A stretch of 64,000 bases of DNA, taken from the NCBI GenBank assembly GCA_020881915.1, contig JAJFPB010000007.1:1178001-1242000 (forward strand). Reading direction: 5' to 3'. Below, piece after piece: positions 1 to 64,000 of this stretch; position 1 is the first letter of the stretch, and the number at the start of each line of letters is the position of its first letter. Source of the DNA: Paramyrothecium sp. XJ0827. Its lineage: Eukaryota; Ascomycota; Sordariomycetes; Hypocreales; Stachybotryaceae. A program made the translations under genes and the position numbers. The notes under the pieces were generated by a model. It had not been told where the DNA came from, did no database searches, and saw only the letters and a list, made by a program, of their open reading frames with translations.

Positions 1-835
1 ACTTGTGGATTTCTGCTCTTGCGGCCACCGACTCTGGCGCCATCAATTTGGGTGCGACACCAAGAGCCAGGAGGATGGCGCCTTTGTCAAACTCCCTGCG
101 CAAATATTAGCATGGTTGAATCAATCATCAAGCAACCAAAAACGCAGAAGAATTTAATAAGTACCAGAATAGGTGGGCGTGCTCATGCGTTATAGGGTTC
201 TTGCTTCCAAACAAAGCGAACATGGTTGCCAAGGTCATGTTGTCGCGAAGCCACATGTATGTATCTGGCACGTCGAGTGGTTGATCGGCGCGAATGTTGT
301 TCAGCAGACCCGACAAGGTTGTTAATGCTGCCACGTTCATCCGATGAAGTGGTTTGCCCAACAAGTTGACGTGGATGACGTCCAGAAGCTTGTCCATATG
401 CCGCCGATCGCTCAGAATGTTGGATTGCTTTTCATTCAGTCCAAACATGGTCACCGAAAACTCCAACTGGAAGGGATCGAACGAGATGTCTTGGGTGCGC
501 ATAGCTGCTTGGACCAGGTCAGGCGAATTGATGATGTACATCTTCCCGTTCAACATTGGGAGCGTGCAGATGGGTCTTGCATTCTCTTTGCTGGCGAATG
601 GTTCAGCCGTGAATCTGATTCCAGGCGAAGAGATTACTTACAACAAGCGGGTGTAGAAGCTTGCCTTCTCGCGCATCATCGACAGGATATGACCGACTAC
701 AGGAACCCTTGGTTTGAGAATGGGTGGCTCAAGCGGTTCCAGAGCAGGAAATATGAGACGTTGCAGCCACAACAGACCAGCCGCGACGACAATTGCCAGG
801 GCAGCTGTCGAAGTTGACACGCTATCCACCAACAT
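1..835 (-). CDS. cytochrome P450, 5' part (gene runs off the left edge)
   Basis: N-terminal part of a membrane-anchored cytochrome P450, resembling the fungal CYP7/CYP8-like group often annotated as sterol hydroxylase-like. The model is complement(join(<1..95,165..590,642..835)). Exon 1 starts at the ATG at 835 and encodes a short luminal end, a hydrophobic helix (AALAIVVAAGLLWLQ) and the proline-rich hinge ending VPVVGHIL. Intron 1 (591-641, GTAAGT...CAG) restores the frame into FKENARPICTLPMLNGKMYI. Intron 2 (96-164) restores LFWEFDKGAILLALGVAPKL, the usual P450 region before the I helix. The heme-binding Cys motif lies outside the window, so activity cannot be judged. Substrate is unknown. 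Family assignment is firm; the subfamily is inferred. Confidence 0.85.
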
Positions 836-1437
836 GATGGCGAATCTTACGCTGTATGGTTGAGCCGCACCGCACGAGGTCCAAAAGAAAGATGTTCGAC
901 GCGTATGCTCTGTTGCTCGCTATGAAGGTGAATGATTGTTGGTTGTGTTCGAAGGACAAGATCATCCCTTATGCCGGGCTTTTATTTTCCCAGCCGGCTC
1001 GCGCTTTGATGTTGGGTACGGGGTACCCTGAACTTGGAAGCTGAACCTGTAAGCTGACGCGAAGAGCTGAACAAACGCATGGGGACTTAATCTGACCCTG
1101 ATTCTTGATGCCAGATCGGGATTAAATCACCGACGTCGCATCTTGCTTTGTATGCCCTGGTCTATTAAGCTGAACATGTTAACAAGATGGATAGGTATTT
1201 TCGATTCTGCAAGGCCCGTAGGAAATCCCTGGTTTGCTGTAGCATCCACTAAGAGCTTGTCGTTACAGCACTACGGATGGCACTTGTACGGAGTGCCTAG
1301 CGCACGTTCGCCAAGGGTTGGAAGATGGCCGAGCACGAATAGCTGGGTGCTTGATTGAGATGTAGTAGGTCTGGGCGCTTATCGTTGCCAAGATTTGACC
1401 AGTGGGTAAAATCTGTTGAACTCTGGGCGTAATAGTA
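836..1437. other. intergenic: P450 upstream region up to the transposon
   Basis: About 600 bp between the P450 start codon and the transposon. It must hold the P450 promoter. I see no conserved ORF or clear repeat here. The transposon therefore sits roughly 600 bp upstream of the P450 start. Confidence 0.5.
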
Positions 1438-1481
1438 ACGTATCCCATATGCGAGTGGTACATATAAGCGAGTGGTACACT
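1438..1481 (+). repeat. left terminal inverted repeat
   Basis: 44-bp TIR, the exact reverse complement of 3256-3299. It contains two direct copies of GCGAGTGGTACA separated by TATAA, probably paired transposase-binding sites. Confidence 0.95.
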
Positions 1482-1536
1482 CCACCTCAATTTACTAACC
1501 TCTTCTCTTCTAACCCGCTTTTCTCCACGACAAACC

Positions 1537-3177
1537 ATGGAGACTCCTTTAAAAGAGGGTCAATTAACCTTAGCAATCCAAGCTATGAAAAAAGACCCAA
1601 ATCTTAGTCTCCGACGCGCTGCTGCGATCTACAGCGTGAGCCCTATGACGCTCCGCCGTCGTCAAAACGGTACACCATCGCGACGCGACAGCCCGCCCAA
1701 TTCAAAGAAATTGACAGAATCAGAAGAGAAGGCAATTATTGAGTATATTCTTGACCTCGATGCGCGGTTTCATCCGCCTAGGTTCAGCGATGTGGAAGAT
1801 ATGGCGAATCATCTGCTGGCTGAGCGTAGTTCAGAACGCGTCGGAAAGCTCTGGACTTCAAACTTCGTTAAGCGTCAATCAGACCTCCGGACGCGTCGTC
1901 TTCGCAGATATGACTACCAGAGGGCTAAATGCGAAGATCCAGTCGTGATTGACCCGTGGTTTCGCCTTGTGGCGAACACGACCGCGAAATACGGTATCCT
2001 CGATGAGGATACATACAACTTTGATGAGACTGGGTTTATGATGGGACTTATCGTACCAGGGATGGTTGTCACATCCTCAGACGGCCGTCAGAATGCAAAG
2101 AAGAAGCAGCCAGGCAATCGCGAATGGACTACAGTGATCCAAGGCGTTGGCGCATTAGGTTTTTGCATCCCACCGTTCATCATTCTTGCAGGCAAATTCC
2201 ACCTGTCATCATGGTATGAAGACAGCCCTTTGCCACACGACTGGGTGATTGCAACAACAGAAAACGGCTGGACAACGAACGAAACTGGTCTGCAATGGAT
2301 TCAGCATTTCAATAAGCATACTCAGTCGCGTACTTCGGGCGCATATCGTCTTCTTATCCTGGATGGCCATGAAAGTCACCGATCCGTCGAGTTCGAGCTC
2401 TACTGCAAGGATAATAAGATCATTACGCTTTGCATGCCTCCTCATTCATCTCATATACTCCAGCCTCTTGATGTTGGCTGTTTTGGCCCGTTAAAAACAG
2501 CCTACGGTCGCCAAATTGAGATAAAGATGAAGGGCGGGCACACACACATTTCGAAGGAGGACTTCCTGGAGGCATTTCATGGCGCATTCAATGATTCAAT
2601 AACAGAAAAGAATATCCAGGGAGGCTTTAGAGGATCCGGGCTTGTGCCTTATAACCCACAATCGGTCATTTCAAAGCTTCCTGTGAAGCTGAAGACGCCA
2701 ACGCCTCCAAGCACCTCTCACAGTCAAGCCGAACCATGGACATCCAGAACGCCAACAAATACCGCTGAAGCTAATTCACAATATGAATTGCTTAAAACCC
2801 GAATTTCTAATCATCAAGGAAGCTCTCCATCACCAATCCTTGAGTCCCTTCAGCAGTTCTCGAAGGGGGCACAAGGAATTATGCACCACATGGCACTTTT
2901 GAAGGCAGAGAACAGCGACCTTCGAGAGGCAAATAATATACTTAGCCGACGCCGGAGAGCTAAGAAAACACGTCTCCGACGAGGGGGAAGTATGACTTTA
3001 GCTGCTGGTCAAGATCAACAGGCACAGAACAATGTAGATGTTCAGATAAAGCAGGAAACACAGCAAAGTAGTAGTCGCAAGCCATGGGATGAGACGAAGA
3101 AAAGGCGCTGTGGGCGGTGCGGAAACAGCGGTCATAATGCGCGAACTTGTCAGATAGCTGTAATGCAATCTTCTTGA
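1537..3177 (+). CDS. pogo/Fot1-type transposase (DDE superfamily endonuclease)
   Basis: 546-aa single-exon transposase. Order: N-terminal psq-type helix-turn-helix (about residues 5-50, with RRAAAIYSVSPMTLRRR), a CENP-B/Tc5-type DNA-binding region (about 60-130), then the DDE_1 catalytic core. Catalytic acidic motifs are visible: YNFDETGFMMG (first D), LLILDGHESH (second D) and LQPLDVGCFGPLK (third D), so a DDD triad. The C-terminus is basic (LSRRRRAKKTRLRRGG) and ends in a CCHC zinc knuckle (CGRCGNSGHNARTC). The start ATG at 1537 lies 55 bp inside the left TIR. All expected domains are present with no stop or frameshift. It acts in the nucleus on the TIRs of its own family. It is clearly related to the mutated copy at 26.8-28.5 kb. 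Confidence 0.95.
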   Translation: METPLKEGQLTLAIQAMKKDPNLSLRRAAAIYSVSPMTLRRRQNGTPSRRDSPPNSKKLTESEEKAIIEYILDLDARFHPPRFSDVEDMANHLLAERSSERVGKLWTSNFVKRQSDLRTRRLRRYDYQRAKCEDPVVIDPWFRLVANTTAKYGILDEDTYNFDETGFMMGLIVPGMVVTSSDGRQNAKKKQPGNREWTTVIQGVGALGFCIPPFIILAGKFHLSSWYEDSPLPHDWVIATTENGWTTNETGLQWIQHFNKHTQSRTSGAYRLLILDGHESHRSVEFELYCKDNKIITLCMPPHSSHILQPLDVGCFGPLKTAYGRQIEIKMKGGHTHISKEDFLEAFHGAFNDSITEKNIQGGFRGSGLVPYNPQSVISKLPVKLKTPTPPSTSHSQAEPWTSRTPTNTAEANSQYELLKTRISNHQGSSPSPILESLQQFSKGAQGIMHHMALLKAENSDLREANNILSRRRRAKKTRLRRGGSMTLAAGQDQQAQNNVDVQIKQETQQSSSRKPWDETKKRRCGRCGNSGHNARTCQIAVMQSS

Positions 3178-3255
3178 TGCGATAGCAAATATTTTATATT
3201 GATCTAAGGCGTTATGGTTGAATTCTGGATTGAATTGTCTGGTAAGTAGTGGTGA

Positions 3256-3299
3256 AGTGTACCACTCGCTTATATGTACCACTCGCATATGGGATACGT
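3256..3299 (-). repeat. right terminal inverted repeat
   Basis: 44-bp TIR, perfectly matching 1438-1481 in reverse complement and followed by the TA target-site duplication at 3300-3301. Confidence 0.95.
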
Positions 3300-3301
3300 T
3301 A

Positions 3302-3764
3302 CCCATTCATCAGCCATAACTTATCTGCAGGGTCCCCAGTCCGCATTAATGCTTGACGTCGACCCGCAGCGGAAGGATTCAGTACTGGGATTGGGGGTGG
3401 GGGTGCCTTGTCTACAGTGTTGCATATTTCTAGTATCACCACTTTCACAGACCTTGACTTTTGGTACGGTCTGTGCATTTCAACATTGTCGCCAGCTATC
3501 TCAGCTAGGAGCAGATTGAGCGAAAGTCAATGAAGCTATTACTATCTCATCCCTATCGCAGAATGGCGGACAGGGTGCTGAGGCCGCCCTCGGAAGAATG
3601 ACTTAACCAACGGTCAACAACTGCCCTTCACTTCAGCCTCTCGTAGATACCCAAAATGAAGCAAGGTTACTGCCAAAGCACGGGCACATCAGTTCCGGGT
3701 CGAAAGTCTTGACATATCTCAAAAAACATTTGAAGGAAAGAAAAAAAAAATAAAACCTTCCTCA
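3302..3764. other. intergenic, no gene recognised
   Basis: About 460 bp of mixed sequence with a short A-rich stretch near 3737-3751. No supported gene or repeat. Confidence 0.4.
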
Positions 3765-4034
3765 CTAGTGCATCACAATTTCGACACATTCGATAAGGCA
3801 AGGAGCGCAGTAGCCCCATTCACCGCTGGATCGAGGCAACGTGCACTCGCCTTTGTGTCTGACGCAAAGACACGTATTATAAGAGGCTGTTCTTTCCTGC
3901 GAGATGGGTTTTGGTGGATTTGCTTCCTTATTCTCGTAGCCAGAAGAAGCCGATTTCCCACAAGAATCATTGCTGCTCGACTGCTTTTCGTCCACAGCCT
4001 TAGTTTGGCCACTGGGCGATTCTTCTGTAGTCAT
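3765..4034 (-). CDS. small Cys-containing hypothetical protein
   Basis: An ATG-initiated ORF of about 89 codons (start 4034), not recognised as a known family. The N-terminal half is hydrophilic and Ser/Lys-rich. The C-terminal half has a compact cysteine cluster, CLCVRHKGEC followed by CAPC, which could bind a metal or form disulfides. There is no signal peptide. A good TATA element (TATATAAAG) lies about 150 bp upstream on the same strand, which modestly supports a real gene. An overlapping frame on the opposite strand is also open, so coding status is uncertain. Confidence 0.35.
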   Translation of the reverse strand: MTTEESPSGQTKAVDEKQSSSNDSCGKSASSGYENKEANPPKPISQERTASYNTCLCVRHKGECTLPRSSGEWGYCAPCLIECVEIVMH

Positions 4035-4182
4035 CGTGAAGTCAAATGTGTAGATCCAGGACGGAGGGTGGCGCGCTGGTGTCACGTATTAGCCAAGATT
4101 GTGATGTGAGCTGGAGGCCTGATATCTTTTCTATGTTGTATAGGGTCTAACGAGGTTTCTTGGAAAGGCGGCTTCGCTAGTT

Positions 4183-4191
4183 CTTTATATA
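4183..4191 (-). promoter_or_regulatory. TATA-like element upstream of the small Cys protein ORF
   Basis: TATATAAAG on the minus strand, about 150 bp before the ATG at 4034. Short motif, suggestive only. Confidence 0.3.
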
Positions 4192-4511
4192 GATACCTTT
4201 CAAACAGAGAATGATTCACTGCGGAAAGGCCATTCGAGTGATGAGAGACGTGAATAACGGTAGTGATATGCGAAGAGTGTTCCAAGACATCCATGTTCCA
4301 ACCGAGTGTGCTGATTAGACAGAAGGGTGGTCGGTGAGAGATGCATTTAGCTGGACGTACCGAGTATGGTGCACACTAAATATAAGCAAGACTGATCTAA
4401 CTACTGTACTGTATTGAATGACGATATGTCAGCCTTGGACTGCTTGTGTTTAAAACAAAAACCCTGGCTCTGTATGGATTGATTAGACAACTAAGCGACT
4501 GCGATTTGGTT

Positions 4512-4889
4512 TCAGCCCAGGCGCGTGATCATTTGACCCATGAGAGACCTCGAAGAACTTCCATGGTTCTCTACTAAACCCTGAAAGTCGTCGCTCTTCC
4601 ATAGGTCTTCAACGTTGCAAGCAGCAAGAAGAGCGACCATCTCTCGTAGTCTTTCGGGAATATTCTCATTCGTCTTGAGGCAGAAACATAATAAAGCCGC
4701 CATATCGCCGATATATTGATTGGATACATGGTGCACATTTCTCTCTATGGATTCCCACGCAGAATTGATAGACTGATACCTACAGAACACGATCAAATCA
4801 GCATGCTCATCGATGTCAGCGATACAAAATCCATCGACCGATCGCATTCGTGTCTGGACAAAAAGGACAGGAGCTCGACGTAGTGCCAT
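4512..4889 (-). CDS. hypothetical protein, possibly a 3' exon or fragment
   Basis: Open frame of about 125 codons from the ATG at 4889. It stays open upstream to about 4975, where CACCTAG could serve as a splice acceptor, so this may be the last exon of a longer gene. Composition looks protein-like (for example RRAPVLFVQTRMRSVDGF and a helical stretch with DMAALLCFCLKTNENIPERL). No known domain or signal peptide is recognised. No convincing upstream exon was found. It could equally be a gene remnant. Confidence 0.3.
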   Translation of the reverse strand: MALRRAPVLFVQTRMRSVDGFCIADIDEHADLIVFCRYQSINSAWESIERNVHHVSNQYIGDMAALLCFCLKTNENIPERLREMVALLAACNVEDLWKSDDFQGLVENHGSSSRSLMGQMITRLG

Positions 4890-5426
4890 CCTGGGACAGC
4901 CTTTGAGTAAGCGATAGATGCCGTGCAAGTCTAGCTGTATATCTCCATGTATCCCGTATCCCAGAGTATACTAGGTGATGTCCACAGGATAGAAGCGGAC
5001 AAAAATGCCCTCCGATACCCACGACGTACAACCTATCGACCGATACAATATATAACTTGGAGTCTGGACAGGCAAAGGCGACGAGCGCAGCATAGCACAC
5101 TATCCCTAGGTAGCCTCTGCTTAAATATCCTTGGACGTTCCCAACTTCCACACCCGTGCCAAGAGTTGCAGCCTGCCTGTAGGGGATCAGTTTAGGTTCC
5201 TCGTCCTCTCCGTCTCTCAGTCAGATCAGAAGCATTCTGGTAGCAGTTAAAGTTTATGCCTTGCAATCCTACGCCTGACAAGAGCCTCCTTTTGAGCTTC
5301 AGCTGAGCAAACTTGACGAGATGTGTAAATAGAAGATTTACCTATTCATCTATGTTGCTGACCAACCAATTCGTGGAGCTGCCGTTTCCAAGTCGAGGTG
5401 TCTCTTTACCAGCCTCTCTTCCCCCT

Positions 5427-5747
5427 TCAGTCTTCCCGTTCCGCTCTTTCTCTGTCTTGGGCCTCTGTCTTGGGCCTGGGCTCATTCCTAGCTGTGGACA
5501 TCAACTCCAATTCCCGCACTGATTCATACATGAACCCCTCGTCAAAGAGACATACGCAACAGGGGCATAAGCGTTCTTCGAAGAGCTTCCAGTGCTCATC
5601 ACAAGCGGTTGTGTGGTGTGTGTCTTCGCAATGAGCAATCCTATTCAAGCACGGGGTTTTCACCACCCTCGTGGTGATTGTGTAGTAGTGGCTTGGACCG
5701 GGACGGTCTTCGAGTACTGACTGGGGACTGTTTGTGGATTTCGTCAT
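5427..5747 (-). CDS. small His/Cys-rich hypothetical protein
   Basis: 106-codon ORF from an ATG at 5747. The middle holds a His/Cys-rich stretch: PCLNRIAHCEDTHHTTAC, then CPCC about ten residues later. This spacing is reminiscent of small zinc-binding proteins common in Pezizomycotina, but I do not recognise a named family. The C-terminus is strongly charged (repeated Glu/Arg). No signal peptide. It lies in the same orientation as the small Cys-containing ORF at 3765-4034. Coding status is plausible but unproven. Confidence 0.35.
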   Translation of the reverse strand: MTKSTNSPQSVLEDRPGPSHYYTITTRVVKTPCLNRIAHCEDTHHTTACDEHWKLFEERLCPCCVCLFDEGFMYESVRELELMSTARNEPRPKTEAQDRERAERED

Positions 5748-7799
5748 GGTGTGAATCGGCCCAGCTGCTGCTGCTATATGGCGATTTGACAGTGGTATGT
5801 GTGATTTGACCGATTGAGGTGCATGGATGAGTTTGCGGCTGCGAGTGTGTGGATGCAGAAGAGAAGACGCGATGAATCAGAACCAATCGTGCACAGTTTG
5901 TGACCTGTCCGTGAGACCAGGCGTGGCTGATTTTTCACCTTGTTCGTTTGACTTTAAGTTTGCGTGTTTACAGGAGGTATAATTGAGCGGAAGGAGGGAC
6001 TTTGCGTTTATCCTCCAGCGGTAGGTGGGGTGGAAAATGTAGAGTTGGAGTATAATTGTGTGAAGATTAGGGCACATCGATTGAACATCATAAAGAGCCG
6101 TCGACCACTTGGCCTTCATTGACTATCGAACCGAACTTGGGCAGCATTGTTATTGGTGGCGAAAATGTGACCACGAAGATAAAATATAACCGATTTTGGT
6201 CGCTAACAGGGACATTCCGGACACTTCATGGCGATCCTCGGTGTCACAATCTTTAGGATCCGGTCACAGATTAGTCTCTTGTAGGAGCTCCGATTCAGGA
6301 AGACTGCTACAGCATCTGCATTCAAAAGTGTGTCGTCATGGCTACTAATCACCGGATTGGTGGCACCACCAGACCGTCAGTCTTGGTTCAAGGTACATTT
6401 TATTAGAGAAATAGAGGTCAAGCGATATATTCTTTCTTGTTGCTTCTTTTCTTGACTGGGCCTGAAATATCCAGCAAAATTTGACTCAGCACGGAACCCG
6501 CATGGACGACATGGTCGATTGGTAGGGAACAAGCCTCTGAACATGTACATCAACAGTGGATAGGACACTTTGTATAACTCTAGACCTACCTGGACCATTT
6601 GAGACAGTATTGCCGTTGCTGCATCTTATTGTCGCCTTGAGGGGACTTCCCACACTCCCTGAGATTCTTAGTTTGCGTGTAGGATCTTTCGGGGAGTATC
6701 CGAAATCATTGGGGTCATGTATTGTCACATTCCCTGCTGTTCTTGGTCACAAATACACTGTGATCCTTGCCAGAGTGTGCGCCCCGTGACTGCGAACGGT
6801 AAGGGATCAGTCACAGGGCGTGAACCCCCCATACTCTATTACGGCTTTCCACCGATGGCATGGGCAATACCACGCGTATTGTGATCCACTCCACCATCTC
6901 AGTTGCTGAACTGGTCCTCGTGTTAGAGTCCTAGCCCCAGTATGAGCTGGCTCTTTAGTCGCAAGAGCTCACACTGGCCACGTGATAGACCTCAAGCACG
7001 TCACTTTTGACCTGCTTTATTGGCACCCGCCAAACCTCCCACAGCGAATCTAGCGTAAACAATCCTCGAGTGTCATTCGGTGTTGCTGTTAGCTCCTGAA
7101 TATTGGATCAGCTGGATATCAGGTTTAGAGGCTTGACGACGAATTCGTTCCACGCGGCGACATTACGACGAGTCGTGGCATGAAGTCGTCGATAGGACTC
7201 AAATAATAAAGATGGGTTGTGGCACAAGAATCATAAAAATGAGATGGTGTGATGATGAGTGTGAAGTCATGCAGCCATGAGCGGTACATGTGATGGGAAG
7301 GAGACCAGCCAGGCCGATGAGGGCGATGGCACATGCACACAAGTAAATGTAAGAAATCCCACAGAGAAAGTGGGATATCGTTAATGGAAGCTGGTTTAGT
7401 CAGCTCGCTAAGATACCATCATAATGACGAGAGGCATATGATCTCTCGTGGTTAGGCCGCATTTTGAGAGCAGAGGACCTTCAGCAGGACCTTCTAAGTC
7501 GGTGGGCATTTCAAGGTTAGAAACCAGCATCATTACTAATGACAGATATGGGGACGCGAAGGCTTGTGATTTGCTTTTAATGTTTTGTGTAATTATTACT
7601 ATGGAAATGAAGTATGAATATCCAAACGTAGTCCTGTTTCCCGATTCGCCGAAAATCTAAAGCCATCAAAGTGGTGGTATCCCTGCTCTTTAATAATCCA
7701 ACACCGCTAACTCATGTTGTGACATTCGTGACGACCCGGCCCTTGCTGTGACCGGGCTCTCTTCCGATTGGACCTAGAAGAGTCGATGGAGAGAGACGT
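5748..7799. other. gene-poor stretch, no gene recognised
   Basis: About 2 kb with only short unconvincing ORFs on both strands. No tRNA, inverted repeat or transposon homology was noticed. Confidence 0.4.
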
Positions 7800-8102
7800 T
7801 CAAGCACGAGGGGCGTGGTAGTAGGTGGAGACAGCAGTGTTGACACTCTCGTGGTGTTCCTTGGCGTGTCGCTTCACACCGTCCCAGAGCTTCTCAACCG
7901 ACGAGCGGCGGGAGGAGGATGGCGTGGAGGCGGGAGAGGCGGCGGGAGAAGAGGCAGCGGACGCGGACGGGTAGGCAGTCGGCTGGCTAACAGTGTGAGG
8001 GTAGTAGGCATTGACTGCGCCGTTCACGGATTCGTGGTGCTCCTTGGCATGGCGGACGACAGCGGCCCAAACCTTCTGAGCGTTGTTCTTGGTAGAGCCC
8101 AT
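7800..8102 (-). CDS. small two-repeat protein (HAKEHHESVN repeats)
   Basis: 100-aa single-exon protein from the ATG at 8102. It consists of two near-identical units of about 28 residues: VWAAVVRHAKEHHESVNGAV ending AYY, and LWDGVKRHAKEHHESVNTAV ending TYY. They are joined by a Ser/Ala/Pro-rich linker of about 35 residues. Small proteins with this W-x2-V-x2-HA-x-EHH-x-SVN unit occur as uncharacterised proteins in filamentous ascomycetes, often as one copy; I recall the pattern but not a function. No signal peptide or membrane helix. The internal duplication argues that this is a real, selected protein. Each unit is predicted to be an amphipathic helix rich in His, which might bind metal or membrane (speculation). 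Confidence 0.75.
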   Translation of the reverse strand: MGSTKNNAQKVWAAVVRHAKEHHESVNGAVNAYYPHTVSQPTAYPSASAASSPAASPASTPSSSRRSSVEKLWDGVKRHAKEHHESVNTAVSTYYHAPRA

Positions 8103-9846
8103 TGTGAAATGTGGGTTTTGTTTGAGAAGTTGTTTGAGTTTTTGATGTGGTATCGTGAGGTGGTTGTATGTGTGTGTAAGTCTTCAGTAGTAGTAAGACT
8201 GTTGTAGTAGTGTGTTGGTTGATTGGTAGTAGATGATGTTTGTTTGTATCTTGATGTGATGATGGTAAAACAATTCCCGTCCAGATGCAGGAGAATGCAC
8301 GATCCTTATAGTTTCCAGCTTCAGCTTCATGACGCCGAATTGAAACCATGGTTCTCCGAGACAGATGTCAATCTCCCTAGCTACGCCCTTTTCCCGGGAT
8401 CTTCGTTTGTCATCGGAATGCGCCCTGTCGTCAACGCCTTGTCGAACATGTCACACGCCAGGCGCGCACTGGGCCGGTGCTTGGCTCAGCAGGTCAACGG
8501 GTCGAGGTACGTGGTTTGTGTATGGCGCCGTCCCCATGCCCCAGGTACCTCTGCACCCGCTGGACCCATATGAATAAAGGGCCCCATTTCTAAGCAGGGC
8601 CAGCCGCACTGTGACTCAGCCCGTCGTAGCGGAAACCCTCAGGCCAGTTCGTGATTCAGCTAAACCCTGTTGGGCGTCGTCTCAAGCCACAGGCTGCTCA
8701 TTCGGGAACACCAGGGCGGTCGAAACGTCTCGAAAGCTAAACCCGACTGTTGGTGCCGATCTCGCAGCGGAAATGACAGTCGTAGACAACAGGGCGCGAC
8801 AAGCATGTCGAAAATTTTAAAAATCTTTTTTAACAACTTTTTCCATTTTTATTAGGTTCCGGGTCCATTCCCTAGTCCATAGTTGATGCGGGCGAAACCG
8901 TTCACGCATCCAATGCCCTGCTCCGTCTGGAGAAAGTCGTATGTTTTTTCTTTGGCCATGTTCAACTTCGCGTTTTGCCTACATTGTACCATTGTGGATG
9001 ACCCTTGCGTTACAGCCACTAGCGAGCATTTTCCTCACATCATCCCTTATAGAGTGTGCGGAGCGCATGCTCATGCACTGAGCTTCACGAATAATTGGCG
9101 TCATTTCATGGACTTCGTATTAAACATTAGTAATGCTATGCTAGACGAACAGCTATTCGTATACTCCGTATCCGTACTTGATAATTAAGGTAGTCAGCTA
9201 CGGTCATCATATATATATCACTAGTCACAGCAACACGGCTCTTAGTAAGATCGGAGGGAATCCGCATCGTCAAAAACCTCAGGCACCACGATCTTGTCAT
9301 CATTGTAGTACCTGCAATGGAGTTCTTGTACGATGTCCTAATTCCACCGCCCTGCACAAAACACTGCAGCCGACTATGCCATGCAAGCAAGGCGGAACCA
9401 TCTTCATCTCATTAGACGGACGCATCGCGCCGATTTTTGTAGTTCAGTACTCCGATCACTCCGTTACAAACCCCTTGCCGGAGAGAGTGACTCCGCTGCT
9501 GCACTAATCGAAGGCATAGGTCTTTTAGAGTTTGCCATATTTGAAGAGACCCTGTTCGAAATAATCGGCTCTTCGGGGACTTTACCGACGTCGTGTTCGA
9601 GCGTGCCGTGCTAGCCGGAGGTACATAATAAACGAACTGAACCGCCCTCCAATATACCCGCTCGAGGGATAACATGCCGTATTTCCTATTAAAGCCCAGG
9701 AACCGACGTTCCGATTCGATGAAATAACTTTCCCGTCGTGCAAGCCTCTGAACCGTGCAGCACGGGTGGCACTGCGGTTAAATGGAGATCACGACTGGGG
9801 GCAGAGGAACAGCTGGTCGGGTGGAAAAGGAACTGATGGGCAAGCA
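8103..9846. other. intergenic, no gene recognised
   Basis: About 1.7 kb containing the upstream region of the two-repeat protein gene and the promoter of the CIP1-like gene. ORFs here are short and do not look conserved. CTGGGG at 9795-9800 matches the CreA/CRE1 consensus SYGGRG, a site type typical of cellulase promoters; the match is short and could be chance. Confidence 0.4.
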
Positions 9847-9854
9847 TATATAAA
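9847..9854 (+). promoter_or_regulatory. TATA box of the CIP1-like gene
   Basis: TATATAAA about 100 bp upstream of the ATG at 9951, an ordinary position for a strongly expressed fungal secreted-enzyme gene. Confidence 0.6.
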
Positions 9855-9950
9855 CCAAGCGACCTCACTCAGCAGTCCTTAGAGAATTGACACTTGTCGC
9901 GATATTTCCTTCGCTCGCGTTTTGTCCCTGGGCAAGAATCTACCGCAAAG

Positions 9951-11041
9951 ATGATTCGTCAAACCGCTGTTCTCGCCATCGCGGCGCTTCTTCCCTTCTC
10001 GCTTGCCCAAATCTCGGACGATTTCGAGGGCGGACTAGATTCAACAAAATGGGCGACGTACGCACCAGATTGCAATCAAGGAGGGAGCATCAGCCTCGAC
10101 ACGACCACAGCCCATAGCGGCAAAGCCTCCGTCAAGGTCAATGGTGCAGGCGGCTACTGCGGGCACATCTTTTTCGGCACCACGGCCGTGCCGAGTGGTG
10201 ATGTTTATGTTAGAACCTGGGTGTAAGCCTTTTCAAATGTTGGAATAACGAGCCGCACCTAGGACACTGGTCACTGATTCTTCGCGCACTCTTCAGCAAG
10301 GCTTCCAAGGCCCTTACGAGCTCCCACGTCACATTCATCACCATGCCAGACTCTACCCTGGGCACAAACAAGCACCTGCGCATCGGTGGCCAGAACAGCA
10401 TTCTCATGTACAACCGGGAATCGGACGATGCCACCCTGCCCGACCTCTCACCCCAGGGTGTTGCCGCCTCCGCCCCTCTCGCAGCAGGCGAGTTCCAATG
10501 CTTCGAGTACCACCTGGGCTCCGACGGCACCATCGAGACATGGTTGAATGGCAACTCCATCAGCGCGCTTCAGGCGGGGCCCAACGCTAACAACCCGTAC
10601 GGCTCGCAATGGCAGAGAGCAAACTACAAGCCTAAAGTCAAGGGCATTTACTTTGGCTGGGAGTCATACGGGGGAGACACCAACACATTCTGGTACGACG
10701 ATGTCGTCGTCAGCTCGAGCCGTGTCGGATGCGGCAACAGTGTCCCGCCTGCTAGCACGTCACGCGCAAGCACAGCCACTCGGACTTCAAGCATCACGAG
10801 TGTCGTCGTTCCGTCCTCGACAACCGCCTCTTCCCAAGCTGCCACTACAACTGCTTCCACTCCTGCCCAGGTGTAAGTTCTTTTGTTCAATGTAGAGTTT
10901 TTGTCAAACCAGCTATATACTAACACAAATGCCTTTAGGAAATACGGGCAGTGCGGAGGCAAGAGCTGGGCCGGCCCTTTCACATGCGTCGCCGGATCAA
11001 CGTGCACTCTTGTGAATGAATGGTATTCGCAGTGCTTGTAG
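9951..11041 (+). CDS. cip1: CIP1-like secreted carbohydrate-active protein with CBM1
   Basis: Orthologue-like match to Trichoderma reesei CIP1 (cellulose-induced protein 1), a secreted protein co-expressed with cellulases. Model: join(9951..10222,10297..10872,10939..11041), 316 aa, the length known for CIP1. A signal peptide ([20 protein letters not shown]) is followed by the catalytic-type domain (about 20-230) with hallmark stretches [39 protein letters not shown] and [19 protein letters not shown] Ser/Thr linker (about 235-280) leads to a C-terminal fungal cellulose-binding module, [15 protein letters not shown]...[14 protein letters not shown], with its aromatic binding residues. Both introns are GTAAG...AG and restore frame exactly. 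CIP1 is lyase-related in fold; its substrate here is inferred to be a plant wall polysaccharide. Convergent to the transporter at 11712-13167. Confidence 0.95.
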
Positions 11042-11711
11042 TGTAGCGAGACTTCCTATGACTCTGGCTACACGATACATGACTTTGTATATACAAGGGG
11101 AGGAATAGCTTCATGCACATAAACAGATAACTTGGAATATACATGATTCTTCTTGATGCTGTTGCTCTGAAGACCGAGAAAATAAGTCGCTGAGTGATAG
11201 AATTTGTGTCTCCGAGTCGCAGAACAATATGCACGTCCTCGCGGTGAGCCATGCTCTCAAGTTTGTTGCCTTAATCCGAGACTTCAAAACATTGGGAAGC
11301 TGGCAGACATCTGATGATACATGGTTGTGAGGCGTGAAGTTGCACTGGCGGTGAGAACGCCTTCAAGCATCTGCCTAAAAATACATTGCCAGAAAGGTAC
11401 ATATTTCTGAGATTCGTCCACATGGAAGTCTCGAATTGGAAAGTACATGCCTTGGCCTTCTTGGCCATCGCCTTGGCGCAGATCCAGCTGTGCAGTTTTG
11501 GGCAGACATAGCACATGCAAAGTGCGGCTTAAGCTCTGGGCACGAATGGCCAGGTCATGACTGCACGGTACAGCATCAACAGATGTCGCAAGATGCACAT
11601 GCTTGGTGTCTTGCATGCGAGCAACAACATGCTTGATGATGAAAACTTCTTGTGCTTGTTCTAAAAAAATTGTCGTCAATTCATTTGCGTCTCATGTATT
11701 TTCTATGTCCT
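11042..11711. other. 3' intergenic region between convergent genes
   Basis: About 670 bp shared by the 3' ends of the CIP1-like gene and the amino-acid transporter gene. No further gene recognised. Confidence 0.4.
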
Positions 11712-13167
11712 CTATGAGCATGTGAAAGGCGTCTTGGCGCTCCCTCCCTCATATTGATCGACCTGGCACGGCAAGTTAGCTTGAAGCGATTCCAATTGCA
11801 TTGTGCAGAGGGTAACTTACAATACTGCTAATGACGGCGTAAGTGCCTCCTATAAGCAGGAAAAAGCCCGCTGCCATGATAAAGGCATTGCAAAGCCCGT
11901 GGAATAAGTTGTGACGGCTCTTCCAGTTGCCTTCTTTCAGGAGGCGGAACCAAAACATGGCCGGGAAGTAAAGCGCAAAGCCGGAATTGAGAAGGCTGGA
12001 AATTAAAGCGACCAAGTCGTTGAAAATGGGAATCGCCTCAGCAATAATCCACCCAGCCAGGACAACGGCGCTGATTGTCATGAGCCAAGTGATCCATCCC
12101 TTCTTTGTGTTGACATATTGAGTGACGCTGTTGGCGTAGATGCGGCCGTGAATCATTCGTCCAGCCGTGACAACCAGGATCGTTCCGCTAATAAAAATAA
12201 CCGGAATAGCGACGCCAAACGCCACCCTGCTGACTGTCTTACTGGCGGATAGGAGTGCTGGAGAGCTAACGTCTTCGCCCACAAAGGCGTAGATCAAAGC
12301 ACCTGTCAGGGTATACATCGTGACCTGGACAGTGCCGAGGAGCCAGATGGACTTATTGTAGTCCTTAGGCGTGTGCATCTCGTCCATGAAAGAGAACTGA
12401 CAGAGCGTGAAACTGTACGCAAAGATGATGTTGAGCACCGCGATGAACGCCTCCACGACGGTGATGCCTTCCCTTGGCCAAACGGACCATTTGGCAGCCT
12501 CGCTGGGGGCAGCTCCACCGTTCTGGATACCAGTGGCAATGATGGTGATGCCAATGGTGATGACGATGGACGCAAAATCAATGTAGCCAAGAATGGCGAT
12601 TTCGGCAAAGCTTGGTGGTATAGAGACAATGAGAAGGATAGCCGCAGATGCCAGGCCCATCCAGACGCTGCAGATGTTCTTATCGATGATGGTCAGAAGC
12701 GCTGTGGTCCCAGTAAGACAATGTGAGCCGACAAGGAACAGTAGCTGTAAGACGAGCATGACGGTGAAGATTTCGTAGCCGATTCTGCCGAATAAAAGCC
12801 TGCCAGCATCGGAGAAGTGGTGAACCTCGGGGTACTTGAGCTTGACCTGGCCAACCACGAGGCCGGTGTAAACGGCGATGAGTCCTGCTCCAACGGTAAC
12901 GAGAACACCGACAACCATGCCCAGCGATGCGAAAGCCTTGGGGAGGGACAGGGTGCCCAGCGCTATGGCCGTAATCATCAGCAGAACCGTCAAGCGTTTC
13001 CACCCAAGGCGGGAGAATTTGGCGACGCCATCCTGCACTTTCCGCTTCTCGACGTCCGCGACGTCACCGGCCATGGTGTCATCAGGATGCGCAAGAATCG
13101 TATCCGGGTCGCCCTGGATACCGTGCTTCTCGGCTCCGCCCACCGTCTTCGAACCCAGAGATGTCAT
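11712..13167 (-). CDS. amino-acid transporter, AAAP family (Aa_trans)
   Basis: 465-aa integral membrane protein of the amino acid/auxin permease family, close in type to fungal neutral amino-acid permeases such as Neurospora MTR. Model: complement(join(11712..11762,11821..13167)). A hydrophilic cytosolic N-terminus of about 55 residues precedes about eleven hydrophobic helices, beginning with LTVLLMITAIALGTLSLPKAF, the conserved first-helix signature. The last intron (11763-11820) removes a false tail and restores the usual C-terminus SSIVDQYEGGSAKTPFTCS. The start is the ATG at 13167; the open frame extends 14 codons further only from a TTG. Likely a plasma-membrane proton symporter for neutral amino acids (family inference). 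It lies between two cellulolytic genes, but nothing ties it functionally to them. Confidence 0.92.
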
Positions 13168-13982
13168 CGCAGTAACTGCCGATACGCCACTGGGCAAAGT
13201 GTAAGACAAAGAACGTGAAAGAGTGAGATAGTCTCAACGAAGGTCTTGAATGAGTCTCGGAAATCACAAGCACTCGAACGATCAACAACACCCTCGAACA
13301 CCAGCAAATATCCGAGGAGAAAGAGTAAAGGACAAGGTTTTCTGGAATCCGCTTTCAGTCTGGAGAAAATCTGAACTTGGTCGGCGACGGCGGCGTAGTG
13401 GCTCGTGTCAATCCACGCGCTAGTGACTAACAAGAGGCCAAATGGGGATCCACGGATTCGTCCGGCTCGGGGCCGTTGTGTTTTCGTTAGTCAAAATTTT
13501 TCTTGGTTCCCGGTTTGCGGCCGAGACCGCCCCGGTTCCCCGTTTTTATCTGCTCCGCATTGAATCATAATTTAGCCCAGGGAGCGACGAAAACCGGTGG
13601 TGGCAAACGCGTCCCTCGTCTGTTCTGAAGCACCCCGGATTATCCAGGGGGGAAAGAAAGATCGTGCGGGTCTGTCTTTGCGGATGCGGTTTCCTAGCTC
13701 CTCCCGTCACGAGCCCCGGGTGCAGACAATAGCAAGCTCACGGCGTGGTATTTGCTTAGAAAAGTGGGTTTCCTCGGTTCTTAGGGACTCTTTACATCTG
13801 ATGCGGGCTTGCCCGAAGACATCCATGTCAATGCAGCGATCATTTCTTGATCCATGATTGATCCACTCGATAGTATGGACGAACAATGACTGCTTCTGCT
13901 GCCTGTGCGGTTCACAAGACCGGCAATTTTCACAACAAGAAAACTAATGAGCAATAACTCCCAATGGCGGTTGAATAGCTTA
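13168..13982. other. intergenic: transporter promoter and GH7 3' flank
   Basis: About 815 bp. It holds the upstream region of the amino-acid transporter gene and the 3' flank of the GH7 gene. No other gene seen. Confidence 0.4.
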
Positions 13983-15596
13983 TCATACTACCACCGTGGA
14001 TCCAATTGGGCCGAATCGAATGTTTGACCAAACCACAGTAGCCTTTGCCCAGTTGGCCTCCGTGAATATTGGGTCGTTGTACGCCGGAAGGCAAGGCCCT
14101 CGCTCAACCCCAGGCTGCGGGCCCGCATCCAGTGGCCAAATACTGTCCAGCCAGAGGTTGTGAGCCCAATGCTATTTCATTGTCAGTGGACGATCAAGCA
14201 AGAGCGCTCGGTAGTGGTAATCAACATACATCATCCGTCAACGCCATAGTCAGCACCATTGGATGACGCAGCGCCTCGACGTGCTGGTAAAAGCCCCCAA
14301 CAACGTTGAAGGCATCGAATTCATTGAAGACCTCGGACTTTGCATCACAGTAGTCTGACGTTAATCCGTTGTCAACAGGGAAGCCCGGCACAGCTGGGGA
14401 GGGAGATTCGATCCGTTTGCCATCTTGGACGAAGAACTGGTACACTTTGTGTTCCTCGAACCGGGTAACAACACTAAAAAATGGAGTCAGCATTTGCATT
14501 TGATGGTATGAGTCCAGATACTCACGTGAAGTTCTTCTTCGTATCAACCGTCTTTCCCCGACCATAGAAGCCCTTGTTATCAAGTCTGTATGGCTGATAC
14601 TCACATCCCGACCTATCACATCGAGGGAAGCGCGAAGAATCATCGCAATCTTGCGCTTCGCAAACTTCGTACTCCACATCGATACAGGGCTTCGAGGCCA
14701 TAGAGAACGAGTGTGCGTTTGAGTTCCTAGGTACTGATTAATATAGCTTCCTAAGTCAGGTAGTAGGACACCATACAAGACATCAAACTCAGCACAGCAT
14801 GCGCCGCGGTAGCCCATGCCATTCAGTTTATCCGTAGGAGACGGCGACCAGTAATCGTAATTTGCCTATAGTCATTATGAAATGTGTCAGTAGCAAATAC
14901 CTGGTCAGGAGTCCTGTAATTGTGTACCTTCCCCCCATTGAAGCGGTTACTACGAGGGCAACTCGCGTCACAGTAACCAGTTCCGTACTTCGCACCGGCT
15001 TTGTTGGTTGGGTACTTGGCCTTGCCACCGTCCGGGTCCATTGCGACAAAGTAAAGCGCAGCGTTGATGCCACACTCCACAGATGAGAGGTCGACGTCGA
15101 CAGCTACTTCATTGTTGAGAAGCGTGAAGGTCTGATACTTATTCTCGTTCTCCATCAGAAATAGACGAGAGTTGACATTGTTCCTAACGTATATAATCAA
15201 CACTAGCTCCCGTTATGTTGAAGGTAAGGATGTTTCCACCAACCCAAACTGAGATGGTGTCTTGTATCGAAGTGAAATACTGTCGCTCTTCGTCGTCACA
15301 CCAAATGTACTCCGGTAGTCTGCACCATCAACCGCGCACTTCTCGGTACATGAATCGACGCTGTCGCATGCGTCTTCATTCCACTCGGCATCCAACATGC
15401 AGCTTTGGAAGCCGTCGTTGACGTGCATCCAACGCCAGTTCGCGTCAATGACAACTTCACCGTTGACTTTCTGGCAACTTCCAGACTTCTCGCATCGTTT
15501 CCACGAGAGCTTAGGATGCGCCTCAGCCTGAACGTTGCCAGCTAGCTGAGCTGTGGCCGGAGCTACGAGCCCTAAGAGGAGAAACCGAGAAATCAT
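13983..15596 (-). CDS. GH7-family protein, acid/base Glu replaced by Asn
   Basis: Secreted glycoside hydrolase family 7 protein (cellobiohydrolase/endoglucanase family), 443 aa, no CBM. Six exons: complement(join(13983..14171,14230..14473,14526..14726,14777..14865,14928..15183,15244..15596)); every junction is frame-consistent. Signal peptide [17 protein letters not shown]. Hallmarks: [84 protein letters not shown] and [11 protein letters not shown]. In GH7 the active site is E-x-D-x-x-E (Cel7A Glu212, Asp214, Glu217). Here the strand reads E-F-D-V-L-N, and from E to the following Pro-Cys the spacing to Cel7A is gapless, so the acid/base position is Asn. Trp of the SLWDDHYAN motif is also replaced. 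Hydrolytic activity is doubtful; a binding or host-related role is possible (inference). Confidence 0.9.
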
Positions 15597-15652
15597 TTTG
15601 AGAAGCGTGGATGAGCAGTTGTCACATGGCGGGTTTCACTTCCAAGCTGTGG

Positions 15653-15660
15653 TATATATA
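15653..15660 (-). promoter_or_regulatory. TATA box of the GH7 gene
   Basis: TATATATA about 57 bp upstream of the GH7 ATG at 15596. Confidence 0.55.
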
Positions 15661-17666
15661 GGCTCGGCTGCGGATGAGCTAAAACCTCCGCTGCCTAAAC
15701 GGTCAACATGCACCCATGGCAGGAATTTTAGGATGGCATCCAGTGCAACGGTGGTCATGCCATGCACGTCAGCCACATGTTGGCCCATGTGCAAATCCGG
15801 GGTCGGGGCGATCAACGATTCAAGCCATGCAAGTCTTGGATGGATGGTCAGGATCATTGTCGTCTCCGACGTTTTCTTTTGGGTGAATGCTCCCAGATGG
15901 ATAATCGCCTTCACAAATCACTAATTGTTCTTTGTAAATCGAAGATCTTAATGACACTCTTCGCTGACGACCACTACAAAGTGACTCGTACCCGTACAGC
16001 CCTGCTCATGTTTTAGAAAGCTGCGTCGTGTTCTATATTGGCCAAGAAAAGGTTGGCGAATTACACTACAGTAATACGGCTTATATTGAGCGAGATCTTG
16101 TTTGAGCAGCGGGGCCTCCTGCTCCGCATACCCAGTGTATGGCAATGATCTTCCTACCTCTTGGCATGCTTGCGGGGAGCCGACATAATACCCTCACATT
16201 AGGCAAATTGGGTGTCAACCCGAGCCCCGGAATGCGAGCTATCGATGTTATTTCCGATAACGCATGGCTATTTTTTGCATCTCTTTCTTGTCAGTCCAGC
16301 TGTACCTTTGGTTGGTTTGCGAAATTCAGCATATAGGGAGATGTGCTTGCCCATACAAAAATCTTCATCGAGAAGGATGCTCTCGTTTAGTGGTCGAGGG
16401 GTGTTCATGACTGTAACTTTATTACATCACGCGTGGCCAAGGTGTCAGCTTCTTAGCGAAGCTGCATGTTGCTCTAGATTCACAATTTGTCCCCGAACTG
16501 TTGTCAACGCCGGCAGGAGCGCCTCTTCCCGTTCCTAATTTGATGAGGTCACATTTCAACGGCTGTGTCTAAATGAAAATCGGGGAACTTGCCCCTCGGC
16601 GCCCATCCACGTGGCCAAGAGTGACCGAATTGAGTAACCGGTGACGTCCCAACTCGGTTATTCACCTGACGTACAATTGCTACATGCTTCTCGGCTCAGT
16701 TTCCCTGCCTGGCCCGATGCTAAGCAGTCATCAAGATATATGCTTACCCATCAAGGTCTATTTTGAGTTATTTACTCCAATGCAGTGCGTCTGATGGATA
16801 TGAATATGCCATCAAATGATTACTCGTTGGTGAGACGCAAGACATGGCAAGAATTTCATGATACCACCGCTTTCGTAGATGCAGTCCAGAGGCCCGTGGC
16901 ACACAAGCACTGGCACTCGTCGCGGCAGGACCCAGCAAACTTGCTTTATACGAAAAGGTGTGATTCATTGCAATCCCAGCAAAAACACGAGAAAACTTTT
17001 GTCCAAGCTCTTGGTGTTGGTACAGGGTATGGTGAGAACTGCAGTGCAACCACACTCCAGCACTCGATTTTCCAGACCACCCTGACAAACATACAACAAG
17101 CAGATAGGAGAGTGTCGGCTTTGATGATTGGGGAGTCGAGACAATTGGAGCCAACGTCGAGCTCAGCATGTTACTCCGTCTTTGAGTTATGGGTTGGTTG
17201 CCCTACGATCAGCTCGTCCAGACTATTTGAAGAAGGTATGCAAAATTGGAAAATTATGTATTGCACCCTGATACATAGTGCACAAGCAGGAAACCGTTTG
17301 GTTGTAGACGTTTCTTCTTTTACTAAAGCCAACCTAGACATAATTTAAGGAACTGGCAATGAGAACATTGGTGGACGGCCAGCATTATTTAACTCCGTTA
17401 ACTCCCGCTACCCAAATGCTAGGCAAGACCTGCCTAGAATCAAGATCGATTTCCATAATGCATGGAAGTGACTCAGCGTCGGAGGAACGGACTTTAACGG
17501 CATTAGCCTATCCTAAGGGCAAGTATTTAAGCTGACACGCGTCACTAAACTTCTTCGCACAGAATGCGTGGGCATTTTAAGGGTATTCTTTCAGTCGAAC
17601 CTGCAATCAAGTGTGTTTCGTCACAGTTCCAGAACAATTCTTCAGAATTTTGATGTTACCAAAAAG
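15661..17666. other. intergenic, no gene recognised
   Basis: About 2 kb. Overlapping open frames on both strands near 16.77-17.35 kb (133-187 codons) do not resemble known proteins and have no clear start context. The stretch probably carries the GH7 upstream region and the SDR promoter. Confidence 0.4.
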
Positions 17667-18794
17667 ATGACGCAAACCACACACGCCAAGTTCGGTCATG
17701 GCACTGAGGGCCTCGAGGTTGCTCAGGCATTTGCAGACCAAATTCGGGGACGGACGGTTCTCGTGACAGGCGTGAATCGAGGTGGAATTGGTTTCTCGAC
17801 AGCTGAATCATTTGTATGCATGATTGGGCCAGTAACAATTGTTGAATGCTGAGTTTGCTAGGCCTCGCAATCGCCTGCGTATCTCATTGTTGCCGGCCGC
17901 TCCTCATCGAAACTTCAAGATAGCATCGAGGCACTAAAAGAACGGTACCCTACCGTCAATTACCGGCCACTCCAAGTTGATCTTTCCAAGCAGCAATCCG
18001 TGCGAATTGCGGCTTCGCAACTATTAGAGTGGACAGATGTTCCCAAGGTTGACCTATTAATCAATAGCGCTGGGGTTGCACTGCTCCCGGAGCGGGCTCT
18101 TAGTGAGGACGGCATTGAAATGCACTTTGCAACCAACCACATTGGGCACTATTTGTTTACGTGTCTCATCATGCCAAAACTTCTGCGGGCTGCAGAAGAA
18201 AACCAGAAAGGAGCCACCAGAGTGATCAATGTCGCGAGTGGCTCTCCGATGTGGTGTTACATGAGATGGAGTGACACTAATTTTGAGACGAAGACTAAGG
18301 ATCTCCCGGAGGAGGAGAAGCCAAATATCAAAGTCCACCAACTGTGGGGATCACCGAATTGTGAGGAGATGGCATATATCCCGCTCGAAGCTTACAACCA
18401 GAGCAAAGTTGCAAACTTGCTCTTCAGTATCGAAGCAAACAGAAGGCTTTACAAAAAGCACGGAATTCTTGCCTTGACCGTACACCCCGGCTGGATCCGT
18501 ACGGAGCTGGATAGGTCAGCGGCACCTGAGTTGAAGGACGCGATCCAACATGTTGCAGGTAATGGCGGAATCATTTACAAGACGTTGAGATCAGGATGTT
18601 CCACAACCCTTGTTGCAGCACTAGATCCTAGACTTGGGCCTGGCGAGACAAGGGATGGCAAAGAGAATTATGGCGTTTTCCTGGAGAATTGCCAAATCAC
18701 CGACAAAGCCCACCCTCGCGCACTCGCGAGTAATGAGGCGAAAAGGTTGTGGGAACTATCAGAGAAATTAGTAGACGAGAAGTTTGAGTGGTGA
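17667..18794 (+). CDS. short-chain dehydrogenase/reductase
   Basis: Classical Rossmann-fold SDR of the retinol-dehydrogenase/WW-domain-oxidoreductase-like fungal group, 359 aa. Model: join(17667..17813,17862..18794); the 48-bp intron (GTATGC...TAG) restores FSTAESFASQSPAYLIVAGR. The cofactor motif is TGVNRGGIG (residues about 34-42), followed by a basic residue after the second strand (AGRSSSKL), which suggests NADP(H). The NNAG-type motif is INSAGV and the catalytic Tyr-Lys pair is YNQSK. PGWIRTEL follows the usual PG motif. The start is the ATG at 17667. Substrate unknown. Confidence 0.92.
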
Positions 18795-19941
18795 CAATTT
18801 TACTGCATTTAATTATTGCTAAGAATACCGTGGGTTCCGCTGAGGATAAATCGCATTCTTGAAAGTAACACTACAGCTAGATGGGCGAAGAATACATACG
18901 GTGCAGTATTTCTGAAGAGCACGTAATGACTACAAACCCATCACCTCATATCGATTCATCGCTCAAGACAGTAAATGACATGCTATGGAATTTCATTGTC
19001 CAGGCCTTCGCACGACGGTCCCCTTCCATGGCCCATGGCGTACCTACTCTTGTCGGATGATACCATCGCTCTGACCATCTCTGGGCTAATTTAGTGAACC
19101 TATCCAGCATTTATTTATATCGACGCAGTGCATGAGAGACTATTAAAGAAGTACGCACTTTAAAAGTAGAACACCAGACTCTCAACCCTTTCTGGCCTAC
19201 TACCACCTCAAATGCCTATCGTTTCGGCATGTTCGGCCAACTATCACAGATTGCTGGAACACACTGTGTAAGTGAGCATAAATGCCACTGCATCAGGCAG
19301 CGGAACTTAGGCGATTACGTCCCGAGCAACTAAAGGAGCATTTCATGGGATTTTGACAGTCTGAGTGGTTTTGTATAGATAAGAGCTACGCACAGTCATA
19401 ATGAGGCGACTAGATCAAGCGTTTGCCAATTTCGATTCGAGCAACCTTTTAAGCACTGTGTACACTACATCTATTGATCGTATACTCGGCTTGTATTGGT
19501 GTAAAATATTTGAATTCGACCTGCAGTAGTAAGCAAAGCTGACGCAGTGTCATCTTGTTGAGCATCGATATTGGGCCGAAGACTGCGCCAAGATGGTGGC
19601 GTAACTTCGAGTGCAACCGCACCGTCCACCGTGGAGACTTCAGAACCAATTAAAGGTGTTCAGCCCAGGCCAGGTTGATTCGGTTTATGTAGTCGAAAAA
19701 GCCTGGCTGCGTAATCTGCCAGGAAACCATAGGTCCAGAATCGTGGCTGAAGAATACTGGTCACAGTATGTCAAAATGTGTGCTTTTCGTCCATGCAGCA
19801 TTACGCCGTAGTCGAGCACTTTTCAGGCCCATCTTCCAGCAACCGCTCCTATAAGAACACATGCACTGCTCTCGAATTAAGAGTTGTCGTTGTAGCGGGC
19901 CTCTCAGAGAATACCCCACCCGAGTTATCGCAATAGCCAAT
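18795..19941. other. intergenic, no gene recognised
   Basis: About 1.1 kb of AT-richer sequence with no ORF worth calling on either strand. Probably SDR 3' flank plus promoter of the membrane protein gene. Confidence 0.4.
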
Positions 19942-22384
19942 ATGTCGTCGGAATCTGCTTTTCAACCGAAGATCCAATTGGGAGTCTGGACCAATTGGTC
20001 TCGTGGCCGCGTCCTGGGCGCAACCTTGACACTATCTCGTTTCGATGCCAACATCCTCATTGCATTTACTTCTTTTTTTCTTAGCCTCGTTGGAACTAGG
20101 ATGTGGAGAATTTTTTGCTTCGCTATGCACCGATACTATTCGCAGCCAGTAGGACAAGACGGCCTTCATCACCAGCGTCAATTAATTCTGCGGAACTCCC
20201 AATCGGCAGAATATGGCTTAATCACTTTTGTTCGACTATACATAGCTTGGCGAGCCACGTCGAAAAATGCTCTTCAACGGCTAGCAGGGCCAACGATTTT
20301 AGGTGCTACATCATTCTTTTTTTTTGTCGTTATGAGTGGCTTTTCAGCGCTCATCACTACAAGTTCCGGACGGCAAGTATTGCTAGATTCCACAAATTGT
20401 GGAATATTAGATGTCGGGGCCAATGGGGCAGACTTCTTGAGGATACAAGTCAGTGAGGAGTCTGCGAGAGTCAATAATTATGCAAATTACGCTCAACAAT
20501 GTTACTCTTCAGACCCTTCTGGGGTGTTCGATTGTACCACGTTTGTGGCACCTACTTTGGAGTCAAGTTTTAACTACACAGCCGAATGCCCCTTCTCGAA
20601 TGACATATGCAAGGATCAAAAGAATAACCTCTTTGCAGAGGCTGGCTACATTGATAGCAATGAGCATCTCGGGCTCAACGCTCCGGACGCCGATCGAATT
20701 CAAATTAAAAAAACATTCCACTGTGCACCACTCAGGACCGATGGTTACACCAGCGAGTATGAGTTTCTGGGGACGAACTATACAAGGTATCACTATGGCG
20801 GTAGAAGAGAAGGTCCATTGCATCACGTAAATACACATGGCTTTACACACCAGATTCAATCTCTCAACAGTCAGTACAGGAAAAGACCGAGTCCACAAGG
20901 TACTCTGGAAAGTTTCGCACTTATGTGAGTGCTTGAGAAAAACATCTTCAAGACTGCCCAACTCACTTCTTCGCAGATCCTACGGATCCTGGTTTTTGAA
21001 CGGAAGCACGTGGCTAGAATCTGACTATGTTCCCATCGAAAAGCTGAGAGTAGAAGATGGAGATACACACCTTTTCTTCCTGTCTGGGAATGGCGTTCGT
21101 TTCATCCAGTCAACCAAAGATCCCTGGTATCACGCTACTACACCGGCCGCAAACCTCTCCGCTTTGAAAGCTACCGGCAAGCATCAAAGCTTTAGACCAG
21201 ACGAGGCAGCTTCACCGCTTGCTTGCGTTGCCCGGTATCAATTCTGCCATTCACGAGGGACCAAGTGTGGACCCCTCAGCGGCTATATGGATGCAACGGT
21301 GGGCGCCGCTCAAGTGTTTGGTCTTCCCACTGATGTGGACGTTCTTCGAGGTTCGAAGTTATCAGAGAACATGCCCAAGAGCGCAAGCATTTTGCACTGG
21401 TTTCTGTCGATCTGGCAGCGTATGACTACCACGCCACGCGATATCCCCATTCATCTGGGTCCTCCAGCATTAGCATCGCAACGCTTGTACCAGGCAGGAG
21501 TTCAAGGACCTATTCCAGATAATCAGTGGCAAATTGACATGGCTCGGTTCTGGAACATATCCCTTGCGTCCTACCAATCAGCCTTTGTGACGGTCGCGAA
21601 AGGCATTAGTCGACAAGATCTACAACCGCATGTTTTGAAGCCATTGAATACCCATCAGAAAAACATGTGTAATAATCAGGTGAGTACATTATGCTGATGA
21701 CCATTGCAATTTGTCGAGCGCTGCATACCTGTCCGCGAATTTTTTTTTTTTTTTTTTTTTTTTTTGGAATATCGATACTGATACAATATGTCCTAGAAAA
21801 TTTTGTCCAGCAAGGTGGGCTCGTTCTCCGTTCTGGGTCTTGCGTTCACTTACTCTTTGGGCTTTCTTATTATTGTTTTGTCATTTACTATTGAACCTTT
21901 CATGAAGCACCACCACCATTACACCCAAGCACATGCTGCCCGAAATCCTGGGACCTGTGTTTCAAAGAAGCTCAATTCTGCCACGTTCAAGCGGTGTGAG
22001 TGGGCGACCAATGAAACACTACATCAGCATCGTCTTGCGCAGGAAGAGTTGGGGTGGGGTGGCAATTGGAGATGCTGTTTGGATGACATCCCGATAACTT
22101 CGAAAGACGAGAAGTTGGGCGGGCTGGATGTATCTGATCCACAGCATCCGGTGCTCCAGTTGCCACCAAAGTCCGAAAACTCTGTTACAGAAGATGTCAG
22201 CACGACAGTATCATGCCCAGCCCCAGGTCATCAGGCTGGTAAGCCTCGTGCTTCAATCGAGGTTGAGATCCATGGTCATGAGTCATCTCTAACTCCGGAT
22301 ACTGAGATACCTCAACGATCATCTCGAGATGAAGAATTTGGGACGAATACTTCCGTCGTAAGAGTTGTTCCCAGCGCCAGCTGA
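19942..22384 (+). CDS. large uncharacterised fungal membrane protein
   Basis: 757-aa protein, model join(19942..20924,20977..21679,21797..22384), all junctions in frame. It matches in layout a common Pezizomycotina family of unknown function: an N-terminal motif QLGVWTNWSRG, a first membrane helix (NILIAFTSFFLSLVGTRMW), a histidine-rich HHQRQLILRNSQS segment, a second helix (ATSFFFFVVMSGFSALIT), a long Cys-containing extracytoplasmic region with several N-x-S/T sites (about 150-520), and a last helix near residue 570 (GSFSVLGLAFTYSLGFLIIV). A hydrophilic C-terminal tail of about 170 residues follows. Topology suggests a plasma-membrane sensor or channel-like protein, but no function is known. 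The second intron contains 26 consecutive T residues. Confidence 0.8.
21740..21765 (+). repeat. poly(T) tract inside an intron
   Basis: 26 uninterrupted T residues within the intron 21680-21796, a mononucleotide microsatellite likely to vary in length between strains. Confidence 0.9.
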
Positions 22385-23019
22385 GTATATTTTTTCGTAA
22401 ATAATTTTATGTAAAGCCATGAAGTTGCTGTGAACAGAACATCAACGGGATATTTCGGTGGAGGAGGTACAAAAATAAATATTGACTTTATGAAATTGCC
22501 ACGGAGATTGAAGCTTGCTACCGGTTGACCCTAAATTAAGCCTGCATAGAATAGAAAGATTGTAACTCGATTCCTAAAGCTGCTGTTATTGGAGGAGAAA
22601 TCGAGACTAGTAGCAAAAGCTCTTACCACTGCAACTGTATGATGAGTCTTTTGCCGCATTTCGCGAGTGCAGCAAGAGTGTGTGCATCCTTGAGTCAATA
22701 TGCTCAGTGGTGGGAATAGAACGAGGTCGCTTGGCCAAACCGGAGAAGTCGGCAAGAACAACGGCGGAGAAAACCATGAGCTCCATCCGACCCACAGTAT
22801 CCACATGTGTCATGGGCTCAAAAGTACAATGGCTCGGACTGCAACGTATTGGTAAAGCAGTGCCTCATGAAGTATTGGTAATCGTTGCGGTCTCTTCTTT
22901 GTGACGCGATATCCCCAGTTAAGATGGAGAAGCTTTCTTACGGTAAATGTTCCTGTTCTCTTGTCTTTTTGATCGCTTCTGTACAACTGTCCTACCTGGA
23001 CTCGTTCAGTCTCGCAGTG
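22385..23019. other. intergenic, nothing recognised
   Basis: About 630 bp between the membrane protein gene and the PhzF-like remnant. It may include the remnant's former promoter and first exon. Confidence 0.35.
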
Positions 23020-24043
23020 AGATATCGTGTTGCTGGGACGGACAAAACATCAGTAACGGTAGACGTCTTTGCGACGAAAAAGCAAGTCACATCCTTACGA
23101 TGATAAATTCCTTGCAAAGTGGCCTTGAAGCTTACCTCCAACCTCCTTTAGGTTCAAGGGCGATCAGCTGGCCGTTGTCCAGTCCCTGACGTCCTTCTAT
23201 CACAAGCTCAAATGCAAACGATTGCCAGAGAATTCAACTTTTCCGAAATCATGTTCCTCCGGCAAAACGATGATGGTGATTGAGCAATCAACATATTTAC
23301 TCCAGTCAATGAAATGGACTTTGCCGGTCATCCGGTCATTGGCACTGGGCATGTTATCTTCCAAACCCTTCTTCCCAATCTTGCGCCGCAGTCATTCGGA
23401 TCAGAAATCTCTGTCCAAACGAAAGCTGGACCTGTTGTGCTACGCCACGATTTGAAGAAGGGTACTGTGGCGGCTCAAGTTCCCCATCAGGTTCACGAAC
23501 ATACCCTGCCGACGCGAAGACAATCTCTGCTTGACACGCAACCGGCCCTCGGGGAATACCGGGATTTCTTGAAATAAGGTTACCCATGTATATCCATCGT
23601 CAACGGTGTCAGTTATACATTGGTGGACTTATCAGATGAGCCCAAAGCCTTCGCTGCTATTGCTGCAGGACCAGCCAAGTCGTCGAACTGGACGATGGCT
23701 GGTCAAGCACGTTTGCCGGAGCCATGTATTATCGTCGACTTTCAAAGCCTATTTTGAAAGATGGCACTGTAATGTAGAGTCTTAGGTGCGCATGATCGCT
23801 ATCAATCTTGAAGATCCCGCCTGCGGTAGTGGTTCGTGCGCTTTGGGCGCCCATCTTGCACTTCGCCAAGGAAGCCCAGGTGGCAAGTTCAGGTTCTACT
23901 TTGACCAGGGACAAGAGATTGGACGTGACAGTCAGATAACCGTGGATGTTGTTCTGAATGACTCCGGGAAAGGCGTATCAAGCATAGTTCTTTCTGGAGC
24001 AGCAGTGTCAGTTTCTGAGGGCACCATGCTGTTGCCCGAGTAG
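23020..24043 (+). pseudogene. PhzF-like (phenazine-biosynthesis-fold) isomerase pseudogene
   Basis: Pieces of a PhzF/YddE-family protein lie in order on the plus strand but in different frames. Visible segments: VTVDVFA (N-terminus, near 23.05 kb), FKGDQLAVV (23153), IAREFNFSEIMFLRQ, INIFTPVNEMDFAGHPVIGT (the family's catalytic-region FAGHP motif), ISIVNGVSYTLVDL, WSSTFAGAMYYRRL, and MIAINLEDPACGSGSCALGA (the C-terminal glycine-rich motif). Lesions: a frameshift after QLAVV, an in-frame TGA before INIFTP, a TAA at about 23575, a frameshift near 23.67 kb and another near 23.79 kb. PhzF-like proteins are epimerase/isomerase-type enzymes acting on small metabolites. This copy is dead. Confidence 0.85.
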
Positions 24044-24237
24044 ATCGAGGCTATAGTATTCTTTTCTACCAAGAACACATGATCGTAATTGTCCTGTATT
24101 CTTGTGGTGGAAATTGTGTGTCTGTGAAGCCAGAGTGAAGGCCTGTAGGCGTATCAGCAATTCCCTTCACACTCGATTTCAATCCTCATGCAGCAGCATC
24201 TCGGCAATTCTCCGAGAATGGTGACAACTAAAATTAA

Positions 24238-26656
24238 CTAATTGTCGTGACCTTGTAACGTAGGATGATACGCAAGTTGAGCCCAAAAGTCAATCTCAAA
24301 GTCCCACAAGTCAAGGCTGGCGAATGAATCCCAATCTTGTGTGTCCATTACGGAATCCGGATTAAGTGCTTGTGCTTGTGGCTCTGATGGATTAGACGTT
24401 GTTAGCGAGTCGAGCAAGCTTTGCATAGTCTGAGTTGCACGTCTAAACAATGCAAAGTTCGCCTCTCCAGGTCTGACAATAGCGCCCACTTTCAGCATGG
24501 CCACCAAAACGCTGATGTCCTGGACACATTTCGCTCGGCGCTGTCCTGTCGGACTATCATTGCCAGGGCTATCCAATAAAGCCAACGAAATGACCCCAGC
24601 TGCCGGAAGTCCGTATTGGGCTACCTACGATCAATCAGTGTGAGTTCAGTGTTATTGTCCAGCCTTTGACCCACTTTCCAGACAAGCGATGTGCCAGAGT
24701 AGACAAGTCTATCGCGTAACATGATGGCCACCGTGATATGGGACAACATCTCTTCTGCCACTAGCAGTAGCGCGTCGCCCGGATGTCTCACCTGTCTCGA
24801 CAGTAGCAGATGAAGCAAGAAGAGAGTGTGCAAATAATCCAGGCGAACTCCAACCCGAAAGTCATTCGAGAAAGGATCAATATCTTCATCTCCGAGACTG
24901 CCGGACAGTTTGAAGTGCTCTGGAAGGGCATCCCAAGCATCCTGTACGCCCTTCATAATGACGCTGTAAAAAGTCAGTATTGTTCCAAGTTGTAGGAATG
25001 TGACATTCATCAACAGGTGTTTTACTTTACTTCGTCCGTATCACTGGGGCCTAGTTGAGTTGGGCAACGACGCTTAGATAGTTTCAAAATGTCCTCTTTG
25101 AAAGAAGAGAACCTTGCGGAGCACTGTGTATCCGCAATGTAATTAATAGGGTCAACCCCATCAGATGGCTGTTCAAGAGAGGCACCCGTATCAGATTGTG
25201 ATTGTCCTTCATCAGTGCCTTGACGCGCAAGCAAGTTCGATTGCCAGACTGAAGGATCGTTGATAGGGAGTGCGAAGGTGCAGTATTCTCGCGCTATCCG
25301 AGGCGGCCGGCCGAGGAACACTGCCAACATTTTATCGGCAGTGTATATACGTGCGAAAGCCGATTTGCGAAGTTGAATAATGAAAGGAGGGACACGCGAT
25401 GTTTGGTCGAGCAGCTCATGGTAGCCAAGAGCAAACAGACTGCTTGTGACGTCGCCCATTCTCCTCCACGAGTGATAGCCTAGTTTAGGCGGCATCAGCA
25501 GGTATACCATTCACGAAGGAATCCTGCAGATACTCACTTTGATCTCCATCGATCTGTGTGTGAATTATCATATTTTCATACTGGAAAACCATTTGCAGAT
25601 CGTTCAGGCAATCGAGTGACAGGCAGGATTCTAGACAATTGTCTCCGACATAAGTCAGAGCTTTTACTAAAGCTACCTTCTGCGTGTGAGATGTGTATAA
25701 TGGCGTAAACGACGGAACGTCCATAGCGGCACGGCTTGCAGCTGTGAGGAAGATCCCAAACACTTCGAGCCGCAGATTGTTCCCGGTGATGCGATCGAAG
25801 AATTCCTCTACAGTCATTTCATGTGGCACCACTATTGGTTGCAATGTGTTCTTCAATAAAAAGCGCGACTTTTGTGATGCCCAAGCATCCGAGTAGCTAC
25901 CAGTGTCGCGGGAGCGCCAAAAGGACAGCGTAGCAGCGACACTACGTGAGACGAGAGGCTGTGCAAGAGGGAGATTGGCGCCCGTGGTTTGCCAGGTTTC
26001 TATGAGACGAGCCAGTTGTGCTACATTTAGTCGTAGGATCTGTTTTGTGGTTTGCATGACCTGTTCGACAGTTCTTTTGTTGGGGGAAAATCGTGCGTCA
26101 TCCTCGTCAGATGTATGAGCCGAAGGATCCTGAATGTCGAGCATTGTGTTCACGCTCTGTGGCGTACGGGATGCCATCTGGGCGAATATTGTCGCATGGC
26201 TTGACTGGCCAAGAAACCCTGGGTTGGGATATCGATGCGCTGCCGGCGGGGGCAGCGGCGGTGACACAGCAATCTGAGCCCTGTTTTGGGAGCTGGGGTC
26301 TCGTTCTGGCGATGTATCTCTGCGCAAGGTTCAACCATTCGTCTGCTAGTTATACATCATCAGGTTCCTTACTTTTGCGACTCGTTTGACGCTGTCTTTC
26401 GCTTGAATGGACGGCTTCTATAGTTGCACTGGGCTCCTGCCCCACGGGCATGACATCGAGTACAGACGGGCTTTGCGTGATCACAAGCAAGCTTGGAACG
26501 ACGACAAGGTTCGCATGCTGCCAGGCGCGCGCTCATGTTCCGGTGTCTCCCCAGCTGCCTTGACATCTTGACTTCGGGCTGGCCGGCGTAAACGTGTAGT
26601 AGGGGAAACTCTGTGAGGAATGGCGAAATCTGTGAGCTTCCCTGAGTCTCATTCAT
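24238..26656 (-). CDS. Zn2Cys6 transcription factor
   Basis: Fungal binuclear-zinc-cluster regulator, 731 aa, five exons: complement(join(24238..24624,24675..24963,25026..25479,25538..26319,26373..26656)). All four introns (50-62 bp) restore frame. The zinc cluster is at residues 48-77, C-x2-C-x6-C-x6-C-x2-C-x8-C (ACEPCRRSKLACDHAKPVC...), followed by basic RPFKRK. The middle region carries the fungal-specific MHR features, including SYHSWRRMGDVTSSLFALGYHELL and ADKMLAVFLGRPPRIAREYC. The C-terminus is acidic and aromatic (DWDSFASLDLWDFEIDFW), a plausible activation segment. The start ATG at 26656 could be replaced by a nearer ATG 30 residues on. A RIP-mutated transposon begins 79 bp upstream of the start. 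Target genes unknown; the PhzF remnant is adjacent. Confidence 0.92.
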
Positions 26657-26735
26657 CGGCGTAATCGGAGTAATGGCGATTCCGATTTCACGCTAAGCCA
26701 ATGCTAATGTAACTTACTGTATCCCCTTTTGAGTA

Positions 26736-26782
26736 ACGTGTATGATAAGCGAGCGCGCAATACAAGCGAGCGCGCACTTTTC
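26736..26782 (+). repeat. left terminal inverted repeat of the RIP-mutated element
   Basis: 47-bp TIR containing two direct copies of AAGCGAGCGCGC (the second after AATAC). It matches 28549-28595 in reverse complement except at two positions. Confidence 0.93.
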
Positions 26783-26833
26783 TCCTCAACCACCTAATTA
26801 TATCTTTTAACTTAATTTTCTCAACCATAAATC

Positions 26834-28489
26834 ATGTTATTATCAATCAATGAGGCAAATATTAATCTTGCCCTTCAAGCCCTTAAGAAAGACCCTTAAT
26901 TAACTCCCTTTTGCGCTTTAAAGATCTACAAAGTCTCCTGCCGCACCCTAGAACGCCGATGTGATGGCATTCCTACCTGACGTGATATTATGCCTAATTC
27001 GCGGAAACTATCTGATCTAGAGGAATAGACTCTTATTGAGTATATCCTTGACCTAGATTCCTGAGGATTTCCCCTGTGGCTTAGTGATGTGGAAGAAATG
27101 GCCAACTGACTCCTTGCTGACCGCAATGCGTCACCTGTTGGTAAGCGCTGGGCTTCTAACTTCGTTAAGTGATAACTAGAGCTTATGATGCGATTTAATT
27201 GTAAATATGATTATTAGAGAGCTAAATGCGAAGATCCGGCTACTATTTGTAAGTGGTTCTTACTTATAGAGAATATAATTACGAAATATGGTATTACCCT
27301 AGCCGATATCTATAACTTTGATGAGACTGGCTTTTTAATGGGCATGATCGCAAGCGGTATGGTTGTTATGGGCGCAGAAAGGCGTGGAAGACGGAAATTA
27401 GTCTAGCCTGGAAACTGGGAATGGGTTATAGTTATCTAGGCTATTAATGCGGAAGGCTAGGTGATCCAGCCGTTCATTGTGGTTGCAGGCTAATATTACC
27501 TCTCCATCTGGTACTAAGAAAGCAACCTCCTGGGTGATTGGGCTATTGCTACGACCAAAAATGGCTGGACCAATAATGTAATGGGTTTTAAGTGGCTTAA
27601 GTACTTCGATTAATATATAAAGGCCCGATTAAATGGTTGCTATTGCCTTCTGATCCTCGATGGGCACGAAAGCCACCACTCGACCAAGTTTGAGATATAT
27701 TGTAAGAATAATAATATTGTCACGCTCTGTATGCCGCCTTATTTGTCTTATCTACTCCAGCCTCTTGATGTTGGGTGCTTTGGGCCGCTTAAACACGCCT
27801 ACGGTCGGCAAATAGAGTATTTGATCAGATGCTCTATAACTCATATTTCAAAGACTGAGTTCTTTCCAGCCTTTTACGCTGCCTTTTAAGCTGCAATGAT
27901 AAAAAGCAATATCTAGGGAGGTTTCAGAGGAGCTGGGCTTGTTCCTCTAGATCCAGAAAATATGCTTTCGAAGCTTGATGTGTAGCTACGGACTCTAACA
28001 CCTGTTGAAGAGGAGGCGAGCCTCTTGGGCCCTTGGGTCTTAAAGACTCCAAAGACCGTCCTAGAGGCTAGCTCTCAGTCTGAATTCCTTAAAAGATGAG
28101 TTGAGAGATATCAGAGCAGCTCTCCGATATCTATTTTTGAAGCAATTGAGTCTTTTTCTAAGGGAATGAAGGCAATAATGCATTAGATGGCACTATTGAA
28201 GTCTAAGAACCAAATTCTTCGATAGGCGAATAAGACCCTTAGTAGGCGGCGTAGAGCAAAAAGGATATACCTACGCAATGGAGGGAAGATGACTCTAGAT
28301 GAAGGAAGGGAAGTAATTGATTAGAAGGATGTTAATATGCAGCTAGTGGCCGAATCATCTAGAAGTTATAGTCAAAGAGGGTCGGCGCGACTGAAGGAAA
28401 GGCGTTGTGGAATATGCAGCAAGACTGGTTATAATGCAAGAACATGTTAGGTCGTTATAGAGGTGTCTGGAGAGGAGTATAGCGATTAG
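26834..28489 (+). pseudogene. transposase pseudogene, about 22 in-frame stops, no frameshift
   Basis: Reading from the ATG at 26834, the frame stays aligned with the intact transposase over 552 codons, including NINLALQALKKDP, YNFDETGFLMG (first D), LLILDGHESH (second D), LLQPLDVGCFGPLK (third D), GGFRGAGLVP and the zinc knuckle region CGICSKTGYNARTC. I count about 22 premature stops, mainly TAG, and no insertion or deletion breaking the frame. Several stops sit where the intact relative has Gln (for example N-I-Q-G-G, K-Q-P-G-N, Y-Q-R-A-K, R-T-C-Q), that is CAG to TAG. This is the C-to-T pattern of RIP. The product cannot be made. Confidence 0.95.
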
Positions 28490-28548
28490 TTTTAATTGAT
28501 TAGATGCTTTATTGTGTTTTTATTAATGAATTAGTAATGAAGGTAGTG

Positions 28549-28595
28549 GAAAAGTGCGCGCTCGCTTGTATTGCGCGCTCGCTTATTATATACGT
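28549..28595 (-). repeat. right terminal inverted repeat of the RIP-mutated element
   Basis: 47-bp TIR ending ATATACGT next to TA; partner of 26736-26782. Confidence 0.93.
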
Positions 28596-29088
28596 TATGC
28601 TAAGCAGCAAGGGTGTCAAATGCCCCATATTTGCTTAATCAGCCCACACTTACATATAGTTCTATAGAGGGAGGAGGAGCATGAAGCGAAAGTGAGGTTA
28701 TTCAGAGGTAGATTCTAAACGAAAATATGTCATGGCTGAGAACTGTCACATTTGATTAGGTCCAGAAGGGGAGCGTTCCATGATTTCGGTCAGAGATAAC
28801 CCAAAAATCCATGAACGCCAGGGACTGCTACCAACTTCTCGATTGCTCGGTGCGATTGAGATTTACCCAGGTGCCACTAACGCTCGAATTGACATACAAT
28901 ATAGAAACCACCAAGAGATGGTTTGGGCACCACAGGCTCAGTCATTCTCCGGCTACCAAGAGCAAAATACCCTACATCAGTCCGACGACAGGCTACAAGC
29001 ATGTGTCCACAGTATTAAACATTAATGAATTCCTGTCCCGCAGATCGCCTGAGCGCAGGATGACTCGCCCCATGAGGACCTATCAAAA
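28596..29088. other. intergenic, transposon to HET gene 3' flank
   Basis: About 490 bp. Two overlapping short ORFs of 80-96 codons run in plus frames but resemble nothing known. Confidence 0.35.
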
Positions 29089-32000
29089 TCACACCAACTG
29101 AAACGGCTCAGCAGGTCTCATGAGCCTAACTGCAGTCAATCTCGCCTGTCCCTCCATCAAGACAGACACATAGCACTCCCCAATAAATATCCATTGGCCC
29201 CTCCCATTGGGTCGAATGATATACGGAGTCTGCCCTCCGAAAAGCACGACCACCTGATCGCCAGGCCGTAGGGACGCGGGTCCAACACCGACGTATCCCG
29301 GCTCCAGTAGGAATGGCCTTCTTCCACACTGCGCGCGAAAGACTGCCTGGTGGTGGACCAGGGACATGTGATGGAACGTGTTTTGCCCCGGAGGCACCAC
29401 GATCGAGTCGAGTTCGGCCCGGCTGGCGTGGTTGTTCTCTAGGGTGCTCTGCCGATTAGTCGTGAGGCCAGCCACGCTCATGTATTTGATTGACAGGCTG
29501 AAGTCCTGCAGGTAGTCCTCGGCCGCTATGGTTGCCCAACTCTCAATCAGCCCGCCGACTTTCTCATCCCCAGCCCACCTCTGCAGGGACAAGGCCGCCT
29601 CGACAAGTGGCATTGATGCCGGACACTCGAATGCCTTCTCGGTCGCGTACTGGATACAGGCAACTTTCCACCCAGTCACTTCGAAAATGCTATTAGGGGC
29701 GATCCCCAGACGGCGAATCACTGGCTTATCTTCGCCACAGGCGAGAAACATTGGGTCATGCATCCTAAGCCACGTATTTGGCTGGGCAACGCCTTCGATG
29801 AGAGAGAACGTGCGCTTTGGCGAGTGGAAGTTGGGCACCCAGGAGGGGAAGAATGGAAACGAGTCTCCTGTGTGGCTGTTGAGCCCGTCTAGTCGCCCAT
29901 GAATACGCGCGTGGTTCTCGACAAGTCGACCGTACGTCTCGACCATGGCGCAAAGCATCTCCACCGCATCTACGTCTTCATCGTCAAAGATAGGTTTCAG
30001 CCTGTCCTCCATTGATTTGGCAAGTGCCTTGTCCCCTTTAATCTGCTGGGTGGCCAAGGCAACGGCTGCCGCCGACGTGAGAGGCAGGTTCATGTTCAAG
30101 TCAAGGCCGTCGACCAATCCTTGTAAGGCAAAGATACGATCCGTCGGCCGTCCGCAATTCCAGCCTCGAAGACCTTGGACAAGATCGAGAAGCCTGAAGT
30201 CCCGATCCTGATAGACCCAGCGATGGCGGAGCAGCTGCATCGGGCGAATGCGCCGTCTGATCACATTCATGTATGTCTCTTCGTCCTCAACCTTGGCTTC
30301 CTCATCGATAATGATTTGGTAGTCGTCGGAAGGGTGGAAAAGCTTCGGGTCAATCATTTCGGTCAAGACGGCAAGGTCGGCGCCGTCCCACTCGAACTGG
30401 TATGTGCCTACTTGTATTACCAGCTCCCGTGCGAGAGTAACTTCTTGCAAAATCCACCGTCTCTTCCAGAAAGGCAGCTGAGCGAGGCGGAGTAGAGTGT
30501 CCACGTCTTCTTTTTCCACTGAAGACGAAAAGTGCTCGCGAACCCGATTCCTGGGTCCTCTTGGGTCACTAATATCAATCCACGGAACCCTGGGCATCAG
30601 CGAGTTGGCTTCGCGGAGCTTGCGGAAGAGTTGCGAAACACCGTCTTCGTTTTCTCCCAGCCAGCCAATCACCCGAGTGGCATTCTGGTACACTTTGCGC
30701 ATCAGAGGAACCTGCTTGGCTTGTTCATCCCTTGACGTTTGGTCGATGCATATCTGATCGGTCCAAATGACTCTGTCTTCATTTGTTAACCGCAGGTAAC
30801 GCAGCGCCATCTCGAGATTAGGTTTCACATCGAACTTCTGAGGAGTCTTGCCCTCGCCGAAAGAGAGACCGATATGACCAGTCAACTTTACCTTCTCAGA
30901 ACGCGGAGGGGTATACAGCGGGTCGGGCTTCTGTTGCCAAACATAGGATAGAGCTTCGTAACTGGTCTTTAGTCGAGTCTCGTCCGTGCCCACATAGGCT
31001 GTCTTGAGCGTGCATCTCAACGGCTTCTTGGCGGTTCCTTTGTGTAGGGTGAGGACGCGTATTTCATCGAGTCCAAGCGCCATGTCTTTGTGCGACATTT
31101 TCTGGACAGGCGGTGGAGGTGGCACAATAACCTTCTGAGTTACTCGCACTTTCTTGTTGCGTGGTGGCGATGGGGTTCGCAGGCGAGGTGGCGTCGGCGG
31201 TGTTGGAGGTCGTGGAGGTTTTGGAACGCGACAGCAACAGTACCAGACTACGAATGCCACAATGATGAGTCCAACACCAGCTCCGCCGCCTATACCTCCT
31301 ATCACGGCCGGGGTCCAGAACGAAGTTGGCGACGATGGCGTTGATGAAGTGAACGAATCACCGTCCGGGACTGATGAAGAGCTTGAAGATACGGTCGAGG
31401 ATGTTGTAGTAACTGATGAGCTAAAGTCACTAGTTGTCGTACTCGATAACCAAGAATCGCTAGTAGTCGTAGTCGTCGTGTAATCGCTCGAAGAGAAGGA
31501 CGTCGAGGAATCATCCTCCGAAGAGAATGAAATGGTGGTCGTCGATAATTCGTCTAAGTAGCTTGTACTAGAATATGAGGTATATGATGTTGAGGCGTCA
31601 TTAGAGTCGAGTGGAGAGCACCGAGCATTGTTTCCGGAATCGTAGTAGCAAAGGTTATTGGGAGGGCAGCATATATTGACTCCTTGGCAGAGAAGATCGC
31701 CCGGTCGCTCGCAGGGCTATATGCAGAGGTCAGTCTCCAGACTCTATGCAAAAACGTCAATGGAACTGGATCTCTGTACATTAGAACCGCCACACGAATT
31801 GTCGGGTGCCCCGATGGCAACGCAACATGGAGCCTCTTCCGTGCCTCCAGCGCACACATAGCCCGCGTTGCAGCACACGCTTCCGCAGCACGGATTGTCG
31901 TAACCACAACAGATCCCGCCGGGGCAGAGCAAGGTCAGGATGGGACATCCTTGCCTTTTAAAAATATTGAACGGCTTGCTGAAATCGGGTTGAACTGGGA

Positions 32001-32124
32001 GGATAGCATTGGCGATGGGGTATGCGAGTGTGTTGTTGTCAGCGTACGAGGGGATCAGCGCTGGGACTGCTTTGGCAGACGGAAGTAGAGCAGGCACCCA
32101 TAAGAGAATGGTCGAGACCCTCAT
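29089..32124 (-). CDS. membrane-anchored HET-domain protein with secreted Cys-rich ectodomain
   Basis: Two exons, complement(join(29089..31716,31780..32124)), 990 aa. Exon 1: signal peptide (MRVSTILLWVPALLPSAKA), a short propeptide ending in a Kex2-type KR before QGCP, then a Cys-rich region. The 63-bp intron (GTACAG...TAG) joins NSCGGSN to PCERPGDLLCQGVNICC, so the ectodomain spans it: 18 Cys including six adjacent pairs, granulin-like in spacing. Next come a Ser/Thr-rich stalk (about 155-250), one membrane helix (about 253-274, GGAGVGLIIVAFVVWYCCC), a cytoplasmic Pro-rich linker (to about 320), and a HET domain with YEALSYVW (about 368), IWTDQICIDQTSRDE and QNATRVIGWLG. No stop or ATG lies between the acceptor and codon 322 (ATG at 31098), which would be the only internal start for a separate HET protein. 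HET domains act in allorecognition and cell death; coupling to an ectodomain suggests a cell-surface sensor (inference). Confidence 0.88.
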
Positions 32125-33222
32125 TGTAGTGGCGTTGGGGAGGCTCCAAACCCCGGAACTTGGAAAGGCGAAACAGAGGTACAATTGATGCAGAGGTTGT
32201 TACCCGCAAGTTATCCACAGCTCACCAGACGAATTCTCAACATGCTATCCACTCCATTTATCTTTTCACGAATATGCATTTCAGCCATTTGCGGCTCTTC
32301 GACTCACGGCGCGGCTCCGGATGGACCGCGTCGAGACGCCAATTTTCTTTTGCATTATCACGTTGTGGCGCTTTCAGCTCTGACCCTTCCAGCCTCTTGA
32401 TAACAAACCAGGAGCATTCATTAGCAACCCTTCTCAGCTGGAGTTGAAGGGACTTATCGCATAATTAAGCAGCCTTCCCGGTAGGAGACTGAAGTTCTCT
32501 CTTTTCATCACAATCCACTCTGTTTACGCCGATAACAAAACAACCACAACGGCATATGCCCTTCGTGTAATGAAGTTTACCAATTCGCACTTGCCGCAGC
32601 TCACGTTTTCTGTGACATGGGGTTCTAGAGTGTGTCATTCTTCCCTAGTCCAGGATACGCATGCATGGTGGCGTCCTCAATCCCACACTCATGCCGAGCT
32701 GAACCATGAACTGGTGGCAACTCGGCAACGCCCCTGGTCCGGCACTGCAGAAGCATTGGAAACCTGGGCAAACAATGCCTGGAGGAGCGCTAAGAGAGCC
32801 GCTAACATGGTAGTGGTCCATGGAACCAACAGGTTAGCGCAGCAATGCCCATACATAGCGGCCCCGGGACGGTCATGTGGCAGGTTTGCGTGTACGGCTC
32901 TTCCTCCGCTCCTGTTAATCGCCTTGGTCATTCCGCAGGATTTCTACGCTGGATTGATTTTCCGAAAAAGAAAGAAAGACGGAGAATATTACGTTAATCG
33001 CCTCAAATATGATGGGAGAGGCTTGGGGTGAAAGGATAACTCAGGTAAACACCTAGCTCTGCAAGTGATCACAAGGAAAATAAGGGGCGAGCAAAGTCTC
33101 GAATTATCAGAGATTATGAAAGCCCTATAATGCCTTCCAAATCGTGTTCTTTACATAGGAATTGCGCAGGGATACAAAGCATGTTAACAATTCGGCTTAA
33201 CCCCTATGTACATCCTGCGCCA
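32125..33222. other. intergenic, HET gene promoter
   Basis: About 1.1 kb. A 153-codon plus-strand ORF (32570-33031) lacks recognisable features and is not called. Confidence 0.4.
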
Positions 33223-34758
33223 TCATGCAGCTGGCTGAAGATTGACGTTCTTCTTGAAAACATTACCGGGATCATACTTAGCTTTCAGCTCCTGTAGCCT
33301 TGGGAGCTTTTTGCCAAACAGCCTTCCGCTCTTCATCGAGGCCCTATCAGACGGAACGTCCGGATCTGAGGCAGGTCAACATAATGTGCTCGGGAAAGCG
33401 TGTGCATGTTAACTTACTGAGGTAATTCACGTAGGTTCCAGCTCCATCACCTTGAATTTCTTCGGATCTCGGCTTGAACACAGCCGCAGTGCGCTTGATG
33501 GTGTCGCGGACCTCTTGATCGCTCTCAGCCTTGTCATACGACATGAGCATCACAACGTTGTATCTGCCGTCCCGGCCATTGAAGGACGTATTCCCCAACT
33601 TTCCAAACTCAACAATCTTCTGTTGGGGAATCATTTCCAGCGCCAGGGCGCTTGTCCTCATGTCCTCGTTCCCTGGCTTGTTGAGTGCGGCATAGAACTC
33701 CTCGGCAGCGTCGCGGAATTGCTGCGGATCGAGCGGATAGGCAAAACTTGAGCCTCCAAACATGTACCTCCTCATCGGCTTCGCCATGGCGTCCGAAAGC
33801 GTGTTGGCGACGGGATACGGAATCTCGGCGGTATGGTTGAACGCGACGGGCTGCATCTGGAGCAAAGGGGCATAAAATTCCTCGCCTTCTTTGGGTGTAC
33901 CGTTGTAAAATACGCTGGCGCCCAGCATCCTCGCTCCAGTTGCTGGATCGGCAAGGGCCATTGGCATGAACCACTGGTCACCTGTAGCCTTTTCGTGATA
34001 CTCATTTATAAACGCTATGAATTCGTCCAGGAGATCAAATGTCGGCCACACAATAATCCCGCCCCAAGCATTCTTCTGGGGAAAGGCACGGGACGTGAAG
34101 GCAGTCACGATACCAAAACTCGTGCCTGCTCCGCGGAGGGCCCAAAAGAGATCCTCGTTCTCTGACTCAGATGCAGTAACGATATCCCCGTTGGCGAGCA
34201 CGACTTCGCACGATACCAGCACATCAACGGACATGCCGTAGCGGCCTGACAGCATGCCGTACCCACCGGCAAGGACGAGGCCGCCGACTCCAGTATCGGA
34301 GACAGTCCCCCCGACCGTGGCCAATCCGTGCTTCCAGAGCGCATTATCCACATCTGCCCAAGTGCACCCGCCACCGAAAGTGACAGTCTGCGCTTTGGGG
34401 TCAACGGCTACTGAACGCATGAGAGATAGATCCAGAACTGCATCGTCTGGGCTCTTGGCAGACGACTCTCCTGAAGGGTTGTGGCCTCCTCCTCGGACAG
34501 CAAAGGCGACTGAGTTTGACGTGATGAACTGCAGGGCACTCGAAACCTCAGCAGCCGTCGTGGGCCGGATCACTGCGGCCTAAAGAAGCAATCTTCAGCA
34601 TCGAAGGACTCACCGTCAGAATGTTATTGCGCACTCACTGCGGGTTTGACGGCGGTTGCACTCCACCGATGCAGGCTTGTGTCGAAGCCTTCGTCACCAG
34701 GAAGCAGCACATCACCATCTCTGATGCTCTGGCGGAGCTCTTCGAAGTTTGGAGCCAT
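33223..34758 (-). CDS. FAD-linked oxidoreductase, berberine-bridge-enzyme type
   Basis: 474-aa member of the FAD_binding_4/BBE family. Model: complement(join(33223..33365,33418..34579,34639..34758)); both introns are in frame, the last restoring [19 protein letters not shown] and the BBE C-terminus [15 protein letters not shown]. The N-terminal FAD domain has [10 protein letters not shown], whose His is the usual site of covalent 8-alpha FAD attachment, and [19 protein letters not shown], where the second covalent Cys of bicovalent members is missing. No signal peptide, so probably intracellular, unlike many secreted members. Such enzymes oxidise sugars, alkaloids or polyketides; substrate not predictable. 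Confidence 0.92.
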
Positions 34759-35189
34759 TGTGTTAGATATGAACTGGAGCAAAGCTCTTGTTCATTGGAT
34801 TCCGGATTGATGAAAGGTAGAAGAAGCCTCTCTTGTTCATAAATATGTTTCAATATGCTGACATGAGACCAGGTGGAGCTTGGATTCCCCTCTTCTACGT
34901 TGGGACATTTAGCTTCACTAAGCCACGAGTAACAGAAAGCCAAGATCCAATAAGCACTAACGCCTCGTAATGGTGAAAGTTTCAGCGCAGAGGTAGCAGA
35001 GCGAGTATTGTGACTGGTCAGTTACCAAAGCCAACAAACTGAATTTAGGAGAGCTATCCTTTTCACCGCCTTTTGATGACCGTCGTGGCTCGGATTTCGG
35101 CACCTTTCTGAGCTGCTCTCGAGCCAGAATCGGCTAGAAGGCCATCTTTTGTAACGACATGCTAAGATATAATGCTAATGCTTGCTGAT
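34759..35189. other. intergenic
   Basis: About 430 bp between the oxidoreductase start and the dehydrogenase stop. Nothing recognised. Confidence 0.4.
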
Positions 35190-36161
35190 TCAAAGGACAA
35201 CATTGATGGGTGTTCCTTGGATATAGCCAACCAGGCTGCTCACTATACCATCCTGCATATTCTTTATCGTTTGTTCTGAATACCAGGCTATATGTGGTGA
35301 CAGCACAAGATTTGGCACATCCTTATCTAGCAAAGGCGATACTCCGTGCCTAGGAGGCTCCTCCTCGTAAACATCAGTTGCTGCTGCGCCAAGCCACCCC
35401 TCACGCAGTCCTCTAACAAGAGATTCTTCGTCTACGATTCCACCCCTCGCCACGTTGATGAGGATCGAATCGTGACGCATCAGCTTCAGCTCCGGCTCTG
35501 CTATGAGTCCGACCGTTTCAGGCGTTTTAGGGGTGGTTACGACCACAACCGTTGCCTCACGCAACGCGTCCTCGAATGAAGTGCGGTTCTCGCGTGGCTC
35601 ACGGCCCTTTCTGTCAGCCACGATAACTGCCATCCCCAGAGCTATCGCAATGGAATGAAACCGCTGGCCAAGTTGACCATATCCGATAATCGCCACCGTC
35701 TCCGCCGAACAGGTGCGCGGGGGTTGCGGAAAGCAATGCCTTAAGGTACGTTGCTGTTCGTACTCATGACTGGTTGTGATGCGAGTATGCAGCTCGACGG
35801 TTTTCCGCCTCGCGGCAAAATAGAGACCAATCGCATGTTCCGCAACAGTGGCAACGTTGGTGTGAGGGACATTGATGACTCTGATGCCTCTTTTGGAAAA
35901 AGCATCTCTGTCCACCCATTCAACGCCAGTGCATGTGACCAAGATGCACTTCAAATTCGGGCACTGGTCAATATCTAAAGCCGTGATTGGAAGAATAGTC
36001 GTTATAGTGATCGTCGCGTCCTTGATTCTTTCGGCAACCTCGTCTGGCCTTGTAGAGTGGTAGCCGGTGTATCGATGAGGGAACGGTAGGCTTGGAATGC
36101 GGCAGTGGCATTCCTCAAGGCAAACCACTTGGGGTTCAGGGACGTGTACGAGTTCTCTCAT
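35190..36161 (-). CDS. D-isomer-specific 2-hydroxyacid dehydrogenase
   Basis: NAD(P)-dependent reductase of 2-keto acids, 323 aa, one exon. The nucleotide-binding motif is IIGYGQLGQRF (GxGxxG). Catalytic residues are visible: Arg in INVARGGIVDEE, Glu in DVYEEEP and His in LSPHIAWYSE. The substrate-side loop is TCTGVEWVD and the helix VAEHAIGLYFAARR is typical. The open frame continues 87 codons upstream of the chosen ATG, but that part (Arg/Thr-rich, low family resemblance) is unlikely to be translated; homologues start near MRELVHVPEPQVVCLEE. Specific substrate (glyoxylate, hydroxypyruvate or other) not resolved. Confidence 0.88.
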   Translation of the reverse strand: MRELVHVPEPQVVCLEECHCRIPSLPFPHRYTGYHSTRPDEVAERIKDATITITTILPITALDIDQCPNLKCILVTCTGVEWVDRDAFSKRGIRVINVPHTNVATVAEHAIGLYFAARRKTVELHTRITTSHEYEQQRTLRHCFPQPPRTCSAETVAIIGYGQLGQRFHSIAIALGMAVIVADRKGREPRENRTSFEDALREATVVVVTTPKTPETVGLIAEPELKLMRHDSILINVARGGIVDEESLVRGLREGWLGAAATDVYEEEPPRHGVSPLLDKDVPNLVLSPHIAWYSEQTIKNMQDGIVSSLVGYIQGTPINVVL

Positions 36162-38141
36162 GCTTGAAAGTTCTCGCTGCCGGAACTTAGCCTCACCTCG
36201 AGAGGGGGTATCTCTGAACTGCCTTCCAAGCTGACGGCTGCTCCAAAGACTTAGAGGCCTTGATCGTCCGGGATAGTTGAAAATGGTTCTATCAAAAGAC
36301 TTGTCAATGTGCGTGACGCTGGGAAACGTACAACCCAAGTTGACTCGCAAAGTCATACGTGCTGTTGGTGAGAGGCGTTGGGCTCGTAACGTCATTCGAA
36401 GAATGGTGGAAGAAGGCAGCAAAGCAAGCTTTTTCTTGTGCGTATAAATATTTCTCCCATGGTACTTTAACTCGAGCTTCTGGATTTCTACCCCTGTTGC
36501 AACCTACATTCCCAAATATGCAGTCTTCGCCGATATGCCCCACACTCCGACGGACAAGCGGAGTGATCGGAGAAAAGAACTAGGTGGGTCTACGGGTGTT
36601 ATTCCAAGCGACGGACAGCGAACAAGCGAATGAAATTGTTGAAAAGGATTGGTCGAATTACGGATGGTGCCGAAGGTCATGAAGAAGCTTATGTCCCACC
36701 AGAAGGTCTCTTACAGTCCCCTGCTTCACAGCGGGATTCACTACTCACTACTCACTTTCCTTTGGTGAATCATACGGCAAGAGACGGCATTGTTTCCAAG
36801 TAAGAATGAAATCACGTTTGCTATAGACTCTTCTTTCCTATTGCTTCCTACTTTTCCAGTCAGAAACTACAATATGTCAGGATTCCGGCTTCAGCACACA
36901 GTTTCAAGGATTCTACGCCGCTTAACAACCATGCCCTTGATTCGTGTTTCTGTTGTTAAAATCAGCACGTATAACTCATATCATAGCTTGACTCACGGGT
37001 TCGTGACAACCAACAATGCCGTTTTACTTTTATCCCGTGGTGATAATAGGTAGCCAAGATGTAGGAGTTCGCGGTCCAATGCTCCATATGAGGCTATCCA
37101 TAGCTTCCAAAATAGCTTCGAGGGAAGACAAGTGGAATGCTATCGGTCGTGTCTGATTTACAATCTTCGACGGTGCCGATAGTACATATTGCAGCCCTGT
37201 AGCACGATTAATGATTTGGATGAAAGTGACAGAAAGGGCACGCAAGGCGAACCATTCCGTCATTCCTAAAGGCGATGGGTTGACATCTTAGACCGAACAG
37301 ATCCCGAAAGAGTAGTGCTCGGTTCCCCAAGCCTTTATTCTTTAGAGGAGAAAGGTAGGCTGAGTAGATGTATTGGATGTGCTCGTGCCAAAAAAGAATG
37401 CTCACTTCAGTCCTTCACTCTGTTGCGCCCGAAGAAACATTTAGCCGTAGCTACAGCTCACGGCTCATCACCCATGCCACAGTGGCTGCCTGGACCTCGG
37501 TGCCACTTCCCGCCGACTTTGCCGACAAATGGCATGACAATCACGATCAGCTATTCAACAGGGAATCCGAACTGGTCCACAGGCTCTGAAATATGCAGTT
37601 TCCGATATGCACATTCAACAGCATTACCTAGTCTTCGAGCAAGAAATCGCATTGCACTAGATGTCCGGGCGGCAAAGACTTGACAGCACGCTGCTATCTA
37701 ACATCCACACGTCAATTACACATTTATTCTTAAGATCCGCACTACTTCTGACCTGATGTATTCTTCTAGTAGCCGGACACAAAGAACTTTCGAACAGTAG
37801 GCGGGTCGCGACTGCGGTGTTTGGTTTCCTTTTGGTGCGCTGTCCTAAGCATAGCCATCACATGGCGTCTGAAGACCAGAACCGTGCAACTTGATTTGTG
37901 GCCCGTAACCATAGCCCCTCAGCGCCTCATTGACAACTGGATCGAAGCTACAGAATCCTCTCAGAACCCCACTCTCAGCCTACTGCTGCGCCTCCGGTGT
38001 TCTTCTGCCACGGATTTGTGTTGTTCTAACGGTCTTCCAAGATTAACAACCAGTCCCGCCTCTCCACCATCCCATATGTTGAGGTTTTGTTTCAATACTT
38101 AAGATCCATGCTCACTTTCCAACCTCGCTATCGCCGCTATC
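36162..38141. other. intergenic, no gene recognised
   Basis: About 2 kb with only short ORFs. A fragment CIGCARAKKECS near 37.39 kb resembles half of a Zn2Cys6 cluster, but the second half is missing, so no gene is called. Confidence 0.4.
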
Positions 38142-39133
38142 ATGCCTTTGTATACCTCACTGGCAAGGTCTACCCTGATATCCAGCTGGATGTTAACAGC
38201 AGGCGCACTGCCCTCTATAAGCATTTCCATCAGCGTTCAAAGGAGAACAGAAAATGTAAAACTCCTCACTATTGTGGCTTTTATTCTTGCGACTGCATTG
38301 GTCTCAATATCCACATGGGCCATCGTTGATGAAGGACAGGGTAAGCATCAACAAGACATTTCAAGCACAATTAGAACGTATGGCCAAGGTACACATTTCA
38401 ACCAGCTCGCATGTATCGAACGGTGGTTTGGCTCACAATTATAGTAGCCATTACTCGTTTCCGAGGCTATATGGAGTCTGATCAATGGTCTCATCCGCAT
38501 TTCCGCCTTTTTGTTTCTGAGACGATTATTCTCTCCCTGGCCGAGCGGTTGGTTCTGGGGTTTAGGGTCCATGAGTGCTTTGTTAGCTCTTGCTGCATTA
38601 CTACAAGTATTTCTAATATGCCAACCGTTTGCGGCAAACTGGGAAAGTGCGACCATGGGTAAGTGTGGTGATCAAGTAATATCATTCATGGTACTTGAAG
38701 CCATAGGGTTGTGCTTGGATTTGGCGATCCTCGTCGTCCCGGTTTGGGGATTGTGGTTCGTCCGTCTCCGCCTTTCCCTGCGCATCGGCGTAATTATATG
38801 CTTAGATGCTGGTGTTGTGTACGTGGTCTCCAACGGAATTCGTGGGGTTGAAATGAATCTGAGCACCTGCTAATCTATTGACAAAGTGTTCTAGTCGTCT
38901 CGGCCTTACGGATGCAAGCATTGCATAGTGCGGTATCGCCGGACTTTTCGTATTCTCAGAGCTACTTGTCCCTGCTATCTGCAGCTGGTGCCATGACTGG
39001 AATCATTTGTTGCTCGGCTCCATCAGTTTGGGCCCTATATCGCGGGCTACGGAACGGCCAGCCGCCTCAAACGGCGAGCAACGAACCTCACGTAGAGGTC
39101 AGGAGCACAAGGGGCCCCGAACAATGGGAATGA
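38142..39133 (+). pseudogene. PTH11/SAT4-type (fungal rhodopsin-like) membrane protein pseudogene
   Basis: A multi-helix integral membrane protein of the fungal rhodopsin/SAT4-like class. One frame stays open from 38142 to 38841 except for two adjacent TAG codons at 38442-38447, then continues after an intron (38842-38894, with a TGCTAATC branch site) to 39133. Helices include LLTIVAFILATALVSISTWA, MSALLALAALLQVFLICQPF, LEAIGLCLDLAILVVPVWG and GAMTGIICCSAPSVWALY. The family's ISAFLFLRRLF and VSALRMQALHS motifs are present. The twin TAG falls in the loop between two helices where Gln-Gln could have stood, consistent with C-to-T mutation. A splice that removes it would need a non-standard junction. 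Start not certain. Confidence 0.65.
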
Positions 39134-39819
39134 GTCAATCAAGAGTGCACAACGCCAGTCGGATTGACCTGAAGACATAAATGAAAAGCATTCCATTGTG
39201 TCTGACGTGGAACACAGTGATGGAGAAGAAACCAATGTCATGAAAAGTCATACGGCGGACGGTCTCAATGGGATTCCTTGAGACAGCGGAAAGTTCGAAG
39301 TTCATTGAGTAACTTTTTTACATCCAACAAGGTACGTGTTTGCTTTGAAACAGTGCATGATCGAGCGAAGAGGGTCTACATACGTACAGGGTTGATCATT
39401 TGACACAGCATTTGAAGCGAATTTATCTGAAGAAAATTGAGGAGCTCGCATGGTACTGCGCCCAGATCCAAGCACGGCATCTTGGCCACGTTGAGGGAAA
39501 TAATCAGTTCACAAGTTTGGATATGGCGCTTCACATTGACTATAATAACGCTTATCTCTTGCTTGCCTCACCCCTAGGTTGTGACTATTTCGCGCTCAAA
39601 GCTTTGCAGCGTACATCTCTTGTCTGAAACTATACATAGCCATGGACATCTTATTGTCACTGTATAATGTGCTGCTCTGGTCAATGCTACTAAGAAGATC
39701 TCAGCTTGCGGAAGGGGTCTCATTCCACCAGCAATGAGCAGACCTACAGTGCAAATGCAATTACGAAACAGCTACAAAGCAAAAGCAATGCGAGAATCTG
39801 CTCACTTCGTTGCTTCCAG
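39134..39819. other. intergenic, no gene recognised
   Basis: About 690 bp between the convergent pseudogene and hydrolase gene. Confidence 0.4.
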
Positions 39820-41916
39820 TTAGTCTAGCCCTTCAATAACAACAACTTCAAATAATTCTAACCCTGGTAGTTGAACTCTGCCGTTCGTTACGTTTAAAGT
39901 AACATCACCTCGCAAACTGCGCGCTGTGACTCCCTCCACCACCCCTGAGATCTGGATGCTCCCAGATGGAATCGGCAAATGCTGCCCAAAATTCTGACGT
40001 CGTACGCCTGACAGGTTGACGAAGTGGACAACAGTACTCTTTTTGTTAGACATTACTGTCACTTCCACCTGCGGTGCAATGTCAAAGTGCAATCTTTCAT
40101 GCCGTTTTGCGTCGATTTCCCCTAGTATAAGATCGAAGAACTCGCGGAATACGCTGAGACCAACCTCACGGTATCCACGACCAACTGGGAACGGAGTCAG
40201 TACACCGATGCCATTGCCGTAGGAACCGATACCGACACCTCGCTCGTCTACCTGGATATTGCCGTAGATGTACTCCGGAGGTGCAAAAGGAGCATAGTCA
40301 AGCTTTTTGTATCTCCCTCGAGAGTTCCCTTTCCACTGATATACACTGTAGGTACCAAGGAGAGGAATGATTGGGCCCTCGTAGTAATGCTCCTCGGTCC
40401 TGTTCTGCTCTGGCGCGAAGTATAATGACCAGAGTTCCTCACTTTCATTCAGAAACTTGAGTCTCCGAGCAGCTGGAAGAGAACTTAGTTGCAAAGCGTG
40501 ATTGGAATCAACTCCAACCTCCCCGGTTGCGATCAGGGCGCCGCCCAATGCAACCCACTCGTCCAAAGTCTCGGCATCATCTGAACGCAGTACGCCAAGA
40601 TCAGGCAATATCACTACTTTGTATCGCTCAAGACCACCGCTTGATCCTATCTCTGCAATGTTCTGCTGCCCGATCGTATCGAACGGAACATGGAGCTCTT
40701 GGAGTGATTTATATAGTCCTTTGTACTCAGATAGCGACAACTCATATTCCGTTGCATTCCTCTGGGACGCTTGTGGTAGGACAAGCGCGGTCTTGGCCGT
40801 CGGCTTCAGATCAACGTATACGTCTTTCCACCGACTGTGAAATGCCATTACCTCAGACGCCGTGTGCATGCCAGGCCATGGGATCTTGCCAGGGACGCCG
40901 ATAATGTACGTTGAAGGATTTGCGCCTCGGGCTATGGCTTGAAGGTGATATTGTGCGAATTGATGAGCATCCTCCGCAGTGATCCGATAGGCATGATCAA
41001 GGAAGGAAGCTGAATTGACCAAGACCGGAACCTCTGGTCGGTGGGCTTTGAATCTACTCACAGTCTCCATGGTTGCATGATGCCATATCTCACGGTCGAT
41101 GGCATTGTTCGACTCGTGAAACATGATGTCGGCAGCAGAACCAAGAATGAGCCCTGCTTCCGGCGACCGGTCGGCAATGAAGGCTCGTACGCGGCCCGTC
41201 CACTCGTTGATAATCCCATCACTGAATATCTTCCACTCTGCATAGTCGTCGCTCCATGGTCCGTCCGGCAGTTCCTTGCCGCCGGCATGCTGTCGCCAAC
41301 GTTTGTTGCAGTTCTCGCAATGGCACACACCGTGGTATACACGGAAGTAGTCGCGTTCGTTGTAACCAGCCCAATTGACGAAGAAGCCATCAATGGGATA
41401 ATGCCTCATGACCTCGTCAAGAATATCGAACACACGTTCCTGGTACCACTTTCCTGAAGGACAAACGGAGACAAGTTCTGCGGTGTGATTCTGCCATGTC
41501 CCATTCGGGGAGATGTATAGCCAATCTGGGTGTGCTTCGGCAATGGGGTGGTGTACTTTCGAGAAGTCCATGCGGGCGAGAATTCTAATGCCTCGGGCGC
41601 GTGCCGCGTTGACAGTGTCTTGAATGAGGTCGCCACTCTCACGTAAGTGCAACAGTGGATTGACAGTCTGAAACTCAAGTTCCGACGGGTAATTGGCAAG
41701 AATACCACCAACGCTTGTGAGCCATGCTGTTGAGCCGTGGCTTTTAATAATATCAGCAACAGCTTCAACATCCATGTCCACGTCAATCTCTCGAAGATTG
41801 GTTTGATACATGCCGAAAGGCTCCTGCCACCACGGACGTGTAGCGTTAGAGCCGTGACATTGCGTTGGCAAAAACAAGAATGTCGAGACAGAAATCAGGA
41901 TCTTTCTGAGGAGCAT
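39820..41916 (-). CDS. secreted glycoside hydrolase-like protein (GHL6 / GH42-trimerisation type)
   Basis: 698-aa single-exon secreted protein. Signal peptide MLLRKILISVSTFLFLPTQC (cleavage near CHG). The N-terminal half is a TIM-barrel of the hypothetical-glycosyl-hydrolase-6 type: WWQEPFGMYQTNLREIDVDM, ILARMDFSKVHH, HPDWLYISPNGTW, and YPIDGFFVNWAGYNERDYF, whose acidic residues lie at barrel-strand ends. A CHCENCNKRW cluster (C-x-C-x2-C) follows, then GLILGSAADIMFHESN. The middle (about 380-520) resembles the beta-galactosidase trimerisation (GH42M) domain with VVILPDLGVLRSDDAETLDEW. The C-terminus is a beta domain. Several N-glycosylation sites are present. The start is the ATG at 41916; a longer frame begins only with TTG. 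Related proteins include fucosidase- and galactosidase-like enzymes; substrate unknown. Confidence 0.82.
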   Translation of the reverse strand: MLLRKILISVSTFLFLPTQCHGSNATRPWWQEPFGMYQTNLREIDVDMDVEAVADIIKSHGSTAWLTSVGGILANYPSELEFQTVNPLLHLRESGDLIQDTVNAARARGIRILARMDFSKVHHPIAEAHPDWLYISPNGTWQNHTAELVSVCPSGKWYQERVFDILDEVMRHYPIDGFFVNWAGYNERDYFRVYHGVCHCENCNKRWRQHAGGKELPDGPWSDDYAEWKIFSDGIINEWTGRVRAFIADRSPEAGLILGSAADIMFHESNNAIDREIWHHATMETVSRFKAHRPEVPVLVNSASFLDHAYRITAEDAHQFAQYHLQAIARGANPSTYIIGVPGKIPWPGMHTASEVMAFHSRWKDVYVDLKPTAKTALVLPQASQRNATEYELSLSEYKGLYKSLQELHVPFDTIGQQNIAEIGSSGGLERYKVVILPDLGVLRSDDAETLDEWVALGGALIATGEVGVDSNHALQLSSLPAARRLKFLNESEELWSLYFAPEQNRTEEHYYEGPIIPLLGTYSVYQWKGNSRGRYKKLDYAPFAPPEYIYGNIQVDERGVGIGSYGNGIGVLTPFPVGRGYREVGLSVFREFFDLILGEIDAKRHERLHFDIAPQVEVTVMSNKKSTVVHFVNLSGVRRQNFGQHLPIPSGSIQISGVVEGVTARSLRGDVTLNVTNGRVQLPGLELFEVVVIEGLD

Positions 41917-43019
41917 TGTACGTATTGACGTGTTCGATCTGATTTTGCAAAGCAAAGCTCAAAGAATGTCGAACATCAATCGACTATCGCAATCAAATCT
42001 GTTGTGTCTCAAAATCACGTCTTTTATCAGTACATACAGGCGGGGAATGAGCAATATCAGTCTGATTGTGGGGTTCTCAAGTGTTGGCAAATCCATAAAT
42101 CACCGTTACATCCACCCTGCGGGAAGTGAAGATCATACCCTCCATATGTGCGGCCAAGACCTGGCACTTGACTATGTGAGGGGTTTCGTGATGGGTCACG
42201 GGTTGCTTTGGAGCTTTGCTCGTTTACCCTCGAGTTAAATGATACTCCACTTTCAAACATTAGGCTGATTGTTTTGCATGACCTGCGATGGACTCGGCTG
42301 CAAGTTCGTGCTGTAGATCTTTTGGAAGACAGCACGCCGACCCAGAAAAGCTGGGGAATTTACCTAGCGGTAGCATCAGGCTCGTTACGAGGCAATCCCC
42401 GTAATGAACTCCAAACATCGGTCTTGCCAACGAACAGGTTGTGTCAAGCAGGGGACGAAAGTCTGCGCCTAGCTGCATTTTTCTCATGTTTCTTGGCAAG
42501 GATGGCTATTGCATAACATCTGGCACTGATGAAAACAACCCCTTTCTATGATTCCATGGCTCATTTCTTCACAGTATCAGTTCTAAGACTAGGCTCCCAA
42601 AGTTACGACAGTTGAATACTTCTGAAGTCCTTCAAGACAAGTTCTCAAGAGTTCAGAAGCGAGCATGGTACATGAGTTACAATTGCGGACGAAACTGACG
42701 GGAACAGATGAACCAAGCCCTTGGCATTAGCGTGTACGGTGAGTCAAAGCGTTCATACCGCAATACTACAAGGATCAATCTAGGATATTACCATATTTAA
42801 GCTGGTCTGCCAGCTTTGCCTGGCAGACCGTGCCATGACAGGGATAGACACCATGAGCTCTTACATATGATATCATGCTTGGCTGTGGCATCGATGTAAG
42901 CACTAAGGAATCCCAAAGCTGAGAATTTTTAACTAGCCCACCTGATGGTTCATTGTTGCAGAAACTCCCACACGCCCGCAATCTTTAGCACCCAGCCCTG
43001 CAAATACCACCAGAAAGCA
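41917..43019. other. divergent promoter region with a perfect hairpin
   Basis: About 1.1 kb between the divergent hydrolase and sulfotransferase-like genes. At 42804-42829 there is a perfect 10-bp inverted repeat, GGTCTGCCAG and CTGGCAGACC around a 6-nt loop. No ORF called. Confidence 0.5.
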
Positions 43020-43805
43020 ATGGGTCAACGATACTCTGCGCCTCAGCAGGGGAAGAAGATCCAAGTCATTGGTGCTGGACTTCCTCGGACCGGCACAGCT
43101 TCGTTCAGTCGGGCCCTGGAAATCCTTCTTGATGGCCCTGTTTACCACGGGGGCACGCAGGTGACGTTGGGTCCTGAAGCCGAGGTCAAGGCCTGGATCA
43201 AGCTCCTTTCCCAATGGCCTCCCACCAGCGACCAAAAACAACAAGAGAACCTGGCTCTCCTCAAGGGCCGTCTGGATGGATTCGTTGCCATCACCGACTC
43301 GCCGGGGTGCAGTCTCATTCCCGAGCTTTGTGCTTTGTACCCAGACGCAAAGATCATCTGCACTGTGCGTGACCCCGAAGCATGGGAGAAGAGCATGCAG
43401 AGCACCGGGAATGCGGCCACGCAATGGTTCCTACGCTTCGTTTTATTCCCGTTGCCTTCACTGCGATTTTTTGTGGACTACATCAACGTGCTGCGAGCAC
43501 AGTGGTCTACTTTGTACAACGAGACCGAACCGGTAACGACAAAAAGTTGGCATCGGCACATGGCATGGCTCGCGGAGAACGTTCCGGCAGATCGCCTCAT
43601 ATTCTACAACGTCAAGGATGGCTGGGGACCATTGTGCGAGGCCCTTGCACTGCCCGTTCCTCAAGACATACCGTTTCCTCGGGTTAATGACAGTCAGCAG
43701 ATCGAGGCTTTCGCTAAAAGACACGTCATGCGAGGCCTCAAACAATGGGCCAAGATCATTGGGGCTTTGGTGGCTGCAGTACTTCTGTTTCTTTATATAA
43801 GATGA
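43020..43805 (+). CDS. tail-anchored sulfotransferase-like P-loop protein
   Basis: 261-aa, single-exon member of the fungal Sulfotransfer_4-like family (often mislabelled NAD-dependent epimerase). The PAPS-type P-loop is VIGAGLPRTGTASFSRALEI (about residues 15-34), followed by a conserved YHGG segment. The 3'-phosphate-type region is ICTVRDPEAWEKSM. The final 17 residues (IIGALVAAVLLFLYIR) form a hydrophobic C-terminal anchor, so the enzyme domain should face the cytosol, probably at the ER or another membrane. Start at ATG 43020; the frame extends upstream only from GTG. Whether it transfers sulfate is unproven for this family. Confidence 0.85.
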   Translation: MGQRYSAPQQGKKIQVIGAGLPRTGTASFSRALEILLDGPVYHGGTQVTLGPEAEVKAWIKLLSQWPPTSDQKQQENLALLKGRLDGFVAITDSPGCSLIPELCALYPDAKIICTVRDPEAWEKSMQSTGNAATQWFLRFVLFPLPSLRFFVDYINVLRAQWSTLYNETEPVTTKSWHRHMAWLAENVPADRLIFYNVKDGWGPLCEALALPVPQDIPFPRVNDSQQIEAFAKRHVMRGLKQWAKIIGALVAAVLLFLYIR

Positions 43806-44508
43806 TGCCCCGGGAGAGGGTGACCATCTCACGGAATGACAAATAGTCATGGAGTAGCCTTGACTGACCCATGAAGAACGACCAGATTTTACCTCGCCAT
43901 GGAGAATGGTTGCCCTACGACAGCATGAAGCGCATTTACAAATCCTAACCCAAATTAAGATACGCGAGAGGGAAGTAAAATGCGACGCACAGAGCAAAGC
44001 ATACTTACTATTTACACAGACAGCGGCTGTTGGGGCTTGTTGGATGGGCTGTTTGGATCATGTTTGGACTATGTTGGATTATAGTTGAGATCAATCTGAT
44101 ACTGTCCGGGACATGACAATGGATTCAAAAATCATTACGATCGATTCCGAAGGCCGCGCAGAGGCACTCCCCCGCTTGTTGATAATCCATTGTCTCTTGT
44201 TATGATGTTTTGAAGGTTATTTCCTGGCATGCAGTGATGAACCTTGATGGCAAACTCACTTGAGGCCCAGCTTTCAGGGTTATAAAGGCAGAAGCGGCCA
44301 CACAATATTACCGCGTCCTCGTCGACTCCGTCAAACTCTCACCTAGACAATCTGAAGTAAGGGGGGCCTGACGACACGACAAGATTAAAAGACGACGACT
44401 AACTAGGCTGTCAAAAGCTCTGTCACAGATCAGACCACAGCCCTTAGCTACGCATCCTTCGCAACACCAATTATCCTAGAAGACAAGATTTGGACCCGCT
44501 CGTCGACA
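43806..44508. other. intergenic, promoter of the 2EXR gene
   Basis: About 700 bp, nothing else recognised. Confidence 0.4.
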
Positions 44509-45549
44509 ATGTTCCCCCGCTTCAGGGATCTACCCACAGAGCTGCGCCTTCATATATGGGAGCTTGCCGTGCGGCCCAGCCGATATCGAGGCCTCCATTA
44601 TCTGAGCATAGAAGAGTGCAGCGAGAAAGACATCGCTGCTGCAGAGGAATGCAGCAGATTCAAGAAGCGATTATTCCGCCTCGGTCTGCCGGCTTCGCCA
44701 TCATTTTGTGTCATAGGCCAGGTCATAAGCCCTGGTGAAAGCCATTTTTCAGCGAGAGACCGACATCTCTACAAGATCCGGGAGATTCCAGGCCATGACT
44801 GGTTCGAGGGGAACCGCTCCTTGTGCGCTTGGGACGCCGGATTGGAGACCGCCTGCAAAGAGTCTAGATGGGTCCTCCTCAATGCTTCGGCCAACAAGAG
44901 ACAAGCAAGGGGCAAGTCGCGCATCTTCCACGTACAGAGTGAGAACAAAACTGTATACTTTCGACTGCATTCGCCATGCGACATGATAGTTTTGACCTTT
45001 GACAACAACAACCTATCCACCACGAAAAGCATCGACTGGTTCGAACTGCTTGACCGGCTTCCACTCTATCGCCGACCCGGGGTAATCGGAAATATTGCAC
45101 TGGAGTATAGTCGAGATTGGCTGAAAGACTCGTTTTCAAGGATTCACTACGAAATGCTGGAGCCTACCGTGCTGGGTGTCATTCTTCGTACCTTTGCTGC
45201 GTACTCCAGAGGTGAACTGGCCGACTGTTGCATATGGCTCATCGACCGCGAAATGTACTCGCCCGACTTGCTTCACTCTGACAAGAAGCCTGATCGAAAA
45301 GTGTTTTCTGACCAGGAGAGTCATTACATCCAGACATACTGGTATGAGCACGAGTTATGGAGTAGGACAGACGTCGAAAGATCTTGTGCCTGGGCATTCG
45401 TCGAACGCTTGACAAGCTGGGACTTAAGACGACGCTTTTTCAACCTCGATCCTCCACAGGATATGGATCGCGGCCCTTGCTGCTTTGGTGTGCTGGCACG
45501 TGTTCATGCGACTGGGCCAGGAATGCCTGCAAGGCGCTTGTCTACCTAG
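44509..45549 (+). CDS. 2EXR domain protein
   Basis: 346-aa single-exon protein with an N-terminal 2EXR signature, FPRFRDLPTELRLHIWELAV, at residues 2-21. This is an F-box-like element found in hugely expanded fungal families. The rest continues the family pattern, with SLCAWDAGLETACKESRWVL, FDNNNLSTTKSIDWF and a Trp-rich C-terminal part. No signal peptide or membrane helix. 2EXR genes are common in accessory regions next to HET genes, as here, but their biochemical function is unknown. Converges with the small gene at 45624-46077, 75 bp apart. Confidence 0.85.
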   Translation: MFPRFRDLPTELRLHIWELAVRPSRYRGLHYLSIEECSEKDIAAAEECSRFKKRLFRLGLPASPSFCVIGQVISPGESHFSARDRHLYKIREIPGHDWFEGNRSLCAWDAGLETACKESRWVLLNASANKRQARGKSRIFHVQSENKTVYFRLHSPCDMIVLTFDNNNLSTTKSIDWFELLDRLPLYRRPGVIGNIALEYSRDWLKDSFSRIHYEMLEPTVLGVILRTFAAYSRGELADCCIWLIDREMYSPDLLHSDKKPDRKVFSDQESHYIQTYWYEHELWSRTDVERSCAWAFVERLTSWDLRRRFFNLDPPQDMDRGPCCFGVLARVHATGPGMPARRLST

Positions 45550-45623
45550 CTATACAAGATACACAATTATATCCCACAAGCTCTGTGCATGAGCGGTGCT
45601 CTCGTTTGGACAGACCCTCGTAG

Positions 45624-46077
45624 CTAAGAAGAGTTGATCGCTTTATAAGTCGCTGTCGAAGCAGCAACGAATTGATCAAAATCGCGCTCCAACTCCGGGT
45701 AGTCTTTGAGATAAGAAAGGGCCTTTGTTCTAGTTTCTTTGACATGTTGCCTGCGTGCTGCAGCCGAATCCGACCCTTCAGCTCCTTTAGACGTCTCCTG
45801 CTGCGACGAGTCAGCGGCCTCTTGATATTCCTTCAAAGACGCCATGAAGCCTGTGTATTCGGCTTTGCTCATTGTCGTCTGAAACAGATGCGTTAGGAAC
45901 GTCTCAAATAGTCAAAGATGCTCGAACGAGCGAAAGCAATTGCAGGATCTGTACCTCAGCCTTCATTCCGTATCGCAGAACAAAGAACATGCTGTCGTCA
46001 GCGTAGCCTGGCATCCCAAAGAAGCTATTGCCAAAATCGGTGGCTCGCTTGGCTGCCGCGTCTGCGCTGCCATCCAT
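45624..46077 (-). CDS. small hydrophilic hypothetical protein, probable two-exon gene
   Basis: The clear part is an 82-codon frame from ATG 45872, rich in Ala/Glu/Lys and predicted helical (KAEYTGFMASLKEYQEAAD ... DYPELERDFDQFVA). Upstream, a GTACAG...TTTCAG intron (45879-45954) joins in frame to 41 codons from ATG 46077 containing ATDFGNSFFGMPGYADDSMF. That gives complement(join(45624..45878,45955..46077)), 125 aa. Further open frames on the same strand extend to about 46.4 kb, so more exons may exist. No known domain. The downstream ATG could also be the true start with the intron in the 5' UTR. Confidence 0.45.
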
Positions 46078-47916
46078 TTTGCCTGCTCCTGGGTCACCGT
46101 AAGAGCCGATTATCGCTTTCCGGAAAAAGATCAGGTAACTGGGGTGGTGAAACCAGAGAATTGATAGCCGCTTGTCGGGCTTTTCGCGACAACCGAGGGG
46201 ACTCTCAGATCAGGGTCAGGGCCGGAGATGTTATAAGTGACACCTCTACTTTGTCTCGCAATATTGTACAGTGGTAGCGCAGTGCGCTCATCGAAGAGCA
46301 GCGCGGTGATAATCAGAATATAATGATGGCGGAGAGACGTTGAAATTGAGGTTCGGCACCCAACAAGGCTAAACCCAAGACATGGTAGGCAGCCATTTTA
46401 GTGCAACTACTGCGCCCTTCCACCAGTCCTCATTCGGTATCACTCAGCCATCACAATTACGCCGCCTTGCCAGGTTCTGGTGTTGAGCATTCACTATCCA
46501 TTGGATCCTTCTGGCAGCGAGTCAAGGGGGGTGTTTCAGGTTGGCAACCCTCCATGGGCTATGCATGACCTTGACGCCCTCAGGCCCCTCGTGTTGTTGT
46601 GAGGCAGTGGTAGTGCGAGAAGTAGTTACTTACATCATGGTCCTCGGACGACATGGAGCGGGCTGCCTACAGAAATGATGTACCAGCACTTCGAGTGGTG
46701 GTTATCGGCTGTTCCCGAGCCAATCTACCGGGTTCATGGATAATCCAAGAAATCAGGCGTTCGCGCTACCAAGACTGTGACTCTCCGAGTTCTTGTTTGA
46801 GTATTAGCCCATATCAAAAACACCAGGGCTTGCCTGGAGAGTTCTAGGTAAAGGAGATATTGGTTCCATGCAATTTGCCGTTCTGGAAGTGTTGTTCGCA
46901 AATGCGTAACCTAGGGTAGGTAAAGACGACGCTCTCTTCCCAGCACGGTAATTGGTGCAGGCCAATCCTGGTCAACAAATAAATGCTGGATCAAACACAA
47001 ATCTTACAAGACATCCGATTAAGATCGGGTAATTTTCTGTAGATGTGGTTTTGGACAGCAAGAAATCGCGAAGTGACCTCGAAGCGATACAAAAAAAATC
47101 ATGCTCGGGTACGAGCTTGAATGAATGTGATCACTAGATGAACCTCGTGTAGCCGTAGAGTTGATCGTTTTTGGGCGAGGGTTGCTCACCGGCACAGTAG
47201 CAAATGTCATGCGTAGTCTAAAGAGTCATTTGCAGCTTAGAAATGTAGCATGGACGAAGATGGGAAATCTCGAACTAGACGGACAGATATCGAAAGCCAA
47301 GAAATGTAGATCATCCCCTCATGGCAAACCCCTCAGCTTTTTATGGCTCAATGCTGCGAAGTCTGACATGGATGCTTTGCTGTTGATCGGATTGGTACGG
47401 ATTTAAGCGGACGGTAACCAGGTAGCGGCGCAAATTCCCCAATTGGAACACGTCTACTCTGTAATCACTCAACAACTGAGAGAGAGCCTGTACCTCCACG
47501 AGGGAAGGGTAGGGCTCACATTGCTCCGACTTGGCATCTTTTATGGGTCTTTGCGCTGATGATTAGAGCCATGGACCGTCGCTGGCGTGGGGCGGCCCAG
47601 CGGTTTTTGTTCACTAATCCGGCCATGATGGCGGGTTAGTTGATCCGATCGGTGCTCCACCTTACCAAGCATGGAGAAACATGAGAGAGCCAGTTGGTCT
47701 ATCCGACCTCGAATTGAGCTTGGCAAGCATCAAAATTGATGCGCAGACGACTATGGTTGAGATGAGGATTGAGGTGCAGGGCCATGGAAGATGTATAAAG
47801 AGGAGGACGACCGCAACCAAGAAACATACTCATCTCGAAGGACACCAGTAGCATCTTAGTATCACATACGGAGTACATCAACACATCACCGGTTCATTGA
47901 ATCACTCTATATCACC
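46078..47916. other. intergenic, no convincing gene
   Basis: About 1.8 kb. Minus-strand open stretches near 46.1-46.4 kb (for example NISGPDPDLRVPSVVAKSP) look protein-like but could not be joined into a gene. The rest shows nothing. Confidence 0.4.
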
Positions 47917-48404
47917 ATGTCGACCCTCGAGTACTCTGTCTACGAAGGAGCTGGAGAGTTTCTGAGTAATCACCTATGGTACTCGCAAACAGTGCGAGTT
48001 GGTGATCGCATTGAGTGTTCGGGCCAAGGTATGGCTTCTTCACCGAGCATTGCGCGTTGTTGTTAACAAGGGTTGTAGGCGGATGGCATGTCGGCAAGGA
48101 AGGCGTCACGTTTTCTGAGGACATCGAGGAGGAAATCGCCCAAGCTTTCCACAACGTAGAGTTGGCACTGAAGGCTGCGGGCGGCAAGGGGTGGTCGCAG
48201 GTCTTCCGCGTGAACTCGTACCACACGGATCTCACAGACGAAGTATCGGCCATCATGAGCAAGAACTTTCAGAAGTACATGCCCGGCCACAAGCCGATCT
48301 GGACGGAGATTGGGGTAAGGAAGCTGGGAGCCCCGACGATGAACGTTGAGATCGAGGTGTCGGCGTTTGATCCCGAGGGAGCAAAGGCGAGGACCCAGGC
48401 GTAA
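47917..48404 (+). CDS. RidA/YjgF family protein
   Basis: 145-aa member of the Rid (YER057c/UK114) family, whose RidA branch hydrolyses reactive enamine/imine intermediates. Model: join(47917..48028,48079..48404); the 50-bp intron (GTATGG...TAG) restores CSGQGGWHVGKEG. The fold signatures are a first-strand SGQGG, FSEDIEEEIAQAFHNVELAL, VFRVNSYHTDLTDE and the closing PTMNVEIEVSAFDPEG. No targeting peptide, so cytosolic. Fungal sub-branches of this family are numerous, and the specific role is not clear. Confidence 0.92.
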
Positions 48405-49037
48405 CGGGTCCCCGAGGAGGAAGAGCGAAACAAAATGACGAGATGGTGCAGGCAGGTGGTTGCACAGCCCGGATGCCATTGGCACAACCCTGTGCACTTT
48501 TCGAGTACCGGTCGTGCGGATGAGTGCTGTTCGGAAAGCAATCGCGGGGGCTTGGAATGGTGCGGGAAACGTTAGATACAGTAGGAAGGCAGCAGGCATA
48601 TGATTCACAGCAAATCCAAAGCAGTACCCAAAACCTGTCGGGCGTTTGAAAGACGATGGTGATGCCATGAGCATGGCGCAAGTGAATGACGCTCTCCGCG
48701 CGCGCAGACGCGTATCTGTACGACCCGCAGGTGTCTCCGTTTGCCCAATAAGGCGTAGGGTTGGGTTGGGCCTCCCGCAGGCACACGGCTCCGAACCCTT
48801 GTTCGACTCTTAGTCATCAGAACTCAGCGAGACTCCCAGCAGTCATCTAGCACGCTTTAGGTTTAGCCTACGTCTTGAGTCTTATCGGGCTTGCAATTTA
48901 TTTCTTCGCGACAACCTTGTTTAAGCTCTACACGTCCCGCACCAAGACGCGATATTCATTTTGCCTCGCGAACCGCTCCTTCGCAAGCACCGCGCCGCTT
49001 TCGCCTTGACTCCCCCATCGCCTGAGTGACACACAAG
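48405..49037. other. intergenic, poly(A) polymerase promoter
   Basis: About 630 bp. Long minus-strand frames here are GC-driven and antisense, not genes. Confidence 0.4.
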
Positions 49038-51283
49038 ATGGCTCGAGCCGGCTCTGGGCCGCGACGGCCCCGTCGGGGCAATAGCAACCACCCGCGAAAT
49101 GGGTACAATGGAGGCGACAGAGATCGCGACTACGACAGGCCGCCACCTCCTCGCTACGACGGTGCCCGCCACGATTCTGACAACTGGCGGCCGTCTGATA
49201 ACAGGCGCGGCGACGACCGCGCACGTGCCTACGACGATTACCGCCAGCCTTCTGATTCCTACCGTCCCCGCCCACCTCAAGGAGACTTCACCTTCCGCAT
49301 CGACAAACCCGCCGGCGTCGGTGAAACCAGCAACGGCTATAGACCCAACGACCGTCAAGGTTTTCGCAGGGACAGAGGAGGCCGAGGCCGTGGTAGGGCG
49401 CGCTGGCAGCCGCCTCCTCACCCGTCTGAGCGCGCCTTGGTTTCGGGCGCGACCAAGAACATGCCCGAAGAGCGTTTGAACGCGGGCGACGGCGTTGCCA
49501 AATACCGTGACATCGACGATCTGTCTGATGATGACGAGCTCGAGATGGAGATATCGTCACCGAATGATTCTGAAGCTGATGAGCCATCTCGGAAGCGAAC
49601 TCGAACCGCCGCGACCACATCCGAGTCGGCTGATGCGATTCCGAAATGGTCGAATCCCGATCCGTACACTGCGCTGCCTTGTCCCGATGCCGGAGATCGC
49701 AAGAAGAAGGATGTTGTCAAGCTTATCCGGAAAGCTAGGGTTGAGGAGAGCACCTCTAAGCCTGCTTCGACAACAAAGGCTGAAAACTTCATCTCTTTCG
49801 ACTCTTCCGACGATGAAGACGAAGACGAAGAGGAAGAGGAGGACGAAGAAGTACAAGTAGTCCAGCCTGCTCCTGCTGTGAATGGGAAGCCATCACAAGT
49901 AGGCGCACCACCGCCTCCCCCTCCTCCACAGGACTTGCCACCACCCCCTCCTCCAACGGATCCGGCCGCAGAGCGCAGAGACACGTCTGGGCCATTGGGG
50001 TCTCGCAAGCGCACAGTGGACGACGAAATCAAGCCACCCGACTATGGCGAGCTCAAAAAGCTCACCACGAAGCCGAGCAAGGGCAACGTCTTACCCAACT
50101 GGAAGGAAAAGGACGAGGAGGAGCCGTGTCCTTGGGCTACAGTCGACCACTCTGCGACTTCAAATATGGCATTTCGGTAGGGCTTGGCGTTTGTCCGCTT
50201 GTGAATGTATCGCATCTGACATGGCACAGTTTACACAAAGAAGTCATGGATTTCTACGAATACGTGCGTCCACGGAACTTTGAGCAGCGCATCCGAGATA
50301 ACCTGGTCGAGAACCTTAGGAGGGCCATGAAGCGCGACGGGAGGAACTTTGCTAGCGCCCAAGTTCATCCTTTCGGCTCTTTCATGTCTGGGCTCTATCT
50401 CCCGACTGCTGATATGGATCTCGTGGTCACGTCTGCCAGCTTCATGCGTGGAGGGCCTCCAACGTACCTCAGCGCCCGAAGCTGGCTGTACAAGTTCTCC
50501 AAGTTCCTGGTGTCACAGCGGGTGGCCGATCAGCAGACAATCCAAGTGATTGCGCATGCTCGAGTCCCGCTCGTCAAGTTCGTCGATAAGGCCACCGGCC
50601 TCAAGGTCGACGTCTCCTTTGAGAACCTGGGCGGCGTGGACGCCATCAACAAATTCCTGGAGTGGAAGGAGCAGTACCCAGCGATGCCCATTCTTGTGAC
50701 TCTCATCAAGCACTTCCTGATGATGCGCGGACTCAACGAACCAGTGACTGGCGGCATTGGTGGCTTCTCGGTTATTTGCCTGGTCGTCAGCATGTTGCAG
50801 CTCATGCCGCAGGTTCAGAGTCGCAGTCTTATTCCAGAGCACCATCTTGGCGAGATGCTGCTGGAGTTTCTCGATCTCTATGGCCACCATTTTGATTATG
50901 TGACAGCGGCCATTTCTCTCACGAGACCTGTTGGTTACATGCGCAAGGTCAGCCGTCACCTTCCTTTTCTTCCCCACGCACTGCTTACAGCCGCAAAGAG
51001 CGAAGTTACAGGTTTTGCATACAAGAACCAGAACCGACTTTCCATCATAGACCCCAATAACCCCTCCAACGACATCTCTGGAGGCTCGTCCAACATCGCC
51101 GCTGTCGTAAGCCGCTTTTCGGAGGCCTATGGCCTGTTGCGCGGACGGATGAAGGACGTTGCTGAGGCTCGCGACCGCGGCGGCATCCTGGATGTCATCT
51201 TGGCTGGCGACTACTCTTCCTTCCGATTACAACGGAACTATCTAAAACACGTTCACGAGCAGACCATCGGTCCTTGTGACTGA
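49038..51283 (+). CDS. non-canonical poly(A) polymerase, Trf4/5-Cid14 type
   Basis: 730-aa nuclear nucleotidyltransferase of the TRAMP type, which adds short poly(A) tails to aberrant RNAs to feed the exosome. Model: join(49038..50176,50230..51283); the 53-bp intron restores SNMAFRLHKEVMDFYEYVRP. The first 380 residues are low complexity: Arg/Gly/Asp-rich (RGG-like), an acidic block near residues 265-275, then poly-Pro. The catalytic domain has VHPFGSFMSGLYLPTADMDL (G-S plus D-x-D) and LKVDVSFEN (third Asp), then the PAP/25A-associated GGIGGFSVICLVVSML. ATG 49038 is the first in frame. A conserved single-copy gene marking a core segment. Confidence 0.95.
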
Positions 51284-52333
51284 ACCCTTGTTCTACAATT
51301 GTATATGCCTAGACCACGGCTGTTCATGACGATATCACGCTGGCGCTGTTTTCAAGACTACTGGCTTTGGATCTTTGGGAAGACGTGGGAGCATTGGCTT
51401 TTTTCTTTCTTCTTTTCTTTTTAACGACAGGTGCATCAGAGACATGCCGGCAGCATTGTGGAGAACGGGGAATGTATCATAGGGCTATGATGGGTCCCGC
51501 CTTGTTACGGGCATCGGAGCTCTGACTGCGAGGACTTTTTTCTTTTAACTCCCTACGGAGAAGCCAAGACGGGGGAGCGCTTCTCCCCAGGCAACAACAG
51601 GCCGGCCCAGTGGCTGGAAATGCGACACAAACATTGGCCGATTTCATGCTTGACCTTGACTAACGGGTGCAGTGACATGCGGGACGCTTACTACTGACGC
51701 TGGAGTAGAACTCTGAACGAACGGACGACGACATCTTGAGACGATTTCCGTCGACGACTTTCACATCGCCAAACAAAGAAAACCCTACTTTTGAGGAACT
51801 CAACGTCTCATCAGCCGGGGCCGACTCGGACGCGCTCACAAGGCGCGTCCAACCCCCCTTTTTCCCTCACTGTTCGCACTCGCTGCTCGCGGGGCAACGG
51901 AGAGAGTTAAACGCTTGATGTGATAGGGAGGCATTGGACTGCCTTATCGGTGGGACATTCTACAAGAAATAAAGAAAGAGGGTCTATTGTTGCGACTGAC
52001 CAGACTCATTTGAGGCTTGGTCCATTCACTGATCGATGGTTTAGGCTGGCACTCCCTGCTCGTATCAATTGGATCGATGGAGTGAGTTTGTTTGGCGACG
52101 TGGGGAAAAGGGGGAGGGGAAGGGCAGTGAATCATGTACAGTGGAAGTTTGAGGTTGAACCATCGCCGTGTATGCATATACAAACGCAATCTCATATGTT
52201 TCCCCTAGTCCCATCACCGGGTCAAAAACTTGTGCTGGAGAAGCTGTTCCCTCGACATCCGACTCGTGTTCTCGCAATCTGCTACTACTTCCTCGTCCGT
52301 ACGAGCACGATTACTGCCCACATACTAATCATC
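51284..52333. other. intergenic
   Basis: About 1 kb: 3' flank of the polymerase gene and promoter/5' UTR of the sugar transporter. No gene called. Confidence 0.4.
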
Positions 52334-54542
52334 ATGTATCAAATGACCAACGTCTATCTCATCTGCGCCCTCGCCTCCATCGGTCTGTCCCCCTTCGTCC
52401 CCTTCATCCCCTCCTTTCCTCTCCACCCAGTATTTCGCCTGAACCCAAAGATCCACACCTAACGAAACCCCCTCCCCACAGGTGGCGCCCTCTTCGGGTT
52501 CGACATCTCCTCCATGTCGGGCGTGATCGCGACGCAGGCCTACCGGCGCTTCTTCGACAACCCCAGCCCCACCGCGCAGGGCGGCATCACGGCCGCCATG
52601 CCGGCGGGCTCGCTGGTCGGGTCGCTCGCCTCGTCGGCCCTCGCGGACCGGCTGTCGCGCAAGACGGCGCTGCAGATCGGCTGCGCGCTGTGGATCACGG
52701 GCAGCGCGGTGCAGTGCGCGGCGCAGGGGGTCGCGATGCTCTGCGTGGGTAGGGCGGTGGCGGGCGTTTGCGTGGGCATCACGAGCTCGGTCGTGCCGGT
52801 GTATCAGGTAGGGCTCTTGTGTGGACTCTGGCATTGAAGAGTCATCTTCCTTGCTGGGTGGTCGATGATGGACCATAAGGCAGTAGAGCAGAGGTTAACT
52901 GACCTGAACAGGCGGAGATAGCTCCTAAAGAGATACGTGGCAGGGTCGTCAGGTATCAAAGTACCAGTCCTCGTAGTGAAGCCACTGCTGACCCTTCTAG
53001 TCTCCAGCAATGGGCCGTCACCTGGGGCATTCTCATCCAGTTCTTCATCCAGTACGCCGCCGCCCAAACCACCGGCGGCGGGCCCTCGGACCCGCTCCAG
53101 CCCACGGCGGCCTTCCGCATCCCCTGGGGCGTGCAGATGATCCCGGCCGCGATCCTCCTCGGCGCCATCTTCTTCTTTCCGCACAGCCCTCGCTGGCTCG
53201 CCGCCCAGGACCGCTGGGACGAGGCGCTGCAGGTGCTGGCCCGGCTCCACGGCGGCGGTGACTTGGGCCATCCTAAGGTGCTGGCGCAGTACCGCGAGAT
53301 CGAGCACGCGCTGCGGGCTGAGCGGCGCGACGGCGACGGTTGGCGGGCGCTGCTGACGAGGCGGAGGATGGTGAAGAGGCTGGTGCTCGGCATGAGCATC
53401 CAGGCGTGGAGTCAGCTGTGCGGAATGAACATCATGATGTGTAAGTGCTGCAGGTCAGGTTAGTTAGCGAAGCGAGCGAATGACTTACGGGGGTGCAGAC
53501 TACGTCGTGTACATCATGGAAGGCGCGCAAATTGCGTCTCCGCTGCTGACCGCGTCGATCCAGTACATCATCAATGTTGTGCTCACACTGCCCGCGATTC
53601 TTTTCCTAGACAAGTGGGGACGACGCCCGTCGCTCATGGTGGGATCGTTCCTAATGATGACCTGGTTGTTTGTTTCAGGTACGTCCATCAAAAGACTCCG
53701 AACTTTGCTACGTGATCAGCTGTCCTCTGTACTTAGTTTGGACTCCCGCATGATACGAGACAAGCTGATGACTCTGTGTTTCTAGGCGGATTGCAGCAGC
53801 ATTACGGCCAGCCGAACACGGAAAAGACCCGCAACGCAAGCAACCAGGACATTAGCTGGCTGGTCAAGGATAACCGTGCCGTGTCCATGGCCATTGTGGC
53901 TTGTTCGTATCTGTTCGTTTCCACCTTTTCGGCGACGTGGGGACCTACATCATGGCTGTACGCGGCGGAGATCTACCCAGGCAAGATCCGGACCAAGGCC
54001 GTGTCATTGAGCACGGCTACAAATTGGTTGTGTAACATGGCGTTGGCGTTTGCCGTGCCGCCACTCCGTGAGTCTTTCTTTTCAATTTGCAGCAAGCGGA
54101 GCATTCGCTAACGTGTCGCAAACAGTATGGAAGATCAAGTAATGCCGCTTTCTGATGTAGCAGTTGGTCAGTGACGTGTTGCTGACAATAGTGTGCTCTA
54201 GCTACAACATGTACTACATCTTTGGAACGCGTAAGTTGTTAGGGCTTTCCAGATGATTCGGATGGGACTGACGTGTTGCAAGTCAATGGGCTCGCCCTCA
54301 TTCACATGTTCTTCACCGCTTATGAAACCAAGGGCTACACGCTGGAGGAGATGGACGACGTCTTCGATTCCGGGATACCGGCATGGAGAACGCACGCCAG
54401 ACCTAGTCGGTTGGAAGCGCTCGAAGAACAGATTGCTCGCGGAAGCGTCAAGGTGGAAACACAGGGCAACCGCATAGAGCAGGCAGCCAAGGGAGAGGAG
54501 AGAAGGGACAGAGTAGGAGCAATAGGAGTACAAGTAGAGTAG
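52334..54542 (+). CDS. MFS sugar transporter (hexose-transporter type)
   Basis: 539-aa sugar porter of the major facilitator superfamily. Nine exons: join(52334..52382,52482..52807,52912..52952,53001..53440,53499..53678,53786..54067,54126..54138,54202..54230,54283..54542); every phase closes exactly. Exon 7 is only 13 nt. Signatures: GGALFGFDISSMSGVI (TM1), ADRLSRKTALQIG (loop 2-3), EIAPKEIRGRVVSLQQW, PHSPRWLAAQDRWDEAL (usual PESPR with His for Glu), SQLCGMNIMMYYVVYIM (TM7 region), DKWGRRPSLMVG, SWLYAAEIYPGKIRTKA and ETKGYTLEEMDDVF. Expected at the plasma membrane. Transported sugar not predictable. Exons 2 and 4 are very GC-rich relative to neighbours. Confidence 0.93.
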
Positions 54543-54658
54543 TACGGCGATCAGGTCGCTCAATCGAGTTGGTATTGTGGCGTTTGCATGGCTAACGCGC
54601 AGGAATCATTCGTAGGGTACATCAAAGACTGAAAGACAACATCTCCGCAGCGCCAAGC

Positions 54659-55193
54659 TCATAGACCCTTGGCGAGGAAGTTGTTGAGGGTGTTGGGGTT
54701 GGGTCCAATAAGCTCCTCGACCTTCTCGCCCTTCTTGAACAGCTGCAGGGTGGGCATGGCGCGGATGCCGTACTCGGCGCTGAGCTCGCCCAGGACGTCG
54801 ACGTCGATCTTGCCGAAGTAAATGTCCTTGAACTTGTCGTCGTTGGATTGCCTGTGTGGAGAAAAAGGCCGTGTCAGCAAGCAGCACAGGGGTACACCGG
54901 GATCATGCATGCATGCAGGTGAGGTCACCACTTACTGGACAATGACAGGGGCAATAGCCTTGCAAGGGCCGCACCAGGTAGCGAACCAGTCGATGATGAC
55001 GGTCTCGTGCTCCGAGAGGACCTTCTTGAAGTCGTCGACACTGTGACGGGAGAGGAACAGACGATTAGCGACGCGCAGACGGACAGATGGACGGGGGTGG
55101 AAGGGAGCGTGCAGCGCGGAAGCTTTGGGACGAGGAAGGGAGGGGCCGATGGAGGGGCAGCGGCACGTACGTCTCGATGTTGTGGACAGGCAT
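54659..55193 (-). CDS. thioredoxin
   Basis: 106-aa cytosolic thioredoxin, a protein-disulfide reductase recycled by thioredoxin reductase. Three exons: complement(join(54659..54851,54936..55040,55171..55193)). The first exon encodes only [12 protein letters not shown] residues. The active site is [14 protein letters not shown], and the cis-Pro loop reads [20 protein letters not shown]. Short first exon and intron positions are typical of fungal thioredoxins. Converges with the sugar transporter, 116 bp apart. A core housekeeping gene. Confidence 0.96.
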
Positions 55194-56739
55194 GATGGCG
55201 ATGTTTTCGTAGGCGATACTCTGAAGATGAGATGCTGGTCTGATTGGCAAGGTGTTTATTGTTTGGCGAAGCAAGCAGCGTAGGTCTGTGTTGATCAGTA
55301 GGATGTTTGAGGGAAAAGGAAGAAAAGACGGGAAAAGAAAACGGAATGGAAGCTCAACTTCCCTCGTTACATGATGTAACAAGTACCTTGGTGGGGGAGG
55401 CGCGGCTTGTGGCGGGCAAGCGGGTACAAGCTACCTCTCCGGATGGCAGGGGAGCGGCACGGCAGCGGCGACAGCTTGCGGTGCGGCAATGGAAAACGAA
55501 GGGAACCCTGGGCTGAGATGAGGCGAGGTTTCTGATTGGAGCGCGGGGCCTGCCAGCCGCGGATGACGTGATAATAGCGGCCCTCGCATGGCATGTGAAC
55601 CGGAGCTCTTTGAAATCTAATCAATGGCGTGCGCCCTGTAATCACTGTACAGCCCCGTAAGGCAGCTCTGTAACCCTGCAGCCCTGGACCTTACCTTAGG
55701 TACCTCTTACCATGTCTCTGAGCTCAATTTGTAAGCATCAGAACAGCCAAGTCAATGCTTTCCCATGCAAGACACGTAACGGAATGCTATGTTGGATGCT
55801 TCTGTTGCCTCACACATCAAAGTAAGGTAGCTTGTTGCAACGCAGGGCAAGGTAAGAAACATACTGCGCTGTTTGTCCCGTGCTGCCTCGCCGCACCCGC
55901 TCGTAAAAGCCCCGACCGGCCCTTGCAATGGCTTCAGCAACAAAAACAGTTCTGCCGTATCATTCCGCGCTGTGCCGTGACTTGATCTCCATGCGCGTCA
56001 CACAACCACGAAATGCACGTCCCCAGCTGCGGTGAGTAAAGGCAGCCTCCCGCCTCCCTTCTCAAGCCACCAAGCTTCATCAAACAGAGTCCTCAAACTC
56101 CACTTCAACAAGCAGCGCGTAGAGACACCCCTCTGATCTACCCGCCGTGCAGCCGTCTTGTTTCCTTGCTTGCCGTCGGCTTGTCGCAACCCGTGCCGCG
56201 CGCAAGCCTCTGCCCGCGTCTGGTCTCCGTAGATGCATGTTTCGCTTGCAACAAGCCGTCGACTTGACCATCATCGTTCCACATGCGTAGAAAGTAGAAT
56301 TGACAAAGCGAAAATGGACCAAACGCCGTGCCGTTGTAGCTGTTGAACAACTACTTTATCTATATAGGATCCCACATTCGCTCCTCCTCATCCCATTGTG
56401 CTTTTCCCAACCCACCGCAGTCCGGCACCACCCAGCCAGGGCCTAGGCCTGCGGGCCCGGCTTCGGTCTCCCAATATTTCTCCATTCCATCCCCCGGTCC
56501 TACTCCTACTCCTACCTGTCCGCCGGCTGAGGCGGCAGCCATCTGGACCAGGGAGAGGGTGGAGAGCAACTCATGTGCTCCCCTTTGGCTCGACTTGACC
56601 AAAGGATCATGCTCTGAACGACCATGCTCAGAGAGTCCCTCGTGGAAGCCAACGACCTTCCGCAACACGATTCGCTCAGCCACGAAGGAAGAGTAAGTTC
56701 ACAAAGTTAACCGACTTCTCGTCCTTAGTATCGGACGAG
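55194..56739. other. intergenic, thioredoxin promoter and 5' flank
   Basis: About 1.5 kb. Near its right end (56624-56692) a short frame MLRESLVEANDLPQHDSLSH looks protein-like but is one frame off the ORF that starts at 56740. Confidence 0.4.
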
Positions 56740-57084
56740 ATGAGGGACGGCTACCGCGACGCGTACAGCAAATCCGACGTCGTGACGGCATTCGCTGCCA
56801 AACACCCTAATAAATGGAAGGAGTTGGACGACCAGCTACAGCATTGCTATGCGCTCGAGAGGGCGACCAACAACAGGCCCCCTCCGGAAGATGTGGATTT
56901 TGACTTTGTCTGCCACCTCCTTGACATTTCCCCCTTCCCAGAGCTTATGCCCGGCCTCTGGCTATACTGGCTACTGCAGTCTAGCCCAATCACCACGCTG
57001 GTCTTCAACCACGTCTACAGACACGTCGTCGTGGGAGGCGACCTCCTAGTCATCTACTGCGATACGCCTTGGATCCAACAGTAA
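56740..57084 (+). CDS. hypothetical protein, incomplete and possibly broken
   Basis: 114-codon frame that reads like real protein (RDGYRDAYSKSDVVTAFAAK, ATNNRPPPEDVDFDFVCHLL, FNHVYRHVVVGGDLLVIYCD). The frame continues upstream to about 56.7 kb (KSKFTKLTDFSSLVSDE). It would connect to the protein-like segment at 56624-56692 only through a one-base shift. At the 3' end CAACA|GTAAGT is a good donor, but no convincing downstream exon follows in the decayed sequence beyond. I take it as the surviving 5' part of a larger gene that has lost its 3' half. No domain recognised. Confidence 0.35.
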   Translation: MRDGYRDAYSKSDVVTAFAAKHPNKWKELDDQLQHCYALERATNNRPPPEDVDFDFVCHLLDISPFPELMPGLWLYWLLQSSPITTLVFNHVYRHVVVGGDLLVIYCDTPWIQQ

Positions 57085-60000
57085 GTCTTATTTTCCCGCG
57101 TACTCCTCTCCTTCCTCCCTTCGCTCCAATCACCTTACCCTTATATGCATCGCCGGCACTGCTTTATTCGGGCTAGTATATCTCGAGGATATTCCGACCC
57201 GAACCAACGGGTGCTCTCCCATCACCCCCACTCCCTCAACCCGCTTAACCTTTGTTAATGGCCATCTCTCTGATCATCACTAGTCTTCCCAGCGAAGGGC
57301 CCATTCTCTCAACTCCCATTGCGTGTACCTGAACTCGCAAAGGCTCGAATCGCACCGTCTGTTGGGACACCCGCCATGCTGCCACCGAGGGCGGATATGG
57401 CACGCCATGCTCTTGACACGCGAAACCCACAAAACTGGCCGTTTACATGACCATGGGGTTTCTGGTAAGGTGCAGGCGAGAAACAGCACCAACACATAAG
57501 CTGAAGGCTGGGTTCCAGGCAATTTGAGAGAGTCAATCTCTGCCTTTGCCGTTTCAACATGCGCATCCCAAAATCAACAGCCTCTTGTCTGCACGCCACG
57601 ACTGATGCAATCGGCCCAGAAGTCCGCCGCCACCTGGTCATGATGAGCCATGGCATGCTACTGGCCTGACTGAGGAAGAGCTTGAATGTCAGCTAAACGT
57701 TTATCCGTTCAAGGAACCAGCCTCCCCCCAAGACACGGCTGATGACGATTCCCGTCATGCTATTGAGCCACAGCGCCTCCCCAGTTGTCGACCCCCCAGA
57801 GACTTGGGCGTAATCTTTGGCCTCAAGCAGACCATGGACGATGTTAATGCCGGCTACCATGCCTGCTTGGAGATGCTGGCTGCTGTCCATCTCATCCCTC
57901 ACATCAGAGCGTCCGAAAAGTCCGGGACCGTGAAACAATGAAGGAGCTCTGCGACGCCCAGTTCTAACTCACATATCTTGGCCAACATCAATGCCATGGC
58001 CATAGGAGTCCACGCCTCTCTTCCTCGCTCTATCGCCACTCATGTCCACTCGCCTACTCACTCGCCTACTCCTGTTCCCACTTAGGGGTTGCGAAATTAG
58101 CGGCTCGTCAAGCCAATTGGCACCACTTCGTCGCTTGCACCTTTTCCACCGTCCCGCTCATCGCCTTAAACGATAGACTATCCCAATCATATCACCGCGA
58201 ACCGTCCCATTCATCTCCCTTTTGACCATCACGCTGCCCTTCAGAGAAGCACTGGACTGCGGTGCAGCCTTGCTGCGACCCTGAGCCAGCCCTCAGGTCT
58301 TCTCTGGCACAGAACGTTCCTCGAACCATTGTTCAATCGGACATAGCAACGAACATCTGGAGCTAACGCGATCCGGCCATTTGCTGCTCTTCTTGATCAC
58401 TTCGACTGAGCCAATACCTCTCATCCACTCAAGGAGCTCCTACCTGAAGGCAACACCGACGAAGATGCCGGGCTAACGGAGCTCGCCTGGTCAGACGTTC
58501 TGTGGGGCCTCGGCATCAGGCAAGACCGGCAGCGATTGAAGAGTTTTCAGCCAAACGTTGCAACCTTTCCACGGAGGTCGTATGATCCAACTCAGCCTAT
58601 CATCCGCCGTTTCGCTGGCTGCCAAGGGGCATTTCAGGAATCCGCTCGACAACACATTGCTGAAGACCAACAGTATAGGGACCCAAGTTGGATACACAGA
58701 TCTCATCGTCATGAAACTGCCCGGTCAGGAGGATAATGTCATGCCTGTTGTGTGGCTGACTTGACATACGGCCAGTTCATCTGATCAAGCCGGCCCCTGG
58801 CACTCTTTTCGAGTATGATTCTCAGTACAGCATCGGGACACAAATCGATGGTGGTCCTGAGCCTCTCGCAAACTAGTCTGCCACCTCTCGCTTCCCGACC
58901 TTGAAATGCCCATAGAGATAGGCTCCTGCAGCACCTTCAAAGGGGAGGGGGAAAGGAAGGCCTCATGCAGCAAATGAATGTCCTCGTACACCATGTTACC
59001 CTTCACTTCTCGTCGATGTTGATTTTCGAAGGTAACCAAAACCCAGGACTTCTGGCTTGACAGTCACAGCGGGCCAAACGATGAAAGAAATCATGTGGTT
59101 GCCATCTTGTTCCGTGTCACATCGACAATGGTGCTAAGGACTGTCGGGTCTCCTTCGCTCCGACCCCGAAGCTCTCCTGGACAATCATTGCCTTTCATAG
59201 CACCGGGTCTTTCAAATATTTCGCAAAAGCGCTACGAGCGACAATATGTTCCAATCGTTATGAACACTTTTCATGGTGACTCCCTACGGCTCTCGCCGAA
59301 ACCCGGCAGTTCTATTCTCTGCGGGTACGCCTATTTCTCGTTTCGGACCAACTTGCCTTGACCCCGCGCCCCGGCATTTCGAATTTAGACTTCTTGAAGT
59401 TCTTTCTACACTAGACAGGGTCGATATTTTCGAATGCCTCCAAGTCCAATTATCTCGGCCATGGAGTTGAGTCTCCGATTTTTCAGTTTCATGGATTAGC
59501 TGGAGGGATCCGCTACCGGGGTTGCAGAGTGGGAAACAGCCATCTCCCTCACCGAACGGCTGTTGCACGATCGTGTCGCCGGCCTGGGAGATTTCAGCTG
59601 GATGTGGCGAAGGCCGGGCGACTAGAATCCGCCCACTTGGCTGGCAACGTAGTCCAAGTCCAGTGGCTCGCTTCTTTCGATGACGTGGGTGCTCACAGCC
59701 TTGGTGAGAAGAGAGTTATACACTCCGCCCTCTCTTTATGCGCCCTGAGAAATGTGGAGCAAGCCACGGTGAACTTCGACAAATCTGGATAACTTTCTGC
59801 ACAGGATTTCGGCTGAACCAAAGCCTGAGGATCAACTATCGAACAAGGGGCGGAGGTATGATGGCTACCTATGTACCCACAAGACGTGGGAAAGCATGAC
59901 GAGCCCTGCAAGCTCAAGTTCAACCATCACCAATTCCCGAATTGTGCGTCGATCGCATGCTTCACTTTTTGTTGCCTCTTCGCCTCGACTCATTTTGACT

Positions 60001-62165
60001 TCGGTGGTCTATTCCCCGACGACAAGCTGTTTGTTGAGGCCCGGTGGCCGCTGAATAATAGCTGGCAGCGTACGCCGTGCTCAGGTGGATGTTGTTGATG
60101 GCATGAACATGGACGCCACTCGCCTAGTCGATGGAACAACGGGCAAATGTCAGGATATCCCCGTACCACGCTGCTTACCATACAGGTGGGAAACTGTTCG
60201 CAGAGTCTCATGGATGAGTACCATCCAAAACGCAGCTGTTGGGTTCAGATTCTGGACCCAAACCATCACCAAGCTGGCGTCGTCTGGAAGCCAGCCGGAG
60301 CTCGCAGCCGTTCCAGTTCGGACCCAGATTGACAACCATCACAACTCCGTTTGGGTTGAGCAGTAACGCAAAGTTCAAAAGAAAAGAACAAGGCAATACC
60401 TGGAATTTAAGCCTCCTTGAGCAATTGAACCTGCTCCAAAAGAAATACCAGGCTGTTCAAGCTCCGACCTTCACTTACAACTACATCTCATTTTCAAGGC
60501 CACTGCTGTCGAAAATATCATTTACACCATCTCGACTACAGCTTGATCCCACCGATCACGCTCCCTCGGCTCAGCCCAATGGCCAGGTTAGCTGGACGAG
60601 CGAGTGACTTGATAGATTGCTTTCCCCCCTTCGCTTGCAAGGAAATGCTACAAGCCTTACGCACCGGCCAGCATGGATGAAGCTGGACCACTCAACAATA
60701 TTGCGGGTCGTGGAGAGACGAAGAGGTTTTGCATTCTCAAGAAACAGTGGGTGCATTCGCGTTTCCATCGACCTCAAGTTTGATTCTCAAGAAAAGGTGC
60801 GCCTCGGTAGGTTCGATGCCCCAGGTGTGCTTTCAGGATGGAGACCACCTACTAGTAGCAAGGCGCCGACGGGCCTGTATACGAGGCCGTCAACACATCT
60901 TCACTGGCATACTCCATTCCAACATGGAACATGGCGTATGTTAGATTAAAGCCAATGCTAAACTACCAGCAATCAGGAATCATCCAGGCCTCGAGCGTGG
61001 GAACCTGGTCTGTCAGCTAAGAGACGTGCAGACGAGGATAACATACTCTTTCTTTTACAGAAGCGCGGGCGTGGACTCTTCTTGGTCCAGCATGTTCATC
61101 CTATGTGATGTTCAAGGAACTGGCAAACACGCTCCCATTTTCCATTACTAGACGGTCCTCGATCAAGCCGAGTTAGTCAAATCGCCTAGCGAACGAGTAA
61201 GGCAGGCTTGCTCAACTGCACCCAGGAACTTGTGCTCGAGCACAAATCAAGGCAACCATATCCAATCTCCCTGGAAACCTGCAGCATTTTCTGAACGATC
61301 CGGGATGAAAAGCAGGGGCTTCGGCTCAAAGGCAGCTTCTGAGTGGATCCCAGGCTTGCCTGGGAAGGAGGTCGAAGTTGGAGCACGCGTGAAAGTCTAC
61401 GCCATTATTTGCCATTCTTTGATATGAAGTTTCTCGCTTCGCTGTTGGGAAATGTTGACCCGGTGGTTGAGCCAGTTTCTCATCGTTTCTTTGGACCCGC
61501 GGTGTTTGAAACATTAACGCCCGCTTGACCAATAACAGCAAGTCATTGACAGAAATCTTCCGGCCTTTGTCGTCGTAAAAAGGCCGACGCGCCAATTCGC
61601 AAAGCCAAAGCAATGGCGCGTTCACACAGTTGTTCATCTCAGGCTTTGACGGGTGATGGTGCAGACATGCGAGCAGCAGTACCAGAATTATCCTGCTGTC
61701 ACCCTGTTTGATGCAACGCCGATCAACATCGACAAGTCCAAAAAGAACCGTCGACGTCGGGATATTTGGGTCGTGTCATGGCACAGGAACTTGCTGGAAT
61801 ATCCGCCTTTATGACAACAAACGCTCGGATTTGGTCAATCTTCCACCTCGCCTGAGAAGTTTCTGAACGGAGTAAGAGTTTCGGCAAGCGAGTGAGTACG
61901 AAATTCCGCTTCATTCCAAAGCCAGATTGCCAAACAACCTGCTTCGCCTCTCTGTAAGGAGTCAGACTGGTGTCCTCGCTAATGACGGCGCGAGGGCTGG
62001 GCAGTCCTCCTGACACACACTGGGTCGACAACATGACCAATACCAGGGCAACGCGATCACCCCTTTCTTCAGTACACACTATATCATGGCAATATGGTTC
62101 TCAGGTGGCTAGCTGCCGATTCTTGAATAATAGGGAGCGCAAGCAACCCAGACGGACAACTCCGT

Positions 62166-62287
62166 CGCTGGACGGCCCGGCTTTCAGACCGCGCTGGCTC
62201 TCAGGCAATGGCAAGACCCCCGGAACACGTTTACAGTGTCTTTGTCCCAACCCAATCATGTAACCCGAGCATGTTCTCCGGGGCCAC
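62166..62287 (+). repeat. diverged duplication, copy A
   Basis: About 120 bp that aligns without gaps over its first 100 bp with 62588-62710 at roughly 73 percent identity (hand count). Shared cores include CAATGGCAAGACC, CCCAACCCAAT and TTCTCCGGGG. Offset 422 bp, same orientation. Confidence 0.7.
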
Positions 62288-62587
62288 AGTCGCTCATGTT
62301 CTGACCAGGAAACAACCTATAGAGTCTTTGCAAACCCTGCGAAGTTCGCTAGGTTCTACCGCCTGAGCTCTACTAAACTCTGCAGGATCAAATTCGCCAA
62401 GCAGCACGAACTCCATCGGTCATTTCGGCCAAGGTACTTCGCGATCTCACATTCAAACTGCGAAAGATCATGGAACAGGCTGCTCCAAAGCTGGACCATT
62501 CGAGTTTGTGAACAGAAAAGCAGAGGCGTTCCTTTCCCGTGTTTTGAACTCGGATGAGGTGGCGTGCCCTCGTTACCTCGAGGCGGT

Positions 62588-62710
62588 AGCTGGACACCTC
62601 GGATTACAGACCACGCTGTTTCTCCTGCAATGGCAAGACCATTGAGATGTCTCTTCAGTGCCATTATCCCAACCCAATGATGTACCCCGGACCAAGTTCT
62701 CCGGGGTCAT
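62588..62710 (+). repeat. diverged duplication, copy B
   Basis: Partner of 62166-62287. In one frame both copies give W-T-x-R-x-[ST]-D-x-A-x-S-x-AMARP, so the duplicated unit may once have been coding. Confidence 0.7.
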
Positions 62711-63247
62711 AGACGTCGTCGTCACGACCCCGAACAGGCGCATCGTGAAGATGCCGATGCACCCCGCCGATGGACCCCGTCTCGAGGCAGGAGCTGACGC
62801 GGAAGAGCCTCGCCAATATCTTAGGGTTTGCGAAAACTTGACCATTTGTCTCAAAGCGAGCCATGAACAATGTTGCTCGAATCTGTGGTGGCGAGCGACA
62901 GCTGACGGTCGATGTTACCGGATATCTGGATCTGTGGTGGGGCCACGGTAGACCTCATGCAGAGGTGCTCGGAGAGCAAGGTCGGTGCAGCGGTGTAGAG
63001 CTTGCTGTGCTGACATCAGAAGATTTATTATAGCTTAGCACGCCCGCAGACGCCGAAACCTACTCGCGTGATCATCTGCCTGTTCCATCTGCGTCGGCTA
63101 GAGTGTATCTGATACGCGCGTCGCTGTCGCGACGTGTACTCCCTCAACACACATGGATCAAGACCTCTTCTTGTTCGGTCTGTGAACCGCACGGCAGCCA
63201 CCGACATAGCTGTCTGCCTGCCTCGACGGACCAACAGTCGAAGAAGG

Positions 63248-63541
63248 ATGGAACACACCACAATGGCTGCGTTCATGCACACTGACATGCTGGGAGCCTT
63301 CAACGGTTACAACTTCCCTGTCACATCATCCGACTCAACGGTCACAGAGTTGACGGATTTCATACTCCGCATCCAGGACCAGCGGGGTCACTCCTTTTTT
63401 CTGTTTGATCCTGAAAGGTTCCACCGACAAAGGAACCTCAGAGCTCTTCAGTGTGTGATGGTGGCTCATCTGCTGTCTCATATGCGTGCAACTAATGGAA
63501 AACCTGGTCATTATGATGTAGTGTCCCGGCCTCCCTGTTAG
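63248..63541 (+). CDS. hypothetical protein, weak support
   Basis: 97-codon frame from ATG 63248 with mixed composition (FMHTDMLGAFNGYNFPVTSS, ILRIQDQRGHSFFLFDPERF). No known domain or signal peptide. It follows the decayed region and may belong to it. Confidence 0.22.
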   Translation: MEHTTMAAFMHTDMLGAFNGYNFPVTSSDSTVTELTDFILRIQDQRGHSFFLFDPERFHRQRNLRALQCVMVAHLLSHMRATNGKPGHYDVVSRPPC

Positions 63542-63816
63542 ACATGCTCCATTGCTACGTGAAGATTATTTGTACGAGAACGGACCAGGCCTCGGGCCAA
63601 CCCTAGGTGGTTACATTGGGCAGGCTTGTACAAAGACAAATTACGAGAACTATTATAGATTTTTTTTTTCCGGGCAATGGCTTTGTCTCAATCAAGTGTA
63701 TTATGATTGTGTGTTCTCGAATTTCGACGCCTTTCACTCATAGTAGACAATCCACGCTTAGACTCGCGACTCTATTCACACGCCAAACCTTACAGTTCTA
63801 CCATGATGCTGGTCAT

Positions 63817-64000
63817 TTACACAACAACGCTCTTCTGAAGGGCGCCCTTGAGGAGGAGCGGCTTCGCTTCGGTGAAGTTTGGGATGTCACCAAAGATCTT
63901 GTCCTTCTCGGCCTTGTCAAACGACTCGAGCGAGTCCCACCGCAGGACGGCGGTGATCTGGAACTCGCCCTCGGTGTGCTGGGTAACCTCCCAGCTCTTG
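63817..64000 (-). CDS. EthD-domain protein, 3' end (gene runs off the right edge)
   Basis: The last 60 codons of an EthD-family (dimeric alpha/beta barrel) protein, ending at TAA 63817-63819. The sequence SWEVTQHTEGEFQITAVLRW, then DIPNFTEAKPLLLKGALQKS, is the usual C-terminal half with the conserved D-I-P-N-F-T element. These small proteins occur in degradation and polyketide pathways; role here unknown. The start lies beyond the window. Confidence 0.85.
   Translation of the reverse strand, partial: KSWEVTQHTEGEFQITAVLRWDSLESFDKAEKDKIFGDIPNFTEAKPLLLKGALQKSVVV

Follow-up and report, generated by a model that had tools for sequence, protein, structure and literature searches.

The gene at 29089..32124 (-) of the window, by which we mean the whole 64,000-nucleotide stretch of Paramyrothecium sp. 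XJ0827 DNA analyzed here, probably encodes a type I single-pass, receptor-like fungal surface protein that would translate a signal from outside the cell into a TIR-like HET response. Read from ATG to stop, its spliced product of 990 aa carries a signal peptide-like N-terminus, a Cys-rich part, a Ser/Thr stalk, one helix, a Pro-rich linker, and a HET domain. This is the order given in the original prediction, which was confirmed from the sequence. A shared reading frame, the same order of parts in a protein from another fungal class, and a valine pattern at the exon border of relatives confirm, as far as sequence comparison reaches, that the two-part receptor-like gene is real and beyond chance.

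Gene structure and protein parts

The gene model and the parts of its product, from N- to C-terminus, were assigned as follows.

32124..31780 (-): exon 1, 345 nt, phase 0
31779..31717 (-): intron, 63 nt, phase 0, GTACAG...CTGAC...TAG
31716..29089 (-): exon 2, carrying the second half of the ectodomain, the stalk, the helix, and HET
32065..32124 (-): residues 1-20, signal-peptide-like N-terminus, from sequence and a hydropathy peak of 1.75
31954..32064 (-): residues 21-57, propeptide ending in a dibasic KR (Kex2-type) before Gln58
31780..31953 (-): residues 58-115, first half of the ectodomain (ecto1, exon 1), 12 Cys
31612..31716 (-): residues 116-150, second half of the ectodomain (ecto2, exon 2), 6 Cys
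31315..31611 (-): residues 151-249, Ser/Thr-rich stalk
31240..31314 (-): residues 250-274, predicted membrane helix, glycine-rich, hydropathy peak 2.22
31066..31239 (-): residues 275-332, juxtamembrane CCCR and Pro-rich basic linker
30442..30960 (-): residues 368-540, HET domain (PF06985), Pfam 94.3 bits, E 1.1e-26
29137..29349 (-): about residues 905-975, C-terminal stretch common to other HET proteins

Exon 1 opens in the start context ACAATGA. Within the intron, the CTGAC before the acceptor fits the fungal branch-point consensus, and retention of the intron brings two in-frame stops that end the frame. An in-frame exon join crossed by no stop had been predicted, and it held: the join yields the 990-aa product, and the homologue P0003 runs gapless through the splice point. 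Exon 2 is a single frame of 875 open codons. Because six ectodomain Cys, the stalk, the helix, and HET all lie inside it, the fusion of ecto2, stalk, helix, and HET is independent of the intron.

The absence of an ATG before codon 322 was likewise borne out, with no Met found between residues 1 and 322. Codon 322 (ATG at 31098), the first Met after residue 1, stands just before the HET region, as would suit a working product that is a cytosolic HET protein started from this internal ATG, the upstream part being rarely made. We consider this highly improbable, given that the frame is open from 31716 and that the upstream part is conserved as protein across fungal classes (28 of 34 residues of ecto2). 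Conservation at the protein level needs translation, which argues that the upstream part is translated.

The 25 most hydrophobic 19-residue windows (Kyte-Doolittle) fall only in the helix (2.22, residues 253-272) and the N-terminus (1.75, residues 6-24). By hydropathy, a single membrane helix is thus predicted between the ectodomain and HET, with one peak besides the leader. Outside the helix, Ser or Thr occupies 62 of the 100 positions over residues 150-249, while residues 275-320 hold 10 Lys/Arg, 17 Pro, and no Asp/Glu. By the positive-inside rule, the basic flank of a helix marks the cytosolic side. The basic residues that follow our helix therefore place the linker and HET side in the cytosol.

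The HET score of 94.3 bits, against a Pfam cut-off of 22.5, makes the protein a member of PF06985, and a whole-genome HET scan recovered the domain at the same place. Searched against Pfam at E<=1, the whole protein returned only HET and a sub-threshold Alpha_GJ; NACHT, NB-ARC, and repeats, which would mark a HET-bearing NOD-like receptor, were not found at this threshold. The C-terminal stretch was matched by separate BLASTP pieces in P0003, P0004, P0005, P0007, P0009, P0011, P0013, P0016, P0018, and P0023, and long alignments extended to it in P0006, P0008, and P0014.

Other frames were seen in the window. Directly upstream of the receptor gene and on the same strand lies an FAD_binding_4 oxidoreductase exon at 33347-34579 (-). 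A 712-codon frame at 39820-41958 (-) combines a hydrophobic leader with GHL6 glycosidase and GH42-type trimerisation domains, and at 42933-43805 (+) lies a sulfotransferase (Sulfotransfer_4) frame whose C-terminal part includes a hydrophobic stretch. An open 569-codon frame at 1468-3177 (+) encodes a DDE_1/Tc5-type transposase, and on visual inspection a 91-codon frame at 27614-27889 (+) resembles a fragment of a transposase of this type.

Fused homologues and the HET lineage

The full-length protein was searched against 5.8 billion proteins, and scoring of the best 7984 candidates (those sharing most words) gave 30 matches. The first three, P0001-P0003, stand apart from the rest. The other 27 align only from the linker or HET part onward, and that only 3 of 30 matches share more than the HET part counts against the receptor reading.

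P0003, from Paraphoma chrysanthemicola (Dothideomycetes), has every part in the same order, including a hydrophobic leader, and an ectodomain that runs unbroken past our splice point. P0002, from Microdochium trichocladiopsis (Sordariomycetes), contains RRQGC, the first half of the ectodomain, the stalk, a helix bearing WYFCCR, and HET, and the model of this gene appears to continue into the intron. P0001, from Paramyrothecium foliicola (Sordariomycetes), has a hydrophobic leader, KRQ, the helix, and HET without the Cys-rich part. Some lineages may be able to do without the ectodomain; alternatively, the P0001 gene model may be wrong. The C-terminus of this protein carries a methyltransferase domain (Pfam), probably through a wrong gene merger. 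Two of the three are named 'heterokaryon incompatibility protein-domain-containing protein' in the database and one 'Methyltransferase psoC'; none of the names mentions a receptor. The order of ectodomain, helix, and HET, which the original prediction had proposed to seek elsewhere, thus recurs, and with both parts fused in P0003 and P0002, ectodomain and HET are not always separate genes. A further search with the ectodomain, in proteins 0.55-1.75 times 990 aa in length, found only P0003 among 63 candidates. It missed P0002, which has half an ectodomain, so the survey of fused proteins is incomplete.

These homologues bear on whether the gene model merged two unrelated genes. The splice is itself a predicted one, and P0001 probably provides an example of such a merger. 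As the fusion recurs in another fungal class (P0003), we assign a negligible probability to a merger here. For exon 2, a two-gene or gene-model artefact was rejected outright, since ecto2, stalk, helix, and HET share one unspliced frame.

Conservation is unevenly spread along the protein. Compared with P0003, identity is 39/58 in ecto1 and 28/34 (82%; residues 116-149) in ecto2, against 59/203 (29%) in HET; the propeptide shares 17/37 residues and the linker 5/53. Compared with P0002, 39/58 residues of ecto1 and 101/225 of HET are identical. Over residues 250-277 the helix matches P0002 at 15/28 positions, P0001 at 14/28, and P0003 at 9/28. Judged by these identities, HET is far less constrained than the ectodomain. 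A head that is the most constant part of the protein suggests that its ligand does not vary, that it binds a partner protein, or that it plays a structural role. An allorecognition or arms-race surface would be expected to vary; the conserved head instead favours an unchanging ligand or partner and argues against an allorecognition surface that evolves rapidly.

The 29% HET identity of P0003 would lead one to expect that the same ectodomain had been fused more than once, each time to a different HET gene. We rejected this scenario using a tree of 79 HET domains, composed of ours, the 30 matches, and 48 other HET frames from the same genome; the tree excluded identical domains, domains shorter than about 130 residues, and frames whose HET E exceeded 1e-10. 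Our HET domain and those of P0001-P0003 grouped in a single clade (support 95/90; 96% of 200 bootstrap trees), a result to be read with the bootstrap unsettled (correlation 0.979) and with P0001-P0003 having been found with our own sequence as query. With all four HET domains in one clade, a single origin of the fusion is the simplest reading and the one we prefer.

The genome itself contains at least 150 HET matches. The frame before HET was examined in 62 loci, some of them the same place repeated, which include the 40 best-scoring of the at least 150 matches and hence a non-random sample. Among these 62, an ectodomain and helix occurred in the HET frame only in our gene, upstream exons being covered for locus L027 only. 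At that locus, C11:466459-466890 (-) (L005, L013, L027), a HET protein has a hydrophobic region of ~60 residues before HET with a peak of 2.76, and no signal peptide or ectodomain was seen; it is possibly another membrane-bound HET design. Borderline hydropathy peaks near the start of the HET frame were observed at L058 (2.01) and L037 (1.92).

An 18-Cys head with alternative tails

To delineate the ectodomain family, an N-terminal profile was built from three sequences and run against proteins of about 180-580 aa, where scoring of the best 7992 candidates gave 29 matches. Many of these are short frames, most of them carrying no protein name, that run from exon 1 into the apparent intron. In 23 of the 29, a valine lies at most a few residues beyond the final Cys of exon 1, as Asn-Val (21), Ser-Val (1), or Asp-Val (1); this count drops P0040 as a false pattern match, and P0058 and P0059 are without the stretch concerned. 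Such a valine fits a GT donor read in phase 0. Three of the 29 are already spliced onto Asn-Pro-Cys. Together, the two patterns suggest, judged on protein sequences, that the intron position is conserved.

The Kex2 site (KR) before QGCP, taken in the original prediction as a sign of ectodomain maturation, is conserved as well. A [KR]RQG(N)C site precedes the ectodomain in 23/29 relatives (one of them reading RRQGNC), and three of the six relatives that lack it read PRQGC. All six complete ectodomains, those of our protein, P0003, P0031, P0032, P0034, and P0049, keep 18 of 18 Cys. Our protein bears both marks of the family, the [KR]RQGC-type site and 18 Cys at matching positions.

The ectodomain alone matched 0 Pfam families at E<=10. 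The suggestion of a granulin-like or chitin-binding ectodomain gained no support from this sequence-profile test, although absence of a profile match proves nothing on fold. Granulin and chitin-binding families were also absent from the 5 Pfam families matched by the 30 members of A5 (E<=1). No Pfam domain was listed for any of the 29 relatives, a set whose length limit excludes proteins of 990-aa size. A PDB sequence search gave 3 matches, to the helix only (E 0.4-0.94). A PDB fold search with a model holding a sister ectodomain gave nothing significant; the helical tail filled the lists, such that the ectodomain was barely tested. A search of the same genome for a second copy of the ectodomain returned only this gene.

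The same ectodomain-helix module occurs with another cytosolic tail, of about 230 aa, in P0031, P0032, P0034, and P0040. P0032 comes from Naviculisporaceae sp., P0034 from Rhypophila decipiens (Sordariomycetes), and P0040 from Hyaloscypha finlandica (Leotiomycetes), and these three are annotated as hypothetical proteins, P0031 being without a protein name. Like ours, the sister proteins have a leader, a propeptide, [KR]RQGC (RPRQGC in P0034), a stalk, and a glycine-rich helix. Their ectodomains hold 18 Cys in P0031, P0032, and P0034, as does ours, while the P0040 model lacks part. Unlike ours, they end in the helical tail in place of HET. This tail had no Pfam match and was all-helical in the P0032 model. 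P0049, from Amylocarpus encephaloides (Leotiomycetes), joins its complete ectodomain to a tail with several hydrophobic segments.

In the Paramyrothecium genome, a 324-codon frame (L067, C8:6043214-6043672 (+)) resembles the tail of P0031, P0032, and P0034 at 27% identity (E 0.006). Here the tail-like domain stands as a protein of its own, whose C-terminal part includes a hydrophobic stretch and which also has short repeats of the GQG(V/A)P type. The helical output domain may thus also occur as a separate protein.

From its sequence distribution, the ectodomain-helix unit looks like an input module joined to alternative outputs, and its presence with another tail in P0031, P0032, P0034, and P0040 is as expected of such a module. 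Whether these proteins form a new fungal single-pass receptor family, with one disulfide-rich head and either a TIR-like HET or a helical domain as output, we regard as about evenly balanced.

For our protein, the receptor reading suggests the following mechanism. Once a Kex2-type protease had removed the propeptide, the mature protein would begin at Gln58. Its disulfide-rich head, held out on the stalk, would bind a conserved ligand or partner, which might be a wall fragment, a microbial molecule, or a neighbouring hypha. Binding would cluster the helices and draw the HET domains in the cytosol close to one another. These TIR-like domains would in turn trigger an output, for which regulated cell death or NAD-based signalling is the likeliest form. 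Clustering could act as the switch of a single-pass protein that has an extracellular head and a glycine-rich helix, and we infer that such a protein might sense another microbe and fire cell death from the membrane.

The ectodomain might instead serve as an address, holding HET at the plasma membrane, septum, or fusion site while HET responds inside as a guard. Strong ectodomain conservation fits a structural or docking role, and the HET gene at C11:466459, with its N-terminal hydrophobic region and no visible ectodomain, hints that sensor-free membrane placement may occur. Yet a mere membrane anchor would need neither 18 invariant Cys nor a propeptide whose processing site is conserved, and the module is reused with an unrelated tail; we judge the address role unlikely.

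Signalling mucins and Notch work by cleavage, and shedding of the ectodomain could free a HET fragment from the membrane to act in the cytosol. The long stalk, with 62 of 100 residues Ser or Thr, and the Pro-rich linker after the helix would suit such a route. It is distinctly improbable in light of the conserved dibasic site, which precedes the head rather than lying between head and membrane, and of the poorly conserved linker (5/53 identical to P0003); no cleavage motif was identified near the helix. We retain the reading as a receptor switched by clustering. If it holds, the receptor would connect the hyphal exterior with the HET cell-death machinery, and the sister proteins with the other tail would be a ready control for what the head senses.

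Comparison with known systems

Fungal wall sensors (WSC, Mid2) and signalling mucins share with our protein a leader, a Ser/Thr-rich extracellular stalk, and a glycine-rich single helix. They differ in having a short tail where ours has a large HET cytosolic part. Neither WSC (PF01822) nor Mid2 (PF04478) was matched in Pfam by the whole protein (E<=1) or the ectodomain (E<=10).

Our protein has the same PF06985 domain as HET-6, TOL, HET-E/D/R, and BH1, and its C-terminal stretch recurs in other HET proteins. In the accessible text of four papers, described HET proteins are stand-alone, intracellular NLR, or HET-lectin-fold proteins, without the signal peptide, ectodomain, and single helix of ours (PMC10197012, PMC12881547, PMC4986451, PMC10890737). 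A 2023 review emphasises that clearly assigned architectures are missing for HET proteins (PMC10197012). No description of a cell-surface HET receptor was found among the literature titles and abstract starts listed, with subscription journals mostly outside this scope. HET domains are reported to induce cell death and to be remote TIR relatives, and TIR domains to act through homo- and heterodimerisation (PMC4986451, PMC10197012, PMC10890737). Cell death or incompatibility is reported for other HET members (PMC10890737, PMC12881547).

Toll-like receptors (LRR-TM-TIR) resemble our protein in combining an ectodomain, one helix, and a cytosolic domain of the TIR-like group, the HET-TIR relation being taken from PMC4986451. 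Fold searches with the HET model had no TIR in their lists, and neither support nor exclude this relation. In place of LRRs, our protein has a small Cys-rich head, with no LRR detected in the whole protein (Pfam E<=1) or the ectodomain (E<=10), and by Pfam its cytosolic domain is HET, not TIR. One paper reports LRR surface receptors as absent from fungi, which may have novel classes, and finds Toll-like receptors only in metazoa and a small number of land plants (PMC2939053). Judged from its predicted parts, our protein is surface receptor-like in anatomy, and by membership it is a HET-domain protein, not a Toll-like receptor. If the receptor reading is true, the family would be a fungal counterpart of Toll-like receptors and receptor kinases.
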